Source: a virus. Taken from it: a DNA stretch of 42,504 nt. Positions within the stretch are counted from its first letter, which is position 1; every line of letters begins with the position of its first letter. Made by a program: the position numbers and the translations under genes. Below are positions 1 to 42,504 of this stretch, in pieces. The notes beneath the pieces were generated by a model, which was given only the letters and a program-made list of their open reading frames with translations, was not told where the DNA came from and made no database searches. The DNA is taken from IMG/VR virus record IMGVR_UViG_3300036766_002276, positions 1 to 42,504 of that record, one strand, 5' to 3'.

Positions 1-1653
1 TCATTGCCTATCTGAACGCGACCTATTACAAGTTTCCGCAGCAATAAGTGCATTAGCGACAATCGCACCCCGGCGCAGCCGGGGCGCTCGTCCCGGCTGT
101 GCGCTTGAATTGGGGTGCCAATTTCGAGCATTGTGAACCTCTCCGCCGGATCCGATCAGCTTCGCCTGGTTGTAGTGGATCGTCACACGGTCGCCGGCGA
201 TCACCGCCTTGTCGATGAACGAGCCCAGGAATTCCCTTACCTTCTTCGGGTCCCCCGTCTCCTCCAGCAATTGCCGAAGGTAGTCGCCGATCTCCCTGAT
301 CTCGCGATCGCCGATCTTCGCCTGCGGAACCGGCTGGTTTTCCAGATCGGTCAGCTCGGTCTCGATCGCGCGCATGCGTTCGTTCAGCTCGGCAAGGCGC
401 GGCCCGATGTCGCCCAGGTTGGGGGCGTCCTTGCCGTGTAGTTCGAGCACTTCATACAGCCGGCGCCGGCGAGCCTCCTTGTTGCGCAGCTCGGCGACCA
501 GGTCGGCCCGCTTGCCCTCCCGGTCTTTCACGAACTTGCCCTTCAGCTCGTAAATCTGCTGGATGATCTCGGCGACACGCTCCGGGCTCAGTATCCTGTC
601 GAGCACAAAACCGAGCAGCCACTGATCGAGGTCGTTGGCCGGCAGCCGGCGGTTGGCGCAGCCGGTTCCCCTTTGCGCGCCGCGGCAGTTGTAGTAGCTA
701 TACACCCTGTTCCTGCCGGTAGCCGACTCGATCTGCATTCCGGTGCCGCAAGCACCGCATCGCAGGAGGCCGGTGAACAGGAAGCGGCTCTTCGGGCTGC
801 CGCGCTGCACGGCCGGCGCCCGCTCGGCAAATAATTTTTGTACCTCCATGAACGCCTCCTCTTGGATGATCGGCTCGTGGCTTTTCGTGCGGATCCACTC
901 CGACTCCGGCCGGATCCGCTTGTTGGCGTGATCGTTCCGGTTGAATGTGAGGTAGCCGGCATAAACCCAGTTCTTCAACAGGTAGATGATGCGGCCCTTC
1001 GTCCACAGCTTGCCGCGGCACAGGCGGCCTGAAGAGTTCAACGCGATCGCGATGCTCTTGGTGCCGGCGCCGTTGGAAAACTGGAAGAAGATCTCGCGCA
1101 CGATCTCCGCCTCCTCCGGGCGAACCTGCAGGCGCCGGCGCTGGCCGTTGGGCACGGAGCGATATCCGTGTGGAACCCCGCTGCCGTTGAAATGGCCGTC
1201 CCTGGCATTCTTCAACATCGATCGCAGTGTGTCCTTGCTGATCGTCCTGCTCGTGTTTTCGTCCATGAGCTCGAACAATCCCTCGAGCAACCATCCTTCG
1301 TCGGTGCTGGTGTCGATGTTCTGTGAGACGTACACCATTTCAGTCCCGCGGCGGCGCAGATTGAATTTTGTCCAGGCCGCCAGCGCGCGGTGCCTCGCAA
1401 ACCGCGCTGTGTTCCACAGGATGAAGTAATCGATGTCGCGCAGCTCACAATAATCGACGGCCTCGTCGAACACGTCCCGGTTTAGCTTCCGCCCTGAGAC
1501 CCCATCCTCGATGAACACCTTGATGACGTCGGCGCCCAGCTCCCCGGCCTTCGCGCGGCTGACTTCGATCTGACTTTCGATCGGCAGCTCCTCCTCGGCC
1601 TGGCCGGCGGTGCTCACTCGAGCGAGGATGATCGCTTTTTTCATTGCAGCCAT
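1..1653 (-). CDS. Large serine recombinase (phage integrase/resolvase family)
   Basis: This is a 550-residue large serine recombinase that would catalyse site-specific DNA integration, excision or inversion through a Ser-DNA intermediate. The N-terminal resolvase domain begins with ILARVSTAGQ, and S14 is the expected nucleophile. A recombinase domain follows at about 160-290, then a zinc ribbon with CGAC near 299-302 and two more cysteines to about 332, then a charged coiled-coil region, as is usual in this family. The start at 1653 lies 1 nt after the stop of the upstream gene, whose last codons contain the GGGAAG ribosome binding site. An earlier in-frame ATG at 1704 lies inside that gene and is less likely. 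The stop codon is the first three bases of the window. The last ~45 residues are low-complexity and may be variable. Confidence 0.93.
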   Translation of the reverse strand: MAAMKKAIILARVSTAGQAEEELPIESQIEVSRAKAGELGADVIKVFIEDGVSGRKLNRDVFDEAVDYCELRDIDYFILWNTARFARHRALAAWTKFNLRRRGTEMVYVSQNIDTSTDEGWLLEGLFELMDENTSRTISKDTLRSMLKNARDGHFNGSGVPHGYRSVPNGQRRRLQVRPEEAEIVREIFFQFSNGAGTKSIAIALNSSGRLCRGKLWTKGRIIYLLKNWVYAGYLTFNRNDHANKRIRPESEWIRTKSHEPIIQEEAFMEVQKLFAERAPAVQRGSPKSRFLFTGLLRCGACGTGMQIESATGRNRVYSYYNCRGAQRGTGCANRRLPANDLDQWLLGFVLDRILSPERVAEIIQQIYELKGKFVKDREGKRADLVAELRNKEARRRRLYEVLELHGKDAPNLGDIGPRLAELNERMRAIETELTDLENQPVPQAKIGDREIREIGDYLRQLLEETGDPKKVREFLGSFIDKAVIAGDRVTIHYNQAKLIGSGGEVHNARNWHPNSSAQPGRAPRLRRGAIVANALIAAETCNRSRSDRQ

Positions 1654-1654
1654 T

Positions 1655-2152
1655 TTACTTCCCGCTCTTGATTCTCGATATGTGACGTATGTTGATCCTC
1701 TCACCCAGGTGCCGGTGGACCGCGTCCTGGATCTCCTTGGCTGTCATTCCCGCGCTGCATAGCGCCTCGATGTAGCGGTTGCGCTGGAATCTCAGGTAGG
1801 AACGGAACGATCGCATGCGGATATCCAGGCCCCCGTCGTCGCTGCGAAACGCCGGCTCGGCATCCAGGATGCGCCATGTGGCCAGGAAAGCGTCAACGCC
1901 CACCGCGGCGGCGATCCGCAGCCAGACGCTCTGCAGGCCCATCGTGCGGAGCTCGTCGAGCCGCGGATCGCGAGTTTCACCTTCGCCAGGCAAAAGTTTG
2001 AGACATGTGCAGGCGTCCAGGTACCCACCCCCCCTGGGAGGAGAGGCGAGGGACGGCCGCCGACCCCCCACCCCCTGCGGATCTGCGGGCTCGACCAGGC
2101 CCAGGTCGGCCAGCTCGCGATCCGAACTGCGCTTTACACTCTGTCCAGCCAT
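1655..2152 (-). CDS. Hypothetical protein with C-terminal helix-turn-helix-like region
   Basis: This 165-residue protein is not recognised as a named family. Its N-terminal third is low-complexity (Pro/Gly/Arg, over C-rich runs at 2028-2080). Residues ~80-165 look globular and helical. The C-terminus contains a helix-turn-helix-like stretch (MTAKEIQDAVHRHLGE followed by a basic end, SRIKSGK), so DNA binding is plausible. The start at 2152 is set by a TGATG overlap with the upstream small gene, with GAGGGG upstream; an in-frame ATG at 2200 lies inside that gene. The gene ends 1 nt before the serine recombinase, which suggests a coupled trio and perhaps a regulator or directionality factor for the recombinase. 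That role is inference from position only. Confidence 0.6.
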   Translation of the reverse strand: MAGQSVKRSSDRELADLGLVEPADPQGVGGRRPSLASPPRGGGYLDACTCLKLLPGEGETRDPRLDELRTMGLQSVWLRIAAAVGVDAFLATWRILDAEPAFRSDDGGLDIRMRSFRSYLRFQRNRYIEALCSAGMTAKEIQDAVHRHLGERINIRHISRIKSGK

Positions 2153-2340
2153 CAGCTCAGCCCCTCGGCCATGCCCGCGAACTGCGCTTTCCTCAAGCAT
2201 ACGCAGTTCCCATCAACCGTATAGATGTGCCGCCTACATTGAGTTAGCCCGATATCGATCCAAGTTGCAGCCATAGCCGCGCCCGGCCGCCCTTGCCCAC
2301 TGCCATCACTATGTAAACCATGTTTTAACCCCTCTCTCAT
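2152..2340 (-). CDS. Small cysteine-containing protein
   Basis: This 62-residue frame is kept because its stop overlaps the next start (TGATG at 2150-2154), the same coupling used throughout this region. A weak AAGGTGG sequence precedes the ATG at 2340. An internal Met at residue 23 (MAATWIDIG) could be the true start of a 40-residue product. It has three cysteines in a short C-terminal segment (TQCRRHIYTVDGNCVCL), which might bind metal. No family is recognised. It would be the first gene of a three-gene unit ending in the serine recombinase. Confidence 0.45.
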   Translation of the reverse strand: MREGLKHGLHSDGSGQGRPGAAMAATWIDIGLTQCRRHIYTVDGNCVCLRKAQFAGMAEGLS

Positions 2341-2430
2341 CTACGCCACCTTTTTAGAGGTGTGCCACCTATCACCGCTGCGGGCGCGTGCCTCGGCGTG
2401 GCTGTGGAAAACATGGTCGATATCCTGGTG

Positions 2431-3465
2431 CTATGGTTGCTGCAGGCGCTTCAGAATGTCCGAGACTGGCGTCTTGATCTTCGCCAATGGGTTGGCTCTA
2501 TCTGCTTCCCTGGCCAGCTTCCTGATGGCCAGGTCGGTGTAGATCTTGGTCGACGTCGGATCGCTATGGCCCATCAGCATCTGCCGCACGAGGAGATCAA
2601 CATCGGACTCGGCGAGCTCGGCGCCGAAGAGATGGCGCATAGCATGCGGGTGCAGGTGCTCCTTGGGGATATCAAGGTCCTTGCCATAATGGGCGAAGAT
2701 TCGCGCCAACGCCCTGCGATTCAGTCGCCGGCGAGCACCTCGGTATTCATGCGCCGGGCAGCTCGGACACTTTGTCGAGACGAACAACACGCGATCGCCG
2801 TCGTCGAGCTGGCGATCGATCGCCTTCAGCTCCGCGTGGTCGATGTACACGCGCAGCATCAGATCCGCATCCTGCGGCACAGGCACCTTGCGGACGCGAT
2901 CGCCTTTCTCCCGAACACGGATCACCAGGCGCGGCCGCCCGTCGATCGACTCGTGCAGTACGTCGCTCTCGTTCAGCCCCACCAGGCCGCTTACGCGCAG
3001 GCCGCAGCCGAGCAGCAGCGCGAACATCGCGCTGTCGCGCACGCCGATGAACGTGTTGTAGTCCGGCGCGAACATCAACTTCTCCGCGCTCGCCAGACTC
3101 ATGGCCTCGGGCAGCGCGCGCGGTATGCGCGGGTATTCGATATTGGCGGCCACGTTCGTCTTCACGTGGCGGTTTGCCACCAGCCATTTATAAAATTCGC
3201 GCACGCCCATCACGTAAGTCCGGCGCGCCGCGGGCCCGAGGCCCTTCCGATGCAGCCAGATCCCGGTGAACAGCACCAGGTCATCGCGCGTCCCCTCGAG
3301 CGGATCGCGGCCGGCATAGAACTCCTCCATGCGACCGAGCGCGAGCCGGTACGCCTCGATCGTCCGCAACGACCTGTTTTTGTTGTGGCGCTTAAACTCC
3401 AGGAACGCGGTTACCCGCGCGCTGAAATCGCCGACCGATCCTTCAGACACTTGCACCCGGAGCAC
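2431..3465 (-). CDS. Tyrosine site-specific recombinase/integrase (XerC/D-like)
   Basis: This is a 344-residue phage-type tyrosine recombinase. The N-terminal half (about 11-105) is the SAM-like core-binding domain. The C-terminal catalytic domain shows the full active site: R157 in GLRVSG, a Lys in the REKG turn near 187, H274-x-x-R277 in HPHAMRH, H300 in MGH, and the nucleophile Y309 in KIYTDL. The length is typical of integrases. The assigned start is a GTG at 3465. The nearest Shine-Dalgarno-like sequence (GAGGGG) is rather far away, so the exact start is uncertain by a few codons. The gene lies directly downstream of the iteron region, where attP arm sites would normally be found. It is one of three recombinase genes here. 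Confidence 0.93.
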   Translation of the reverse strand: MLRVQVSEGSVGDFSARVTAFLEFKRHNKNRSLRTIEAYRLALGRMEEFYAGRDPLEGTRDDLVLFTGIWLHRKGLGPAARRTYVMGVREFYKWLVANRHVKTNVAANIEYPRIPRALPEAMSLASAEKLMFAPDYNTFIGVRDSAMFALLLGCGLRVSGLVGLNESDVLHESIDGRPRLVIRVREKGDRVRKVPVPQDADLMLRVYIDHAELKAIDRQLDDGDRVLFVSTKCPSCPAHEYRGARRRLNRRALARIFAHYGKDLDIPKEHLHPHAMRHLFGAELAESDVDLLVRQMLMGHSDPTSTKIYTDLAIRKLAREADRANPLAKIKTPVSDILKRLQQP

Positions 3466-3720
3466 CCAAATCAGCTATCCCCTCGTTAACAAAGAAAAAA
3501 ATATGGGTGCAAGTTGAATTCTGCCATGCACCCGCCGGACCCACCAAAAGATGCCGAAACCCGCGTCCAGACTGAATTTCAGGCCGGGTGGGAGTGAGTT
3601 ATCCACAGGCGGCACTTGCACCCAACATGCACCCGAAGCACCCAACATGCACCCTCACATGCACCCAAATAATTATCTTAAAAAATAGATAGATAGATCG
3701 TTTTGGGTGCTCCGGGTGCA
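3452..3720. repeat. Iteron array with DnaA box and AT-rich tract (candidate replication origin or att arm sites)
   Basis: Eleven copies of the motif TGCACCC, or its core GCACCC, occur in both orientations between the integrase start and the end of the primase-helicase gene: 3452, 3462, 3505(-), 3527, 3617, 3628, 3638, 3648, 3660, 3705(-) and 3714(-). The five central copies are 10-12 bp apart, about one helical turn. They include a 17-bp direct repeat at 3618-3634 and 3638-3654 (20-bp period). A 19-bp perfect inverted repeat (TGCACCCGGAGCACCCAAA, 3452-3470 with 3702-3720) encloses the array. A perfect DnaA box lies at 3599-3607, and an AT-rich stretch with ATAG repeats spans 3667-3697. This combination is typical of iteron origins. 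Integrase arm-type sites are the main alternative. Confidence 0.75.
3599..3607 (+). promoter_or_regulatory. Consensus DnaA box
   Basis: The sequence TTATCCACA matches the strict DnaA-box consensus exactly. It sits 10 bp from the helically phased iteron block and about 60 bp from the AT-rich tract. That supports reading the surrounding gene-free stretch as an origin opened with help from host DnaA. Confidence 0.6.
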
Positions 3721-3829
3721 TGCTTTTCGAAAAACGTCCGCCCCTCATCTTCCAGGCCGCCAAAAAAAGAGGGCCGACACCAAAATAAGTACTTGATATT
3801 GAAGAAAACACGGCTCAGCCACACCGCGC
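3721..3829. other. Gene-free spacer between iterons and primase-helicase stop
   Basis: This is the right-hand remainder of the 364-bp gene-free stretch 3466-3829. It is relatively AT-rich, with A-tracts such as GCCAAAAAAAGAGG near 3760. No convincing hairpin terminator or open reading frame is visible in it. Confidence 0.4.
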
Positions 3830-6800
3830 TTAACTGAATTGCGCCTTCGGCGCGATTTGCGGCGCTGCCGCGGAGGTGGCGGGCAACGGGGGCGAGCCGC
3901 AGGCTTGCGCATCCCCCTCCGGTGCCTCGTAGTCGGTCCAGGACCACAGCGTGATGCGGTTGCCATGGATCACCTTGTCGGCGGTCGGAGACCACCCCTC
4001 TGCCCTGATCGTGGCGATCTCGTTGGCGATCCGCACGCCGAGCTGCTTGGCGTTCACGAATGGCACCCTGACGCCGTACTCGCGGCCGTAGCGCATCATC
4101 ATCGAGAGCAGATCGGCCGTGGTGCAGCGGAAGGTGTAATAGTGGTGCCCGATGCCTCTGCCGTCCTGCACGATCTCCTCGCGGGCCACCTTCAGGCCCA
4201 GGAGCTCGCACCACAGGGGCTCATTGCCCACAGTGTCGGCCTTGCGGCTGTATTCGATCAGGAACACGCGCTTGAGGCCGTTCAGGAGCTGCAGCACCGC
4301 GTTGGTGCCCTGCTCGATCATGCGGCTGTGCTCGTTCTGGTACTTGATCCATGCATCGAGCAGCACATATTCCGGCGCGCGGTTGCCCGCATCGGCCGAG
4401 AGATCGTCCGACAGCGGCATGTAGCGCAGCAGCGCCTTCGCGATCAGCACCAGCAGCGACAGGTACTCCGTCACCCGCTCCTTGCTGAAATCGGCGTGTT
4501 GCTCCTTCGCGTAGCGGATCAGCGCGCCGCGTTCGGACAGGCTCGGCATTACTTTCTCCGCCAGGATCTGCAGCCAGGCCGACAGCAGATCGTCGCGCTT
4601 CGCCCCCATGCGCTGAACCGTTTCCGTCTCGACGAAGTCCTTGCGCTGCCAGCGCTTGGAGAAATCGACACAGAAGGTGCGGTTGATCAGTTCCGGCCGC
4701 GCGAACGGCTCGATCGCGGTGATGGCCACCAGGCAGTTGATCGTTTCTTTCACGACCTCGGAGGCGGTGCCCTGGCCGCGCTTGATGTTCGAGGCGCCCG
4801 TGGCCGCGAGCAGGAGGAAGTTGAGCGCGTTGCGGTTCAGATCGTCCGTCTCCAGGTTATCCTTGATGATCAGCGGCTCGGTGGAGGCCATCGAATAATC
4901 CGACGCAGTGGTCGAGCGGCCGACCATGTTCTCGCCGTAAATCAGGAGAGACATCAGCTTCGCGGCCGTCGTCTTTCCGGATCCCGACATGCCCTCCATT
5001 TTCATCAGCGCGCGGCTCTCCGAGAACGGCAGCAGGAACGCCGACAGCGCCCAGGCGAGCAGCAGGTAGCGCTGCGCCGGCTCGCAGCTCATATTGTCGA
5101 GCAGCAGCGTCTTCATCTCGCGCATCGCGGCCGCCACGTTGACCTCGGGGTCGTAATCGAACTTCTTCATCTGCCCGGATTCGGACAAGAGCACGTTGTG
5201 CGCATTGGTGCCGTTCTCGGCCAGGTCCACCTCGCCGCCGGCGATGGCAAGGATCCTGTTGGCAGGGTCTTTGAGGTTCAGGTACAGCACCGGCTTGTCG
5301 TCGTCGTTCAGGAGCGAGATCCAGCCGAACTCGGACAGCCGGTCGCCGCGCGTATAACAGAGCGATCGCAATTCCTCCCACACGAACTTGGCCAGCGCCG
5401 TGGTGTAGTTGATGCCGGTGAGTTTGTGCATCAGCGCCTTGAACGGCGTGTTGTCGCCGATCTGGTAGATGGTCTGCTCATAGAAGATGTGGAGCTTGTC
5501 GCCCGAGACAAAAAACCGGCCGTGCGATTTGAAGTACTCCCACACCTGCATCGACGCCACGCGCATGAAGCCTTCGCTCTTGGTCGATCCGTTGAAACTC
5601 GCCACCAATTGCTCCAGCGTCTCGCGCAGGTCGAAGCCGTGCTTGATGCTGTTCAGCACGCTGTCGCGCGAGAAGCCGAACTTCTGCAGCTCGTTGATCA
5701 CCGCGTCGCGCTCGAGCTCGGGCAGCAGCGCCAGGTACTCGAAGAAATCGATCTCCTCGAGGTAGCGCAGCGTCGCGTCGGCCGCCTCGCGCACGTTGGC
5801 CGGCAGCACCTTCAGCTCCCACAGCAGCGGGTTGTGCGCTTTCTTCAGCGCGGCCGCGATCCGCCGCGGCGCGCCATCGATGTCTTTCTGGATCCAGTCG
5901 TCCGGATCCTCGCCCGGCTCCATCAGCGCGCTGGCCACCACGCACTTGCAGCCGCGGTTGCGCAGCAGGTGCTGATAGAGCTTGCGCGTGTACTTGATGC
6001 CCGCCGGCGGCTGGCCCTGGTCGCCCCACTTCGTGTCGTAGTCGAACCACAGCACGAAGCGCTTGCCCGCGGCGTGCGTGTCGATCCAGCGGATCTGCTC
6101 GGCCGACACGCTGCCCAGGGACGCGAGCACGTTGCGGCTGCCGGCGTCGATGAAGCTCGCCAGGTCGTTCTCGCCTTCGCACAAGATCACGGTCTCCGCC
6201 TTGATCGCCTTCTGGTTGCCCCAGGCGAAACCGTCGAGCCGGTTTTGCGCGCGGAACTGGTAGTCGATCTCCTTCTTCGGATCCTTCAGCGTGAAATGCG
6301 CCACCTCGCCCGAGGGCAGCCGGTGCGGGAAAATCGCCAGACCGGGCAGGAAGAAATCGCGCCAATCCCCGGGCTTGCCCTTTTTTTCGACGTAGAGCCC
6401 GGCCGCCTTGATCTGCTCGAGCGTGAAGCCCTGCGCCTGCAGCGCCTGCGCCAGGCGCCCGTCGGAGGCCCCCACCTCCATCGCTTCCAGCGTCGCCGGC
6501 TTGTGCCCGCGGCCCTTTTCCGCCTTCGGCGCCGTCAGCCAGGTCAAAAGTTCCGGCCGGCTGGCCAGCACCAGGCGGTAATGCGAAATCGAGGCCTCCA
6601 GGATGCGCTGTAGCACGCTATCGGCGGGGGGCCGGGCCTCTCCCCCTCCCCATTCCGTCTTGCGCTCAGGCAGCGTAACGCCGGCGAACTGCGCCACGTC
6701 GCGCAGCGCGTCGCCCTTGGCCAGGGCCTTGTGCGCCTCGGCGAAGGTGAACACGTCGCCGGCGCGATCGCAGGAGTGGCACTTGTAAGCCGACATCCCC

Positions 6801-6997
6801 TCGCCGTAGAGCGTGAAGCAATCGTTGTGGCCGCAGAAGGGGCACGGATTGAAGCGGATCTGCGACCCCACGCGCGCCGGCGCGAGGTTGGTCACATGCT
6901 GGATATAGTCCACCAGGTTCGCGCGCGCCTTCACGTCCTGAAAAATGCGGGTCGTGTCGCGCGGATCCTTGGCCTTGGAAGCTTGGCTGGTTGTCAT
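3830..6997 (-). CDS. DNA primase-helicase fusion (CHC2 zinc finger, TOPRIM, AAA+ helicase)
   Basis: This 1055-residue replication protein would prime and unwind DNA at the phage origin. Residues 52-76 form a CHC2-like zinc ribbon (CPFC and CHSC pairs). Residues ~268-345 form a TOPRIM domain with the acidic CEGEND motif (E274) and DYD (319-321). The C-terminal half carries an ATPase with Walker A GMSGSGKTT (669-677) and a Walker B-like acidic stretch near 709-720. This primase-plus-helicase layout is known from phages and satellites such as P4, although the helicase class cannot be fixed by eye. The start at 6997 has only a weak upstream SD. The gene ends next to the iteron region, consistent with a self-contained replication module. 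Confidence 0.88.
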   Translation of the reverse strand: MTTSQASKAKDPRDTTRIFQDVKARANLVDYIQHVTNLAPARVGSQIRFNPCPFCGHNDCFTLYGEGMSAYKCHSCDRAGDVFTFAEAHKALAKGDALRDVAQFAGVTLPERKTEWGGGEARPPADSVLQRILEASISHYRLVLASRPELLTWLTAPKAEKGRGHKPATLEAMEVGASDGRLAQALQAQGFTLEQIKAAGLYVEKKGKPGDWRDFFLPGLAIFPHRLPSGEVAHFTLKDPKKEIDYQFRAQNRLDGFAWGNQKAIKAETVILCEGENDLASFIDAGSRNVLASLGSVSAEQIRWIDTHAAGKRFVLWFDYDTKWGDQGQPPAGIKYTRKLYQHLLRNRGCKCVVASALMEPGEDPDDWIQKDIDGAPRRIAAALKKAHNPLLWELKVLPANVREAADATLRYLEEIDFFEYLALLPELERDAVINELQKFGFSRDSVLNSIKHGFDLRETLEQLVASFNGSTKSEGFMRVASMQVWEYFKSHGRFFVSGDKLHIFYEQTIYQIGDNTPFKALMHKLTGINYTTALAKFVWEELRSLCYTRGDRLSEFGWISLLNDDDKPVLYLNLKDPANRILAIAGGEVDLAENGTNAHNVLLSESGQMKKFDYDPEVNVAAAMREMKTLLLDNMSCEPAQRYLLLAWALSAFLLPFSESRALMKMEGMSGSGKTTAAKLMSLLIYGENMVGRSTTASDYSMASTEPLIIKDNLETDDLNRNALNFLLLAATGASNIKRGQGTASEVVKETINCLVAITAIEPFARPELINRTFCVDFSKRWQRKDFVETETVQRMGAKRDDLLSAWLQILAEKVMPSLSERGALIRYAKEQHADFSKERVTEYLSLLVLIAKALLRYMPLSDDLSADAGNRAPEYVLLDAWIKYQNEHSRMIEQGTNAVLQLLNGLKRVFLIEYSRKADTVGNEPLWCELLGLKVAREEIVQDGRGIGHHYYTFRCTTADLLSMMMRYGREYGVRVPFVNAKQLGVRIANEIATIRAEGWSPTADKVIHGNRITLWSWTDYEAPEGDAQACGSPPLPATSAAAPQIAPKAQFS

Positions 6998-7001
6998 TTT
7001 T

Positions 7002-7117
7002 CGTTGTCGGTGGGCACATCAGTGGCGCCCGCGGTGCAGCAGGAGGAGGAGCATTTCCATCCGCGTCGCCACCTGCCGGGATATGCCCCTCTAGCCGGCC
7101 TTGGGGTTCCTGAAGTT
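7002..7117. other. Short spacer upstream of the primase-helicase gene
   Basis: This stretch between the methyltransferase and primase-helicase genes has no supported gene. On the minus strand it contains a 13-codon Leu-rich reading frame (MEMLLLLLHRGRH) ending shortly before the primase start. That could be a leader peptide but may equally be chance. Confidence 0.3.
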
Positions 7118-7147
7118 AAAATTGGGATTTATATCTTTAACTTGCAT
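7118..7147. repeat. Left arm of inverted repeat flanking the methyltransferase
   Basis: Read on the minus strand this arm begins ATGCAAGTTAAAGATATAA and continues to about 30 bp. The same 19 bp occur in opposite orientation at 7910-7928, followed by one mismatch and a shared TCCC. The arm contains the last codons and stop of the methyltransferase gene. Confidence 0.8.
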
Positions 7148-7901
7148 GGCTCTTTAATACCTTGAATGCAGTTGCTGCCACTCGCGGAACCTGTCCATTC
7201 CCAAGGGCTTGAAGTCGCTCCATCCGATAGGCCAGCCCATTAACCACTCGACAAACTCCGGGTTCATCTGGCCAGTCGGTAGGTGCCGACCATCTTTCAT
7301 TTCCGCCCTGCATACAGCAAAACTCAGTGAGTCTTGAGTTACCTTCCCATCCCACTTCAGGGCCGTCCCCATCGTGCAACTTGCATCCCGCGGGGACTTC
7401 GTTGGCGTAGGCCAGAATCCAGATTCTTTCCCGTTTATGAATTCCTCCGACGTGATGCGCTCCCAGCACTCCCCATTCCGCATCGAACCCCAGCGCGGCC
7501 AAGTCTCCGAGAACTCGGTGTAGCCCCCGAAAAGTGAGTGCTGGGCTGTTTTCCACGAACGCGAATCGCGGCTGTATTTCGCGAATGATCCGCGCCATCT
7601 CTCGCCACAATCCGCTACGCTCGCCTTCGATTCCCCTCCGGTTTGATCCTCCGGCTGTGCTAATGTCTTGACAGGGGAAGCCGCCCGAAATGACATCGAT
7701 TTTCCCTCGCCATTCCTGTCCGTTGAATGTTCGAACATCGTCCCAGATCGGGAACTTTTCGAGCAATCCATCGCGTTGCCTTGCGAGCAAAACACTTCGG
7801 CAGTAGATATCAATTTCAACAGCGCAGATGGTGCGCCATCCAAGGAGTTGCCCTCCCAAGATGCCGCCTCCTGCCCCTGCAAAAAGTGCCAACTCATTCA
7901 T
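7137..7901 (-). CDS. DNA cytosine-C5 methyltransferase
   Basis: This 254-residue enzyme transfers a methyl group from S-adenosylmethionine to cytosine in DNA. The conserved C5 motifs are clear: motif I LALFAGAGGG (4-13), motif IV GGFPCQD with catalytic C77, motif VI ENS (117-119), motif VIII KRERIW near 156-161 and a motif IX/X-like LGNGQVPR near 233-240. The target-recognition region between about 167 and 220 is very short, so the protein is smaller than most bacterial homologues, as in other phage enzymes. No cognate endonuclease is nearby, so it is an orphan, probably protecting phage DNA or altering host methylation. Its codons are more AT-rich than those of its neighbours, and inverted repeats bracket it, both signs of recent acquisition. 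Confidence 0.93.
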   Translation of the reverse strand: MNELALFAGAGGGILGGQLLGWRTICAVEIDIYCRSVLLARQRDGLLEKFPIWDDVRTFNGQEWRGKIDVISGGFPCQDISTAGGSNRRGIEGERSGLWREMARIIREIQPRFAFVENSPALTFRGLHRVLGDLAALGFDAEWGVLGAHHVGGIHKRERIWILAYANEVPAGCKLHDGDGPEVGWEGNSRLTEFCCMQGGNERWSAPTDWPDEPGVCRVVNGLAYRMERLQALGNGQVPRVAATAFKVLKSHAS

Positions 7902-7909
7902 TTTCCGAA

Positions 7910-7941
7910 ATGCAAGTTAAAGATATAAGTCCCTAAATTTT
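7910..7941. repeat. Right arm of inverted repeat flanking the methyltransferase
   Basis: On the plus strand it begins ATGCAAGTTAAAGATATAA. It lies 9 nt upstream of the methyltransferase start and contains the stop codon of the preceding DUF1566-like gene. It pairs with the arm at 7118-7147. Confidence 0.8.
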
Positions 7942-8343
7942 TACTCTACGGACAGCGCGCGCCCTGAGCTCGGCACTCTTGTGGAGGCTGGTCCGGTAGC
8001 CATAGGAGAAGAGCTGGAACCAGGCGGAGCCGGCGTCAGAGGCGTGTGGTTCGCATGACCAGTACGCCTCGTCCTTGAACAAATGCCTGCCATTGACGCG
8101 GCCGAGGCCGAGCTCGCGCAGATTCAACACCGTCCCGCCCTGTTTCTTCGCCCAGGCTTGCGCCTGGTCGAACGTGCCTGACTTCATCTCGCCAGGCAAC
8201 ACGATCACGTGGCACTCGGGCTTGCCGTTCTGATCGACGAGGTAGCCGATGTTTACCTCGCCCCTCTTCAGCGCTGGGAGTTTGATGCTGACGGCCGCGG
8301 AGGCCTTGCTGATCTTCGGTGCTGCAGCTTTCTTGATTGCCAT
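7933..8343 (-). CDS. DUF1566-like protein
   Basis: This 136-residue protein has an Ala/Lys-rich N-terminus and a C-terminal half resembling DUF1566-type phage proteins. The recognisable parts are TFDQAQAWAKKQGGT, then DEAYWSCEPHASDAGSAW and an ending ELRARAVRRV, a C-type-lectin-like signature. Its role in phages is not established. The start at 8343 is set by a good AGGAGA site 6 nt upstream; longer in-frame starts run back into the tRNA-like region. Domains of this sort can be displayed variable proteins in diversity-generating retroelements, but no reverse transcriptase is visible here. The stop lies within the right inverted-repeat arm of the methyltransferase cassette. Confidence 0.7.
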   Translation of the reverse strand: MAIKKAAAPKISKASAAVSIKLPALKRGEVNIGYLVDQNGKPECHVIVLPGEMKSGTFDQAQAWAKKQGGTVLNLRELGLGRVNGRHLFKDEAYWSCEPHASDAGSAWFQLFSYGYRTSLHKSAELRARAVRRVKI

Positions 8344-8377
8344 GGTGCTCTCCTGAAGTGATGAAACGGTCGAAGAC

Positions 8378-10378
8378 TCACGCTGCCAAACGCGCGTGAG
8401 GAGTTGGAGCGGGCCGCGGGACTCGAACCCGCGCCGGCGCTGGTCGCGCCGTGTCCCCGTCTGGATGCGCCCGCGTTGAAATGCCTGCCTCGCCGGCACG
8501 CTCGTGCTGCATCCAGCCAGGCGGTGTCGCGCGAAGGAATCGCACAGTCTTCCAATACCGCCGCGCCCGGGCGCGGACCGCGCTGCGGTGGTAGCGCATG
8601 CCGGCCTTCGACGGACAGCGATCGAGCTCGCGCTCGTTCGCCCACTTGATAATGGTCGCGGTCGATACGCCCGCTTCGCTCGCCGCCTGGGACAGGCGCA
8701 GCCAGTGAACGCCGAAGCGCTCGCGCTTTACCGGATGCCGCTTTGCGTGCTTCAGGCGCTGGAACATCGACTCGGTGATGTAGAGGCGGCGGCGGTCCCA
8801 CTTCGCGCGCGACAGCCTGATGGTGCCGTCGAGCTTGCGCTCGTGGATCCATGCCAGCGACACGCCGAGTTTCGCGGCCGCCTGCTTGAGCGTGTAGCCC
8901 TCGCTCGATTTAAGGCGGTTCTTGACTGCGTTCACGGTGTCGAGCGGGATGCCCCTGGCGCCGCGCCAGTTCACTCCTTTGAGTAAAATCCGGAATCGCG
9001 CGATCGAGACGCCGACACGCCCCGCGGCCTGCTCCTCGGTGAATCCGATCTGCTCGCGCAGCCGCGCGCATTGCTGCCGCAGCACATAGGTGACACCCCG
9101 CGCAGCGCCGGCCGTGCCGAGCTTCGATCGCAGTCTCCCTTTCGCGATGAACGCGCGCAGCTCGTAGAGCTTGAACCCGTACCATTCATGCGCCGTGGCG
9201 AGCGAAATCCACGACCTGTAGCTGCCGCCCATCGGGCATTTGCGCGCCTTCCAGCGCGTCGCCTCGGTGCGCGACACGTAGTAGCGCCCGCCGACCTTGT
9301 TCGCCTCGAGCATGCCGTTGGTGATCGCGTTCATCACCGCGCTCAGGCTGCGGGTGCAATGCCGCGCCACCTCGGCCGGCCGCATACCGAACCGCCATTC
9401 GCGCGTCAGGTGCCGCTTCGCGCCGTAGGCGATCGGCGGATAGCGCAGCAGGTAGTCGTCGAAGGTGCGCGGTGCGCCCTTCGGACCCCATATATGCGCG
9501 CAGGTCGCGCAGCTCGCCGGATGCCGCCTCGCCTGCAGCAGCTTCCAGGTCACCGTAAGATTGCTGGGTTCGGGTTTGCCCCACCATGGCAGCGGGCGCC
9601 CCGCGCGCCGGTCCGCCACCAGCTTGCGCGCGACCTTCGGATCGACGAACCAGGTGCCGAACTTCGTCGAGTGGATCCCCAGGCCGAACGGGTTGCAGCG
9701 CACCGCGGTCGGCACGTAGCCCATGCGCGCCCACTCCGAGAGCTTGTCGCTGTTGATGCCGAGCGGGCGTTTGAGCGTGCTCAACTGCACATAACCCTTC
9801 GGCGGGAACACGCGCGACGCCTTCCACGCCTCCCATGCCTGCCTCGGAATCACCCACAGGCGGCCGACGCGAAACGGCCGCAACTGCTTCGCCTTGATGA
9901 CCTGGTAGATCACGGCGCGCGTGCCGATCTCGCGGCCGGCCTCGGCGATGGTGATTCCGCCCACGACGTCGATCGTCATCATCCCCAGCCGGTGGTTGAT
10001 CGCCATCTGCACGGAAAGGGCCGAGCGGCTGGCGCCGCGATCGCCGGACAGTTCCCGCAGGCGCTTGGTCAGGACTTTCGAAATCTGCGCCTTGTCTATG
10101 CGCCCGACCAGGCTCGCCAGGAGCGCGAGCTCCGGCGCCTGCCAGTTGTAGCTGCCTCGGTTCGACTTCCGCGGCGCCGGCCATTCGCTATCCAGCGGCG
10201 GCCGGCCGTGCCACAGGGTAAAAAGCTCAACGAAGCACTTGACTGTCTTCAGCCTGGTGCAAACGCCTCTCGCGCGCAGCCGCGCGATATCCTTGGCGGG
10301 TTGCCCGAGGACGGCCGCCAGATCGTACAGATAGGCGCGGAAGCCGTGCTGGAGAACGAAGCGCTGCCAGTCGGTCAT
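8378..10378 (-). CDS. Poly-helix-turn-helix DNA-binding protein
   Basis: This 666-residue protein is built from about seven consecutive modules that each resemble a MerR/excisionase-type winged HTH: ~141-190 (ITIAEAGREIG), 196-255 (LSTLKRPLGIN), 330-380 (MRPAEVARHC), 388-440 (ISLATAHEWYG), 444-490 (FTEEQAAGRVGVS), 493-545 (YTLKQAAAKLGVS) and 556-605 (LRLSQAASEAGVS). Several end with the typical wing and a Y/W-V-x-R/P segment. No catalytic domain is visible. It probably binds an extended or repeated DNA site, as a regulator, origin factor or nucleoid-like protein. The start at 10378 is fixed by an ATGA overlap. The Pro/Arg-rich tail after ~632 overlaps the tRNA-like sequence and is probably not conserved. 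Confidence 0.75.
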   Translation of the reverse strand: MTDWQRFVLQHGFRAYLYDLAAVLGQPAKDIARLRARGVCTRLKTVKCFVELFTLWHGRPPLDSEWPAPRKSNRGSYNWQAPELALLASLVGRIDKAQISKVLTKRLRELSGDRGASRSALSVQMAINHRLGMMTIDVVGGITIAEAGREIGTRAVIYQVIKAKQLRPFRVGRLWVIPRQAWEAWKASRVFPPKGYVQLSTLKRPLGINSDKLSEWARMGYVPTAVRCNPFGLGIHSTKFGTWFVDPKVARKLVADRRAGRPLPWWGKPEPSNLTVTWKLLQARRHPASCATCAHIWGPKGAPRTFDDYLLRYPPIAYGAKRHLTREWRFGMRPAEVARHCTRSLSAVMNAITNGMLEANKVGGRYYVSRTEATRWKARKCPMGGSYRSWISLATAHEWYGFKLYELRAFIAKGRLRSKLGTAGAARGVTYVLRQQCARLREQIGFTEEQAAGRVGVSIARFRILLKGVNWRGARGIPLDTVNAVKNRLKSSEGYTLKQAAAKLGVSLAWIHERKLDGTIRLSRAKWDRRRLYITESMFQRLKHAKRHPVKRERFGVHWLRLSQAASEAGVSTATIIKWANERELDRCPSKAGMRYHRSAVRARARRYWKTVRFLRATPPGWMQHERAGEAGISTRAHPDGDTARPAPARVRVPRPAPTPHARLAA
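8405..8474 (-). tRNA. Degenerate or shortened tRNA-Gly (anticodon ACC)
   Basis: Seventy bases on the minus strand fold as a tRNA. The 5' acceptor GCGGGCG pairs with GGCCCGC over six of seven positions. The D-arm is short (TCC/GGA). A 5-bp anticodon stem (CGGCG/CGCCG, 8435-8451) carries the 7-nt loop CGACCAG, with ACC at positions 34-36. A perfect T-arm has loop TTCGAGT (8416-8432), followed by discriminator T and an encoded CCA. The acceptor ends, the NCC anticodon and the CCA all match bacterial tRNA-Gly. Irregular points are G at position 33 instead of U, a two-base variable loop, a G-G pair at 7:66 and the overall shortness. It overlaps codons 635-658 of the poly-HTH gene. It may be a decaying or non-canonical tRNA. 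Confidence 0.5.
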
Positions 10379-10773
10379 GGCAGAATGATCCGTTGTTCCC
10401 ACGGCGCCGGATCCGGCACGCCGTGAAGCACGATAAAACCATGGATGACACCTTCGGCGTTGAGCGACGGATCCATCGCCCACGCGCCCTTGGTGATCTG
10501 ATCAAGGCCGTAGGTCTTTAGTTCCCCGTTTTCGACCTCCAGCGCGCCCAACCTGACCGGCATCGGGAACGACGGCATATTCGGACCGAGCCAGAGCACA
10601 AGCTCGCCGTCGATCATCCCGCAAACTATCTCGTCCGCCCAGGCCTTGTGCTCGATCACCGCGGCGAGATCCTCCCGCCAGCGAAAGAAAAACTGACAAA
10701 CCGGAATACTCGGATCGTCGAAGTGCTCAGCGGCGCTGATTTGCCATTCCTCCACGTCGCGCCAGAACTTCAC
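10375..10773 (-). CDS. Hypothetical protein, 132 aa
   Basis: No family is recognised. The protein is acidic and aromatic-rich (KFWRDVEEWQ at the start), with mixed alpha/beta character and no membrane segment. The GTG start at 10773 overlaps the stop of the ATPase gene (GTGA), and its own stop overlaps the poly-HTH start (ATGA). It is therefore translated between the two and may act with them. Confidence 0.65.
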   Translation of the reverse strand: MKFWRDVEEWQISAAEHFDDPSIPVCQFFFRWREDLAAVIEHKAWADEIVCGMIDGELVLWLGPNMPSFPMPVRLGALEVENGELKTYGLDQITKGAWAMDPSLNAEGVIHGFIVLHGVPDPAPWEQRIILP

Positions 10774-11714
10774 GCCCGCCCCTCCAGCTCGTCCGCGAGC
10801 GCGCGCTGGCCCGAGAGCATCTGCTGCGGCGACAGCCCCGCCACGGCGCCCAGCAGCCCCACCATGGGCTCGGTGAGCGAGCGCAGCCTGGCCGCCGGCA
10901 TGTCGCGCATGGCGCGATCCCACTGGCTGAAGGTCGACGGCAACTTAGGTTTGATGGCCTTCGCCTTCTGCGCCACGCGCTTCAGTGCCTCGGCCATCTG
11001 CATCCTGACTTTCTCGACGCCGCGGCGGCTGAAACAGAAAAATTCTCCCGGCGCGAGCGCGGCGAGGTCGTTGAACTCGATCTTCGACGATTTGAACTGC
11101 GGCGCGAGCGCGGCCCAGGCGGTCGGGTCCTCCTGGCAGCCGATCAGCGACAGGTTCTTGTTGGCGAAGATCGAGCGGTGCAGCGAGCCGGTGAAGCGAT
11201 GCGCGGTGAGAAAGAGATCGAGCGCGCGCTTCCGTCCGCGCTCGGCGAACTGGTTGACGATGTCGGCCGCCTCGCCGTTATCGTTTTTGCGCTTCCTCGG
11301 CGCGCTGAACACCTGGCCCTCGTCGATCATCAGGAAGAGCGGCTTGCGATGTTCCTCCGCGGCATCGAGGATGGCGCGCCCGTAGGGAATGAACTCGCTC
11401 GCGTCCCCGGCCGGTACCACCACGAACGGCTGGTCGCGCTGCGCCAGGCGCCGGCGCAGCGCATCGATGCCGGCGACGGGCTCGCCGTACATCGCCGAGA
11501 TCTCGCCCTCTGGATCGATCAGCACGCAGATCCACCCCTGCTTCGCGAGCTGCTCGGCCATCAGCAAGCCGGCGTTGGTCTTGCCGATGCCGCTCGGCCC
11601 CACCGCGACGACACGCAACCCGGTGGTGGCGTACTCCGACAAGTCGATCGCGGCGCTGCCCAGGTCGAGCACAGCGTCCATCAACTCCGGCCGCTGCAGT
11701 ACGGAACGGCTCAT
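10770..11714 (-). CDS. HerA/FtsK-like P-loop ATPase
   Basis: This 314-residue ATPase has Walker A GPSGIGKT (39-46), Walker B LFLMIDE (126-132) and a downstream LTAHR segment typical of HerA/DUF87-type DNA-motor and ATP-binding proteins. Such proteins usually translocate or handle DNA, but the phage role is not known. The start at 11714 is fixed by an ATGA overlap with the upstream gene; longer in-frame starts lie wholly inside that gene. The tight overlaps on both sides suggest a complex with the 151-residue protein upstream and the 132-residue protein downstream. It is not the packaging terminase, which lies at 39954-41549. Confidence 0.8.
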   Translation of the reverse strand: MSRSVLQRPELMDAVLDLGSAAIDLSEYATTGLRVVAVGPSGIGKTNAGLLMAEQLAKQGWICVLIDPEGEISAMYGEPVAGIDALRRRLAQRDQPFVVVPAGDASEFIPYGRAILDAAEEHRKPLFLMIDEGQVFSAPRKRKNDNGEAADIVNQFAERGRKRALDLFLTAHRFTGSLHRSIFANKNLSLIGCQEDPTAWAALAPQFKSSKIEFNDLAALAPGEFFCFSRRGVEKVRMQMAEALKRVAQKAKAIKPKLPSTFSQWDRAMRDMPAARLRSLTEPMVGLLGAVAGLSPQQMLSGQRALADELEGRA

Positions 11715-12166
11715 GCTTCGTCCCCCTCTTTCGCGCGCAGCAGCACGTCCTGCAGGCGCAGCACCTGCCCGGAAGAAAGCGAATACACCACGGCGAAATC
11801 GTCGATCACCTGGCGCGTGATCTTGTCGAGCACGCCGCCGCGCCTGGCGTTGGCCACGAGCTGGCGCAGACTCGACCAATCGTGCCCGCCGTCCGGGACC
11901 ACGGCGGCCGCGCCGATCTCGGCGTGGAGCTGCTCCATCGTGTGCGCGATCGCGTCCGGGCCCAGGTCGCAGGCGAGGCGCTCGTTGAGGATGTCGAGCA
12001 ACTGGCGCGCGGGCATGTAGCCGTGCACCTTCGCGATCAGCGCTTTCTCCGCGGGCGTGAACGCGCGCGGCGCGGGATCCTTGAGCAGGTGTACGTTGCG
12101 CTTCCTCGCGCGCGCGTCGATCGTCGCGAGCGTGTCGATTTTGAGGCTGCCGAATACGCTGCTCAT
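11711..12166 (-). CDS. Hypothetical protein, 151 aa, upstream of the ATPase
   Basis: The family is not recognised. Charged helical segments predominate, with TPAEKALIAKVHGYMPARQL near 47-66 and a C-terminal helical region. Its TAATG start junction (12164-12168) and ATGA stop junction place it tightly between the zinc-ribbon protein and the ATPase. A partner or adaptor for the ATPase is the natural inference. Confidence 0.65.
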   Translation of the reverse strand: MSSVFGSLKIDTLATIDARARKRNVHLLKDPAPRAFTPAEKALIAKVHGYMPARQLLDILNERLACDLGPDAIAHTMEQLHAEIGAAAVVPDGGHDWSSLRQLVANARRGGVLDKITRQVIDDFAVVYSLSSGQVLRLQDVLLRAKEGDEA

Positions 12167-12495
12167 TACAGGCTCCTCGCGATCGCGGCGTAACACTCGA
12201 GCGCGCGGCCCGGATTCTCCAGCGCGTGTTGCAACGCGGTTGCGCGCTCCCCCGGTGAAAGCGCGAGCGCATCGGCCGCCCGGTTGAAGCTCAGATGCAG
12301 CGGGCTGTCGCCCGTGTTATTGAAACGCTGCCGCTTGATCTTGACCTGTCCGGGTGACCTGTCCGGAAACTTCTCGAACACGAGCGCGGGCCTGCCCTGT
12401 CCCTGCGGGCAGACGATGCGGCCGCAGTCGGTCGCGACGAGCGCGCCGCAGTACTTGCACGGTTGGTGGCGTTCACTCCCGGGAACGGGTTTCAC
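12166..12495 (-). CDS. Zinc-ribbon-like small protein
   Basis: This 109-residue protein carries a treble-clef or ribbon-like cysteine pattern near its N-terminus (CKYCG, then a Cys in TDCGRIVC about ten residues later), followed by a helical C-terminal half. It probably binds zinc; a specific function is not recognised. The GTG start at 12495 overlaps the stop of the membrane-protein gene (GTGA). Longer starts would run through two upstream genes and are rejected. Confidence 0.65.
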   Translation of the reverse strand: MKPVPGSERHQPCKYCGALVATDCGRIVCPQGQGRPALVFEKFPDRSPGQVKIKRQRFNNTGDSPLHLSFNRAADALALSPGERATALQHALENPGRALECYAAIARSL

Positions 12496-12740
12496 AGGCT
12501 CGCCTCCAGCGCGCGGCCGCGCCGGTAGCGCCACGCTCCCGCGCCCCAGCCCCAGGTGTAGAAGAGCGCGAGCACGAACATGCCCCACTGCCCCGCATTG
12601 AATGTGCTGTAGAGCCACAGCGGCTGCGCGGCGAGGCCGACCAGCCAGCCCCAGCGCGCGCGCCGCGGCGGCATCGAGGCGAGCACGATCGCGATCGCGC
12701 CGGCGACGAGCATCACGCCTTGCAGGAGATCGTCGATCAT
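12492..12740 (-). CDS. Small membrane protein
   Basis: This 82-residue protein has about three hydrophobic segments (LLQGVMLVAGAIAIVLA; WGWLVGLAAQPLWLY; GMFVLALFYTWGWG) and a basic C-terminus, so it is an inner-membrane protein. Such proteins occur in many phage early regions without a known function. It is far from the lysis cassette, so a holin role is unlikely. Both ends overlap neighbours (ATGA and GTGA). Confidence 0.65.
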   Translation of the reverse strand: MIDDLLQGVMLVAGAIAIVLASMPPRRARWGWLVGLAAQPLWLYSTFNAGQWGMFVLALFYTWGWGAGAWRYRRGRALEASL

Positions 12741-12937
12741 GCCGCCACCTCATGACCCGCGCAGGCCTCGGCGGCTGCCGGGGCGGCCGCCTGTCCCGCA
12801 ACAGGATCGCCGCCCGCGTCCGCCTCGTACCAGCAGCCGTCGTGATTTTTCGCATAAGCCGCCGCGAGCCGCTGGCTGTCGGTGATGGCGCCGGTGATGC
12901 TCCCGTCCGGCCAGGCTACGCCGTAGCGCGCGCTCAT
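12737..12937 (-). CDS. Small hypothetical protein, 66 aa
   Basis: It begins MSARYGVAWPDGSITGAITD, has a compact first half and ends in an Ala-rich tail. No family is recognised. ATGA overlaps on both sides, with the short tyrosine recombinase upstream and the membrane protein downstream, support it as a gene. Confidence 0.6.
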   Translation of the reverse strand: MSARYGVAWPDGSITGAITDSQRLAAAYAKNHDGCWYEADAGGDPVAGQAAAPAAAEACAGHEVAA

Positions 12938-13638
12938 GCCGCCGCCTTCTGCGCATACGCCGCCGCCACTTTGTCGGATGGCAGCCTGGACGCCCCGTCG
13001 ACGGCCTCCAGCCCCTCCAGCAGCTCCTCCTTGCTCACCGCGGTGTAGATCCCCGTCGACGCGATCGAGCCGTGCCCCAGGGCCGCCTGGACCAGCCGCA
13101 GGGGGTTCGCCGAGGTGGACCGGCGCATGATGTTCATCGCCCGGGTGTGGCGCAACCAGTGGGGGCTCGCGTGGCCGATGCCGGCCGCCTGGCACCAATG
13201 CGCCATGCGGAACTCGTAGGTGCGCACGGACATGCGGCCGTGCTTGCGGCTGAACACGAGCGGCGCCTCCGGCGTGCCCGGCCCGCCCATTTCGGCGTGG
13301 ATCGCGCACAGCGCCTCCAGCGCCTCGCGCACCGGCCGGGTGACCGGCACCTGGTGGTCCTGCCGCGTCGCCGCCCGGGCCGGCCTATCGCCCGTGGCGG
13401 GCTTGCCGCCCGTCGCCTTGCGGTTCTCCCTGGGGATATACAGCCAGCCGGTCTTCAGGGCGAACTCGGCGTCCGCCAGGTTCATCCGGGCGAACTCCCC
13501 GATCCTCAAGCCCGTCGAGCGCAACAGGGAGATCCAGGCATAGTCGCGCCGCGCAAGGACCGCAGCATGCGACCTCAACGTCGCCATCACCTTCGCCTGC
13601 TGCGCGTCCGTAAGATATCGTGTGATAAACCGGCTCAT
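12934..13638 (-). CDS. Short tyrosine recombinase (catalytic domain only)
   Basis: This 234-residue recombinase consists almost entirely of the catalytic domain. R45 lies in TGLRIGE, H160-x-x-R163 in SPHWLRHT, H189 in LGHGS and the nucleophile Y198 in GIYTAV. The usual N-terminal core-binding domain is missing: only about 35 residues precede the first catalytic Arg. The start at 13638 has a strong GGAGGAG site. Solo catalytic-domain recombinases act in some phages and plasmids on inversion or dimer resolution, but the target here is unknown. It heads the tightly coupled block running down to the poly-HTH gene. Confidence 0.87.
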   Translation of the reverse strand: MSRFITRYLTDAQQAKVMATLRSHAAVLARRDYAWISLLRSTGLRIGEFARMNLADAEFALKTGWLYIPRENRKATGGKPATGDRPARAATRQDHQVPVTRPVREALEALCAIHAEMGGPGTPEAPLVFSRKHGRMSVRTYEFRMAHWCQAAGIGHASPHWLRHTRAMNIMRRSTSANPLRLVQAALGHGSIASTGIYTAVSKEELLEGLEAVDGASRLPSDKVAAAYAQKAAA

Positions 13639-13740
13639 GGTGCTCCTCCGTCAGATTGTCGGAACGGTCCAGGAAGCCCTGGACCACCAGTACCGCAAGG
13701 ACGCACCCGGCGCCCACCGCAAAATCGCCCAGCCTCCGGC

Positions 13741-13956
13741 CTACCGCTTGCATGGCTTCCCCGGCGCTTTTGCGCGGGCCCGCGCCTCGGCCAGGTTGCG
13801 CAGGCACACGCGCAGCACCGGATGCTCGATCGCCTGCTCGAACGTAAAAGCCGGGTGCGTGCGGCCAACCGCGTGCAGGACGCCGAAGGCCTCGCGCAAC
13901 GCTTCCGCGCTCGGTTCCACCGGCGGCAGCGGCAGGTCGGCCTGGCGCTCTTTCAT
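13741..13956 (-). CDS. Small hypothetical protein, 71 aa
   Basis: It begins MKERQADLPLPPVEPS, has a short helical core (FEQAIEHPVLRVCLRNLAEA) and a basic tail. No family is recognised. The start is fixed by an ATGA overlap with the lipoprotein gene. About 100 nt follow before the short recombinase. That gap has no certain gene, but an overlapping frame with one predicted membrane helix starts at 13753. Confidence 0.55.
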   Translation of the reverse strand: MKERQADLPLPPVEPSAEALREAFGVLHAVGRTHPAFTFEQAIEHPVLRVCLRNLAEARARAKAPGKPCKR

Positions 13957-14315
13957 GGCGCCGCCTTGACGTGGACGCAACCGAAAAGGTGCTGCGCCTC
14001 GTCCGCCAGCACGTGGGGAGACACTTCGTTCGGCGCGCCCGGCAGCCGCACCTCGCACACCAGATGCGAACCGTGATCGCTGCACAGCGTGCACCCCCCC
14101 CAGAGCGGAACCACGCCGCCGCGCAGCCGGCACCAGTAAGGGGCGAAAGGATCGTTGACGTAGGTGGCCAGCACCGGCTTTAATACCGCGGGGCAGGTCT
14201 GCGGAATCATCGCCGGCGCCGCGGGCGCCTTACCCGGCGGCTCCGTTATGGGCTGCGAGCCGCAGCCGGCGGTCACGGCGAGAAGCGACAGCGCGAGGAG
14301 GCGGCGCAGGTTCAT
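13953..14315 (-). CDS. Predicted exported lipoprotein, early region
   Basis: This 120-residue protein has a textbook lipoprotein signal: basic N-terminus MNLRRLL, hydrophobic core and lipobox VTAGC with the lipidated Cys at 18. The mature part contains six more cysteines, which could form disulfides in the periplasm. It lies in the early operon, not the lysis cassette, so a spanin role is unlikely. A superinfection-exclusion or envelope role is possible by analogy with early phage lipoproteins; this is inference. Both ends are coupled by ATGA overlaps. Confidence 0.7.
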   Translation of the reverse strand: MNLRRLLALSLLAVTAGCGSQPITEPPGKAPAAPAMIPQTCPAVLKPVLATYVNDPFAPYWCRLRGGVVPLWGGCTLCSDHGSHLVCEVRLPGAPNEVSPHVLADEAQHLFGCVHVKAAP

Positions 14316-14494
14316 GCCTCCGCCTTCGCTTCGCCGGGCGGGTGCGCTCCAGTGATGAACTTCGCCGCCAGCTCCTCGCGGAAGATCAGTGCGAAATCGC
14401 GCTCGAACCGCGCCACCTCGACGCCCGGCGGCAGGTTGTCCGCCACCCGGGCGAGGCCGTGGCGCTGCAGGGCCTTGGGTGCGGGGCTAGACAT
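14312..14494 (-). CDS. Small hypothetical protein, 60 aa
   Basis: This short protein has a basic N-terminal region and an amphipathic middle (RFERDFALIFREELAAKFI). It overlaps the CII-like gene by 8 nt and the lipoprotein gene by ATGA. A GAGGGG site lies about 7 nt upstream of the ATG at 14494. No family is recognised. Confidence 0.6.
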   Translation of the reverse strand: MSSPAPKALQRHGLARVADNLPPGVEVARFERDFALIFREELAAKFITGAHPPGEAKAEA

Positions 14495-14993
14495 GCAGCA
14501 GCCCCTCGGTGCGCGTCATCGCTTCCACGATCGCGCCGATGAACTCCAGCGCTTCCTTGTGTATGCGCGCGACGTCCTTCGCCTCCGGGCGCTTTTTTCC
14601 CAGCGCCACGTTGATCGCGCGGTAAAAATCCCCGCCCTCCGCGCCGACGTTGTTGATCAGCTCGAGCAGCGCCTCGTCCGACACGTGGTGCAAGTTCGGC
14701 ACCGGGAAACACACGCATCCGAGCGTCTGCGCCAGCGCCTTCAGCAGGCGCAGGTCTCCCGTGATCGCGGTGATCTGGATCACGTCCTGCAGCGTGAGCT
14801 TGTGGTGCGTGGACTCGTGCGGATTGAGCTTGTTGTAGAGCGTGCCGGCGGGCATCCCCATCTTTGCCGCCAGCGCCGGCACGCTCGCGGCGCCGGTGGC
14901 CTGGTCCACGTACTCGCGCGCCACCGCCTGGGCGATCTCGAATACATCGGACTTGATGCAGGGCGCGTGCCGGGTGGTATGGGAGTCGGCCAT
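14487..14993 (-). CDS. Phage regulatory protein CII (CP76 family)
   Basis: This 168-residue protein matches the phage CII/CP76 regulator family by its N-terminal HTH-containing region (SVPALAAKMGMPAGTLYNKL, then HHKLTLQDVIQI) and a helical C-terminal half. It probably activates or modulates lysogenic or early promoters. It is the second gene of the leftward early operon, just after an RHH regulator, which is the expected place for such a protein. An AAGGTGA site precedes the ATG at 14993. Confidence 0.8.
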   Translation of the reverse strand: MADSHTTRHAPCIKSDVFEIAQAVAREYVDQATGAASVPALAAKMGMPAGTLYNKLNPHESTHHKLTLQDVIQITAITGDLRLLKALAQTLGCVCFPVPNLHHVSDEALLELINNVGAEGGDFYRAINVALGKKRPEAKDVARIHKEALEFIGAIVEAMTRTEGLLHV

Positions 14994-15038
14994 CCAGATT
15001 CACCTTTTCAGGAGCGATGCCACGGCGGTATCGTGGTA

Positions 15039-15221
15039 TCAACGTGTAGGTGCGGTGGCGCTGGCGTTCTTGGCCAGGCCGAGGCTTTCGGCCAGCCGGA
15101 AGACGATCTCCGAGTTCTGGCTGCGCCCGTTGGTCTTCGCCGCGGTCTTGACCGCGGTGAGCACCTGCTTGGGGAAGCGGATGGTGACCGCGGGGTCTTT
15201 GCTGGTGGCGATGAGGGGCAT
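15039..15221 (-). CDS. Arc-like ribbon-helix-helix regulator (leftward)
   Basis: This 60-residue RHH protein has the beta-strand PAVTIRFPKQ followed by two helices with NGRSQNSEIVFRLAES, the signature of the Arc/Mnt fold, which dimerises and reads DNA through its strand. It is the first gene of the early operon and is divergent from another RHH gene at 15309. A Cro-like role, repressing the opposite promoter, is plausible. The ribosome binding site (GGAA) is weak. Confidence 0.8.
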   Translation of the reverse strand: MPLIATSKDPAVTIRFPKQVLTAVKTAAKTNGRSQNSEIVFRLAESLGLAKNASATAPTR

Positions 15222-15308
15222 AAAACGAATTCCATGTAATCGATCTGTGCATATAGTTACAGATTGGTTGCATGCTTGTCAAGTGTTTTTTAGTTACATT
15301 ACGCAACC
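15222..15308. promoter_or_regulatory. Divergent promoter/operator region (lysis-lysogeny switch candidate)
   Basis: Minus strand: a perfect -35 TTGACA (15282-15277) and a TAACTA -10 (15259-15254) separated by 17 bp drive the early operon. Plus strand: TTGCAT (15268-15273), 17 bp, TAGTTA (15291-15296) is a weaker candidate for the repressor gene. The octamer TAGTTACA occurs at 15254-15261 and 15291-15298, overlapping both -10 elements, and is the best operator candidate. No SD precedes the plus-strand ATG at 15309. Confidence 0.6.
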
Positions 15309-15620
15309 ATGACCGCAACGCCTCCGGACAAGATCAAAATCAGCGACATCAACCCGTTCGGGTTGCGTATGCAACCGGAGTTGAAAAGCACACTCGAACG
15401 GGAAGCCGACATTAACGGCAGGAGCCTGAACGCCGAGATCGTCAACCGGCTACAGTTGAGCATCGAGCGACAACGAACGGGCGTCGAGAAGTCCTACAAG
15501 TCAGCTGAGCCGGCCGCGCCGGCGTATCTCGCCAAAGACGACCACGAGCGCGCCATGCTCAACGTGTTCCGCCGCATGTCACCGGAGAAGCAGCTCGCGC
15601 TGCTGTCGCTGTTCAAATAG
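15309..15620 (+). CDS. Arc-family ribbon-helix-helix repressor (rightward)
   Basis: This 103-residue protein has an RHH domain in its first half (FGLRMQPELKSTLEREA, then NGRSLNAEIVNRL) and a C-terminal helical extension probably used for oligomerisation. It is the only regulator on the plus strand and is divergent from the early operon, so it is the leading candidate for the lysogeny-maintaining repressor. No SD is visible before its ATG, which suggests a leaderless or near-leaderless transcript, as known for lambda cI. Confidence 0.8.
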   Translation: MTATPPDKIKISDINPFGLRMQPELKSTLEREADINGRSLNAEIVNRLQLSIERQRTGVEKSYKSAEPAAPAYLAKDDHERAMLNVFRRMSPEKQLALLSLFK

Positions 15621-15628
15621 TAGGGAAC

Positions 15629-15949
15629 ATGGCGCTCGTCGACTGCATTGAATGCAAGAAGCAGATCTCTGACAGAGCCGTGAGCTGCCCGCATTGCGGT
15701 TGTCCTTTGATCCCCTCGGTCGCATACCCACCTCCGGCGGCGCAGATCCCCGGAAGTTCCGGGCCGATCGTAACCATCCAACAGACCAAGAAGACATACA
15801 AAGGGCATCAGCTCGGTGCACTCGTCCTGGTCGGCATTGCGCTGTTGGTCATCTCCTCCGGCGCGGTGGGGCTCGGCTTTGTGTTGCTGCTATGCGCTGT
15901 CGCATGGTTGATTGCCGCATCCGCTGGCGCGTGGTGGGATCACGGTTAA
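15629..15949 (+). CDS. Zinc-ribbon membrane protein
   Basis: This 106-residue protein has an N-terminal zinc ribbon (CIECKKQISDRAVSCPHCG), a Pro-rich linker and two close hydrophobic segments (~62-98), so it is membrane-anchored with a cytoplasmic ribbon. It lies 8 nt downstream of the RHH repressor and is probably co-expressed in the lysogen. A superinfection-exclusion or lysogen-fitness role is a reasonable inference. AGGGAA precedes the start. It converges on the late operon end with 22 nt between stops; no clear terminator hairpin is seen there. Confidence 0.75.
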   Translation: MALVDCIECKKQISDRAVSCPHCGCPLIPSVAYPPPAAQIPGSSGPIVTIQQTKKTYKGHQLGALVLVGIALLVISSGAVGLGFVLLLCAVAWLIAASAGAWWDHG

Positions 15950-15971
15950 ACCTCGTCGGCGCGTCCCAGAT

Positions 15972-16337
15972 CTAAGCCACCTTGTTGTCGGTGGCGCCCG
16001 GCGCATCGGCCGCAACCCCCTTGGGCTCGTCTACCGCTGTCGCCGCCGGCCTAAAATTCGGCATCACCTCGCGCGCAGCATCCATGTCGGCCAGCACTAT
16101 GTTCATGCCATCCATGTCGGATTTGATCTGCGCGAGGGCCACCAGGATCTGGTTGCGGTCAAGCGGCACCGTCGGCGATATCGACACACCCGTTCTGCGT
16201 TCGAATTCGCGCTGCGTAAAATGCGGTACGCCGTTCACTTTGATCATCTCTCCCGTGCCGTCCGCCTTGGCGGCGAGATAATCGCCGACGTTGATTTTCG
16301 GCCCTTGCCCGCCACCGCCCACTGGTCCACCGTTCAT
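15972..16337 (-). CDS. Hypothetical protein downstream of the tail fibre
   Basis: This 121-residue protein has a Gly-rich start (MNGGPVGGGGQG), a middle with KVNGVPHFTQREFERRTGV, and an acidic Ala-rich tail. It is the last late gene, so it may be a fibre chaperone or a tail accessory protein. No family is recognised. AGGAGA sits just upstream of the ATG at 16337; longer in-frame starts would overlap the fibre gene deeply and are rejected. Confidence 0.65.
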   Translation of the reverse strand: MNGGPVGGGGQGPKINVGDYLAAKADGTGEMIKVNGVPHFTQREFERRTGVSISPTVPLDRNQILVALAQIKSDMDGMNIVLADMDAAREVMPNFRPAATAVDEPKGVAADAPGATDNKVA

Positions 16338-16354
16338 TTGGTTCTCCTTCTCGG

Positions 16355-17245
16355 TTAATTTAATGTCGCGCCCTTCGACGCGTATTCCACGGTCAGATTC
16401 GAATACTCCAGAATCAGATCGCCGTGTTCGTTTGCCATGCCGCCGGCGCCTTCGTTGATGTGCTTGTCGTCGCGCTCGGCGATGACCATCCACTCGACCA
16501 GGTCGGCGCAGGCCGGGTCTTCCGCCTCGATTGCGAGCGTCGCGCCCTTGATCGTGCCGCGCAGCCGCGTCCAGCCTTCCGCGTTCTGCAAGTAGATGCT
16601 CGGGTTCACCGTCAACGCCTCGAACGTGCCCGGCGTCATCGGCGCGCCGTCGGTGCAGTCGCGGTCGAGGTCCACCGTCGCACGACCCTTGACCAGACGC
16701 ACGCGGTTGCGGTAAATCAAGTCGTAGCGCGGCCCCTCGATGAAGCTGTGGCGCAGGCGTTTCGACGGATTGAGCGGGTGCTCGATGTCAAACGTGCCGG
16801 AACCTTTTGAGAGCGCGCCGACGATGGCGAAGTTCGTGGTGCCGGTGGCGACCGACCACGCCAGCGAGCCGGACTTGTTGAGCCCGATCATGTCATACGT
16901 CGAACCCTGACCGATAAATGTCAGTCCATAGGCGGCGTACGCGCTAATTTGTCCCTCGCCGTTTCCGCTGGGAATGCTAACCGTCGATGTCCCGAAAACA
17001 GCATTTGAAGAAAACCGAGCAATCGGATCAATGACAACCGAACTGCTCGTTGAAGTGATTATTGGATGGCCACTTACCGAGCCTACAATTATCAGATGGT
17101 GGGTTTGATTCGCATAAGGAAAAAGCCGCAGTGTTGGTTTGCCAAATGAACCACCGCTGATGATAGAACCAAGGTTTAAAGAGTCACCAGCGGAAATGCC
17201 GATAGCCGGATTCGTGGCTCTGACGAAGACGACGTGGTTGGCCAT
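16355..17245 (-). CDS. Tail fibre protein
   Basis: This 296-residue protein has a variable N-terminal part and a C-terminal domain of the type seen at the ends of many phage fibre proteins (GTFDIEHPLNPSKRLRHSF, IEGPRYDLIYRNRV, WMVIAERDD). The segment around residues 90-145 shares a ~55-residue module with the J-like protein upstream. The region encoding the N-terminus (about 16870-17245) is AT-richer than its surroundings, a sign of exchange. It probably takes part in receptor contact at the tail tip. Confidence 0.8.
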   Translation of the reverse strand: MANHVVFVRATNPAIGISAGDSLNLGSIISGGSFGKPTLRLFPYANQTHHLIIVGSVSGHPIITSTSSSVVIDPIARFSSNAVFGTSTVSIPSGNGEGQISAYAAYGLTFIGQGSTYDMIGLNKSGSLAWSVATGTTNFAIVGALSKGSGTFDIEHPLNPSKRLRHSFIEGPRYDLIYRNRVRLVKGRATVDLDRDCTDGAPMTPGTFEALTVNPSIYLQNAEGWTRLRGTIKGATLAIEAEDPACADLVEWMVIAERDDKHINEGAGGMANEHGDLILEYSNLTVEYASKGATLN

Positions 17246-17292
17246 TAGAAACGTCCTGCGTCTTTGTTGTCGATGCTAGCGCTCATGTGCTA

Positions 17293-20200
17293 TCAGGCTG
17301 TCGGATATGGAGGTGTTGGTGGAGTGAAATCGGTCGTGTATCGCCCAATCCCTTTGGTAAGTCGTAATTCGTCATAAACTGCGATCTGCGACACGGTGTT
17401 CGTTCCAAGAAGTATCCACTGCCCGCTTGAGCTTCCTATAGTTGAGGTGTCGTATACCGGGGTGCCGCTTAATACGCCATCGAAGTACCAAGAAATAGTT
17501 CCACTTACCCTGACAACTGCAATGTGATGATAATTGCCGTCTCTCCTTCCGGTCATCGCGCCAGAAGCAACAACAGAACCAAGGGCCCATCGATAAACGT
17601 CGGTGCTATAGCCAACTTGGATATCGTAAGTCGATGCCCCAACCGCCCTTCCAAAATAGGCTGATCCTGTTCCTGCAGACCTCTCAAACCACTCTAAGGT
17701 GAAATCTCCTGTTCCAAGGACGAATGCTACACTCGCAGGAAGTGTGATATATCCGCCGGTAGTCGTCACATCTGCTGCCGCTGTTCCGGCTTTCGGATTC
17801 GTGGTGGTTAACGCAATCCCGGCGCCGCTCGCAGTTATCGAGTGGTTGTTTGAACTAGAATCCGTGAATGTGGTTGACCCGTTTGTGCCATTCATCTGAA
17901 GGTACAGAGACACATTGGACCAATATGGATCAGTAACGGCCGGAGTGACGCTGTTCGACGCAGACGACTCCGAGCTGTCGCCGTTGGCGTTGGTCGCGTG
18001 AACGGTGAAGGTGTAGTTGGTGCCGTTCGTCAGCCCGGACACCGTGATCGGGCTGGACGATCCCGTTCCGGTAATGCTGCCCGGATTGGACGTTGCCGTG
18101 TAACCCGTGATCGATTCCCCGCCGTCGCTGGTCGGGGCGGTGAAGGCGACGCTGGCGCTCGCGTTTCCTGCTACTGCCGTGCCGATGGTGGGCGCGGCGG
18201 GGACGGTCGAGTTGATCAGTTCCAGAGCGGTCGCTGTCGCGCTGTCGGTGATGCCGCGCGAGGTGAACGTATTATTCGGCACCCGCAACGCCTGCAACAC
18301 TTCGAAGATTTGTGTCCCTGTTGGTACCCAGGCGGCGATTCCACTGTACCCGCCAATCGCGACGTCATAAGAGCTGCCTCTGCCGCTTAGCAGAAGACCG
18401 AAAGTGGAATTGCCTGCCAGCCGCCCCTCGCCCGAGGCGGGAGTGCCAATGGTCGATGCGGGCACACTGATGGGGCCGTAGGCGATGATCGCGGGCTGCC
18501 CCGTGCCCGGATTGATATATAGTGCGGGATTGCTCGCATTGCCGTATATCTGCACTGCGTTGCCGGTTCCGCTGCCGCTGGTGAGCGCGTCGAATACGCC
18601 CGCCGCGCCGCTGCCGAAGGCTTTGGACCAGATGCCGTATCCGGTGCCGGTCACCTCGGCATAGACCGCGTGCCGGTTGGTGGTCGCCGGTATCGCCTGC
18701 AACGTGGCATAGCCGCCGCCGAGCGCCGAGCCGCCGGTTGCGTGGATGTAGCCGGTAGTGTCGATGTCGCCGGCAAACGTCCCGCTCGCCGCGCTCAGAC
18801 TTCCCGCGAAGGTCGCGGCTCCGGTAGTCGCATCGAGCGTGAACGTCGCCACGCCAGACGCTGCGCCGAGTATCCCGCCCTTGTGAATCACCACGCCAGA
18901 GCCGCCGGTGATCGCTCCAGTGGAGGTGTTCCAGGTGATCGTCCCCGCCCGCAGCGACCCGGAATAATCCGTGCTCGCCAGCGTGAAATCCTTGAGGATG
19001 GTTTTCCCGGCGGCGTCGAGATTCGACGACAACTGCGAACTCGTCACCGTCCCGGCCACGCTCCCCAGGTCAACCGTCCCGCCGCCGCCCCCGACCAGCG
19101 CCCCCGCAGCCGTCAGGGTGACGTTCGCGTTCAAGACCGGATCGTCCGGGTCGTTGGCGAAATTCGTCGGGTAGCTCGCTGCTTGGGTGGCATTAGCCGA
19201 GGCGTTGCCCGAGGTGTCGACCGCCTTGATGTGAAAATACCAGTTCCCCGCGCTGATGACGGTGTTGCGCGACTCGACCGACGTGCCGACGTACAGACTA
19301 CCAGCCCCAAGAATCTGCGCGGCCCATGCAAGATCGGTGGCGCTCGCGCGGATTTCGTACCCTGCGAGGTCGGCATCCGCCACCGCGTCCCAGGTGTAGC
19401 GGCGCGTGCCATCCGCGAGCTGCACGGCGACGAAGTTGGTCACGTCCGACGGCGGCGCCAGCTTGCCGATCGGGTAGTAAATGATTTTCTGGGTCCCTGT
19501 CCAGGGCTGGATCTGGCCGAGGTAATTTTCGCAGGCGAGGTAGATCGTGTACTCCGCGCCGTCGGTCACCGGGCCGAGCAGCAGCGAGTCGTCCTGCGTC
19601 GTGACGAAATGCCAGGGCGTGCCGCTCTGCGCCCAGGCGATGTGCGTCTTGCGCGTCTTCGAACGGTCGGAGAACCACCAGTGCAGTTCGATGAAGGTGT
19701 TGATGCCTCCATCGGCGCCGAGCACCAGGTGGTCGCTCGGGTTGGCCGGTTCGGGGCTGCCTGGTTTCGGGTTGGTGAGCAGGATGGTGCCGAAGCCGGC
19801 CGAGGTGGAGATGTTCGGCGTGGCAAGCGCCGGAATGCCGGCTTCGAAGCCGTAGATGCTCTCGTTGTATTCGATCAGCGACAGCCTGGCGCGCTGATCC
19901 TGGGCGCGGCGAATGGCGGTGACGACGAACGGCTTCATCACCTGCCCCACCAGGCCGATGGCCCAGGGATCATATTGCGCCACGGCGGAGGGCAGCGCGG
20001 AGGCCCAGGCGACCGCGCTCACGGTGCCCGCGGCGGTGGTGATGGTGCGCGTGGCGATGGTGTCGTCGGCGAGCCGCACCATGATCTGGTACGTGGCCGC
20101 CGGCGCCAGCGTGACCGGGTGGTCGAGCGCGACCGAGGTGGTGCTGCCCGAGACGGCGCGGCCTCCCTCGCCCCACTGCGGCACGTCGTTCTGGACCGGC

Positions 20201-22347
20201 ACCAGCTCCCCCACCGTCGCGGCCAGCGAATCGATGTCGACCGAGATCTCGGCCATGCGCAGCAGGTGTTGGTTTTTCAACAGGCGCCAGGTGGCCTCGC
20301 GCCACGCCTGCGAGGCACGGGTGACTCCACGCAAGGAGACGGCGGCGACGCCCGCGCCCGCGAATGCGGCCACGGCGGTGTTGTTGATGCTCACCTGGTC
20401 GCGCTGATAACCGGCGGCCGCGTTGACGTAATCGACCTCGATGGTCGAGGCGCGGTCCGAAAGCGGCAGGAAGGCTCCGGCGTACTGCGAGCTGTTGGCC
20501 GAGGTCAGGAACTGCGCCGGCGTCGAGCGCGCGCAGTCCCAGACGACGGCGACGGTAGTGCCCCGCCTGACGAGCGTGGCGCGGGCGGTGGCGCACACCT
20601 CTAGCGCCGCCGCCCACATGTCGGTCGAGGTATCGTACACGCCGTCCCAGAGGCAGCGTTTTTCCGTGCCGCCGCTGCCGTCGGCCACCATGGTGTCGCA
20701 GAACTGCGCCCAGCCGTAAAAAGAGACCAGGTCGATACCCGAAGGATCCATGCCGTCGTAGCGGTTGACCGTGAGGTCGTCGTTCAGCACCGGCTGCGTC
20801 AGGATGTCCCAGGTGACCCAGGCCTGATTTCTACTCCAGTCGCTCGACCAGGCCGACCCGTTCCACACGCGCACGATCGCGGCCTCGGCCAGGCAGGAGA
20901 AACGCATGCTGCCCGAGAGCTGGTCGGTCGCGAGCGCGCGGATGCCGACCAGCACCGTGCGCGGATAGGTGAAGTCGTCGAGGATGACCTCGTTGAGCTC
21001 CGAGAAATATAGGTCGTCGCCGTAGGTCGAGCCGCTCTGGTCGATCGAATAATTGGTGACGCGCACCTTGCACGCCGTTCCCGGCGTGATGCCGTCGATG
21101 CGGAACGTGCGGCGGATCGGCTGCGGCGTCGAGGCGGTGAGTGTCGCCGTATCGTTGACCACGGTGACGATGTCCTGCGTCTGCGCGACCCACTTCCATT
21201 TCTGCGGAGAAGCAGGTCCCGCCTCGCCCTCATAGTGCGCGCCGCGGACGGTGCTGCCCGAGATCGCCGTGTTCTCGAAATAATGCCAGCTCTTGTCCGA
21301 CCCCTCCTGCCACAGATAGCCGCAGCTCCAGTAGCCGATGCCGGAGCTGGTGACGGTATTGGGCGAATGGGTGATCGCGGTCCAGTGCGCGCCGGCGTCG
21401 ATCGAATATTCGATCTTGTAGATCACCGAGACGGCTTCCATGCCCCCGCTGGTATTGGCGTGCCACAGCCCCTGCGGGCAGGCGAGCACCACCTCCAGCG
21501 CGCCGCAGCTGCTGCCGACCGTGTCGCGCGTGACCGGCGAATCCTTCACCACTTTTGCCGCGATGGAATGGCCCGCGCGCGTGTCCTCGAATCCGGCGAT
21601 GACCGGCTGACTCAGGTAACCCCGCCGCTCCTCGATGACCACGCTCTTGTAGTCGGCGTAAGGCTGGTCGTTGATCTGGAAGTCGGTCAACTGCTTGTAT
21701 GGCCCCATGCCGAGGTCGATCAAGAGATGCGCGGTCTGGTCCTTGCCGGTCTCGTCGGTCTGGTCGATATAGCCGGCGATGATGTTGCCGTAGAGCTTGA
21801 CCAGGCCGTAGGCGCGCGCGATCGGCGCGCCCGGCTGCTGCACCGTCGCCGGATTCCACGCATACGCCGGGCTGTTGTCGTAGCTCTGCAGCGAGCCCTG
21901 GGACGGCAGGTTGGGCTTGCTCGGGGCGGTCAGCGCGCCGATCAGCATCGAGCCGACGATGCCGATGCCGGCCTGGAGCATCATCAGGCCGACGCTGCCG
22001 GCGGTCAAGCCGAGGCCCAGGCCGGCCGAGACCTCGACCGCGAGCCAGGGCGCCGCCACCATCACCGCGATCGCCAGGATCGCGCCGAGCGGGCTGGAGC
22101 CGCCACCGGCGACGTGCGGCAGGACCAGCAGCTCCTCGCCCGGGGCGAGCGTGCGCCCCGCCCAGTGCGGCGGCGCGATGCCGAGCCCGTTGATCGAGAC
22201 ATCGATGTCTATGCCGGCCGGGATGTATTCGCCCACCAGCGATTCGACCGTGCGCCCAGGGTCTGGCAGCACGATCACGTCGCGCTCGCGCCGGTCGAAC
22301 GGGTTTTTTACGACGACGAGCCGGTTAGCGGACATGACGTCAGGCAT
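17293..22347 (-). CDS. Tail tip attachment protein, lambda J-like, with FN3 and LamG domains
   Basis: This 1684-residue protein is the central tail tip/host specificity protein. The N-terminal ~190 residues, with a Gly-rich hydrophobic segment near 85-140, and the large central domains match the lambda J type. FN3-like repeats are visible near residues ~985-1070 and in the APTIGTAVAGNASASVAF region. The last ~200 residues form a LamG/concanavalin-like domain (LEWFERSAGTG, HHIAVVRVSG, WYFDGVL), probably carbohydrate binding. The 3' 700 bp are AT-richer than the rest, consistent with a swapped receptor-binding end. It overlaps the NlpC/P60 gene by 8 nt. MPDVMSANRL is taken as the start; Met5 is possible. 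Confidence 0.92.
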   Translation of the reverse strand: MPDVMSANRLVVVKNPFDRRERDVIVLPDPGRTVESLVGEYIPAGIDIDVSINGLGIAPPHWAGRTLAPGEELLVLPHVAGGGSSPLGAILAIAVMVAAPWLAVEVSAGLGLGLTAGSVGLMMLQAGIGIVGSMLIGALTAPSKPNLPSQGSLQSYDNSPAYAWNPATVQQPGAPIARAYGLVKLYGNIIAGYIDQTDETGKDQTAHLLIDLGMGPYKQLTDFQINDQPYADYKSVVIEERRGYLSQPVIAGFEDTRAGHSIAAKVVKDSPVTRDTVGSSCGALEVVLACPQGLWHANTSGGMEAVSVIYKIEYSIDAGAHWTAITHSPNTVTSSGIGYWSCGYLWQEGSDKSWHYFENTAISGSTVRGAHYEGEAGPASPQKWKWVAQTQDIVTVVNDTATLTASTPQPIRRTFRIDGITPGTACKVRVTNYSIDQSGSTYGDDLYFSELNEVILDDFTYPRTVLVGIRALATDQLSGSMRFSCLAEAAIVRVWNGSAWSSDWSRNQAWVTWDILTQPVLNDDLTVNRYDGMDPSGIDLVSFYGWAQFCDTMVADGSGGTEKRCLWDGVYDTSTDMWAAALEVCATARATLVRRGTTVAVVWDCARSTPAQFLTSANSSQYAGAFLPLSDRASTIEVDYVNAAAGYQRDQVSINNTAVAAFAGAGVAAVSLRGVTRASQAWREATWRLLKNQHLLRMAEISVDIDSLAATVGELVPVQNDVPQWGEGGRAVSGSTTSVALDHPVTLAPAATYQIMVRLADDTIATRTITTAAGTVSAVAWASALPSAVAQYDPWAIGLVGQVMKPFVVTAIRRAQDQRARLSLIEYNESIYGFEAGIPALATPNISTSAGFGTILLTNPKPGSPEPANPSDHLVLGADGGINTFIELHWWFSDRSKTRKTHIAWAQSGTPWHFVTTQDDSLLLGPVTDGAEYTIYLACENYLGQIQPWTGTQKIIYYPIGKLAPPSDVTNFVAVQLADGTRRYTWDAVADADLAGYEIRASATDLAWAAQILGAGSLYVGTSVESRNTVISAGNWYFHIKAVDTSGNASANATQAASYPTNFANDPDDPVLNANVTLTAAGALVGGGGGTVDLGSVAGTVTSSQLSSNLDAAGKTILKDFTLASTDYSGSLRAGTITWNTSTGAITGGSGVVIHKGGILGAASGVATFTLDATTGAATFAGSLSAASGTFAGDIDTTGYIHATGGSALGGGYATLQAIPATTNRHAVYAEVTGTGYGIWSKAFGSGAAGVFDALTSGSGTGNAVQIYGNASNPALYINPGTGQPAIIAYGPISVPASTIGTPASGEGRLAGNSTFGLLLSGRGSSYDVAIGGYSGIAAWVPTGTQIFEVLQALRVPNNTFTSRGITDSATATALELINSTVPAAPTIGTAVAGNASASVAFTAPTSDGGESITGYTATSNPGSITGTGSSSPITVSGLTNGTNYTFTVHATNANGDSSESSASNSVTPAVTDPYWSNVSLYLQMNGTNGSTTFTDSSSNNHSITASGAGIALTTTNPKAGTAAADVTTTGGYITLPASVAFVLGTGDFTLEWFERSAGTGSAYFGRAVGASTYDIQVGYSTDVYRWALGSVVASGAMTGRRDGNYHHIAVVRVSGTISWYFDGVLSGTPVYDTSTIGSSSGQWILLGTNTVSQIAVYDELRLTKGIGRYTTDFTPPTPPYPTA

Positions 22348-22723
22348 GGCGGTAGAACCCCGCGATGAGATGCTTCCACCGTAGGCTGTCCAGGCGCTCG
22401 ACCGTCACGTTCGGCCCCTGGCGGATATGGATGAAGCGGCTGCCGCAGTCGAGCACCATGCCGATGTGGCTCACGAAGGGCGGAATGATGCGAAACGCGA
22501 CCGCGCAGCCGGGCTCGGGGGCGGCGAGCCGTACCCATTCGCCGCGCTCGATGGCAGCGGCGATGGCGGCGGCTTTGGCCCGTTCTCCGACCGGGTTCGA
22601 TTCCGGCGCGACCGTCTCGCCGCGCCGGCGGCACAGTTCCTCGAACAGGCCGAAGCAATCGTATTCGTCCGGGCCGCGTCCGCCGTCGGCGAAGCGCGCG
22701 CCGAACAGGTCGTCGATGCGCAT
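22340..22723 (-). CDS. NlpC/P60-type tail assembly peptidase (lambda K-like)
   Basis: This 127-residue protein has the NlpC/P60 catalytic pattern: C23 in EYDCFGL, H86 in VSHIGMV and H99 in FIHIRQG. It belongs between the L-like and J-like tip genes exactly as in lambda-type tails. It may trim peptidoglycan during DNA entry or act in tip assembly. The TGATG junction at 22721-22725 fixes the start. It lacks the extra Mpr/JAB domain of lambda K. Confidence 0.87.
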   Translation of the reverse strand: MRIDDLFGARFADGGRGPDEYDCFGLFEELCRRRGETVAPESNPVGERAKAAAIAAAIERGEWVRLAAPEPGCAVAFRIIPPFVSHIGMVLDCGSRFIHIRQGPNVTVERLDSLRWKHLIAGFYRHA

Positions 22724-23337
22724 CAGACGAATCTCACCGCGCCGGTGGCTCCGGGGCGGCCGCCGAAGCGCGCCGAATTGTTTTTCGCGCGGCAGGCGAT
22801 CAGCGTGCCCGCGCAGGTGGAGTCGCCGCCCGCGTAGCCGCATTCGGCGCCCTTGAAATGACTCACCCAGGCGCAGTTGAGCGGCAGCGCCGAATACAGC
22901 GGGAAGCGCTTGCGCAAGGGGTTCTCGGCCCCCAGCGTGAATGTGGCCCATTGTTCGTCCACCTGGGAGGCGATGATGGTGTAGTTGAGCGTGAGCGCGG
23001 TGTAGTCCTCGGCGAGATTCGCCGCGTGCACCACCATCAGGCGCACCTGCGAGCCCACCAGGCCGCCCTGCGCCTCGATGTAGGGCGTCAGCGCCCGGGC
23101 CGGGTTGGCGACCTGGATCGTAAGGTTCTGCACCTTGCCGTCGTCCGACTGGCCCTGCTCTCCCAGCTTGAATGCGAACGCGGTCCAGGTGTGCCCGGAA
23201 AAGGTGATGTCCTCCGTATTCGCCACGAGCCGGATCACCGACGTGTCGGGCAGCGTGATCTCGAGCAGCAGCAGCCAGGGGTCGGTGGCGACGAGCTTGT
23301 TTTTTTCGAGGAGCAGCGCGAGGGGGAGGCTCAGCAT
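22723..23337 (-). CDS. Minor tail protein L-like (cysteine-rich tip protein)
   Basis: This 204-residue protein resembles lambda gpL and related minor tail proteins. Its N-terminal beta-rich part (EITLPDTSVIRLVANTED) is followed by a C-terminal cysteine cluster (C in LNCAWV, ECGYAGG, TCAGTL and ACRAKN). In gpL-like proteins four such cysteines bind an iron-sulfur cluster. TGATG overlaps on both sides link it to the M-like and K-like genes. Confidence 0.85.
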   Translation of the reverse strand: MLSLPLALLLEKNKLVATDPWLLLLEITLPDTSVIRLVANTEDITFSGHTWTAFAFKLGEQGQSDDGKVQNLTIQVANPARALTPYIEAQGGLVGSQVRLMVVHAANLAEDYTALTLNYTIIASQVDEQWATFTLGAENPLRKRFPLYSALPLNCAWVSHFKGAECGYAGGDSTCAGTLIACRAKNNSARFGGRPGATGAVRFV

Positions 23338-23690
23338 CAGACCTCCTGCAGCAGAAAAGAAACATTCGTCCCCGAGCCTTTCTTGCTCCTCTTGTACTTG
23401 ATCAGCCCCGGCCCATATTGCACCGTGGGGGTAATGCCCGAAAGCGGGTGCGTCCAGACGAACGAATCGGCGCCGTTCCGGGTCGTCGTCGTCTCGTGCG
23501 TCCTCAACAACGCCACGTCGGTGTCGGGTAGGCTTATATAATTCACCCCCCAGGATCGCCGCGCGCGGGTGAATTTAGGCCGGGTTTGCACGTAACCCGC
23601 GTCCGACGGCGAACGCAGTACGCCGTCTTCCAGATCCCCATCCGGGTCGATCGGGAAGGACGGCGGCCGCGAGAGGCTCGGGAACGCCAT
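23337..23690 (-). CDS. Minor tail protein M-like
   Basis: This 117-residue protein begins MAFPSLSRPPSF and contains RPKFTRARRSWGVNY. Its position directly after the tape measure and before the L-like gene is that of lambda gpM. A role at the tail tip is inferred from synteny and size. TGATG junctions mark both ends. Longer in-frame starts lie within the tape measure gene and are rejected. Confidence 0.75.
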   Translation of the reverse strand: MAFPSLSRPPSFPIDPDGDLEDGVLRSPSDAGYVQTRPKFTRARRSWGVNYISLPDTDVALLRTHETTTTRNGADSFVWTHPLSGITPTVQYGPGLIKYKRSKKGSGTNVSFLLQEV

Positions 23691-26014
23691 CAGCGCAGCG
23701 CTCCGGCAAGGGTGTTGCGCACGCTTGGATTGTTCTCGACGGCGGTGAGCAATACGCTGAGGATATATTTTTCGCCGTCGAACTGAGCCGGTCCGGACTG
23801 TTTCGCCTGCACCGGCTGGCCGGTCCGGTTGTCGAAGTTGAACACAATGTTCGGGGAGAACGTGCCGCCGGTGGCGCCGCCCAGGTTGTAGCGGTGGCGC
23901 GGGTCGCGCCGGGTGAGCACCTCTTCCTCGCGCTCGAGGATCATCGGCACCTCGTTCGCGGCGAGGCCGCCGGCGTGCAGCCTGCGTGCCGCGTCGAACG
24001 TGCCCGCCGGCACCAGCCTGGGCGCGCCATCGATGCCCGCGAGCGCGCCGCTGTGGCCCTGGCTGACCCATTCGCCGCTGAAGAGCTTGTTCAGCCAGCT
24101 TGTCCCCGCCTTCACAATGGGATCGGTGAATTGTTTTTGGATCTGCGCGCCGGCAATATCCGCCGCCAGGCTCATGAAAGCCGACTTGATTTTGTCGGTG
24201 CTGATATTGCCCGTCACCACCGCCTCGCCCATGGTCTTGCTGAAGCCGCGGCCCCAGCCTTCCACGGCCTGCTTGAGTGCGTCGAAGGTATCGGTGTTGT
24301 TTTTCTTCATCGCCTTGAAGACCGCCTGGCCGTTGGCGATGTATTCCTCCTCGATCCGGGCCGTGTGCGTGATGTACGCCTTCTCCTCGTCCGAGTGAGC
24401 TTTGGCGAGCAGGTCCTCATGCTCCCTGACCGCCTTCAGATCGCGCTGGCCCTGGGCGATGTAAGCCTCGTTGGCGATGTCGTAGCGGGCCCGGGCCGCG
24501 TTTTCCTCGCTCAGGACCCCCTGAGCGAGCAAACGGTCGATTTCGTTCTGCGCCTCGCGCGCCAGGCGTTCGCGTTCTCTTTGCGCCGCAGCCGCCAATC
24601 TGTTCTTTTCCGCGCTGCGCGCGAGATCCTCCAGGCCGCCGCCGATTTTGGGCTTGCCGTCGTCCCCGGCGCCGGCGGGAGGTTCCATTGCGGCGAACGC
24701 CCGGCGCGCCGCCTCCGCTTTGGCCTGCAAGGTCTTTACTCCTTCTTCCAGTGCCGCCACATTCTGCCGGTCGAGTCCGGTCGCTTTTTGCGTAAGCCGG
24801 CTGCGTGCAACATCCAGTCTTTGCTCCGCCGCCATGAGTGCGTCGGTGCTGTCTACCAGGTATTTCGCCGCCTGCTTTTTATCGTTGCCGAAAAAAAACG
24901 CATCGAGCGCCGCAAAGACCCCGAGGACCTTGTCGCCCTCGCGCGCATTCTTCAAAAACGCCTCCGCCGCGTCGTTCAATCGCGGCACCAGGTCGGTGGC
25001 GATGCGCTTCGACATCTCGCCCATCCCGTATTCGAGCGTGACCATCTGGTTTTTCAGTTCCCGCGCGCGCTCCGCGTTCAGGCCGGAAATTCCCGCCCAC
25101 TTCTCGCCCTCCGCGGCGAGCCGCGCAAGGCCCTCCGATCCGTTGTTGAAAAACGGGATCAGCTCTTCGCCGTTGCGTTTGAAAATCAAGGACAGCGCCG
25201 CCGACTTCGCCATCGGATCCTCGACGCGCCGGATCGCGTCGGCGATCTTGTTGAAGCCGTCCTGCATGTTTTTTATCTTGGAGGGGTCGATTTCCAGGAA
25301 TGCGAATGCCCGCGCCGCACCGCTTTGCGAGTTGCCCGTGGCCTCCACGAGCGACTTGGGCAATTGTTTCATCGCGCGCGCGAGGGTATTGAGGCTGGTC
25401 TCGCTCAAGTCGGCCGCGTACTTCATCTTCGACAGATCTTCGACCGCGATCCCGGTCTTCTCCGAGAGGACGGACATCGAGGCGGCAGCGTCGATCTGAT
25501 GCTTGACGGCCTCGAGCAGGCCAACGCCCCAAGCGGCCACCCCGGCGCCCAGGCCGAGCAGCAGCTTGTGGCCCTTGTCCAGCACCGCCTGGTAGCGCTC
25601 ATGGGCCGTGATCTGTTCCGCGTAGCCGGCGGCGAGTTTCTTGCCCTCGTCGGTCACCACGTTCAGCGCGATCGCATACTGGCGCGCGGCGGCCGTCGAC
25701 AGTCCCATGGTCTCGGCCTCTTTTTTCAGGCCGAGCAAGAATGGCGATTCGACGTCGCGCTCGAACAGTTGGGCGTTGACGCGCCCGATACTCTCTTCGG
25801 CGGCCTTGGTCTTGTCGATGTGCGTGGCGAAGACCGCCTGGTTGCGGTACAGCGACTCGTTCAGCGTGTCCGTCGACGTGCGCAGGTTGCGGAACACGTC
25901 CGGCACGGCATCGCGCAATTTATCCAGCTTGGCGAGCGTCTCCGCCGAGCCCTTGTCGACCCCGGCGGAATTAACGCTGATGTCGACCTTGATCTTGCCG
26001 TCGCCCTCACTCAT
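23690..26014 (-). CDS. Tail tape measure protein
   Basis: This 774-residue helical protein sets tail length. It has long coiled-coil segments (~20-130 and ~395-530), a hydrophobic stretch near 150-172 (LLLGLGAGVAAWGVGLLEAV) and a C-terminal part containing the short MILEREEEVLTR segment common in tape measure proteins. It lies between the assembly chaperone pair and the tip genes. The ATG at 26014 overlaps the end of the chaperone extension by 8 nt. Confidence 0.9.
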   Translation of the reverse strand: MSEGDGKIKVDISVNSAGVDKGSAETLAKLDKLRDAVPDVFRNLRTSTDTLNESLYRNQAVFATHIDKTKAAEESIGRVNAQLFERDVESPFLLGLKKEAETMGLSTAAARQYAIALNVVTDEGKKLAAGYAEQITAHERYQAVLDKGHKLLLGLGAGVAAWGVGLLEAVKHQIDAAASMSVLSEKTGIAVEDLSKMKYAADLSETSLNTLARAMKQLPKSLVEATGNSQSGAARAFAFLEIDPSKIKNMQDGFNKIADAIRRVEDPMAKSAALSLIFKRNGEELIPFFNNGSEGLARLAAEGEKWAGISGLNAERARELKNQMVTLEYGMGEMSKRIATDLVPRLNDAAEAFLKNAREGDKVLGVFAALDAFFFGNDKKQAAKYLVDSTDALMAAEQRLDVARSRLTQKATGLDRQNVAALEEGVKTLQAKAEAARRAFAAMEPPAGAGDDGKPKIGGGLEDLARSAEKNRLAAAAQRERERLAREAQNEIDRLLAQGVLSEENAARARYDIANEAYIAQGQRDLKAVREHEDLLAKAHSDEEKAYITHTARIEEEYIANGQAVFKAMKKNNTDTFDALKQAVEGWGRGFSKTMGEAVVTGNISTDKIKSAFMSLAADIAGAQIQKQFTDPIVKAGTSWLNKLFSGEWVSQGHSGALAGIDGAPRLVPAGTFDAARRLHAGGLAANEVPMILEREEEVLTRRDPRHRYNLGGATGGTFSPNIVFNFDNRTGQPVQAKQSGPAQFDGEKYILSVLLTAVENNPSVRNTLAGALR

Positions 26015-26354
26015 CCGACCCGTCCGCCTTGATCACTTCCAGTTCGATCCCCTGCACCATGTCCAGCGTCGTGAGCAGGTCCCATTCGAGCGCGCGGATG
26101 AGTTCGATTACGGGTTTGTAATCTAGACCCGTGCGCACCCGCTTGCAGTACACGCGGCCGTCGCTGCCCATTCCCATGTCGGCGACCTCGCGCCACTGCG
26201 TGCGCACCCGCCTGTACAGCTCATCCCAGACCGGCGCTTCCCACTCCAGCGCCGGCGGCCAGTCCGCCTGGTCTATCGCCCGCCCCGAGGCCTGGATCGC
26301 CGCGAGATAAGCCCAGCCGATCTCCCGCTCCCAGCGGGCGCGGGCGGCTAGTCT
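26007..26354 (-). CDS. Tail assembly chaperone T-extension (expressed by -1 frameshift)
   Basis: This frame has no usable start near its 5' end and is entered from the upstream chaperone by a -1 shift at the A7 heptamer 26360-26354. After the slip the next codons are AGA CTA GCC. The added 115 residues would give a fusion of about 230 residues, equivalent to lambda gpGT, which recruits tail tube subunits to the tape measure during assembly. The extension begins RLAARARWEREIGW and ends just inside the tape measure gene. Confidence 0.85.
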   Translation of the reverse strand, partial: RLAARARWEREIGWAYLAAIQASGRAIDQADWPPALEWEAPVWDELYRRVRTQWREVADMGMGSDGRVYCKRVRTGLDYKPVIELIRALEWDLLTTLDMVQGIELEVIKADGSDE

Positions 26355-26698
26355 TTTTTTGCCTCGTCCAGCTCCTCGACGCGATACCGATCGAGGCTCG
26401 TGGCCTCGTCGATCGCCCAGGGCATGATCGTCGTCGCATGGTTCGCGGCAAAGGCCTTGCGGTTTGGCTCGTCGCAAGGCAGCTCGTCCTGCGCCGTGCC
26501 GACGTCTTTCCAGCCCCCGATCGCGTCGTGGACGATCAGGCCGCAAAACGCGACGAAGTCAACCCTGCCCGTCCCGTCCATCGCCAGCTTGCGCAGTTCC
26601 CCGTAGCGCGCCGGCGTCACGGGGCGGATGAGGAAGCGCGCTCCCGACTCCTTGTGGAGCTTCCACGCCTCCTGGCCCGATATCAGCAATTTCGTCAT
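26348..26698 (-). CDS. Tail assembly chaperone (gpG-like)
   Basis: This 116-residue protein precedes the tape measure, as lambda gpG does, and ends with the slippery sequence in its last codons (ELDEAKKD). It begins MTKLLISGQEAWKLHKE. A strong AGGAGG site is placed correctly for the ATG at 26698. It is made in excess over the frameshifted form and is not expected in the mature virion. Confidence 0.87.
   Translation of the reverse strand: MTKLLISGQEAWKLHKESGARFLIRPVTPARYGELRKLAMDGTGRVDFVAFCGLIVHDAIGGWKDVGTAQDELPCDEPNRKAFAANHATTIMPWAIDEATSLDRYRVEELDEAKKD
26354..26360 (-). other. Programmed -1 ribosomal frameshift site
   Basis: The zero frame reads GCA AAA AAA GAC TAG, so the slippery heptamer is A AAA AAA, with a stop codon 3 nt after it. 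About 10 nt downstream on the minus strand CCCGCTGGGAGCGGG can form a 5-bp stem-loop that may stimulate slipping. Both frames are open and match the G/GT arrangement. Confidence 0.85.
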
Positions 26699-26706
26699 CC
26701 CGCCTC

Positions 26707-27657
26707 CTAATACGTTGCTACGTCGTTCAGCAACACCACCGTGGGCAGGGTCGCCCCCGCCACCGCCTTCCACGGGACGTCGACGAAGAGGCCGGATTTC
26801 CCTCTGACCTGGCGCTTGGGCTCCATCAGTTCCACGTAAGGCATGGCCACGGTCAGGCTGCAGGTGAGCGAGCCCACGGTCGCCTGGCTGATGATCGTGA
26901 GCGCGGTGTTGGTATTGGCGCGCGCGATCGCGTAGGCCGAGGCGCCGTCGAACACGGCGCGCAGGGTGCCGGAGATGATCAGCTCGCCCTGGTCGATGGC
27001 GCCGTAGCCTTCGAGCGCGTCGGCGAGCGGGATGCCGGTCATCTGATTGTCGAACGCGATCGAGCCGCCCACCACGACGCCGAGCGTCGCGCCGGAGCCG
27101 TCGTAGATCTTCCCTTTCGCGCTGCAGGCCCTGAATTGCGCGTAACTCGTCGGCGCGGCGTCGAACGCGGCGGTTTCCTCGGTCTCGACCGCGCCGAGGA
27201 CCTCGATGCTCACGTCCTGGTCGTTGTTGACCACGTCCCAGGACATTTTGTTCGCCTTGATGCCGAGGGAACGGAAATATTTGGAGATGTCCGAGTGCCC
27301 CAGCTCGCACAGCGCGCTCGGCCGCTCGGCCAGGTTGACCGGGTAAGTGTGACTGAAAGCCGGCGTGGTGCCCGACGGCGTCGACGCGCCGAGCAGCAGC
27401 TCGAGCCAGTTGCCGATCGAGCGCAGGTCGAGCACGCTCGCGATCGCCCCGCCGACGATGGCGTCGCCGGCGTCGCCGCGCGCCGGCAGCGGGCTTGATG
27501 TGACCGTGTTGTTCGCCTGGCGCTTCGCCTCGCGCCCGACATCGTAAACGGTGAAGGGCATCACCTTCGCCGCCGGGCTCGGCGCCGTGCGGTAGGCGGT
27601 CTCTTTCTGGAACAGCAGTTTCGCGAGGGCCGCGCGGGCGGGGATGACGTCGGGCAT
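26707..27657 (-). CDS. Major tail tube protein
   Basis: This 316-residue beta-rich protein fits the phage tail tube family in length and position (start MPDVIPARAALAKLLFQKE; core with SGTLRAVFDGASAYA). It is followed by the G/GT chaperones and tape measure, the standard siphovirus order. It would polymerise around the tape measure to form the tail tube. Its stop lies 8 nt before the chaperone start. Confidence 0.87.
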   Translation of the reverse strand: MPDVIPARAALAKLLFQKETAYRTAPSPAAKVMPFTVYDVGREAKRQANNTVTSSPLPARGDAGDAIVGGAIASVLDLRSIGNWLELLLGASTPSGTTPAFSHTYPVNLAERPSALCELGHSDISKYFRSLGIKANKMSWDVVNNDQDVSIEVLGAVETEETAAFDAAPTSYAQFRACSAKGKIYDGSGATLGVVVGGSIAFDNQMTGIPLADALEGYGAIDQGELIISGTLRAVFDGASAYAIARANTNTALTIISQATVGSLTCSLTVAMPYVELMEPKRQVRGKSGLFVDVPWKAVAGATLPTVVLLNDVATY

Positions 27658-27660
27658 GAT

Positions 27661-27867
27661 CTAGTTCTCCTCTTCAAAATCGAACTCGTTGAAATCGCCG
27701 CGGGCGCGCATCGCCGCCCAGTCGTCGGCGGGAATCGTCTGCGGCGCGCCGCGCGTCCAGTCGCGGCGGTAGAACCCGATCTCGGGCGGGCCGGCGTGGT
27801 AGGCGACGGTGACCCGTTCGGCGCCGGGCGTGGACGCGCCCGCTTCGTAGATTGCTTTTTTGCTCAT
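27661..27867 (-). CDS. Small hypothetical protein upstream of tail tube
   Basis: This 68-residue protein has several Trp and acidic residues and ends EFDFEEEN. No family is recognised. A GGAGCGG site precedes the ATG at 27867, which is preferred over an in-frame ATG at 27912. Its stop is 3 nt before the tail tube start, so it may be a connector or tail accessory protein. Confidence 0.6.
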   Translation of the reverse strand: MSKKAIYEAGASTPGAERVTVAYHAGPPEIGFYRRDWTRGAPQTIPADDWAAMRARGDFNEFDFEEEN

Positions 27868-27886
27868 GTCCGCTCCTCGCTTTTCG

Positions 27887-28150
27887 TCATTGCCCGGTGA
27901 TTTTTGTGACAATGCCGGACCACAGCGCGGCGGCGAGCCCTACCACCACCAGCCCGACAAAAGTCAGAAAGCCCTTGTCCGCGGCGCGGCGCAGCTTCGC
28001 GCCGAAGCGCAGGTTGTCGCGGAACGCCTCGACTTCCTTCGGCTCGTCCACGTTGACGCCGAGTATCGCGAAGACTTTTTTCACTGCCAGCTCCGCCGAC
28101 GCCTGCGCGTGAGGGCATTGCGCGATGCCGCTCGGGCATTCGTTTACCAT
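27887..28150 (-). CDS. Small C-terminally anchored membrane protein
   Basis: This 87-residue protein has two cysteines near its N-terminus (NECPSGIAQCPHAQ), a charged central part and one C-terminal transmembrane helix (FLTFVGLVVVGLAAALW). Similar small tail-anchored proteins occur near phage lysis genes. It could assist lysis or be an exclusion factor; neither is shown by the sequence. Confidence 0.6.
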   Translation of the reverse strand: MVNECPSGIAQCPHAQASAELAVKKVFAILGVNVDEPKEVEAFRDNLRFGAKLRRAADKGFLTFVGLVVVGLAAALWSGIVTKITGQ

Positions 28151-28183
28151 CGTCCATGCTCCCTTTAATACCGCGCGAGCCGA

Positions 28184-28441
28184 TCAGCCGTCTTTTTGCG
28201 CGATCAGGTCGTCAAACGCTTTGAGCGCATCGTCCTTTCCGGCCAGCGCCGCGCGCACGTCTTCCGGCGTGACTTCCCGCCCGTTGCCGAACTGCGTAAC
28301 CAGCGGCGTAAGCGCATGGATCACGCCAACCGCGTCCTGAACGTAGCCGGTGACCTTGGCGGTCTGCGCATCGCCTTTGAATGCGCCGATGATCGACAGC
28401 GCGGCCTGAATTGCCGATGTGACGCCGAGAATTGCACCCAT
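28184..28441 (-). CDS. Small hypothetical protein, 85 aa
   Basis: It has a hydrophobic N-terminal third (AIQAALSIIGAF) and an acidic, helical C-terminus (TPEDVRAALAGKDDALKAFDD). A GGAG site precedes the ATG at 28441. It follows the lipoprotein gene with a 3-nt gap, so it belongs to the lysis-region cluster. The family is not recognised. Confidence 0.6.
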   Translation of the reverse strand: MGAILGVTSAIQAALSIIGAFKGDAQTAKVTGYVQDAVGVIHALTPLVTQFGNGREVTPEDVRAALAGKDDALKAFDDLIAQKDG

Positions 28442-28444
28442 GAT

Positions 28445-28822
28445 CTACTCCTTCGCCTTGAGGGTTTTCTGAACGTCGCCGACCACCTGAATGGCGAGCG
28501 CGATGTCATCCGATACGGTAGCCGCGCAGGGGTCAGGACTCGTTTTCTGCGTGCTTCCCGTCTTCAAACGGCAGGCGACGAGCGTAGCGTTCGCGCTCTC
28601 CAGGTGCCCGCCAGCCGTATGCAGGATCGCGCTGTAACTCTTGGCCTGGGTCACGCTGATCTTGTCGTTCTTGAGCAGAACCGTGCCGAGCGTGGAGGCC
28701 GCCGTTACCGCGTTGGCGCCGGTGACTATCTGCGCCTCCGGCGTTGGACCGAATAGCGATCCGGTTGTCGCGCAGCCGGCCATGGCCAGCGCGAGTATTG
28801 CAACTGCGAAAATACGTTTCAT
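28445..28822 (-). CDS. Predicted lipoprotein in the lysis region
   Basis: This 125-residue protein has a lipoprotein signal (MKRIFAVAILALAMAGC, Cys17 lipidated) and a mature part with two further cysteines. It overlaps the holin candidate by an ATGA junction. Position suggests an outer-membrane spanin-like role, but o-spanins are usually shorter and Pro-rich and no inner-membrane partner of Rz type is evident. The role is therefore open. Confidence 0.7.
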   Translation of the reverse strand: MKRIFAVAILALAMAGCATTGSLFGPTPEAQIVTGANAVTAASTLGTVLLKNDKISVTQAKSYSAILHTAGGHLESANATLVACRLKTGSTQKTSPDPCAATVSDDIALAIQVVGDVQKTLKAKE

Positions 28823-29205
28823 TTTTGTACTCCTGTGGTTGTTGGTGAATTTACGTTTTCCACCTTGGATGGTTCCGGCGCCGCCGGTGGCTGAGGCGCT
28901 CCAGATGCCGCGGCCGCTATCACTGCGGCACTGCTGGCTTGCTGCGCGATGATGGCGTCCTTGGTAATGGAATTCTGCGTTGTGCCGTACCTGGCGCTAT
29001 AGATGATCGAGGTCTGGCTGGTTGCCCATCCGATGAGACCGGTCAGCGCGGCCCAAGATTCGGTGTTCGCCGATCCTTTGGCCCAGAACTGGATGGCGAT
29101 GATTGCCGAAACGAATATAATCAGGAGCCCAACGAAAAGCAGGGCCGCATGCGTGAGCAAACGGGACGGGTCATACTGCTTCCTGTTGATACGGCGTTCT
29201 TCCAC
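28819..29205 (-). CDS. Holin candidate
   Basis: This 128-residue protein has one strong transmembrane helix (~17-41, LLTHAALLFVGLLIIFVSAI), a second weaker hydrophobic stretch (AALTGLIGWATSQ) and a soluble Ala/Pro-rich tail. It directly follows the endolysin gene, so holin is the best call. The start is taken as a GTG at 29205 with AGGAGCG upstream, 11 nt after the endolysin stop. Longer in-frame starts run into the endolysin gene. Confidence 0.65.
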   Translation of the reverse strand: MEERRINRKQYDPSRLLTHAALLFVGLLIIFVSAIIAIQFWAKGSANTESWAALTGLIGWATSQTSIIYSARYGTTQNSITKDAIIAQQASSAAVIAAAASGAPQPPAAPEPSKVENVNSPTTTGVQK

Positions 29206-29216
29206 GTCATCCGCTC

Positions 29217-29696
29217 CTATGAGTCTGCCGCTGCGTACCGAAGGTCCTGCGCGGCCCGGCCTGCCCATCCCTTGCCGAACGTCGGCCAGGTAGAAAGTTT
29301 TCTCCAGAAATCCAGGCGCTCCGCGACGATAAGCATCAGCATGTCCGTCACGCTCCTGGCCCTGATCGCGGCCACGGTCACCGGCCCGATGTGACCGTCA
29401 TCGGCCACGCCGGCGGCGCGTTGCAGCAGTCTGACTGCCGTCTCGATCCCGCTGTTCACCGCGGCGTCGAACACCTGGAAGGCGATCGCCGGGTCGTATT
29501 GATCCATCTGCCCGCGCTGCCAGAAGTCCTTGCGGTAGATCGCGCGCGCGTCCTCGCGCGTCAGGTCGGCTATATCGAGGCCTGGGTAGCTGCGTTTCGA
29601 GATGCCCCAGTTGGTTTCGCCGCCCGGATCTCCCGGCGTGTTGCAATAACCGCCCTCGTTCACAATGAGACGGTCGAAGGCCTGGTCGAAGTTCAC
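29217..29696 (-). CDS. Endolysin, glycoside hydrolase 108 family
   Basis: This 159-residue muramidase cleaves the peptidoglycan glycan chain. The family signature is clear: catalytic E14 in VNEGGY, followed by DPGGETNWGISKRSYP. A C-terminal peptidoglycan-binding-like part (GVADDGHIGPVTVAAI) follows. No signal peptide is visible, so a holin is needed for export. The GTG start at 29696 overlaps the preceding gene by GTGA. Confidence 0.9.
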   Translation of the reverse strand: MNFDQAFDRLIVNEGGYCNTPGDPGGETNWGISKRSYPGLDIADLTREDARAIYRKDFWQRGQMDQYDPAIAFQVFDAAVNSGIETAVRLLQRAAGVADDGHIGPVTVAAIRARSVTDMLMLIVAERLDFWRKLSTWPTFGKGWAGRAAQDLRYAAADS

Positions 29697-30106
29697 GGGA
29701 TATACTCCAGCGCGATTGCCACCCAGCCATACGGATGCTCGATCTGCGCGCTCTGGTCCCAGCGAATCATTTCGAGCCGGCACATGCCGGCCGGCAGCGC
29801 GCGCACGAACGTCTTCCACTCTTCGACCATGACGAACTCGGCATCCTCGATCGCCTTTCCGGTCGCGGTTTCGGCGAGCTGGAACTGGCCGGCCACCAGG
29901 ATCCGATGGGTGCCGTCCATCGCCTTGCGCTCTGGTAGGTTCGCGTAGCCGCCCTCGCCGCGGCTCATGATCGCGTAGGTTCCGGCAGCCAGATCCGCCG
30001 CGGAGAGCAGGTTGCGGTCCTTGTATTCGCGCGTCACCACCCGCGCCGGGCGCGCCGCGGCGAAGGACGAGCGGATCAGGTCCATGCGGTCGCCGAGTTC
30101 ACTCAC
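29693..30106 (-). CDS. Probable tail completion/head-tail connector protein
   Basis: This 137-residue protein lies directly after an HK97 gp10-like gene, the usual position for a tail terminator or completion protein. A GTG at 30106 (VSELGDRMDLIRSS) with GAGCG upstream is taken as the start; the ATG seven codons later is an alternative. No strong sequence signature is visible, so the call depends on gene order. Confidence 0.55.
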   Translation of the reverse strand: MSELGDRMDLIRSSFAAARPARVVTREYKDRNLLSAADLAAGTYAIMSRGEGGYANLPERKAMDGTHRILVAGQFQLAETATGKAIEDAEFVMVEEWKTFVRALPAGMCRLEMIRWDQSAQIEHPYGWVAIALEYIP

Positions 30107-30113
30107 GGTTCGC

Positions 30114-30614
30114 TCATCCGAAGATCTCCCGCACGGCTTGCGCCGCGCCGGCCGCCACCAGCGCGGTGACGATGCTCTGCCCCTGCGCCGCCGCCGGCGC
30201 CATGTAGGGCTGGGCGCGGATGCCTGTTTTTTGTAGCGAATGCGCAATGGCGAAGGACAGGCCCTTGAGTTTTCGCGGGTCTGACTCATTCGTCAACTGC
30301 CTGATCCATTCATCCAGCCCGTTGGCACCACCAGGTCGCTTCTCCATTGGCCCTGGCGCCCCGGTCTCCACCGCGTCCCCATAGTTCGTGCCGTGAGTCA
30401 CCTCGTAGTGCAGTGGTCCAACCTTGCGCACGTCGATCGCGTTGATGAGCTTGCTGAAGGCCTTCGGCGCGAGCGACCTGGCGATGCGCGACACCTTGTA
30501 AGCGCCATCCGACAGGAACGGATCGACGATGCGCTCGAACGCGGCCGGGAAGCGCAGGAAGGCCTCGCGCGCCCGGCTGTCGTCGATCTTGACCGAGATG
30601 AACGAATCGCTCAT
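30114..30614 (-). CDS. HK97 gp10-like head-tail/tail component
   Basis: This 166-residue protein fits the HK97 gp10 family: an N-terminal helical part, LAPKAFSKLINAIDVRKVG, then YEVTHGTNYGDAVETGAPGP and a C-terminus with RAQPYMAPAA. Proteins of this family sit at the head-tail interface. Its start overlaps the preceding gene's stop (ATGA). Confidence 0.8.
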   Translation of the reverse strand: MSDSFISVKIDDSRAREAFLRFPAAFERIVDPFLSDGAYKVSRIARSLAPKAFSKLINAIDVRKVGPLHYEVTHGTNYGDAVETGAPGPMEKRPGGANGLDEWIRQLTNESDPRKLKGLSFAIAHSLQKTGIRAQPYMAPAAAQGQSIVTALVAAGAAQAVREIFG

Positions 30615-31249
30615 GCTGTCACCGCCCCTTCGAACTCTTTCATCAGCGCTTCGTATAGATACGCCGGTGTGCCGTTGCGCGTCACGCTCGACACGCCGTC
30701 GCGCATCTGCACCGGCTTCATCAGGTTGCGCATCGCCAGCTCGCGCATCGCCTCGGCCTGGGCGCGCAGGATCAGGCGCCCGCGCTCGCCCGGAAGGATG
30801 GTGGTCTTGGCGGTATCGCTCGCATGGATCGCATGCCTGGCATAGTAGTAGTAGCGGTATTCCGCCCCGAGCACGCTGATCTGCGCGGCGGTGGGCGGCG
30901 GATCGAGGTAGAGCTTGTTCGTGTCGGCGGCCGTCTCGACGTAGCGCACGACCGGCAGGCGCCCGGGCCAGCTTTTTTCCCAGGGCTGCACGCGCGCGGT
31001 CGGCGCGATGCCCCAGAGGCTGGACTTGAACGCGAGAAAGTCGGACGGGACCGCGTAGGCCGGCTGATCCGCGACCAGCGTGAGCGTCCCGACCAGCGTG
31101 CGCGGGCGCATGCGGCCAAACGCCAACGCGGCGACTGCGAGGTGGCGCTTGAAATCGCCGTCGCTGGCGGCGACGAAGACGGTTGCGGCCGCATTGATCG
31201 ACGCCTTCAGATCCGCGACCAGGTCGGCTTCGATCATCGTCCCGGCCAT
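30611..31249 (-). CDS. Head-tail adaptor-like structural protein
   Basis: This 212-residue protein has a helical N-terminus and a beta-rich centre (LYLDPPPTAAQISVLGAEYRYYYYAR). It lies between the capsid genes and the gp10-like gene, where head completion proteins are found. An AGGGGCG site precedes the ATG at 31249. The precise family is not recognised. Confidence 0.65.
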   Translation of the reverse strand: MAGTMIEADLVADLKASINAAATVFVAASDGDFKRHLAVAALAFGRMRPRTLVGTLTLVADQPAYAVPSDFLAFKSSLWGIAPTARVQPWEKSWPGRLPVVRYVETAADTNKLYLDPPPTAAQISVLGAEYRYYYYARHAIHASDTAKTTILPGERGRLILRAQAEAMRELAMRNLMKPVQMRDGVSSVTRNGTPAYLYEALMKEFEGAVTA

Positions 31250-31258
31250 GGATCGCCC

Positions 31259-31615
31259 CTAACCCTCCGCCTTTTCCGCTTCCTCTTCGGCGATGGCGCG
31301 GTTGAGCAGCTCCTCGTCCAGCGCGGCGAGCAGCGACTTCCTTGGCGACTCGCTCTTGCGTTCCAGGACGTTGAGCTTCTCCAGGTCAGCGCTGGCGAGG
31401 TCCTTGAACTGCGCCTCGATCTTCTTCACGCCGTGCGCCAGCAGCTCCGCCAGCGGATCGGCCGCGGCCTCGGGTTCGGGCTCCGGGGGCTTCGGCGGCC
31501 GCAGGTGCGCCGGCACGTCGATCGCGTCGAAGTGGCGGGTCTCGCCCGCCGGGATCATGGTCGCGCCGACGTAGATCGGCATCCTGGTGTTGTTGGTAAC
31601 GGGTACTTTATCCAT
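31259..31615 (-). CDS. Small structural-region protein with coiled coil
   Basis: This 118-residue protein has a compact N-terminal part (VPVTNNTRMPIYVGATMIPAG, a segment found in small virion-region proteins), a Pro/Glu linker and a charged C-terminal helix. AAAGGA precedes the ATG at 31615, preferred to an ATG five codons earlier. It lies downstream of the capsid gene and its hairpin. A virion or connector role is plausible. Confidence 0.6.
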   Translation of the reverse strand: MDKVPVTNNTRMPIYVGATMIPAGETRHFDAIDVPAHLRPPKPPEPEPEAAADPLAELLAHGVKKIEAQFKDLASADLEKLNVLERKSESPRKSLLAALDEELLNRAIAEEEAEKAEG

Positions 31616-31639
31616 CGCGCATCCTTTCATTTAGCCGAT

Positions 31640-31671
31640 GGCCCGCGCCTCCAAACATCGAGGCGCGGGCC
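31640..31671 (-). terminator. Strong hairpin downstream of the capsid gene
   Basis: A perfect 12-bp GC-rich stem (GGCCCGCGCCTC with its complement) encloses an 8-nt loop in the gap between the capsid gene and the next gene. There is no U-tract after it on the minus strand. It may act as an attenuator or mRNA 3' stabiliser that raises capsid over downstream expression. Confidence 0.55.
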
Positions 31672-31720
31672 CGTCGTGTTCGCCGGCCTAAACAAGCCCG
31701 GCATCGCTGGGGTGTATCCC

Positions 31721-34288
31721 TTATGACGCGCGATCGACCCGTGCGCTCGCGCCGTAGAGCAGTATGCTGGTGTACGCCGCCTTCAACTGCGTCGGCGTAT
31801 GCAGCACCACCCACTGGTCGCCGTAGGCCTCTTTTTTGCCGGTGAACCGGCCGTTCGAGTCGCGCTGGTCCTGCAACTGCCCCATGGTCCACGACTTCAT
31901 CATGCGATAGCGCGTCACCGCGCGCTCGCCGATGACCACGCGCTGATCGCCCATGTTCAAGCCCGGCGCCGACGTCTTGAAGTTCGGCACGCTCTTGATC
32001 TGCCCGAGGTTGCCGTCGGCCGACAGGTCGGTGCCGGGGCGGCTGAAGTTGGCGGAGAACTGCTTCGCCTGCTCCACCGCCGTCCTGGCCGTCCCGCTCA
32101 TCAATCCGAAGTTGGCCATGTGATAACGGCTGTCCTCGATCACCGCCTTGCGCAGGCCGTAGCGGTAGAGGAAATCGTTCCAGTGCACGTCGAGCTCGTC
32201 GGCGCCGGGATCGGTGTCGAAGGCGTACACGTTGGTGGTGTAGCTGTAACTGGTGGCCTCCACCGCGTGCTGGTTGGTCGGTGCTTCCGCCACGCCCGCC
32301 TCATCGACGAAATGCACCTCGCCCAGGTTGTAGTCCATCGTCCAGTACAGCCCGTTCTGCTGCGTGCCGGTGCCATCGTACTCGGTGCGCGCGGCGTTGT
32401 TCGTCTTGATGACGATCGGGTACAGCGTCGAGCCCACCTGGTTGCCCTGCAGGTCGTAGATTTTCTTCGGCCGCACCACCGGGAAATGATCCAGCGCGAA
32501 GATGGTCTTCGTGCCGTCGGCCGTGGCCACCGCCTCGGTCGCCACCGCGGTGACCGCGTACTGGTCGGAGGCGTTCAGCACCTCGTTGAAAATGAGCTGC
32601 TCGGTGTCCTCGCCGATGACCCGGCTCGCGTTGCGCACGTTCTCCACCACGGCGTCCCACTGGATCTGCCCGTTGCTGGTGAGATAGCGCAATTCATCGC
32701 TCACCTCGAACGCGATTTTCTGCGGGATCGGGTACGCGGTCTCGGAGGTCTGTTTCATGCCGGCGCGAGGGATCGAGCCGCCCTCATAGACGCGCGTGTT
32801 GTTCTTCCCCGCCGCCGTTGTGTCGCGATAGCTGTACGGGATCAGCGCGGAGGCCGAGAACGGATAGGTCCCGGTATCGACGAACTGCAGGCCGATCAGG
32901 TTGTAGAGCGCCTCGCGGATCACGGTACGTTCGAAAATCGCCGGCACCGCCACATCGCTCACCAGGCCGTCGCCGGCGGCGAGCATCTTGTGCTCGGCGT
33001 GCAATTGCGCGCCGTGCATGCCGTCGTAGATGGCCAGCACCTTCTCGGCGAAGGCCTTGTTCAGCTCCTGCAACTTGCCGCCGGTGCGGCTGAACCGCTC
33101 CGTATCGCGCACGTCGGCCAGCACGCGGCTGTCGATCTTCTCCTGCAGCGCCTTCACCTTGTTGGAGTCGTCCACGCTGATGTGCGTGGTGCCGCGGATC
33201 TCGAAGCCCATCGACGCGAGCTTCTCCGCGGAGGCGATGCGGTTGCCCGAGGCGATCTGCGCCTCGGCGAGTTTCTTCACCTGCTCGTCCGACAGGTTCT
33301 CGCCTACCAGGTCGATCACCGCGTCGCCGAGCTGCGTCTTCATTTCCTCGGAGAGGCCCGCGGCCGCGGCGATGACGGCGCGGAACAACTTGACCTTCGC
33401 GCCGCGCGTCTCGGCCAGCTTCTTCGCGTCGGCTTCGATGGCGGTGCGGTTATCTTCCATCAGCTTCTTCACCTGGGCCTCGCTCAGGCCGGCCGCGGTG
33501 CTCGGCATTTCGATCTTGAGGATCATTTCCTTGTCGCCGATCTGCTCGGCGAGCTTGATGCCGGTGGCTTCGAACGAGGCGATGAGCGCCTCCCCCACGG
33601 CCTTGTCGGTGATGGTGGCGAGCGCTTTCTCGGCGGTGGCGACGAGCTGGTCGGTGACCATCTGCGACAGTTTTTTCAGCTTCAGCTTTTCGGCGAGCTG
33701 CTTGAGTAGTTCTTTCCACATGATGTGTATCTCCTGCAAAAGGGTTGATTCGAGTTCGGTTTGGGCGATGAGGGGAATGTCCCCGGGGTTCGCCTCGCTG
33801 AGTTGCACCGGATCCAGGTGCTTGATCACCGGCCGCAGCGTGAGGCCTGCGCCGCACAGCAAGGGGCCGTGCTTGGTGAGCGTCTCCTGGTCCTGCCAGT
33901 CTTCCCAATAATCGGCCGAGAGGTATTTGAAGCCTCTGGTCTTGATCGCGTCGACGCCGTGGGGTGTCCACTCCACCTGCGCCCGCAGCTTGCTGCCTTC
34001 CACAGCCAGCTTGACGATCGTGCCCGCCGCGCCCTCATCCCCGTCGTGAGCGATGTCGACAAAGATGTCCTGCCCGTAGGTGCGCTTGTCGAAGTTATCC
34101 ACCATCGCGGCGAGCATCTGCCGCGTGATTTCGAACTCGCCGTAGCGCGGATCGCGGAACGTACCGGTGCGGGTGACGGTCACCCACGAAGTCGGCTTGG
34201 CCCCGTCCAGGGTCAGCCGCGGTAGTTCGGACAGAAAGCGGATCGCCCCGTCCGGGGCGATCGCTTCCAGTTGGATGCGCCGGTTCAT
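31721..34288 (-). CDS. Fused head maturation protease, scaffold and major capsid protein
   Basis: This single 855-residue frame contains three head-morphogenesis functions. Residues ~1-175 resemble Mu gpI-type phage proteases (YGEFEITRQMLAAMVDNF, FVDIAHDGDEGAAG, GFKYLSADYWEDW). Residues ~190-400 are highly charged and helical, like scaffold/delta domains. Residues ~440-855 form an HK97-fold-type major capsid region (AVPAIFERTVIREALYNLIG to the C-terminus). An internal ATG at 33721 (MWKELLKQ) has a strong AGGAG site, so a 666-residue scaffold-capsid protein is probably the main product, with the full fusion made in minority. No stop separates the parts. Start 34288 has a weak SD. Confidence 0.87.
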   Translation of the reverse strand: MNRRIQLEAIAPDGAIRFLSELPRLTLDGAKPTSWVTVTRTGTFRDPRYGEFEITRQMLAAMVDNFDKRTYGQDIFVDIAHDGDEGAAGTIVKLAVEGSKLRAQVEWTPHGVDAIKTRGFKYLSADYWEDWQDQETLTKHGPLLCGAGLTLRPVIKHLDPVQLSEANPGDIPLIAQTELESTLLQEIHIMWKELLKQLAEKLKLKKLSQMVTDQLVATAEKALATITDKAVGEALIASFEATGIKLAEQIGDKEMILKIEMPSTAAGLSEAQVKKLMEDNRTAIEADAKKLAETRGAKVKLFRAVIAAAAGLSEEMKTQLGDAVIDLVGENLSDEQVKKLAEAQIASGNRIASAEKLASMGFEIRGTTHISVDDSNKVKALQEKIDSRVLADVRDTERFSRTGGKLQELNKAFAEKVLAIYDGMHGAQLHAEHKMLAAGDGLVSDVAVPAIFERTVIREALYNLIGLQFVDTGTYPFSASALIPYSYRDTTAAGKNNTRVYEGGSIPRAGMKQTSETAYPIPQKIAFEVSDELRYLTSNGQIQWDAVVENVRNASRVIGEDTEQLIFNEVLNASDQYAVTAVATEAVATADGTKTIFALDHFPVVRPKKIYDLQGNQVGSTLYPIVIKTNNAARTEYDGTGTQQNGLYWTMDYNLGEVHFVDEAGVAEAPTNQHAVEATSYSYTTNVYAFDTDPGADELDVHWNDFLYRYGLRKAVIEDSRYHMANFGLMSGTARTAVEQAKQFSANFSRPGTDLSADGNLGQIKSVPNFKTSAPGLNMGDQRVVIGERAVTRYRMMKSWTMGQLQDQRDSNGRFTGKKEAYGDQWVVLHTPTQLKAAYTSILLYGASARVDRAS
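33731..33735 (-). promoter_or_regulatory. Internal ribosome binding site within the capsid fusion gene
   Basis: AGGAG lies 9 nt upstream of an in-frame ATG at 33721-33719. It is much stronger than the SD of the full-length start at 34288. It would start the scaffold-capsid form inside the protease-capsid frame, similar in principle to lambda Nu3 nested in C. Confidence 0.75.
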
Positions 34289-34290
34289 GC

Positions 34291-34866
34291 TCAGGTGAAT
34301 TTGCCGGTGGCAATCACGCTCACGCTCGCGCCGGTGGTGACTTTCCACGCGCCGGCCGCGCTCGCCATTTTGATAGGCACGTACATCGCGTCGAGCACGG
34401 CAACCGAGGTCGCCCCGCCTGCGAAAATGGGGATCGAGCTTCCGGCGCCGTCCTTGATCGATACCGCGCCGGGCGAGGTGTTCGCCGGAGTGATCAGGAG
34501 GCCTTCCAGATAATCGCCTGTCGCGCCCGTGGCGCCCATCGCCTGGTCGGTCTGGCTCGCCGCGACGGTTTCGTAGTCGCCGTCGAGCCGGACTTTCATC
34601 GCCGGCTGATCGGTGGCCATGGTCACCGCCAGCGCCGCGGCTTTCGCGGCAGGGCCGACCAGGTCCGTGGCCAGGGTAACCGAGAGCGAGGCGGCCTTCG
34701 CCTGCGCCCCGAGCTGATCGCTCGCGATATTGACCGGGAGCGATGCCGCTTTGGCAGCCACCCCGAGTTGATCGCTGGCGATGACCACCGGCAGCGAAGA
34801 GGCTTTGACCGCCGATCCCGCGGTGAGCGAAGACCAAACGGAGCCAATGAGTACGTGCAGTTTCAT
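34291..34866 (-). CDS. Virion structural protein with four 18-residue tandem repeats
   Basis: This 191-residue protein begins MKLHVLIGSVWSSLTAGS. Residues 18-89 form four consecutive 18-residue repeats with consensus near AxAKAASLPVxIASDQLG. The C-terminal half holds GDYLEGLLITPANTSPGAV and a beta-rich end. Segments of the type SLPVVIASDQ occur in many phage virion proteins. Position just upstream of the capsid gene suggests a head decoration or head fibre protein. Its SD (GGAG) lies in a long hairpin at 34874-34909. The in-frame ATG at 34890 is disfavoured. Confidence 0.75.
   Translation of the reverse strand: MKLHVLIGSVWSSLTAGSAVKASSLPVVIASDQLGVAAKAASLPVNIASDQLGAQAKAASLSVTLATDLVGPAAKAAALAVTMATDQPAMKVRLDGDYETVAASQTDQAMGATGATGDYLEGLLITPANTSPGAVSIKDGAGSSIPIFAGGATSVAVLDAMYVPIKMASAAGAWKVTTGASVSVIATGKFT
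34600..34815 (-). repeat. Four tandem 54-bp coding repeats
   Basis: The four 18-codon units of the head protein gene are clearly related at the DNA level, each containing a form of GCCGCTTTGGCAGCC / GCGGCCTTCGCCTGC followed by the SLPV-type codons. The copies have diverged, so the array is not very recent. Confidence 0.7.
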
Positions 34867-34873
34867 GTCACTT

Positions 34874-34909
34874 CTCCTCGACGGGCACAAGCGCCCTTGT
34901 GTCGAGGAG
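34874..34909 (-). promoter_or_regulatory. Hairpin sequestering the SD of the repeat-protein gene
   Basis: CTCCTCGAC at 34874-34882 pairs with GTCGAGGAG at 34901-34909 (9 bp). Inside this, ACAAG pairs with CTTGT (5 bp). On the minus-strand mRNA the 3' side of the stem is the GGAG ribosome binding site of the gene starting at 34866, so folding would block initiation. Confidence 0.6.
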
Positions 34910-34966
34910 TTTCCCGGAAAGGGTCGGACGTTTTTAGGGGGGAAGAATAGCCGTTGGAGGCTATTG

Positions 34967-34995
34967 GAAAAAACCGGGGGCGTTGCGCCCCCGGT
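34967..34995 (-). terminator. Rho-independent terminator of the outer-membrane protein gene
   Basis: A perfect 10-bp stem (ACCGGGGGCG with its complement, 3-nt loop) is followed on the minus strand by a run of six T (GGTTTTTTCC). It lies 75 bp after the beta-barrel gene and isolates that cargo gene from the downstream head genes. Confidence 0.85.
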
Positions 34996-35070
34996 GCTAC
35001 TCGTCGCGCTTGCGCTTCTTCTGGCCGGTCAACTCCAGCGGGATGGGCGCGCCTGTCAAGTATGGTGGGC

Positions 35071-35589
35071 TCAGAACCCCATTCCAAGCGAGAGATTGGG
35101 CCCGCGCAACGAGTGATATCCAACGCCCAGGATGAATCCGCCTGAGAATTTGTATTGGATGCCAGCTTCCCCGGTCAGGTTGAATTTCGATTTGTCGCTT
35201 TGAGTATAGAGCCAGCCGGTGACGTTTGACTGCGCGATGTCCTTTCTTTCTCCGCTGTAGCCGCCCACGCCAATGAAGGGCCGCAGCGATTCGCCCGCTG
35301 GGAAGAAATAGAGGACGTCCAGACCAAAGGTGTTCTTGGTCCGTTTCACCCCCAGGTTGGTGAAACTGCTGTGTGGTACCGGATAGTCCAGCAGTGACGA
35401 ATCGTTGAAGTCGCTGTTCCCTATAAACCCGAACTGCACTCCAAAATTAGACGCTCCCTTGAATCCGAGCGCGGCGCTGGTGCCACCGCCCTCCGATTTT
35501 GGTGCGGCCCCCACCGACAGCCAGCCGTCAGTTGCCAATGCGCTTGCAGAAAATATAAATGTCACCAACACTAAAGCGAGTCGTTTCAT
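35071..35589 (-). CDS. Outer-membrane beta-barrel protein (lysogenic conversion cargo)
   Basis: This 172-residue protein has a Sec signal peptide (MKRLALVLVTFIFSASALA), alternating amphipathic strands and a C-terminal Phe (LSLGMGF), all typical of small OmpA/OmpW-like barrels. It is not a virion protein by type. It is a cargo gene with an AGGGGAG site, its own terminator downstream and a gene-poor upstream region. It may alter the lysogen surface, for example by masking a receptor. The IS element lies ~100 bp upstream and may supply a promoter. Confidence 0.85.
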   Translation of the reverse strand: MKRLALVLVTFIFSASALATDGWLSVGAAPKSEGGGTSAALGFKGASNFGVQFGFIGNSDFNDSSLLDYPVPHSSFTNLGVKRTKNTFGLDVLYFFPAGESLRPFIGVGGYSGERKDIAQSNVTGWLYTQSDKSKFNLTGEAGIQYKFSGGFILGVGYHSLRGPNLSLGMGF

Positions 35590-35683
35590 GGTTCTCCCCT
35601 TGCGCCGATAGAACGGCGAGTTGCTGTGATTTGCTGTGTCGGCACCATGGTACCCCTCGGAGCAGCGCAGGTACAGGGGGCCT

Positions 35684-35691
35684 TTTTCTTG
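35684..35691. repeat. Target site duplication, left copy
   Basis: TTTTCTTG directly flanks the left end of the IS element and recurs exactly at 37201-37208. An 8-bp duplication is characteristic of IS1595-family transposition. Confidence 0.92.
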
Positions 35692-35753
35692 GGGAATTAT
35701 ATACTTCACTTGCGCATTGATTCATAAGAGTTTTTATATAGCGCACAATATAC

Positions 35754-35782
35754 TTGACTTGCGCGGTTTTTTAGCCTATTAT
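35754..35782 (+). promoter_or_regulatory. Promoter of the IS gene cluster
   Basis: A -35 TTGACT (35754-35759) and a -10 TATTAT (35777-35782) are separated by 17 bp, very close to the sigma-70 consensus, and lie 31 nt upstream of the first IS gene. The -35 overlaps the subterminal copy of the terminal-repeat motif, so transposase binding could repress it. Confidence 0.75.
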
Positions 35783-35813
35783 TCAGTTGTAGGCTAACCA
35801 ACCGGAGAAAACC

Positions 35814-36143
35814 ATGCTGACCCAAGACCAACGCGACACATTCAGAAAAGCCCTCGCTTCCTATAATCACCTTGGCGCTGCCGATGTCGAAATTGACGAC
35901 ATGATCGAAGATTCTCAGATTGTCGAAACCGCTGAAACGGTTGACGACTTTTTTGCTGCCAGCGGTCGCCGCCTCGACAGGAACGGGAACCGCCCGGCCG
36001 TCCCGCGCGAACTCAACAAGACCGCTTTCGGTGACGTGTACGTTTGGGAGAATCAACAGCGCGGCGGCAAGGGCGCGCGGCGCGGGACGCTGTATGTGAT
36101 GGACCTGGGCGATGCACGCGCCGCTTATTTTGACGGGGAATAG
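35814..36143 (+). CDS. IS-borne hypothetical protein upstream of the transposase
   Basis: This 109-residue acidic protein begins MLTQDQRDTFRKALASYNH and contains a compact C-terminal beta region (FGDVYVWENQQRG, GTLYVMDLGDARAAYF). GGAG precedes its ATG. It lies inside the element 3 nt before the transposase gene, so it travels with the IS. Passenger genes are known in IS1595 relatives. Its function is not recognised. Confidence 0.75.
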   Translation: MLTQDQRDTFRKALASYNHLGAADVEIDDMIEDSQIVETAETVDDFFAASGRRLDRNGNRPAVPRELNKTAFGDVYVWENQQRGGKGARRGTLYVMDLGDARAAYFDGE

Positions 36144-36146
36144 ACC

Positions 36147-37067
36147 GTGAACGACAAAATCACAATCAGCACGTTGGAACTGTTCCGGATGTTCCCCGAC
36201 GCGGAGTCCGCGCGTGTCTACCTTGAAGCGCGGCTTTGGCCGAACGGTGTCCGCTGCCCAATCTGCGGACTTGGCGAGCGCATCGGTAATCACTCCCCCG
36301 GCCTGTACCGTTGTTTTCAGTGCAAGGAAGCGTTCAGCGTGCGCACCGGTACAATCTTCGAGCGCTCGCACGTCCCCCTGCACAAGTGGCTCTATGCCAT
36401 GTATCTGCTTGTCACGTCGCGGAAGGGCGTTTCGTCCCTTCAATTGAGCAAGGAAATTGGCATCACGCAAAAGTCCGCTTGGTTCGTTCTGCACCGGCTC
36501 CGCGAAGCCTGCGGCAACGACCCCACAATCCTGAGCGGAATTGTTGAGATTGACGAAACCTACATCGGCGGCAAGGAAGCGAACAAACACGCGAGCAAGA
36601 AGCTGAACGCAGGGCGCGGCACGGTCGGCAAGTCCGCAGTCTTGGGAATGCGCGAACGTGGCGGGCGGACGATTGCGAAACCGATTGACGTAGCGGATAC
36701 CGCGAATATCCACACGGCGATTCATACCCACATCGAAGCCGGTTCGACGCTGCACACCGACGAAGCCAAAGCCTACAGCGGTCTTGTCGGATTGTTCTTC
36801 AATCACGCCACCGTCAATCACAGCGCGGGCGAATACAGCCGCAACGGGGTGACGACCAACGGCATGGAAAGCGTTTGGGCTGTTTTGAAACGCGGGCTGA
36901 CGGGCGTCTATCACCACACCAGCGAAAAGCACCTTGGCCGGTACGTCAACGAGTTTACTTTCCGCTTGAATGATGGGAACGTGAAACGGCAGACCATTGA
37001 CCGCCTCAACAGCATGATTGCCGCCACCGTTGGCCGTCGCATCACCTATCAGGAGTTGATCGCATGA
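36147..37067 (+). CDS. IS1595-family transposase (ISXO2-like)
   Basis: This 306-residue transposase has an N-terminal zinc ribbon (C37, C40, C56, C59), an HTH-like region (VSSLQLSKEIGITQKSAW) and an ISXO2-like DDE-type catalytic domain: D136 in EIDETYIGG, D205 in TDEAKAY, and N238/E241 in TTNGMESVW, followed by LKRGLTGVYHH. The frame is intact and catalytic residues are present, so it may be active. Confidence 0.95.
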   Translation: MNDKITISTLELFRMFPDAESARVYLEARLWPNGVRCPICGLGERIGNHSPGLYRCFQCKEAFSVRTGTIFERSHVPLHKWLYAMYLLVTSRKGVSSLQLSKEIGITQKSAWFVLHRLREACGNDPTILSGIVEIDETYIGGKEANKHASKKLNAGRGTVGKSAVLGMRERGGRTIAKPIDVADTANIHTAIHTHIEAGSTLHTDEAKAYSGLVGLFFNHATVNHSAGEYSRNGVTTNGMESVWAVLKRGLTGVYHHTSEKHLGRYVNEFTFRLNDGNVKRQTIDRLNSMIAATVGRRITYQELIA

Positions 37068-37195
37068 AGAAGCCGCCAGCCGCCCTAGACGCGATTGCAG
37101 ACCGTGTTTTGGCCTATCGCCCGAAACCGAAAAGCAAACCGGCACGGAAACGCGCACGTCGGCGCAACAAGGTTCAGAGCAAGTCATCTATATAA
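37064..37195 (+). CDS. Small basic protein at the IS right end
   Basis: This 43-residue, very Lys/Arg-rich protein (MKKPPAALDAIADRV, then a basic tail) starts by an ATGA overlap with the transposase stop and ends inside the right terminal repeat. The overlap suggests a genuine co-translated gene, perhaps DNA binding. It has no recognised family. Confidence 0.55.
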   Translation: MKKPPAALDAIADRVLAYRPKPKSKPARKRARRRNKVQSKSSI

Positions 37196-37200
37196 TTCCC

Positions 37201-37208
37201 TTTTCTTG
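37201..37208. repeat. Target site duplication, right copy
   Basis: TTTTCTTG follows the right terminal repeat immediately and matches the left copy exactly. Confidence 0.92.
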
Positions 37209-37216
37209 CCATGTTC

Positions 37217-38308
37217 TCACGGCGTCCTCGCGTCCAGTTGTGTCACCCGCTTCTTCACGCTCGCGAGCGGCGTGCGTATCATCCCCTGCCGCAGCTTGCC
37301 TTCGTCGAAGATCTCCGCCTTGCCCTGGCCCAGCGCGCCGATGCGCTGCGCCGGGGTGAGCCGGGCGAGCGCCTCGATCGGCGTTTCCTTGCCCGCCCTG
37401 TCCTCCGCGGTGATTTCGTCCTTGAACACGATCTCGACGAAGCTGAGCGTGTTCGGGTGCGCCGGCCAGGGCGTTTTCGCCCGAGATGGATACACGCCGG
37501 GCCCGAGGCCGTGCAGGTTCTGGGTGGAGAGCAGGTCGCAGATGTCGGACTTCGGGTGCGCCGGCGAGAGCAGGTAGCGCCAGCCGGCAAACCCCATGGT
37601 CTTCTCACCGCCCATCATGTACGCCTCGCCGTGCGCGCGGTTGATCTCGGTGCGGAAGAGGCGCATGGCGTTGTCCATCGGACTGCCCGCGTCGCGCATG
37701 AGCGCGGAGGCGACGTCCCTGCCGATCGCGTTGGCATTGGCCGCGCCGGTCTTGGCGATGATATCGGCCGGGACGGGCACTCCGCGCGCGAGGAACTCGT
37801 GTGCCGCCTGGCCCGCGCCGTGGCCCTGGATGATCGACCGCTCGAGCTGGTTCACCACCAGGTCGCGCGCGTGCCGGTCCAGGCGCCAGATCCGGTCGGA
37901 GAGCTGCAGCCCGTCGGCGGCGACGAAGGTGCGCACGAAGTTGAGCGCTTCGTTACTCACGCGCATGCCGGTGCTCACGTCGATCGCGGCAGCCGCGGCG
38001 TAGGGCTTCACGCCCAGGTCCGCGGCCGCGTAGAGGCTCTCGTTCAGCAGCGCATCGCGCGCCTGGCCCAGTTCGCGGATGCGCGCGTTCACCTGCGCGA
38101 GCACGCTCTGCAGCTCCTGCAGCGCGACGTTGCCCTCTGGCCCGGCGTGGGCCGCGATGCGCTCCGCCAGGTCCGCCGCGGCCTGTTTGTACAGCGCCTG
38201 CAGGTCTTTCAGCGCGCCGGCGTCGAGCTGCTCGACGGCCTTGTGCGCGGCGAGCGTGGCGCGCTTGATCGTCGCTTGCGCGGCGGCGCGTGCGTCGTCG
38301 ATGGCCAT
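37217..38308 (-). CDS. Head morphogenesis protein, SPP1 gp7/Mu F family
   Basis: This 363-residue minor head protein matches the SPP1 gp7 family in its C-terminal half (LFRTEINRAHGEAYMMGG, SPAHPKSDICDLLST, TPWPAHPNTLS), after a long helical N-terminal part. Such proteins bind the portal and enter the capsid. It lies 3 nt downstream of the portal gene. Its stop is 16 nt from the IS element, so the gene is intact. Confidence 0.88.
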   Translation of the reverse strand: MAIDDARAAAQATIKRATLAAHKAVEQLDAGALKDLQALYKQAAADLAERIAAHAGPEGNVALQELQSVLAQVNARIRELGQARDALLNESLYAAADLGVKPYAAAAAIDVSTGMRVSNEALNFVRTFVAADGLQLSDRIWRLDRHARDLVVNQLERSIIQGHGAGQAAHEFLARGVPVPADIIAKTGAANANAIGRDVASALMRDAGSPMDNAMRLFRTEINRAHGEAYMMGGEKTMGFAGWRYLLSPAHPKSDICDLLSTQNLHGLGPGVYPSRAKTPWPAHPNTLSFVEIVFKDEITAEDRAGKETPIEALARLTPAQRIGALGQGKAEIFDEGKLRQGMIRTPLASVKKRVTQLDARTP

Positions 38309-38311
38309 GGC

Positions 38312-39709
38312 CTAACCGTTCCCGATCGACGTGCCGCTCTCGCCCTTGCGCGCGTTGCCCGGCGTGATGCTCACCTTCTGTACCTTTTTCTTCGGCGCCG
38401 CGGCCTGGCCCGCCGGATCGGCGCCCTCCTCCACCGCCGGGTACGGGTCCCAGTTCTTCGCCTCCCACTCCTGGCGCTGGCGTACGTACGCCGGGTCGTA
38501 GCCCAGCTCTTCGAACACCATTCCTTTCGGCAGGCCCAGCGCGGTGAGTTTGAGTCCGCGATCGGCCGCCTGACTCGGCGTCTCGGTGCGGCGCTCGGAG
38601 AACACGATGGCGAAGTCCTCATCGTCCGGGTTGATGCCGCGCAGCAGCAGCTCGAGGCGGAAGCCCTGCTCGTAGGCGAATGCCAGGGTGTCCTGGAGGC
38701 CGTCGATCTCGTCGTAGTAGTCGCGCTTCAAATCCTCGAGGATGTCGCGCGCGAGCTTGTCGGTGTAGCCCATCATGCCCTTGGGCAGCGGCGAGCCGGA
38801 GAAGAAGGAATCGAGCAGGTACACAACGTCGTCGATCTGGTCCAGGTTGGAGTCGCCCTGCACGGGCGTCACGCCGCCTTTTTTGTTGAGGTAGTAGTCG
38901 GTGGTGATCTCGTGCTGATCCTTCTCCACACTGGTGCGGTAGGCCTCCAGTTGCTCAGGCGTTCCCCCTTCCAGCACGTGCGCGAGCCGCAGCGGCGCGC
39001 GCACGCGCCGGCGGATGACCAGGTCCTCCTCGGTCATTATCAGTTTCTGCCAGGTGGTGCGCGAGCTGTCCAGGAACGGCCGGCCGAGAGCGCCCATGTC
39101 GTCGAACGAGTCCGGATCGAACCGGCAGAGGAACAATTGCCACAGCGGGAACACCGCGCGCTCGCGTCCGGTCTGGATGTCGAACTGCGAATAGGCCTTG
39201 CGCACGTCCTTGAACTGGCCATTGCCGTCGACGTTCGGCAGGATGGTCTCGGAGGCCATGCGCACGCCGGCGACCACATGGAAGTCCTTGTCGAGCACCC
39301 ACTGGATCGGCAGGTTGCCCTCCATCACCAGGCCGCGCGCGTCGCTCTTCAGCTTCTCCGGCCGGTTGAGCTGAAGGCGGCGGCCGAAGTCTTTCCACAT
39401 CGCCGCGAGTTCCTTGTTCTCCGTCGCCTGCTGCATGATGAGCCCGCCCTTCACGACGTCGCGGGCGACGCGGTTGTGGATGCGCTTCACCCTGCCGTCG
39501 AGCCGGTCCATCTCGCGTATATCGAGGATCGCCTGGCGCAGGTCCGGATCGACCCACATCACGCGGTAGAGATACTTCATCTCGTTTTCCGGCGTGGTGC
39601 GCGCGCCGCGTTCCGATGCGCCGGCAGCCGGCTCGTTCGGCAGCCAGGCCCTGGGCAGGAAAGCCCGGGCCTTGGCGATGAAACTGAACGTCTGTTGCAG
39701 CAGGTTCAT
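38312..39709 (-). CDS. Portal protein
   Basis: This 465-residue protein occupies the portal position between large terminase and gp7-like gene. Portal features are the helical core and stem-like segment (SPLPKGMMGYTDKLARDILEDL), an acidic region QIDDVVYLLDSF, and a C-terminus with basic and Pro-rich residues. The ATG at 39709 overlaps the preceding stop (TAATG). It would form the dodecameric ring through which DNA is packaged. Confidence 0.87.
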   Translation of the reverse strand: MNLLQQTFSFIAKARAFLPRAWLPNEPAAGASERGARTTPENEMKYLYRVMWVDPDLRQAILDIREMDRLDGRVKRIHNRVARDVVKGGLIMQQATENKELAAMWKDFGRRLQLNRPEKLKSDARGLVMEGNLPIQWVLDKDFHVVAGVRMASETILPNVDGNGQFKDVRKAYSQFDIQTGRERAVFPLWQLFLCRFDPDSFDDMGALGRPFLDSSRTTWQKLIMTEEDLVIRRRVRAPLRLAHVLEGGTPEQLEAYRTSVEKDQHEITTDYYLNKKGGVTPVQGDSNLDQIDDVVYLLDSFFSGSPLPKGMMGYTDKLARDILEDLKRDYYDEIDGLQDTLAFAYEQGFRLELLLRGINPDDEDFAIVFSERRTETPSQAADRGLKLTALGLPKGMVFEELGYDPAYVRQRQEWEAKNWDPYPAVEEGADPAGQAAAPKKKVQKVSITPGNARKGESGTSIGNG

Positions 39710-39957
39710 TACGGCGTCTCCTTCGATTCGAATGCTTTTGTCAGCTCGTCGCCGCGCAGGAACGGGCCGCCGAACGCATTCGGCATCTCCCGCGGCGGAC
39801 CCACGTAGGTCACCGATCGCCAGCCGTCGATCAGGCCGGCCCGGTGCAGCGCGTGGATCAGGGGCACGGCGTCCGGGATGGTCGCGTGCACCGCGGCGCG
39901 CATTTCAGCCGCGCGGGCGTGACCCTCGGCGGTCAGGGGCTTCGCGGGCGCGCTCAT
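39709..39957 (-). CDS. Small hypothetical protein between terminase and portal
   Basis: This 82-residue protein is helical with an N-terminal Ala-rich segment and contains WRSVTYVGPPREMPNAFGG. It overlaps both the terminase stop (ATGA) and the portal start (TAATG), which strongly supports its being translated. The family is not recognised. Confidence 0.65.
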   Translation of the reverse strand: MSAPAKPLTAEGHARAAEMRAAVHATIPDAVPLIHALHRAGLIDGWRSVTYVGPPREMPNAFGGPFLRGDELTKAFESKETP

Positions 39958-41549
39958 GCCGCCGCCTGCGCCGGCAATCGCGGCAGCCGCACCGCCTGCC
40001 CGAGGAGCTGCTCCCGGCTCTGGGTGCGGTGCTCGATCACCGCCGGCGCGTCGATCGCGCCGCGCGTCACCAGCGCCCACACCGCCGCCATGGCCGCGTC
40101 GAACAGGTCGTCGCCGTGCTTCACGTCGGCCATCTTGTAGCTGGCGTAGCTCGCCTTCGTCGGAACAGCCTTGATGTTGCCGAGCTGGCGCACCAGCAGC
40201 CGCCAGTCGGCGAGGCCTGCGGCGAGATCGAACTCGTCGAAATACGGGATCGCCGCCTGGCTGTTGTGGAACATCGAGCGCACCGCCGTGGCCATCTGGT
40301 GCTTCACCATGCCCTCGAAGCGCAGTGGCGCGAATGGCCACTCCGTCCAGGTGCTGGCGGTGCTCTGCCCGTCGCCGATGGTGCGCCGGTCGATCTCGGT
40401 CAGCCCCTTGGCAAAGAGGCGATCATTGAGGCTGGTGAGCATGCCCACGCCGTAGGCATCGCCGATCGCATAGTCTGGCCGGAAGTATTCCCACATCCCC
40501 TGCAGGTCCAGCTCGACCACCTTGTCGTCGGTGCCCGGCGCCCAGGTCTTCACGAAAATGAACACGGTGAAATTGCCGATCTGCTCCACTACCACCAGCG
40601 CCGATTTGGATGCATGCTCCGCCTCGCCGTGCCCCGTGTGGTCGTAGCCGAAACCGATCAGGCCGCGCTTGCGGTAGCGCTGCCCCGGCAGGGGTTCCGC
40701 CGCCTCCAGGCGCGCCTTAAGCCCCACCGCGAGCGCCTGGCGGATGTAGCGCTCGTGGATGTGGTTGGTGGCCGAGACGTTGCGGCACAGGAATTGGCGG
40801 ATGTACTCGTGCGGAGCGAGTTCGGACCGCTGCTGCAGCACAAACGCCTCGTTCAATATCTTGAGCTCAAGACCGAGGTGCACGTTGACCGCCGGCAGGA
40901 TGTGGTAATTGCCCGAGTCGATCAGCCGCTGCAGCGTGTCCGCGCCCTTGAACACGCCCGAAATCCTTATCTGCGGCTTGAACGAAACGCCCCGCGGCGC
41001 GCCGACCCGCCCGGCGCCGCCCAACATCGGCAGGAAGTTGTTCAGCAGCCGCTCCTGCGGCATCTCGTCGGTTTCCTCCAGCGACGCCACCGATATCGCG
41101 TCGCCGTCCACCTGGCTCATGATGCCGTAGGCCTGCGCGCGCGAGCGGTTCGCGAACTGGTAGCGGGTATCGGCGAGCTGCTCGCGGCCGCTCTTGTGGA
41201 AGACGTAGGCGCGCAGCAGCGCCGAGCGCCGGATCGCGTCCGTGTGGTAGTTCATGTTGGTCTGCGCCTGCTGTAGCCGCGGCGCGACGATGCCCTCCTC
41301 CTGGTACGGCGTGCAGGCGAGGTACTTGAGCGCGTAGAACTCCTTGATCGAGGTCTTGCGCGAGCGCCGGCAGGAGAAGTCGATCGTGTTCGGGTGCTGG
41401 TCCATCTCGATGCACTTCAACGCCTGCATCGCGTCTAGCTCCACGTTGTGCACGTGTTTTGCCCACAGAATGTGGTCGTCCTTGTAGCGCAGGATCTCCT
41501 TCTCCGCGCGATTCGAGACGCGGACCCGCTCGGAGGCGGAGATTCTCAC
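39954..41549 (-). CDS. Terminase large subunit
   Basis: This 531-residue packaging motor has an N-terminal ATPase with a Walker A-like CRRSRKTS (60-67), a Walker B region ISVASLEETDE (152-162) and a C-terminal RNase H-like nuclease with acidic residues D303 (GFGYDHTG), D364 (AIGDAYGVG) and a final HGDDLFDAAMAAVW segment. The GTG start at 41549 overlaps the preceding stop (GTGA); an ATG at 41627 lies inside that gene. No obvious small terminase is present in the window. Confidence 0.9.
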   Translation of the reverse strand: MRISASERVRVSNRAEKEILRYKDDHILWAKHVHNVELDAMQALKCIEMDQHPNTIDFSCRRSRKTSIKEFYALKYLACTPYQEEGIVAPRLQQAQTNMNYHTDAIRRSALLRAYVFHKSGREQLADTRYQFANRSRAQAYGIMSQVDGDAISVASLEETDEMPQERLLNNFLPMLGGAGRVGAPRGVSFKPQIRISGVFKGADTLQRLIDSGNYHILPAVNVHLGLELKILNEAFVLQQRSELAPHEYIRQFLCRNVSATNHIHERYIRQALAVGLKARLEAAEPLPGQRYRKRGLIGFGYDHTGHGEAEHASKSALVVVEQIGNFTVFIFVKTWAPGTDDKVVELDLQGMWEYFRPDYAIGDAYGVGMLTSLNDRLFAKGLTEIDRRTIGDGQSTASTWTEWPFAPLRFEGMVKHQMATAVRSMFHNSQAAIPYFDEFDLAAGLADWRLLVRQLGNIKAVPTKASYASYKMADVKHGDDLFDAAMAAVWALVTRGAIDAPAVIEHRTQSREQLLGQAVRLPRLPAQAAA

Positions 41550-41941
41550 GGAGCCGCTTCCTCCGCAGGAGTCGTTCCGCGCTTCGCTCTGAGTTCCACG
41601 ATGCGCTGAATCTCGACTGCGGGCCATTGCGCCGGGCTCATCGATTCGCCATCCAACCAGGTGAATTCATCTAGCGGCCGATGCACTTGGCAGTTGCAGC
41701 AGTACGTCAAGCCATAGAACCACGGATCGGCCGCGTAGGTGGCGCTGAGCTTGTGGCCCATCGTCGTGGTATAGCCACACGTCTGGTGCTTGTAGGCCTC
41801 GCGATAGGGCTTGAGGTAGCCCGCGGCAAGGTCCTTGTCGGACATGACCAGATAAACGTCATTCTGCGGCCGTCTTTCCGTTTCGCCGCCGATCGGGCCG
41901 CGCTGGATCCTCGGATCGTCCGGATCATCTGTTAGGCTCAT
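41546..41941 (-). CDS. Cysteine-containing hypothetical protein upstream of terminase
   Basis: This 131-residue protein has a possible metal-binding centre (CGYTTTMGHKL, then GLTYCCNCQVH) surrounded by aromatic residues (ADPWFYGLTY). It may be a small zinc-binding accessory factor for packaging. The family is not recognised. It overlaps both neighbours by ATGA or GTGA. Confidence 0.65.
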   Translation of the reverse strand: MSLTDDPDDPRIQRGPIGGETERRPQNDVYLVMSDKDLAAGYLKPYREAYKHQTCGYTTTMGHKLSATYAADPWFYGLTYCCNCQVHRPLDEFTWLDGESMSPAQWPAVEIQRIVELRAKRGTTPAEEAAP

Positions 41942-42159
41942 GATTTCTTCCTGAGTTGAAAGTTGAAGACGCGATCGATGACATTGAAGCTCACCAGGTC
42001 ACCGCCGGTATCGTCCACCTCTGCCACTGGAATGCTGACCTCGCTGTTTACCGCGAGCCGCTTCAGCAGCACGATCAGCAACTGGTCCTTGAAGTCGTCC
42101 AGCACGTCGGCGTGAAGTCCAGCTCCCGCAGTTCGCGCTAGGTCGATGCCTTTACCCAT
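41938..42159 (-). CDS. Small hypothetical protein, 73 aa
   Basis: It begins MGKGIDLARTAGAGLHADVL, with an amphipathic helix (FKDQLLIVLLKRLA) followed by beta-like segments and the end FNFQLRKKS. The fold is not recognised. Its start follows the previous stop codon immediately and its stop overlaps the next start. Confidence 0.6.
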   Translation of the reverse strand: MGKGIDLARTAGAGLHADVLDDFKDQLLIVLLKRLAVNSEVSIPVAEVDDTGGDLVSFNVIDRVFNFQLRKKS

Positions 42160-42504
42160 TTATGCTCCCCCGTCCTTGTGGTACTCGATCAGCACCGGAT
42201 CGCGCTCGGTCGTCGCATGCGCGCGCGCCACCTGGTCCTTGATGCCGGAGATCACGCCGAGCACGCGCTGCGTGAAGTCGTCGCCGGCCTCGCGCTCCTT
42301 GGTGTCGCCATCGAGGTGGCCTTTCTCGTCCTCCTCCGCCTCGATCCCCTTCACCGTCATGCCCATGTCGGCTAGCGACAGCCCGGTGCGCGACAGCAAC
42401 TCGCCGAACGGCCGGAAGAGCGGGTGCGCCTCCATTCTCATGATCGTCCGCGTTTCGCCGGTCTTCACGTCGACGTAGGTGGCGAGCAGCGTGTCGCCAT
42501 CCTT
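42160..42504 (-). CDS. Hypothetical protein, partial at window edge
   Basis: The frame is open to the last base of the window. The visible end is about 114 residues, with TYVDVKTGETRTIMRMEAHP, then FRPFGELLSRTGLSLADMG and an acidic charged C-terminus. An in-frame GTG at 42468 could be a start, but coding upstream of it (DGDTLLATYVD) reads naturally, so the gene most likely continues beyond the window. No function is recognised. Confidence 0.55.
   Translation of the reverse strand, partial: KDGDTLLATYVDVKTGETRTIMRMEAHPLFRPFGELLSRTGLSLADMGMTVKGIEAEEDEKGHLDGDTKEREAGDDFTQRVLGVISGIKDQVARAHATTERDPVLIEYHKDGGA

Follow-up and report, generated by a model that had tools for sequence, protein, structure and literature searches.

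A repeat array of fixed geometry and changing motif beside a phage primase-helicase gene, proposed as its replication origin

Between the genes for a primase-helicase and a tyrosine recombinase, a 42.5-kb virus record (referred to as the window, the whole stretch of DNA analyzed here) carries a 270-bp region crowded with copies of one short motif. Which protein reads these copies, and for what purpose? An earlier note, made from the sequence alone, took the region for an iteron origin with a DnaA box, at which integrase arm sites might compete. The relatives examined here support the assignment of the array to the primase-helicase, while the DnaA box and the competition with an integrase fell away. 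Judged from these sequence comparisons, the region is quite probably the replication origin of the phage, read by its own primase-helicase in the manner of SaPI, P4, and Cch2.

The count of eleven motif copies in 270 bp is exact: GGGTGC or GCACCC occurs eleven times between positions 3453 and 3719. Outside the array, 25 copies of GGGTGC in 42.2 kb give an expectation of 0.16 per 270 bp (Poisson P ~4e-17), and in 20 simulated windows no more than 7 copies of any hexamer fell within 270 bp. Elsewhere in the window, the motif forms no second array. The 17-bp direct repeat with a period of 20 bp (GCACCCAACATGCACCC at 3618 and 3638) is legible in the sequence, the 19-bp inverted repeat bounding the array is 100% complementary, and the AT-rich tract could likewise be located (Table 1). 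Helical phasing, claimed for the repeats in general, holds for the five-copy cluster (start-to-start distances of 12, 11, 9, and 11 bp). As described earlier, the array adjoins the primase-helicase gene, 110 bp from its stop codon; the tyrosine recombinase gene begins at the opposite edge. GC skew, suggested as a check, shows no switch at the array and is uninformative.

Table 1 Features of the array and of the neighboring genes in the window
Feature	Position	Strand	Basis
Primase-helicase gene, 1055 aa: CHC2 zinc finger, Toprim, MCM/Cch-like AAA+ helicase, predicted C-terminal winged helix	3830..6997	-	PF01807, Toprim (Pfam); PHROG 47; AF2 model
Codons 956-1033, predicted winged-helix domain, proposed array reader	3899..4132	-	AF2 pLDDT 88.8; motif covariation with residues 861-1033
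Primase-proximal motif pair (TTTGGGTGCTCCGGGTGCA), in opposite orientation to the cluster; forms one arm of the 19-bp repeat	3702..3720	+	Sequence, layout in relatives
AT-rich gap, 38 bp, 84% A+T, proposed as DNA unwinding element; most relatives have a similar length (~38 bp)	3667..3704	.	Composition
Five tandem motif copies, conserved core, helically phased; hexamer starts 3618, 3629, 3638, 3649, 3661	3618..3666	-	
TTATCCACA, DnaA-box-like; not kept by relatives	3599..3607	+	
CCGGGTGGGAGTG, degenerate copy at the place of the relatives' single inverted copy after the five-copy cluster	3584..3596	+	
29-bp inverted motif pair (11-7-11), extra element of the serine-recombinase clade	3505..3533	.	
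Second gap, 37 bp, between inverted copy and distal pair	3468..3504	.	
Distal motif pair; other arm of the 19-bp repeat; touches recombinase gene start	3452..3470	-	
Xer-like tyrosine recombinase, 344 aa, start codon uncertain; array-linked, considered not to be the reader	2431..3465	-	PF00589, PF02899 from residue 19
Large serine recombinase	1..1704	-	PF00239, PF07508, PF13408

Several other genes of the window deserve mention. The large serine recombinase is likely the integrase; in a related prophage, the att repeat adjoins the 3′ end of the serine recombinase gene. The window (12934-13638) and many relatives, including Microcystis phage yong1, also encode a second, small tyrosine recombinase of 200 to 240 aa that consists of nearly the catalytic domain only. 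Two overlapping same-strand frames (7137-7901 and 7154-7897, both on the minus strand) each match DNA methyltransferase families, which may reflect overprinting, a frameshift, or a family artifact. The 701-aa protein encoded at 8378-10483 has several helix-turn-helix (HTH) matches (HTH_17, HTH_3, and HTH_23) and is unusually long for a phage regulator.

Widened searches yielded 47 distinct loci, a few of them near-identical to one another, in records from Gallionellales, Desulfobacterota, and Nitrospirae. The earlier note had raised the prospect that close relatives with the same replication gene might lack the motif; the array is kept in all of them, and its layout also in distant ones. It lies downstream of the primase gene with the same copy order in 46 of the 47 loci; no array was found at locus L063, where 2.4 kb of sequence is left after the gene. 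Among viral contigs, relatives of the primase are followed by an array with nearly identical spacing, upstream of a related recombinase. A hexamer cluster of at least eight copies is present in 41 of 44 3-kb segments past the primase stop codon versus 2 of 142 control segments from the same loci, and the four-copy core pattern had 7 exact matches among 2.9 million viral contigs, all in records with this primase.

What is conserved beside the primase gene is the geometry. The usual order is two inverted copies (8 to 9 bp apart), an AT-rich stretch of ~38 bp, five copies in steps of 9 to 13 bp, ~25 bp, one inverted copy, ~37 bp, and two final copies; some loci lack single copies or have them in degenerate form. 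The AT-rich gap measures ~38 bp in most loci and is 74 to 95% A+T across 19 array regions. The window's clade has an additional segment with the 29-bp inverted pair, and the distant clade often has one or two additional copies ~100 bp ahead of the array, near the primase stop codon. The letters of the motif, in contrast, vary among loci (GGGTGCAAGT, TGGTGCAGT, GGTGAAAGT, GGTAGCAGT, and GGTTGCAAGT, with further variants GGGGAAAGT, GGGGCAGA, GGGGCACAT, GGGAACTT, and TAGGGGAAG). Free letters within a fixed spacing would be expected of repeats bound by a protein whose recognition drifts.

The layout extends beyond phages. The closest plasmid match, a circular 36.7-kb plasmid of Desulfocapsa sulfexigens, carries the primase, a tyrosine recombinase, and an identically laid out array with the motif GGTGCA; its annotated features include no phage structural genes. 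This plasmid also encodes a Rep3 initiator, which may represent its main replicon, and ParA; the array therefore need not be the sole origin there.

The primase-helicase joins a primase and an AAA+ helicase to a C-terminal domain predicted to bind DNA. Across 18 members, Pfam detected CHC2 in all 18, Toprim_3 in 4, and a helicase family in none (0/18); neither Prim_Zn_Ribbon nor a D5-type helicase, by which Pfam would place a protein in the P4 alpha family, matched any of them at E≤0.01. An AlphaFold2 (AF2) model of residues 590 to 1055 (pLDDT 80.8) resembles MCM-like AAA+ helicases, its best solved match being SCCmec Cch (5dgk, Z 16.9). The C-terminal 139 residues (pLDDT 88.8) are modeled in a winged-helix-like arrangement, and the best matches listed for this domain are the iteron-bound initiators Pi and RepE, both weak (Z ~5), a likeness that we take as a hint and not as proof. 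Queried by itself in Foldseek, the C-terminal domain had no confident match (E>0.09); the P4 origin-binding domain is absent from the matches listed, which leaves room for a likeness to it. Searching solved structures by sequence with a primase profile returned nothing usable.

We then asked which protein the motif follows. Within the flanks examined, no proteins other than the primase and the tyrosine recombinase are common throughout both clades (a small recombinase occurs in 8 of 16). In the distant clade, motif distance correlates with primase distance (Mantel r 0.57, p 0.02) and not with recombinase distance (r 0.11, p 0.29). Over 37 loci, partial Mantel tests link the motif to the C-terminal part of the primase: when the recombinase and the other parts of the enzyme are controlled for, residues 861 to 1033 still account for motif distance (r 0.20, p 0.003). 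Neither the remaining primase (p 0.37) nor the recombinase (p 1.0) contributes anything. Motif tracking by identity alone was not significant over all 18 first loci, and the later tests, with clades separated and the sample enlarged, were chosen after that result was seen.

Individual loci point the same way. The primases of L077 and L078 are 88 to 95% identical to that of L082 up to residue ~860 and 65 to 69% identical beyond it; in the DNA of L078 and L082, identity drops near the same residue, is low across the whole array, and returns to a higher level within the recombinase gene, and the motifs of the two differ (GGTTGCAAGTT versus GTGGTGCAGT). This case of domain exchange is one pair only, and intergenic DNA diverges fast in any case. 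Conversely, L091 has a recombinase only ~29% identical yet keeps the TGGTGCAGT motif of L081 to L086; L087 and L117 have AAA+ domains 68% identical, winged helices 99% identical, and an unchanged motif; and L028 and L044 have a common motif with primases 78% and recombinases ~50% identical. Together, these modest correlations suggest that motif change goes with the C-terminal domain of the primase and not with the rest of the enzyme or the tyrosine recombinase.

Alternatively, the adjacent tyrosine recombinase could recombine DNA at the array, which would then be either an attP with arm sites or a single-motif resolution site of the TnpI/IRS kind. Where the sequence extends far enough, a tyrosine recombinase gene nearly always comes next after the array, and the 29-bp inverted pair (11-7-11) of the window's clade looks like a core site. 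Yet the recombinase has no arm-binding domain, its core-binding SAM-like domain starting at residue 19; motif similarity does not follow recombinase similarity, and recombinases only 27 to 30% identical adjoin the same kind of motif. In five loci of the distant clade, a separate dif-like 29-bp inverted repeat (11-7-11), AACCGCACAT-n7-ATTGTGCGGTT, lies between the array and the recombinase gene (L027 10463, L042 11561, L043 6858, L044 12182, and L028 14281) and is probably the core site of that clade's tyrosine recombinase; inverted repeats beside the recombinase genes of clade II are singly not significant, and it is the common sequence in five loci that supports them. Prophage ends could be mapped in one case, the relative G003, which is integrated in a Gallionellales contig between copies of a 16-bp repeat at 62129 and 105954, one end falling at the 3′ end of the serine recombinase gene; since the array is intact 3.3 kb inside this prophage, it is not the att site there. 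We therefore rejected a tyrosine recombinase site of either type on the prophage ends, the distance tests, and the separate inverted repeats, and regard it as very unlikely. Integrase arm sites competing with an origin, as the earlier note envisaged, find no support either: besides the absent arm-binding domain, the untracked motif, and the intact prophage array, recombinases have been exchanged without motif change.

Phage yong1 bears on this question from both sides. It keeps a related recombinase, with eight TTCCAC copies in ~350 bp upstream of the gene (L016 5970-6330), and has a different primase (PHROG 5629) 11.7 kb from this array. A recombinase kept with an array of another motif, without the related primase, favors a recombination site and counts against an origin read by the primase; if the motif goes with the replication protein, a different motif is as expected, and the TTCCAC array is probably yong1's own array of another kind. 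A search of viral contigs by the recombinase alone found no relatives.

Two further observations concern repeats near the recombinase genes. In the window's clade and in yong1, a conserved 11-7-11 inverted repeat (AACTGCG...CGCAGTT) separates the tyrosine recombinase gene from its neighbor (window 2180-2208; also L009, L011, L014, and L037); AAAGCGCAGTTC recurs in the start of the gene after it in several relatives, and the repeat at 2180-2208 could equally be an operator of that next gene. The prophage-end repeat in the Gallionellales metagenome-assembled genome (MAG) is CCAGGTCGGGGAGCCA (L047 10130, contig 62129; L049 13955, contig 105954); its site resembles the 3′ end of a tRNA gene, and ARAGORN called no tRNA there.

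If the primase-helicase does read the array, it might do so mainly for copy number or incompatibility control, as at P4 crr, or at an autoregulatory operator, with the origin elsewhere. The additional copies just past the primase stop codon in the distant clade, the two similar half-units within each array, and the silence of GC skew would all suit such a role; the conserved AT-rich gap between inverted copies suits strand opening instead, and the window has no second array of the motif. We consider a mainly controlling role unlikely. We give hardly any credence to a plasmid-type iteron origin read by some other DNA-binding protein, such as the 701-aa multi-HTH protein or host DnaA. The former does have HTH domains, and the DnaA box pointed out earlier is perfect and unique in the window, but within the flanks examined no such protein is common to both clades as the primase and the tyrosine recombinase are, and the box is exact in only 2 of 19 homologous array regions, on which count we rejected a DnaA-dependent iteron origin. 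No Rep3 initiator was found among the window proteins scanned, the array's neighbors being the primase and the tyrosine recombinase.

For an origin read by the primase-helicase, we propose the following mechanism. The C-terminal winged helix would bind each copy of GGGTGCA(A/T)GT. The inverted copies flanking the 38-bp AT-rich gap, two on one side and five helically phased ones on the other, would set enzyme subunits face to face, probably as two AAA+ rings that melt the gap, and the fused DnaG-type primase would then prime synthesis. Strand opening fits here because the conserved AT-rich gap has inverted copies on both sides. The second gap, inverted copy, and terminal pair may form a second, weaker unit or a control element.

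Elements of this arrangement are found in known systems. Phage P4 alpha unites a zinc-finger/Toprim primase, a helicase, and a C-terminal origin-binding domain in one chain and works with iterons, but it belongs to a different sequence family, and its ori and crr are two separate sites, whereas here one compact array adjoins the gene. In SaPIs, the origin comes immediately after rep and is built of short repeats (iterons) to which the replication protein binds (PMC7581432). The likeness is in the position just past the gene and the series of short repeats; SaPI primases are of the AEP family rather than CHC2-Toprim, and here a drifting motif occupies a fixed ten-site geometry in full-size phages, not satellites, with a recombinase gene next. 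In SCCmec, the isolated C-terminal domain of Cch2 binds direct repeats downstream of its own gene, with a recombinase gene beyond the intergenic region (PMC7581432); Cch2 and Cch, the latter the closest structural match of the modeled AAA+ part, are separate helicases without the DnaG-type primase that is fused here. The primase-helicase ORF904 of pRN1 contains a winged helix, and the plasmid's origin immediately follows the ORF904 gene (PMC4234260), but that origin needs a 100-nt stem-loop and not an iteron array, and the pRN1 primase is archaeo-eukaryotic. Rep3-type origins (RepE and Pi) likewise place helically phased iterons by an AT-rich element, along with the weak C-terminal fold resemblance; here, however, the initiator would itself be the helicase-primase, and no DnaA box is conserved. 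The present system is a distinct variant, with a CHC2-Toprim primase, no Pfam helicase match, and a fixed geometry with free motif; its novelty is uncertain, the literature compared being openly licensed.

These loci may represent a family of origins that specify themselves: the geometry would stay constant while the recognized letters diversify, and phages and plasmids would exchange the C-terminal DNA-binding domain and its array as one cassette, which would give related replicons mutually independent origins; we hold this wider reading tentatively, as a real possibility. Spacing, not sequence, would be the recognizable origin signature for this phage group and at least one plasmid, and the ~10 natural pairs of domain and motif offer a source for reading the DNA recognition code. 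The origin of a little-studied phage group becomes directly testable, and the comparison suggests that replicons may escape cross-recognition by joint change of a domain and its sites.

Follow-up and report, generated by a model that had tools for sequence, protein, structure and literature searches.

Motors of the FtsK superfamily can be guided by winged-helix (wHTH) domains acting on short repeated DNA signals, as in FtsK/SpoIIIE and in TraB of Streptomyces. In TraN of Enterococcus (4pm3), which we take to bind double-stranded DNA, two excisionase-like wHTH domains presumably stand in tandem in one chain. Xis, BldC and RdfS are small proteins, each of which builds filaments on DNA out of many copies of itself: BldC of Streptomyces stacks head-to-tail on DNA direct repeats (PMC5859096), and RdfS of ICEMlSym forms superhelical filaments (PMC11963761). 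On plasmid pCW3, the wHTH protein TcpK binds tandem 9-nt boxes at oriT (PMC6137059).

The locus compared here with these systems lies in a stretch of 42,504 bases from IMG/VR, analysed as a whole (the window). Its tail-fibre J, tape measure, portal and head morphogenesis genes identify it as a tailed phage or prophage; no conjugation genes were recognized in it. An ORF 5' of the portal gene (39954-41627) has by eye the look of a large terminase and gave no Pfam or PHROG match. The window also encodes three site-specific recombinases (1-1704, 2431-3465 and 12934-13638), namely one large serine integrase and two tyrosine recombinases, one of which is reduced to the catalytic part (just 234 aa); the same set is found in the relatives L006, L008, L012 and L021.

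A string of about seven wHTH modules

The gene of interest lies on the minus strand (ATG at 10378, stop ending at 8378) and encodes a 666-aa protein, P0001. The ORF is real: the GC content at its third codon position is 0.83, and it has homologues over its full length. An earlier, sequence-only reading had described the product as about seven tandem HTH modules between residues 141 and 605, devoid of any enzymatic domain. The product is indeed a string of about seven wHTH modules: an AlphaFold2 (AF2) model built with 23 sequences contains seven helix-helix-(wing)-helix units between residues 141 and 611, all but one of which are winged, and HTH_17 matches and hhalign comparisons support most of these units. 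The gene and its parts are as follows.

8378..10378, minus strand: multi-wHTH protein P0001 (666-aa ORF, full-length homologues)
10208..10330, minus strand: N1, N-terminal HTH-like helices, residues 17-57 (AF2 secondary structure only)
9989..10138, minus strand: N2, three-helix Myb/homeodomain-like unit, residues 81-130 (AF2 secondary structure, strong conservation)
9818..9958, minus strand: wHTH module A, residues 141-187 (HTH_17, TIGR01764, hhalign)
9605..9790, minus strand: wHTH module B, residues 197-258 (AF2, MAFFT register with the other modules)
9395..9595, minus strand: segment X, residues 262-328, HPxxCxTC...GAKRHLT (most conserved part of the alignment)
9245..9385, minus strand: wHTH module C, residues 332-378 (HTH_17 E 2.9e-4, hhalign)
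9047..9211, minus strand: wHTH module D, residues 390-444 (AF2, weak hhalign D-G 1.4e-3)
8906..9043, minus strand: HTH module E, residues 446-491, no wing predicted (AF2, hhalign, HMM)
8738..8896, minus strand: wHTH module F, residues 495-547 (HTH_17 E 9e-4, hhalign)
8546..8704, minus strand: wHTH module G, residues 559-611 (HTH_17 E 2.8e-6, phrog_66)

The Pfam HTH_17 profile matched the protein in four separate stretches (46.9 bits for a cut-off of 27, E 3.4e-12), which single-stretch scanning placed at residues 144-189, 332-376, 495-542 and 559-607 (E 3.5e-6 for module A). TIGR01764 ('excise') scored 36.3 bits for a cut-off of 28.8, its best stretch being residues 154-187 in module A, and the phrog_66 excisionase profile matched module G (E 4.6e-10). 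The fold of single modules agrees with these assignments: Foldseek aligned them to Pukovnik Xis (4j2n, TM 0.77), to BldC (6amk, TM 0.72, 1.8 A over 46 columns) and to RacA (5i41, TM 0.67). Curated cut-offs and fold thus both place the protein within the HTH_17/excisionase-like wHTH superfamily. When two modules were searched together, TraN (4pm3) was matched with a TM of 0.36, and the best match in a viral structure library spanned a mere 126-residue protein.

That the modules are repeats of one another is apparent from the profile-profile self comparison that the sequence-only reading had proposed as a check. Indeed, slices of the family alignment compared by hhalign were linked in register, with A-C the best pair (1.5e-10), followed by C-F (4e-7), E-F (5.7e-5), A-F (8e-5), F-G (1e-3) and D-G (1.4e-3). 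In a MAFFT alignment the modules share the HTH, a 'GxLR'-like turn, the wing and a C-terminal helix. A control in which single-module HMMs were run against shuffled copies of the protein was more severe, clear significance being reached for A-to-C and E-to-F only (12.8 bits for the latter, for at most 4.5 with shuffles). Altogether, modules A, C, F and G are strongly supported, module E moderately and module D weakly at the sequence level, while module B, which gave no significant profile match, is a structure-only prediction. Finding fewer than three HTH folds had been named as grounds for abandoning the multi-module description; four modules are firm and the model shows seven HTH units.

No enzymatic domain was detected by Pfam, NCBIfam or PDB-sequence searches, in keeping with the earlier description, and the conserved segment at residues 262-328 has no assigned function. 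This segment, in which 27 alignment columns are conserved at 95% or more, carries a CxxC motif and is a possible metal site; like the HTH-like units at residues 17-57 and 81-130, it had gone unmentioned in that description. The net charge is positive in every module (+3.7 to +7.1). The AF2 model combines a mean pLDDT of 81 with a pTM of 0.38, the low pTM being expected of a beads-on-a-string arrangement. While the single-module fold is already known, an architecture of about seven modules in one chain is unusual.

A cassette shared by phages and conjugative plasmids

The gene is preceded on its 5' side by a small optional gene and by two genes with which it forms a three-gene cassette.

10375..10773, minus strand: small optional gene between the ATPase and wHTH genes, 132 aa
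10770..11714, minus strand: FtsK/HerA-superfamily ATPase, 314 aa (Walker A GPSGIGKT, Walker B FLMIDE)
11711..12166, minus strand: P0003, first cassette gene, about 151 aa (adjoins the ATPase gene in every fully covered locus)

The HerA-like ATPase noticed beside the wHTH gene in the sequence-only reading is therefore this 314-aa protein of FtsK/HerA fold; a 500-aa ORF considered as its gene was discarded as an over-extension. Its AF2 model (pTM 0.73) retrieved TcpA (2.3e-7) and HerA (2.2e-6) with Foldseek, along with STIV B204 and VirB4. With a RecA-like fold, Walker A and B motifs and matches to HerA, TcpA and B204, it qualifies as a soluble motor of the FtsK/HerA type, predicted to translocate. 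An assignment as a terminase (phrog_2666) was dropped, given the FtsK/HerA fold and the terminase-like ORF at 39954-41627. Many P0003 homologues have an N-terminal CxxC...CxxC. The product of the 132-aa gene gave no family match, and full-length relatives of it occur in L012, L013 and L014 only. The junctions of the cassette in the window are overlapping ATGA/GTGA.

Relatives of the wHTH protein were retrieved via the ATPase gene and then with the family alignment, from viral contigs and genomes; a peptide-pattern scan of viral contigs based on the wHTH protein alone had found nothing. The full-length protein is present in at least 25 further loci (47-73% identity where measured, the nearest relative being that of L021 at 73%), and 22 relatives can be aligned over the full length, at 47-72% identity. 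HTH_17, TIGR01764 and phrog_66 match every family member scanned. The carriers are tailed phages, prophages and conjugative plasmids of Pseudomonadota, with hosts including Achromobacter, Acidovorax, Variovorax and Chromobacterium, and complete copies of the gene lie on plasmids pAZI09 and pTY921B and on a Variovorax plasmid. The protein is rare: it was found in 3 of 399 Burkholderiales genomes and in none of 50,697 phage records, and a sample of 398 Pseudomonadota yielded it in no genome other than the centre genome. The two regions flanking the cassette showed no DNA similarity to plasmids and phages. Broken or frame-split copies of the wHTH gene occur in L046 (10001-11673) and in genome G228 (L052 and L053), which suggests that the gene has been lost in some lineages.

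The linkage of the three genes is strict: P0003, the ATPase and the wHTH protein are all present in every locus that covers the three positions. Of the 399 Burkholderiales genomes, exactly three (G008, G099 and G228) encode the wHTH protein, and these same three are the only ones with the ATPase, at adjacent coordinates. L006-L008, which have no wHTH protein, have no ATPase either, in a search that had no positive genome of its own. The pairwise distances of the two proteins are correlated (r = 0.73, a value reached by none of 5000 permutations), a correlation that the joint inheritance of adjacent genes may explain without any contact.

By contrast, the surroundings vary, being a phage early region, an ICE-like plasmid (between parB and PFL_4669-ssb-topoisomerase) or large conjugative plasmids, so that the purpose of the cassette cannot be read from its context. 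A ParB-family gene lies directly or shortly 5' of the cassette in L025 (6705-8270, phage) and in L048 (9463-10989, ICE-like plasmid), which is not a general rule. The phage L012 carries, besides the cassette, a second HerA/Zot-like ATPase (6265-8247, DUF87 E 8e-7). In a B. glumae plasmid (L066, 2954-3778), a P0003-like domain, recognized by eye, is fused in frame to modules F-G inside a tra operon; this is probably a deletion product, the other reading being a functional short form. No k-mer near the cassette was shared above random controls that could serve as a target motif, and no repeat array was found near it in the other phage loci.

The linked motor bears on what such a chain of modules could be. 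One alternative is a long-range regulator or silencer of transcription, in which a BldC-like covalent filament would bend promoter DNA and set an early/late or a maintenance programme. BldC, a transcription regulator built on this module, occupies extended sites, and the MerR-like regulator profile phrog_2474 matches 19 of 23 family members. However, regulation has no need of a strictly linked FtsK/HerA motor, and a conserved operator looked for 5' of the cassette was not found, so that we consider this explanation unlikely.

Still less likely is an excisionase or recombination directionality factor (RDF) whose chain would bend att DNA for one of the integrases of the element. The module does match TIGR01764, phrog_66 and Xis 4j2n, the window has three recombinases, and the next gene after the cassette encodes an integrase in L028, L029 and L034, while in L027 an integrase likewise lies 3' of it. 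Yet the type of the neighbouring integrase varies (serine in L028 and L029, tyrosine in L034), no integrase adjoins the cassette on the plasmids, and L006 and L008 encode relatives of all three recombinases while lacking the wHTH protein. Moreover, known RDFs need no motor; they are small single-domain proteins with a dedicated integrase, while the present protein has 666 aa and an integrase neighbour that is inconstant or absent.

We give an equally low weight to a role in defence or counter-defence, either as a DNA coat against host nucleases or as part of a MADS-type anti-phage system. PADLOC matched the ATPase to mad8 (E 1.2e-12) and the wHTH protein to mad1 (E 1.1e-9), the distribution of the cassette is that of an accessory element, and methyltransferase genes lie nearby in several loci. 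The mad8 match is nevertheless at the superfamily level, as the model also matched 14 of 14 control genomes and 200 of 200 tested, mostly in FtsK-sized ORFs; the NCBIfam MAD1 model scored 14.8 bits for a cut-off of 80, and no other mad model matched any of the four cassette proteins searched. A kinship of the cassette with MADS was therefore rejected. As a side result, the PADLOC model PDLC04140 (mad8), used alone, will yield false MADS calls.

Iterons and the primase

The window contains an array of TGCACCC-type iterons at 3452-3720, where the 11 copies reported in the sequence-only reading were recovered as 11 GGGTGC within 300 bp. Behind the primase-helicase gene (3830-6997), these iterons, an exact DnaA box (3599-3607) and an AT-rich stretch together look like a replication origin. 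Since the array and the DnaA box come immediately after the primase gene, at 5 kb from the wHTH gene and in the same direction, the wHTH protein could be a replication initiator that binds them, and the earlier reading had indeed pointed to the array as its possible target.

The comparison of loci argues firmly against this. The TGCACCC array is present, in 10-13 copies, in all five loci with the primase of the window, including L006, L007 and L008, where the wHTH protein is found nowhere in the contig. Conversely, L021 and L033, which have the wHTH protein, encode a different primase (phrog_5629; 70% identical between the two, with no meaningful match to that of the window) and carry CCACGG-type iterons at the same place. 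Iteron counts over whole contigs agree, and no such array was found in the covered stretches of the other phage and prophage loci with the wHTH protein. The iteron type thus goes with the primase family, not with the wHTH protein, which makes the primase-helicase, or some partner that is inherited together with it, the likely reader of these repeats. An iteron-binding initiator is expected to co-occur with its own iterons, which the wHTH protein does not, and we regard this function as very improbable. The idea that a single molecule reads a long repeated array has consequently lost the array at 3452-3720 as its object, while the one-molecule reading may still hold for some other DNA. The locus provides a clean example of iterons that seem tied to a neighbouring DNA-binding protein and in fact go with the primase.

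A possible mechanism and its known relatives

The explanation that we favour, with a probability of about one half, is that the wHTH array is the DNA-binding subunit of the cassette, marking or wrapping the DNA of the element and positioning the ATPase. The three genes would pass together from one mobile element of Pseudomonadota to another, be it a tailed phage or a conjugative plasmid. Excisionase/BldC-type modules, which in known proteins line up head-to-tail on DNA as separate short polypeptides, are here joined in one polypeptide, so that cooperative assembly would be unnecessary. By analogy, one molecule might cover a long stretch of DNA, some 70 bp if each module accounts for about one turn of the helix; continuous coverage is a prediction, as the pTM of 0.38 leaves the relative placement of the modules unset. 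Bound to a site on the element's own DNA, the wHTH protein would position or load the ATPase there, presumably by contact, and the motor would act on that DNA, for segregation, protection, transfer or compaction. Whether the whole amounts to an undescribed mobile-element machine of phages and conjugative plasmids, in which a covalently pre-assembled wHTH array, a stand-alone FtsK/HerA motor and a third small protein pump, segregate or protect element DNA from a specific long site, is a more tentative proposal, which we put forward as possible and no longer as an even bet.

Phages and conjugative plasmids alike keep the wHTH protein strictly paired with an FtsK/HerA motor, which suggests that they handle element DNA in a common way. 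Neither the architecture of about seven modules nor the three-gene cassette has a name in the libraries and literature searched, and no paper on tandem or multiple-HTH phage proteins was found there (most subscription journals lie outside this coverage). A natural chain of joined copies would also allow a direct test of fixed length, fixed order and module-wise choice of sequence in filaments of the Xis, BldC and RdfS kind.

The protein shares with BldC the MerR-like wHTH fold of its modules. However, BldC is a single domain of 68 residues that assembles from monomers, and the BldC family consists of stand-alone wHTH proteins of about that size, whereas about seven modules are here in one chain, which also has two additional units at its N-terminus and a CxxC segment and whose gene is linked to that of a motor. 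Xis (Pukovnik 4j2n, lambda) and RdfS have the same b-a-a-b-b-a module order and a mobile-element context; unlike the present protein, which has a constant ATPase and no constant integrase, they are single-domain and tied to one integrase. TraN differs in having two modules instead of about seven and in lying in a T4SS operon without a linked FtsK-type motor of such kind. In FtsK/SpoIIIE and TraB the wHTH domain is fused to the motor, while motor and wHTH array are here encoded by separate genes. The nearest working parallel to the ATPase and the wHTH protein would be the TcpA and TcpK pair of pCW3: TcpA is the best fold match of the ATPase and, as may be the case here, a separate wHTH protein decorates the DNA of the element, although TcpK has one domain and TcpA is a T4SS coupling protein.

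What the first reader, a model, noticed from the sequence alone, without database searches (positions are those of the whole stretch)
31721..34288. Protease, scaffold and major capsid protein encoded in one frame with an internal start
The sequence shows one uninterrupted 855-codon frame with a Mu gpI-like protease part, a charged helical scaffold-like part and a major capsid part. A strong AGGAG site is placed for an internal in-frame ATG at 33721. In most phages these are two or three genes (lambda C/Nu3/E, HK97 4/5). A fused architecture with a nested start implies a built-in stoichiometry: a few protease-tipped capsid subunits in cis among many scaffold-capsid chains. Self-cleavage would then be needed in the prohead. 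The domain calls are family knowledge; the stoichiometry is inference.
Basis: partly seen in the sequence, partly recalled or inferred. Interest (0 to 1): 0.75.

Follow-up and report, generated by a model that had tools for sequence, protein, structure and literature searches.

The report
Phage capsid polyprotein with conserved nested start
One phage gene encodes the protease, the scaffold and the shell protein of the virus head as a single chain, and a second start site inside the gene, kept in all 54 relatives compared, very probably makes many protease-free shell subunits for each protease-carrying one.

Summary
ATG 34288 opens an uninterrupted 855-codon frame, and an in-frame ATG at 33721 has AGGAG 9 nt upstream. 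Residues 1-189 are a Mu gpI-type maturation protease (PF10123). Residues 190 to about 438 are a helical scaffold. Residues about 411-855 model as an HK97-fold capsid protein (pLDDT 83, Foldseek probability 1.00).

The fusion is not a lost stop codon: 69 loci (54 non-redundant) carry it in one frame. The nested start is also conserved: 54/54 relatives have a start codon at that boundary, 96% with a strong Shine-Dalgarno site (12% at control codons), plus a local GC3 dip. It matches phage Mu's annotated Z start inside gene I (SD energy -7.4 in both). Best reading: a Mu-like I/Z gene fused to a capsid gene, making a 94 kDa protease-scaffold-capsid chain and, in excess, a 73 kDa scaffold-capsid chain, later trimmed to capsid.

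Protease-capsid fusions are already known (PAJU2, MD8, NCBIfam NF045540/NF045541). The Mu-type variant and its nested start appear undescribed in what I could search. Comparable nested starts occur in fusions with S77 and S78 proteases and, less clearly, ClpP-like ones. Protein ratios and cleavage are inferred, not measured.

The parts
31721..34288 (-). Capsid polyprotein gene: protease-scaffold-major capsid protein, 855 aa, 94.0 kDa
   Evidence: Open frame; conserved fused in 69 loci; mass
33722..34288 (-). Mu gpI-type head maturation protease part and linker, residues 1-189; conserved H81 and S124
   Evidence: PF10123 E=9.7e-10, PHROG 328 E=5.5e-11; H81 98% and S124 100% conserved; both align with Mu gpI
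33719..33721 (-). Nested in-frame start codon ATG, codon 190
   Evidence: 54/54 homologues have a start codon there, 51 of them ATG
33731..33735 (-). AGGAG Shine-Dalgarno site of the nested start, 9 nt spacer
   Evidence: Sequence; family-wide SD conservation
32975..33721 (-). Helical scaffold part, residues 190 to about 438
   Evidence: Helices 177-250, 270-359, 376-401 and 408-438 in the model (low to moderate confidence); position equals Mu Z
31724..33061 (-). Last scaffold helix plus HK97-fold major capsid part, residues 410-855
   Evidence: AlphaFold model pLDDT 83.4, pTM 0.81; Foldseek top 50 PDB hits nearly all tailed-phage capsid shells, probability 1.00
34291..34293 (-). TGA of the upstream frame, 2 nt before the first ATG (TGAGCATG): possible translational coupling of the long form
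   Evidence: Sequence

Best explanation
A Mu-like I/Z gene (protease with a nested scaffold start) has been joined in frame to a downstream HK97-fold capsid gene. One mRNA then yields two chains. The long one (855 aa) starts at 34288, probably by re-initiation after the upstream gene. The short one (666 aa, scaffold-capsid) starts at 33721 on a strong ribosome-binding site. Both co-assemble through the shared scaffold-capsid part, so each prohead receives a set fraction of covalently tethered protease. The protease then cuts within or after the scaffold, around residues 437-445, freeing mature capsid protein of about 46 kDa and emptying the shell for DNA. Shown: frame, domains, conservation of fusion and of nested start. 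Inferred: both products exist, their ratio, co-assembly, cleavage.
For: Open frame and domains. Fusion conserved in 69 loci, 54 non-redundant, including bacterial genomes. Nested start: 54/54 start codons, SD median -7.0 against -2.1 at other in-frame codons, 96% at or below -5 against 12% (other ATGs 7%); 91% against 2% in a scan along the gene, and GC3 falling from 0.78 to 0.46 at codons -12 to -5. Mu annotates Z as starting inside I; Mu's Z and I starts have SD energies -7.4 and -1.9, the window's nested and first starts -7.4 and -1.5. No other capsid or maturation-protease gene stood out among the window proteins scanned. Separate-gene relatives of the S78-type fusion are split exactly at the nested start.
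Against: No expression or virion data. Across relatives the first start's best candidate SD is only modestly weaker than the nested one, so the ratio is not readable from sequence. SD strength is a proxy for initiation. The scaffold assignment rests on position and weak helical prediction. Mu gpT was sequenced at its own start (annotation), so cleavage between scaffold and capsid has no precedent in Mu. The window's capsid part is not detectably related to Mu gpT by sequence.
Confidence: 0.85

Rival explanations
1. Only the full-length chain is made, and every capsid subunit enters with its own protease; the nested start is a relic of an ancestral separate gene.
For: Fusion makes the full chain possible, and some S78-type relatives lack a strong SD at the nested Met (8 of 50).
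Against: A dead relic would decay: start codon, SD and low GC3 persist in 54/54, 96% and 44/49 homologues through large protein divergence. Hundreds of proteases per shell would far exceed the about 60 (HK97) and 90 (D3) reported (PMC12749128).
Confidence: 0.06
2. Only the nested start is used for virion protein; the protease part is rarely or never translated and another enzyme matures the head.
For: The first ATG in this window has a weak SD (-1.5).
Against: The protease part is strongly conserved, with H81 and S124 nearly invariant over 54 homologues; most relatives have a usable first SD (76% at or below -5); no clear second maturation protease was found among the proteins scanned.
Confidence: 0.04
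3. The fusion is a sequencing or assembly error or a lost stop codon.
For: In S78-type capsid genes a single in-frame stop does separate or join the two parts (L127, L152, L163).
Against: 69 loci, including isolate genomes (Nitrosovibrio, Pseudacidovorax, Acidovorax) and the complete Microcystis phage yong1, carry the fused frame.
Confidence: 0.01
4. The SD-like sequence is a by-product of a conserved peptide (LQEI-x-M) rather than a translation signal.
For: Glutamate codons (GAG) give part of the motif.
Against: The SD persists over different peptides (LQEI, TEEIR, NEVRT, QEHAM, ESETM) while GC3 falls sharply just upstream; no other place in the gene shows such a signal.
Confidence: 0.04

Closest known systems
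Phage Mu genes I, Z and T (NC_000929)
   Same: PF10123 protease; scaffold Z starts inside gene I at nearly the same codon (179 against 190) with an equally strong SD
   Different: In Mu the capsid gene T is separate (its ATGA overlaps the end of I/Z); here it is fused, and the capsid part is not a recognisable gpT
ClpP-like prohead protease/MCP fusion NF045540 (phages F10, MD8; PMC8508860)
   Same: Protease, scaffold and capsid in one gene; a start with SD at the protease-scaffold junction in 16 of 17
   Different: Unrelated ClpP-like (lambda C-type) protease; capsid part of the Mu gpT/Phage_capsid_4 type; I saw no mention of a nested start in the passages read
S78 prohead protease/MCP fusion (PAJU2; related model NF045541)
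   Same: Protease fused to an HK97-type scaffold-capsid chain; nested ATG with AGGAGG at the junction in 42 of 50
   Different: HK97-type protease and capsid; still found as two genes in 10 of 80 relatives
Rctr41k 'capsid protein and protease' and Aneurinibacillus pAT1 polyprotein
   Same: One frame with protease, scaffold and capsid; distant capsid similarity to the window; a nested start with strong SD
   Different: T4 gp21-type protease (PF03420, S77)
Lambda C/Nu3 (from memory)
   Same: Scaffold from an in-frame internal start in the protease gene
   Different: Capsid protein E is a separate gene

Membership tests
Mu gpI (PF10123) protease | Pfam profile match above the curated cut-off | tested here: met
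   47 bits against 25.2
Mu gpI (PF10123) protease | Conserved His and Ser equivalent to Mu gpI YEHN and YLSA | tested here: met
   H81 98%, S124 100% over 54 homologues; aligned to Mu gpI. That they are catalytic is from family knowledge
Mu gpI (PF10123) protease | Proteolytic activity | not testable with these tools
   Needs an assay
Mu I/Z nested protease-scaffold gene | In-frame internal start with SD at the protease-scaffold junction | tested here: met
Mu I/Z nested protease-scaffold gene | Separate downstream capsid gene T | tested here: not met
   Fused in 69 loci
HK97-fold major capsid protein | HK97 fold | tested here: met
   Model pLDDT 83; Foldseek E down to 8.7e-10, probability 1.00
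HK97-fold major capsid protein | Match to a known capsid sequence family | tested here: not met
   No Pfam hit for the window; only PHROG 22848 of unknown function; no solved relative by sequence
NF045540/NF045541 prohead protease/MCP fusion | Profile match | tested here: not met
   works like them but is not a member
Mu gpT (PF10124) | Sequence relation of the capsid part | tested here: not met
   hhalign probability 0.7%

The most novel reading that the evidence does not exclude
A nested start at the protease-scaffold junction is a general rule of tailed-phage capsid polyproteins, retained or evolved several times with unrelated proteases (Mu-I, S77, S78, ClpP types), because it is what sets the protease-to-capsid ratio once the genes are fused.
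Probability: 0.6. Interest if true: 0.72.

Novelty: new variant of a known kind. Interest (0 to 1): 0.6.

Why it matters
Protease dose and timing are central to head maturation, and how a fused gene controls them is an open question. If true, a single ribosome-binding site inside the gene is the dial: changing it by synonymous mutation should change protease copies per prohead without touching the protein sequence. It also says that annotations of these genes as one protein miss the main product.

Tried and rejected
The whole 855-residue AlphaFold model on 11 sequences was poor (pLDDT 47) and its Foldseek hits meaningless, although herpesvirus proteases appear weakly among them; folding the capsid part alone on 56 sequences worked. 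Sequence search of PDB with the capsid profile gave nothing. T4 Gp23 similarity in 2 of 56 members (E=0.004) is too weak to use. Fusion as a lost stop codon was rejected by relatives. L057, apparently lacking the protease, is a chimeric contig end. Literature searches for an earlier description of a nested start in such fusions found none, but most subscription papers are not in the library.

Full report
OBSERVATION. From ATG 34288 the frame runs 855 codons to the stop at 31721. The ATG at 33721 is in frame (codon 190) with AGGAG 9 nt upstream. The first ATG has almost no SD (-1.5 kcal/mol) and follows the TGA of the upstream frame by 2 nt (TGAGCATG), as expected of translational coupling. The nested ATG scores -7.4.

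DOMAINS. Residues 49-326 match Mu-like protease PF10123 (E=3e-12) and PHROGs 328 and 976, head maturation protease. H81 and S124 are 98% and 100% conserved over 54 homologues and align with the YEHN and YLSA motifs of Mu gpI. The capsid part hits only PHROG 22848, of unknown function, and no solved structure by sequence. Its AlphaFold model on 56 homologues is good (pLDDT 83.4, pTM 0.81), and Foldseek matches are nearly all tailed-phage capsid shells (best E 8.7e-10, probability 1.00; HK97 itself E 7e-8). The middle part is helical and occupies the place of Mu Z. A low-confidence loop at residues 439-445, between the last scaffold helix and the shell domain, is where I would place the maturation cut (inference).

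CONSERVATION OF THE FUSION. Searches with the capsid part alone, so not biased to the nested start, brought 19 bacterial-genome loci and 57 viral contigs. They lie in Beta- and Gammaproteobacteria, including Nitrosovibrio, Acidovorax, Pseudacidovorax and Methylophaga. Together, 69 loci (the window included) have protease and capsid in one open frame with a complete 3' end; 54 are non-redundant. Microcystis phage yong1 has the same at 39% identity. No relative has separate genes. L066 has two in-frame TAG codons, neither at the protease-scaffold junction; L057 is a chimeric contig end.

CONSERVATION OF THE NESTED START. All 54 have a start codon at the boundary (51 ATG, 3 GTG). Anti-SD energy has median -7.0, against -2.1 at 43,655 other in-frame codons and -1.7 at 858 other ATGs; 96% are at or below -5, against 12% and 7%. 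The junction scores 91%; elsewhere the maximum is 12.5% and the mean 2%. GC3 drops from 0.78 gene-wide to 0.46 at codons -12 to -5, and is lower around the start in 44 of 49 genes (Wilcoxon P=3e-12; homologues are not independent, so P is only a guide). The encoded peptide varies while the signal stays.

COMPARISON WITH MU. Mu annotates Z as starting inside I, with T separate and overlapping by ATGA. Mu's starts score -1.9 (I), -7.4 (Z) and -4.3 (T); the window's score -1.5 and -7.4. The proteins align across the junction (LQQENKPMNETLRKLLARL against LLQEIHIMWKELLKQLAEKL). PaMx73 also has a putative internal start in this gene (PMC4378225). The family is therefore best read as an I/Z gene joined to a capsid gene, though not to a recognisable gpT.

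OTHER FUSIONS. Rctr41k and four relatives (S77 protease) have a start with SD -8.0 at the junction; pAT1 and two relatives have GTG with SD -10.0. In PAJU2 relatives (S78 protease), 42 of 50 have the nested ATG plus SD. That scan's other peak reaches 54%, and one of its search patterns covers the junction, so it is weaker evidence. In 10 of 80 PAJU2-type loci the two parts are separate genes, split exactly at this point, in L127, L152, L163 and L164 by a single in-frame stop. In F10 relatives (ClpP-like protease), 16 of 17 have it, but these are close relatives and the background is high. MD8's authors state that one gene encodes all three proteins (PMC8508860); Nocturne116's authors suggest a protease-MCP fusion like PAJU2's (PMC8306868). 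Neither passage mentions a nested start. NCBIfam has models for two such fusions, and neither matches the window.

MECHANISM AND LIMITS. Two chains from one gene share the assembly domain, so the protease enters the prohead covalently tethered at a dose set by the ratio of two initiation sites. HK97 and D3 use about 60 proteases per 415 and 90 per 540 capsid subunits (PMC12749128), so the long form should be about a tenth to a fifth of the total. This is inference. The relative strength of the two starts is clear in this window but not across the family, where the best first-start candidate has median -5.8. No protein has been observed.

Noticed in passing
L066:337-2970 (IMGVR_UViG_3300006792_000012): The capsid polyprotein frame holds two in-frame TAG codons (1192 and 2608) at positions that are A/E and Q or A in relatives: amber recoding or decay. 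Neighbouring genes carry few TAGs.
   Followed up: partly
window 35071-35709 (-): A gene with an outer-membrane beta-barrel match (PF13505, E=3e-7) sits inside the head module, upstream of the capsid gene.
   Followed up: no
window 38312-39709 (-): Portal with a weak T4 gp20-like match (PF07230, 24.0 against cut-off 22.9 bits) in a phage with lambda J-like tail fibre (17293-22347).
   Followed up: no
window 31799-33709 (+): A 636-codon antisense open frame lies over the polyprotein; probably a by-product of high GC3 in the sense gene.
   Followed up: no
L127, L152, L163, L164: PAJU2-type relatives in which one in-frame stop codon just before the nested start separates protease and capsid genes: direct view of gene fusion or fission.
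   Followed up: yes
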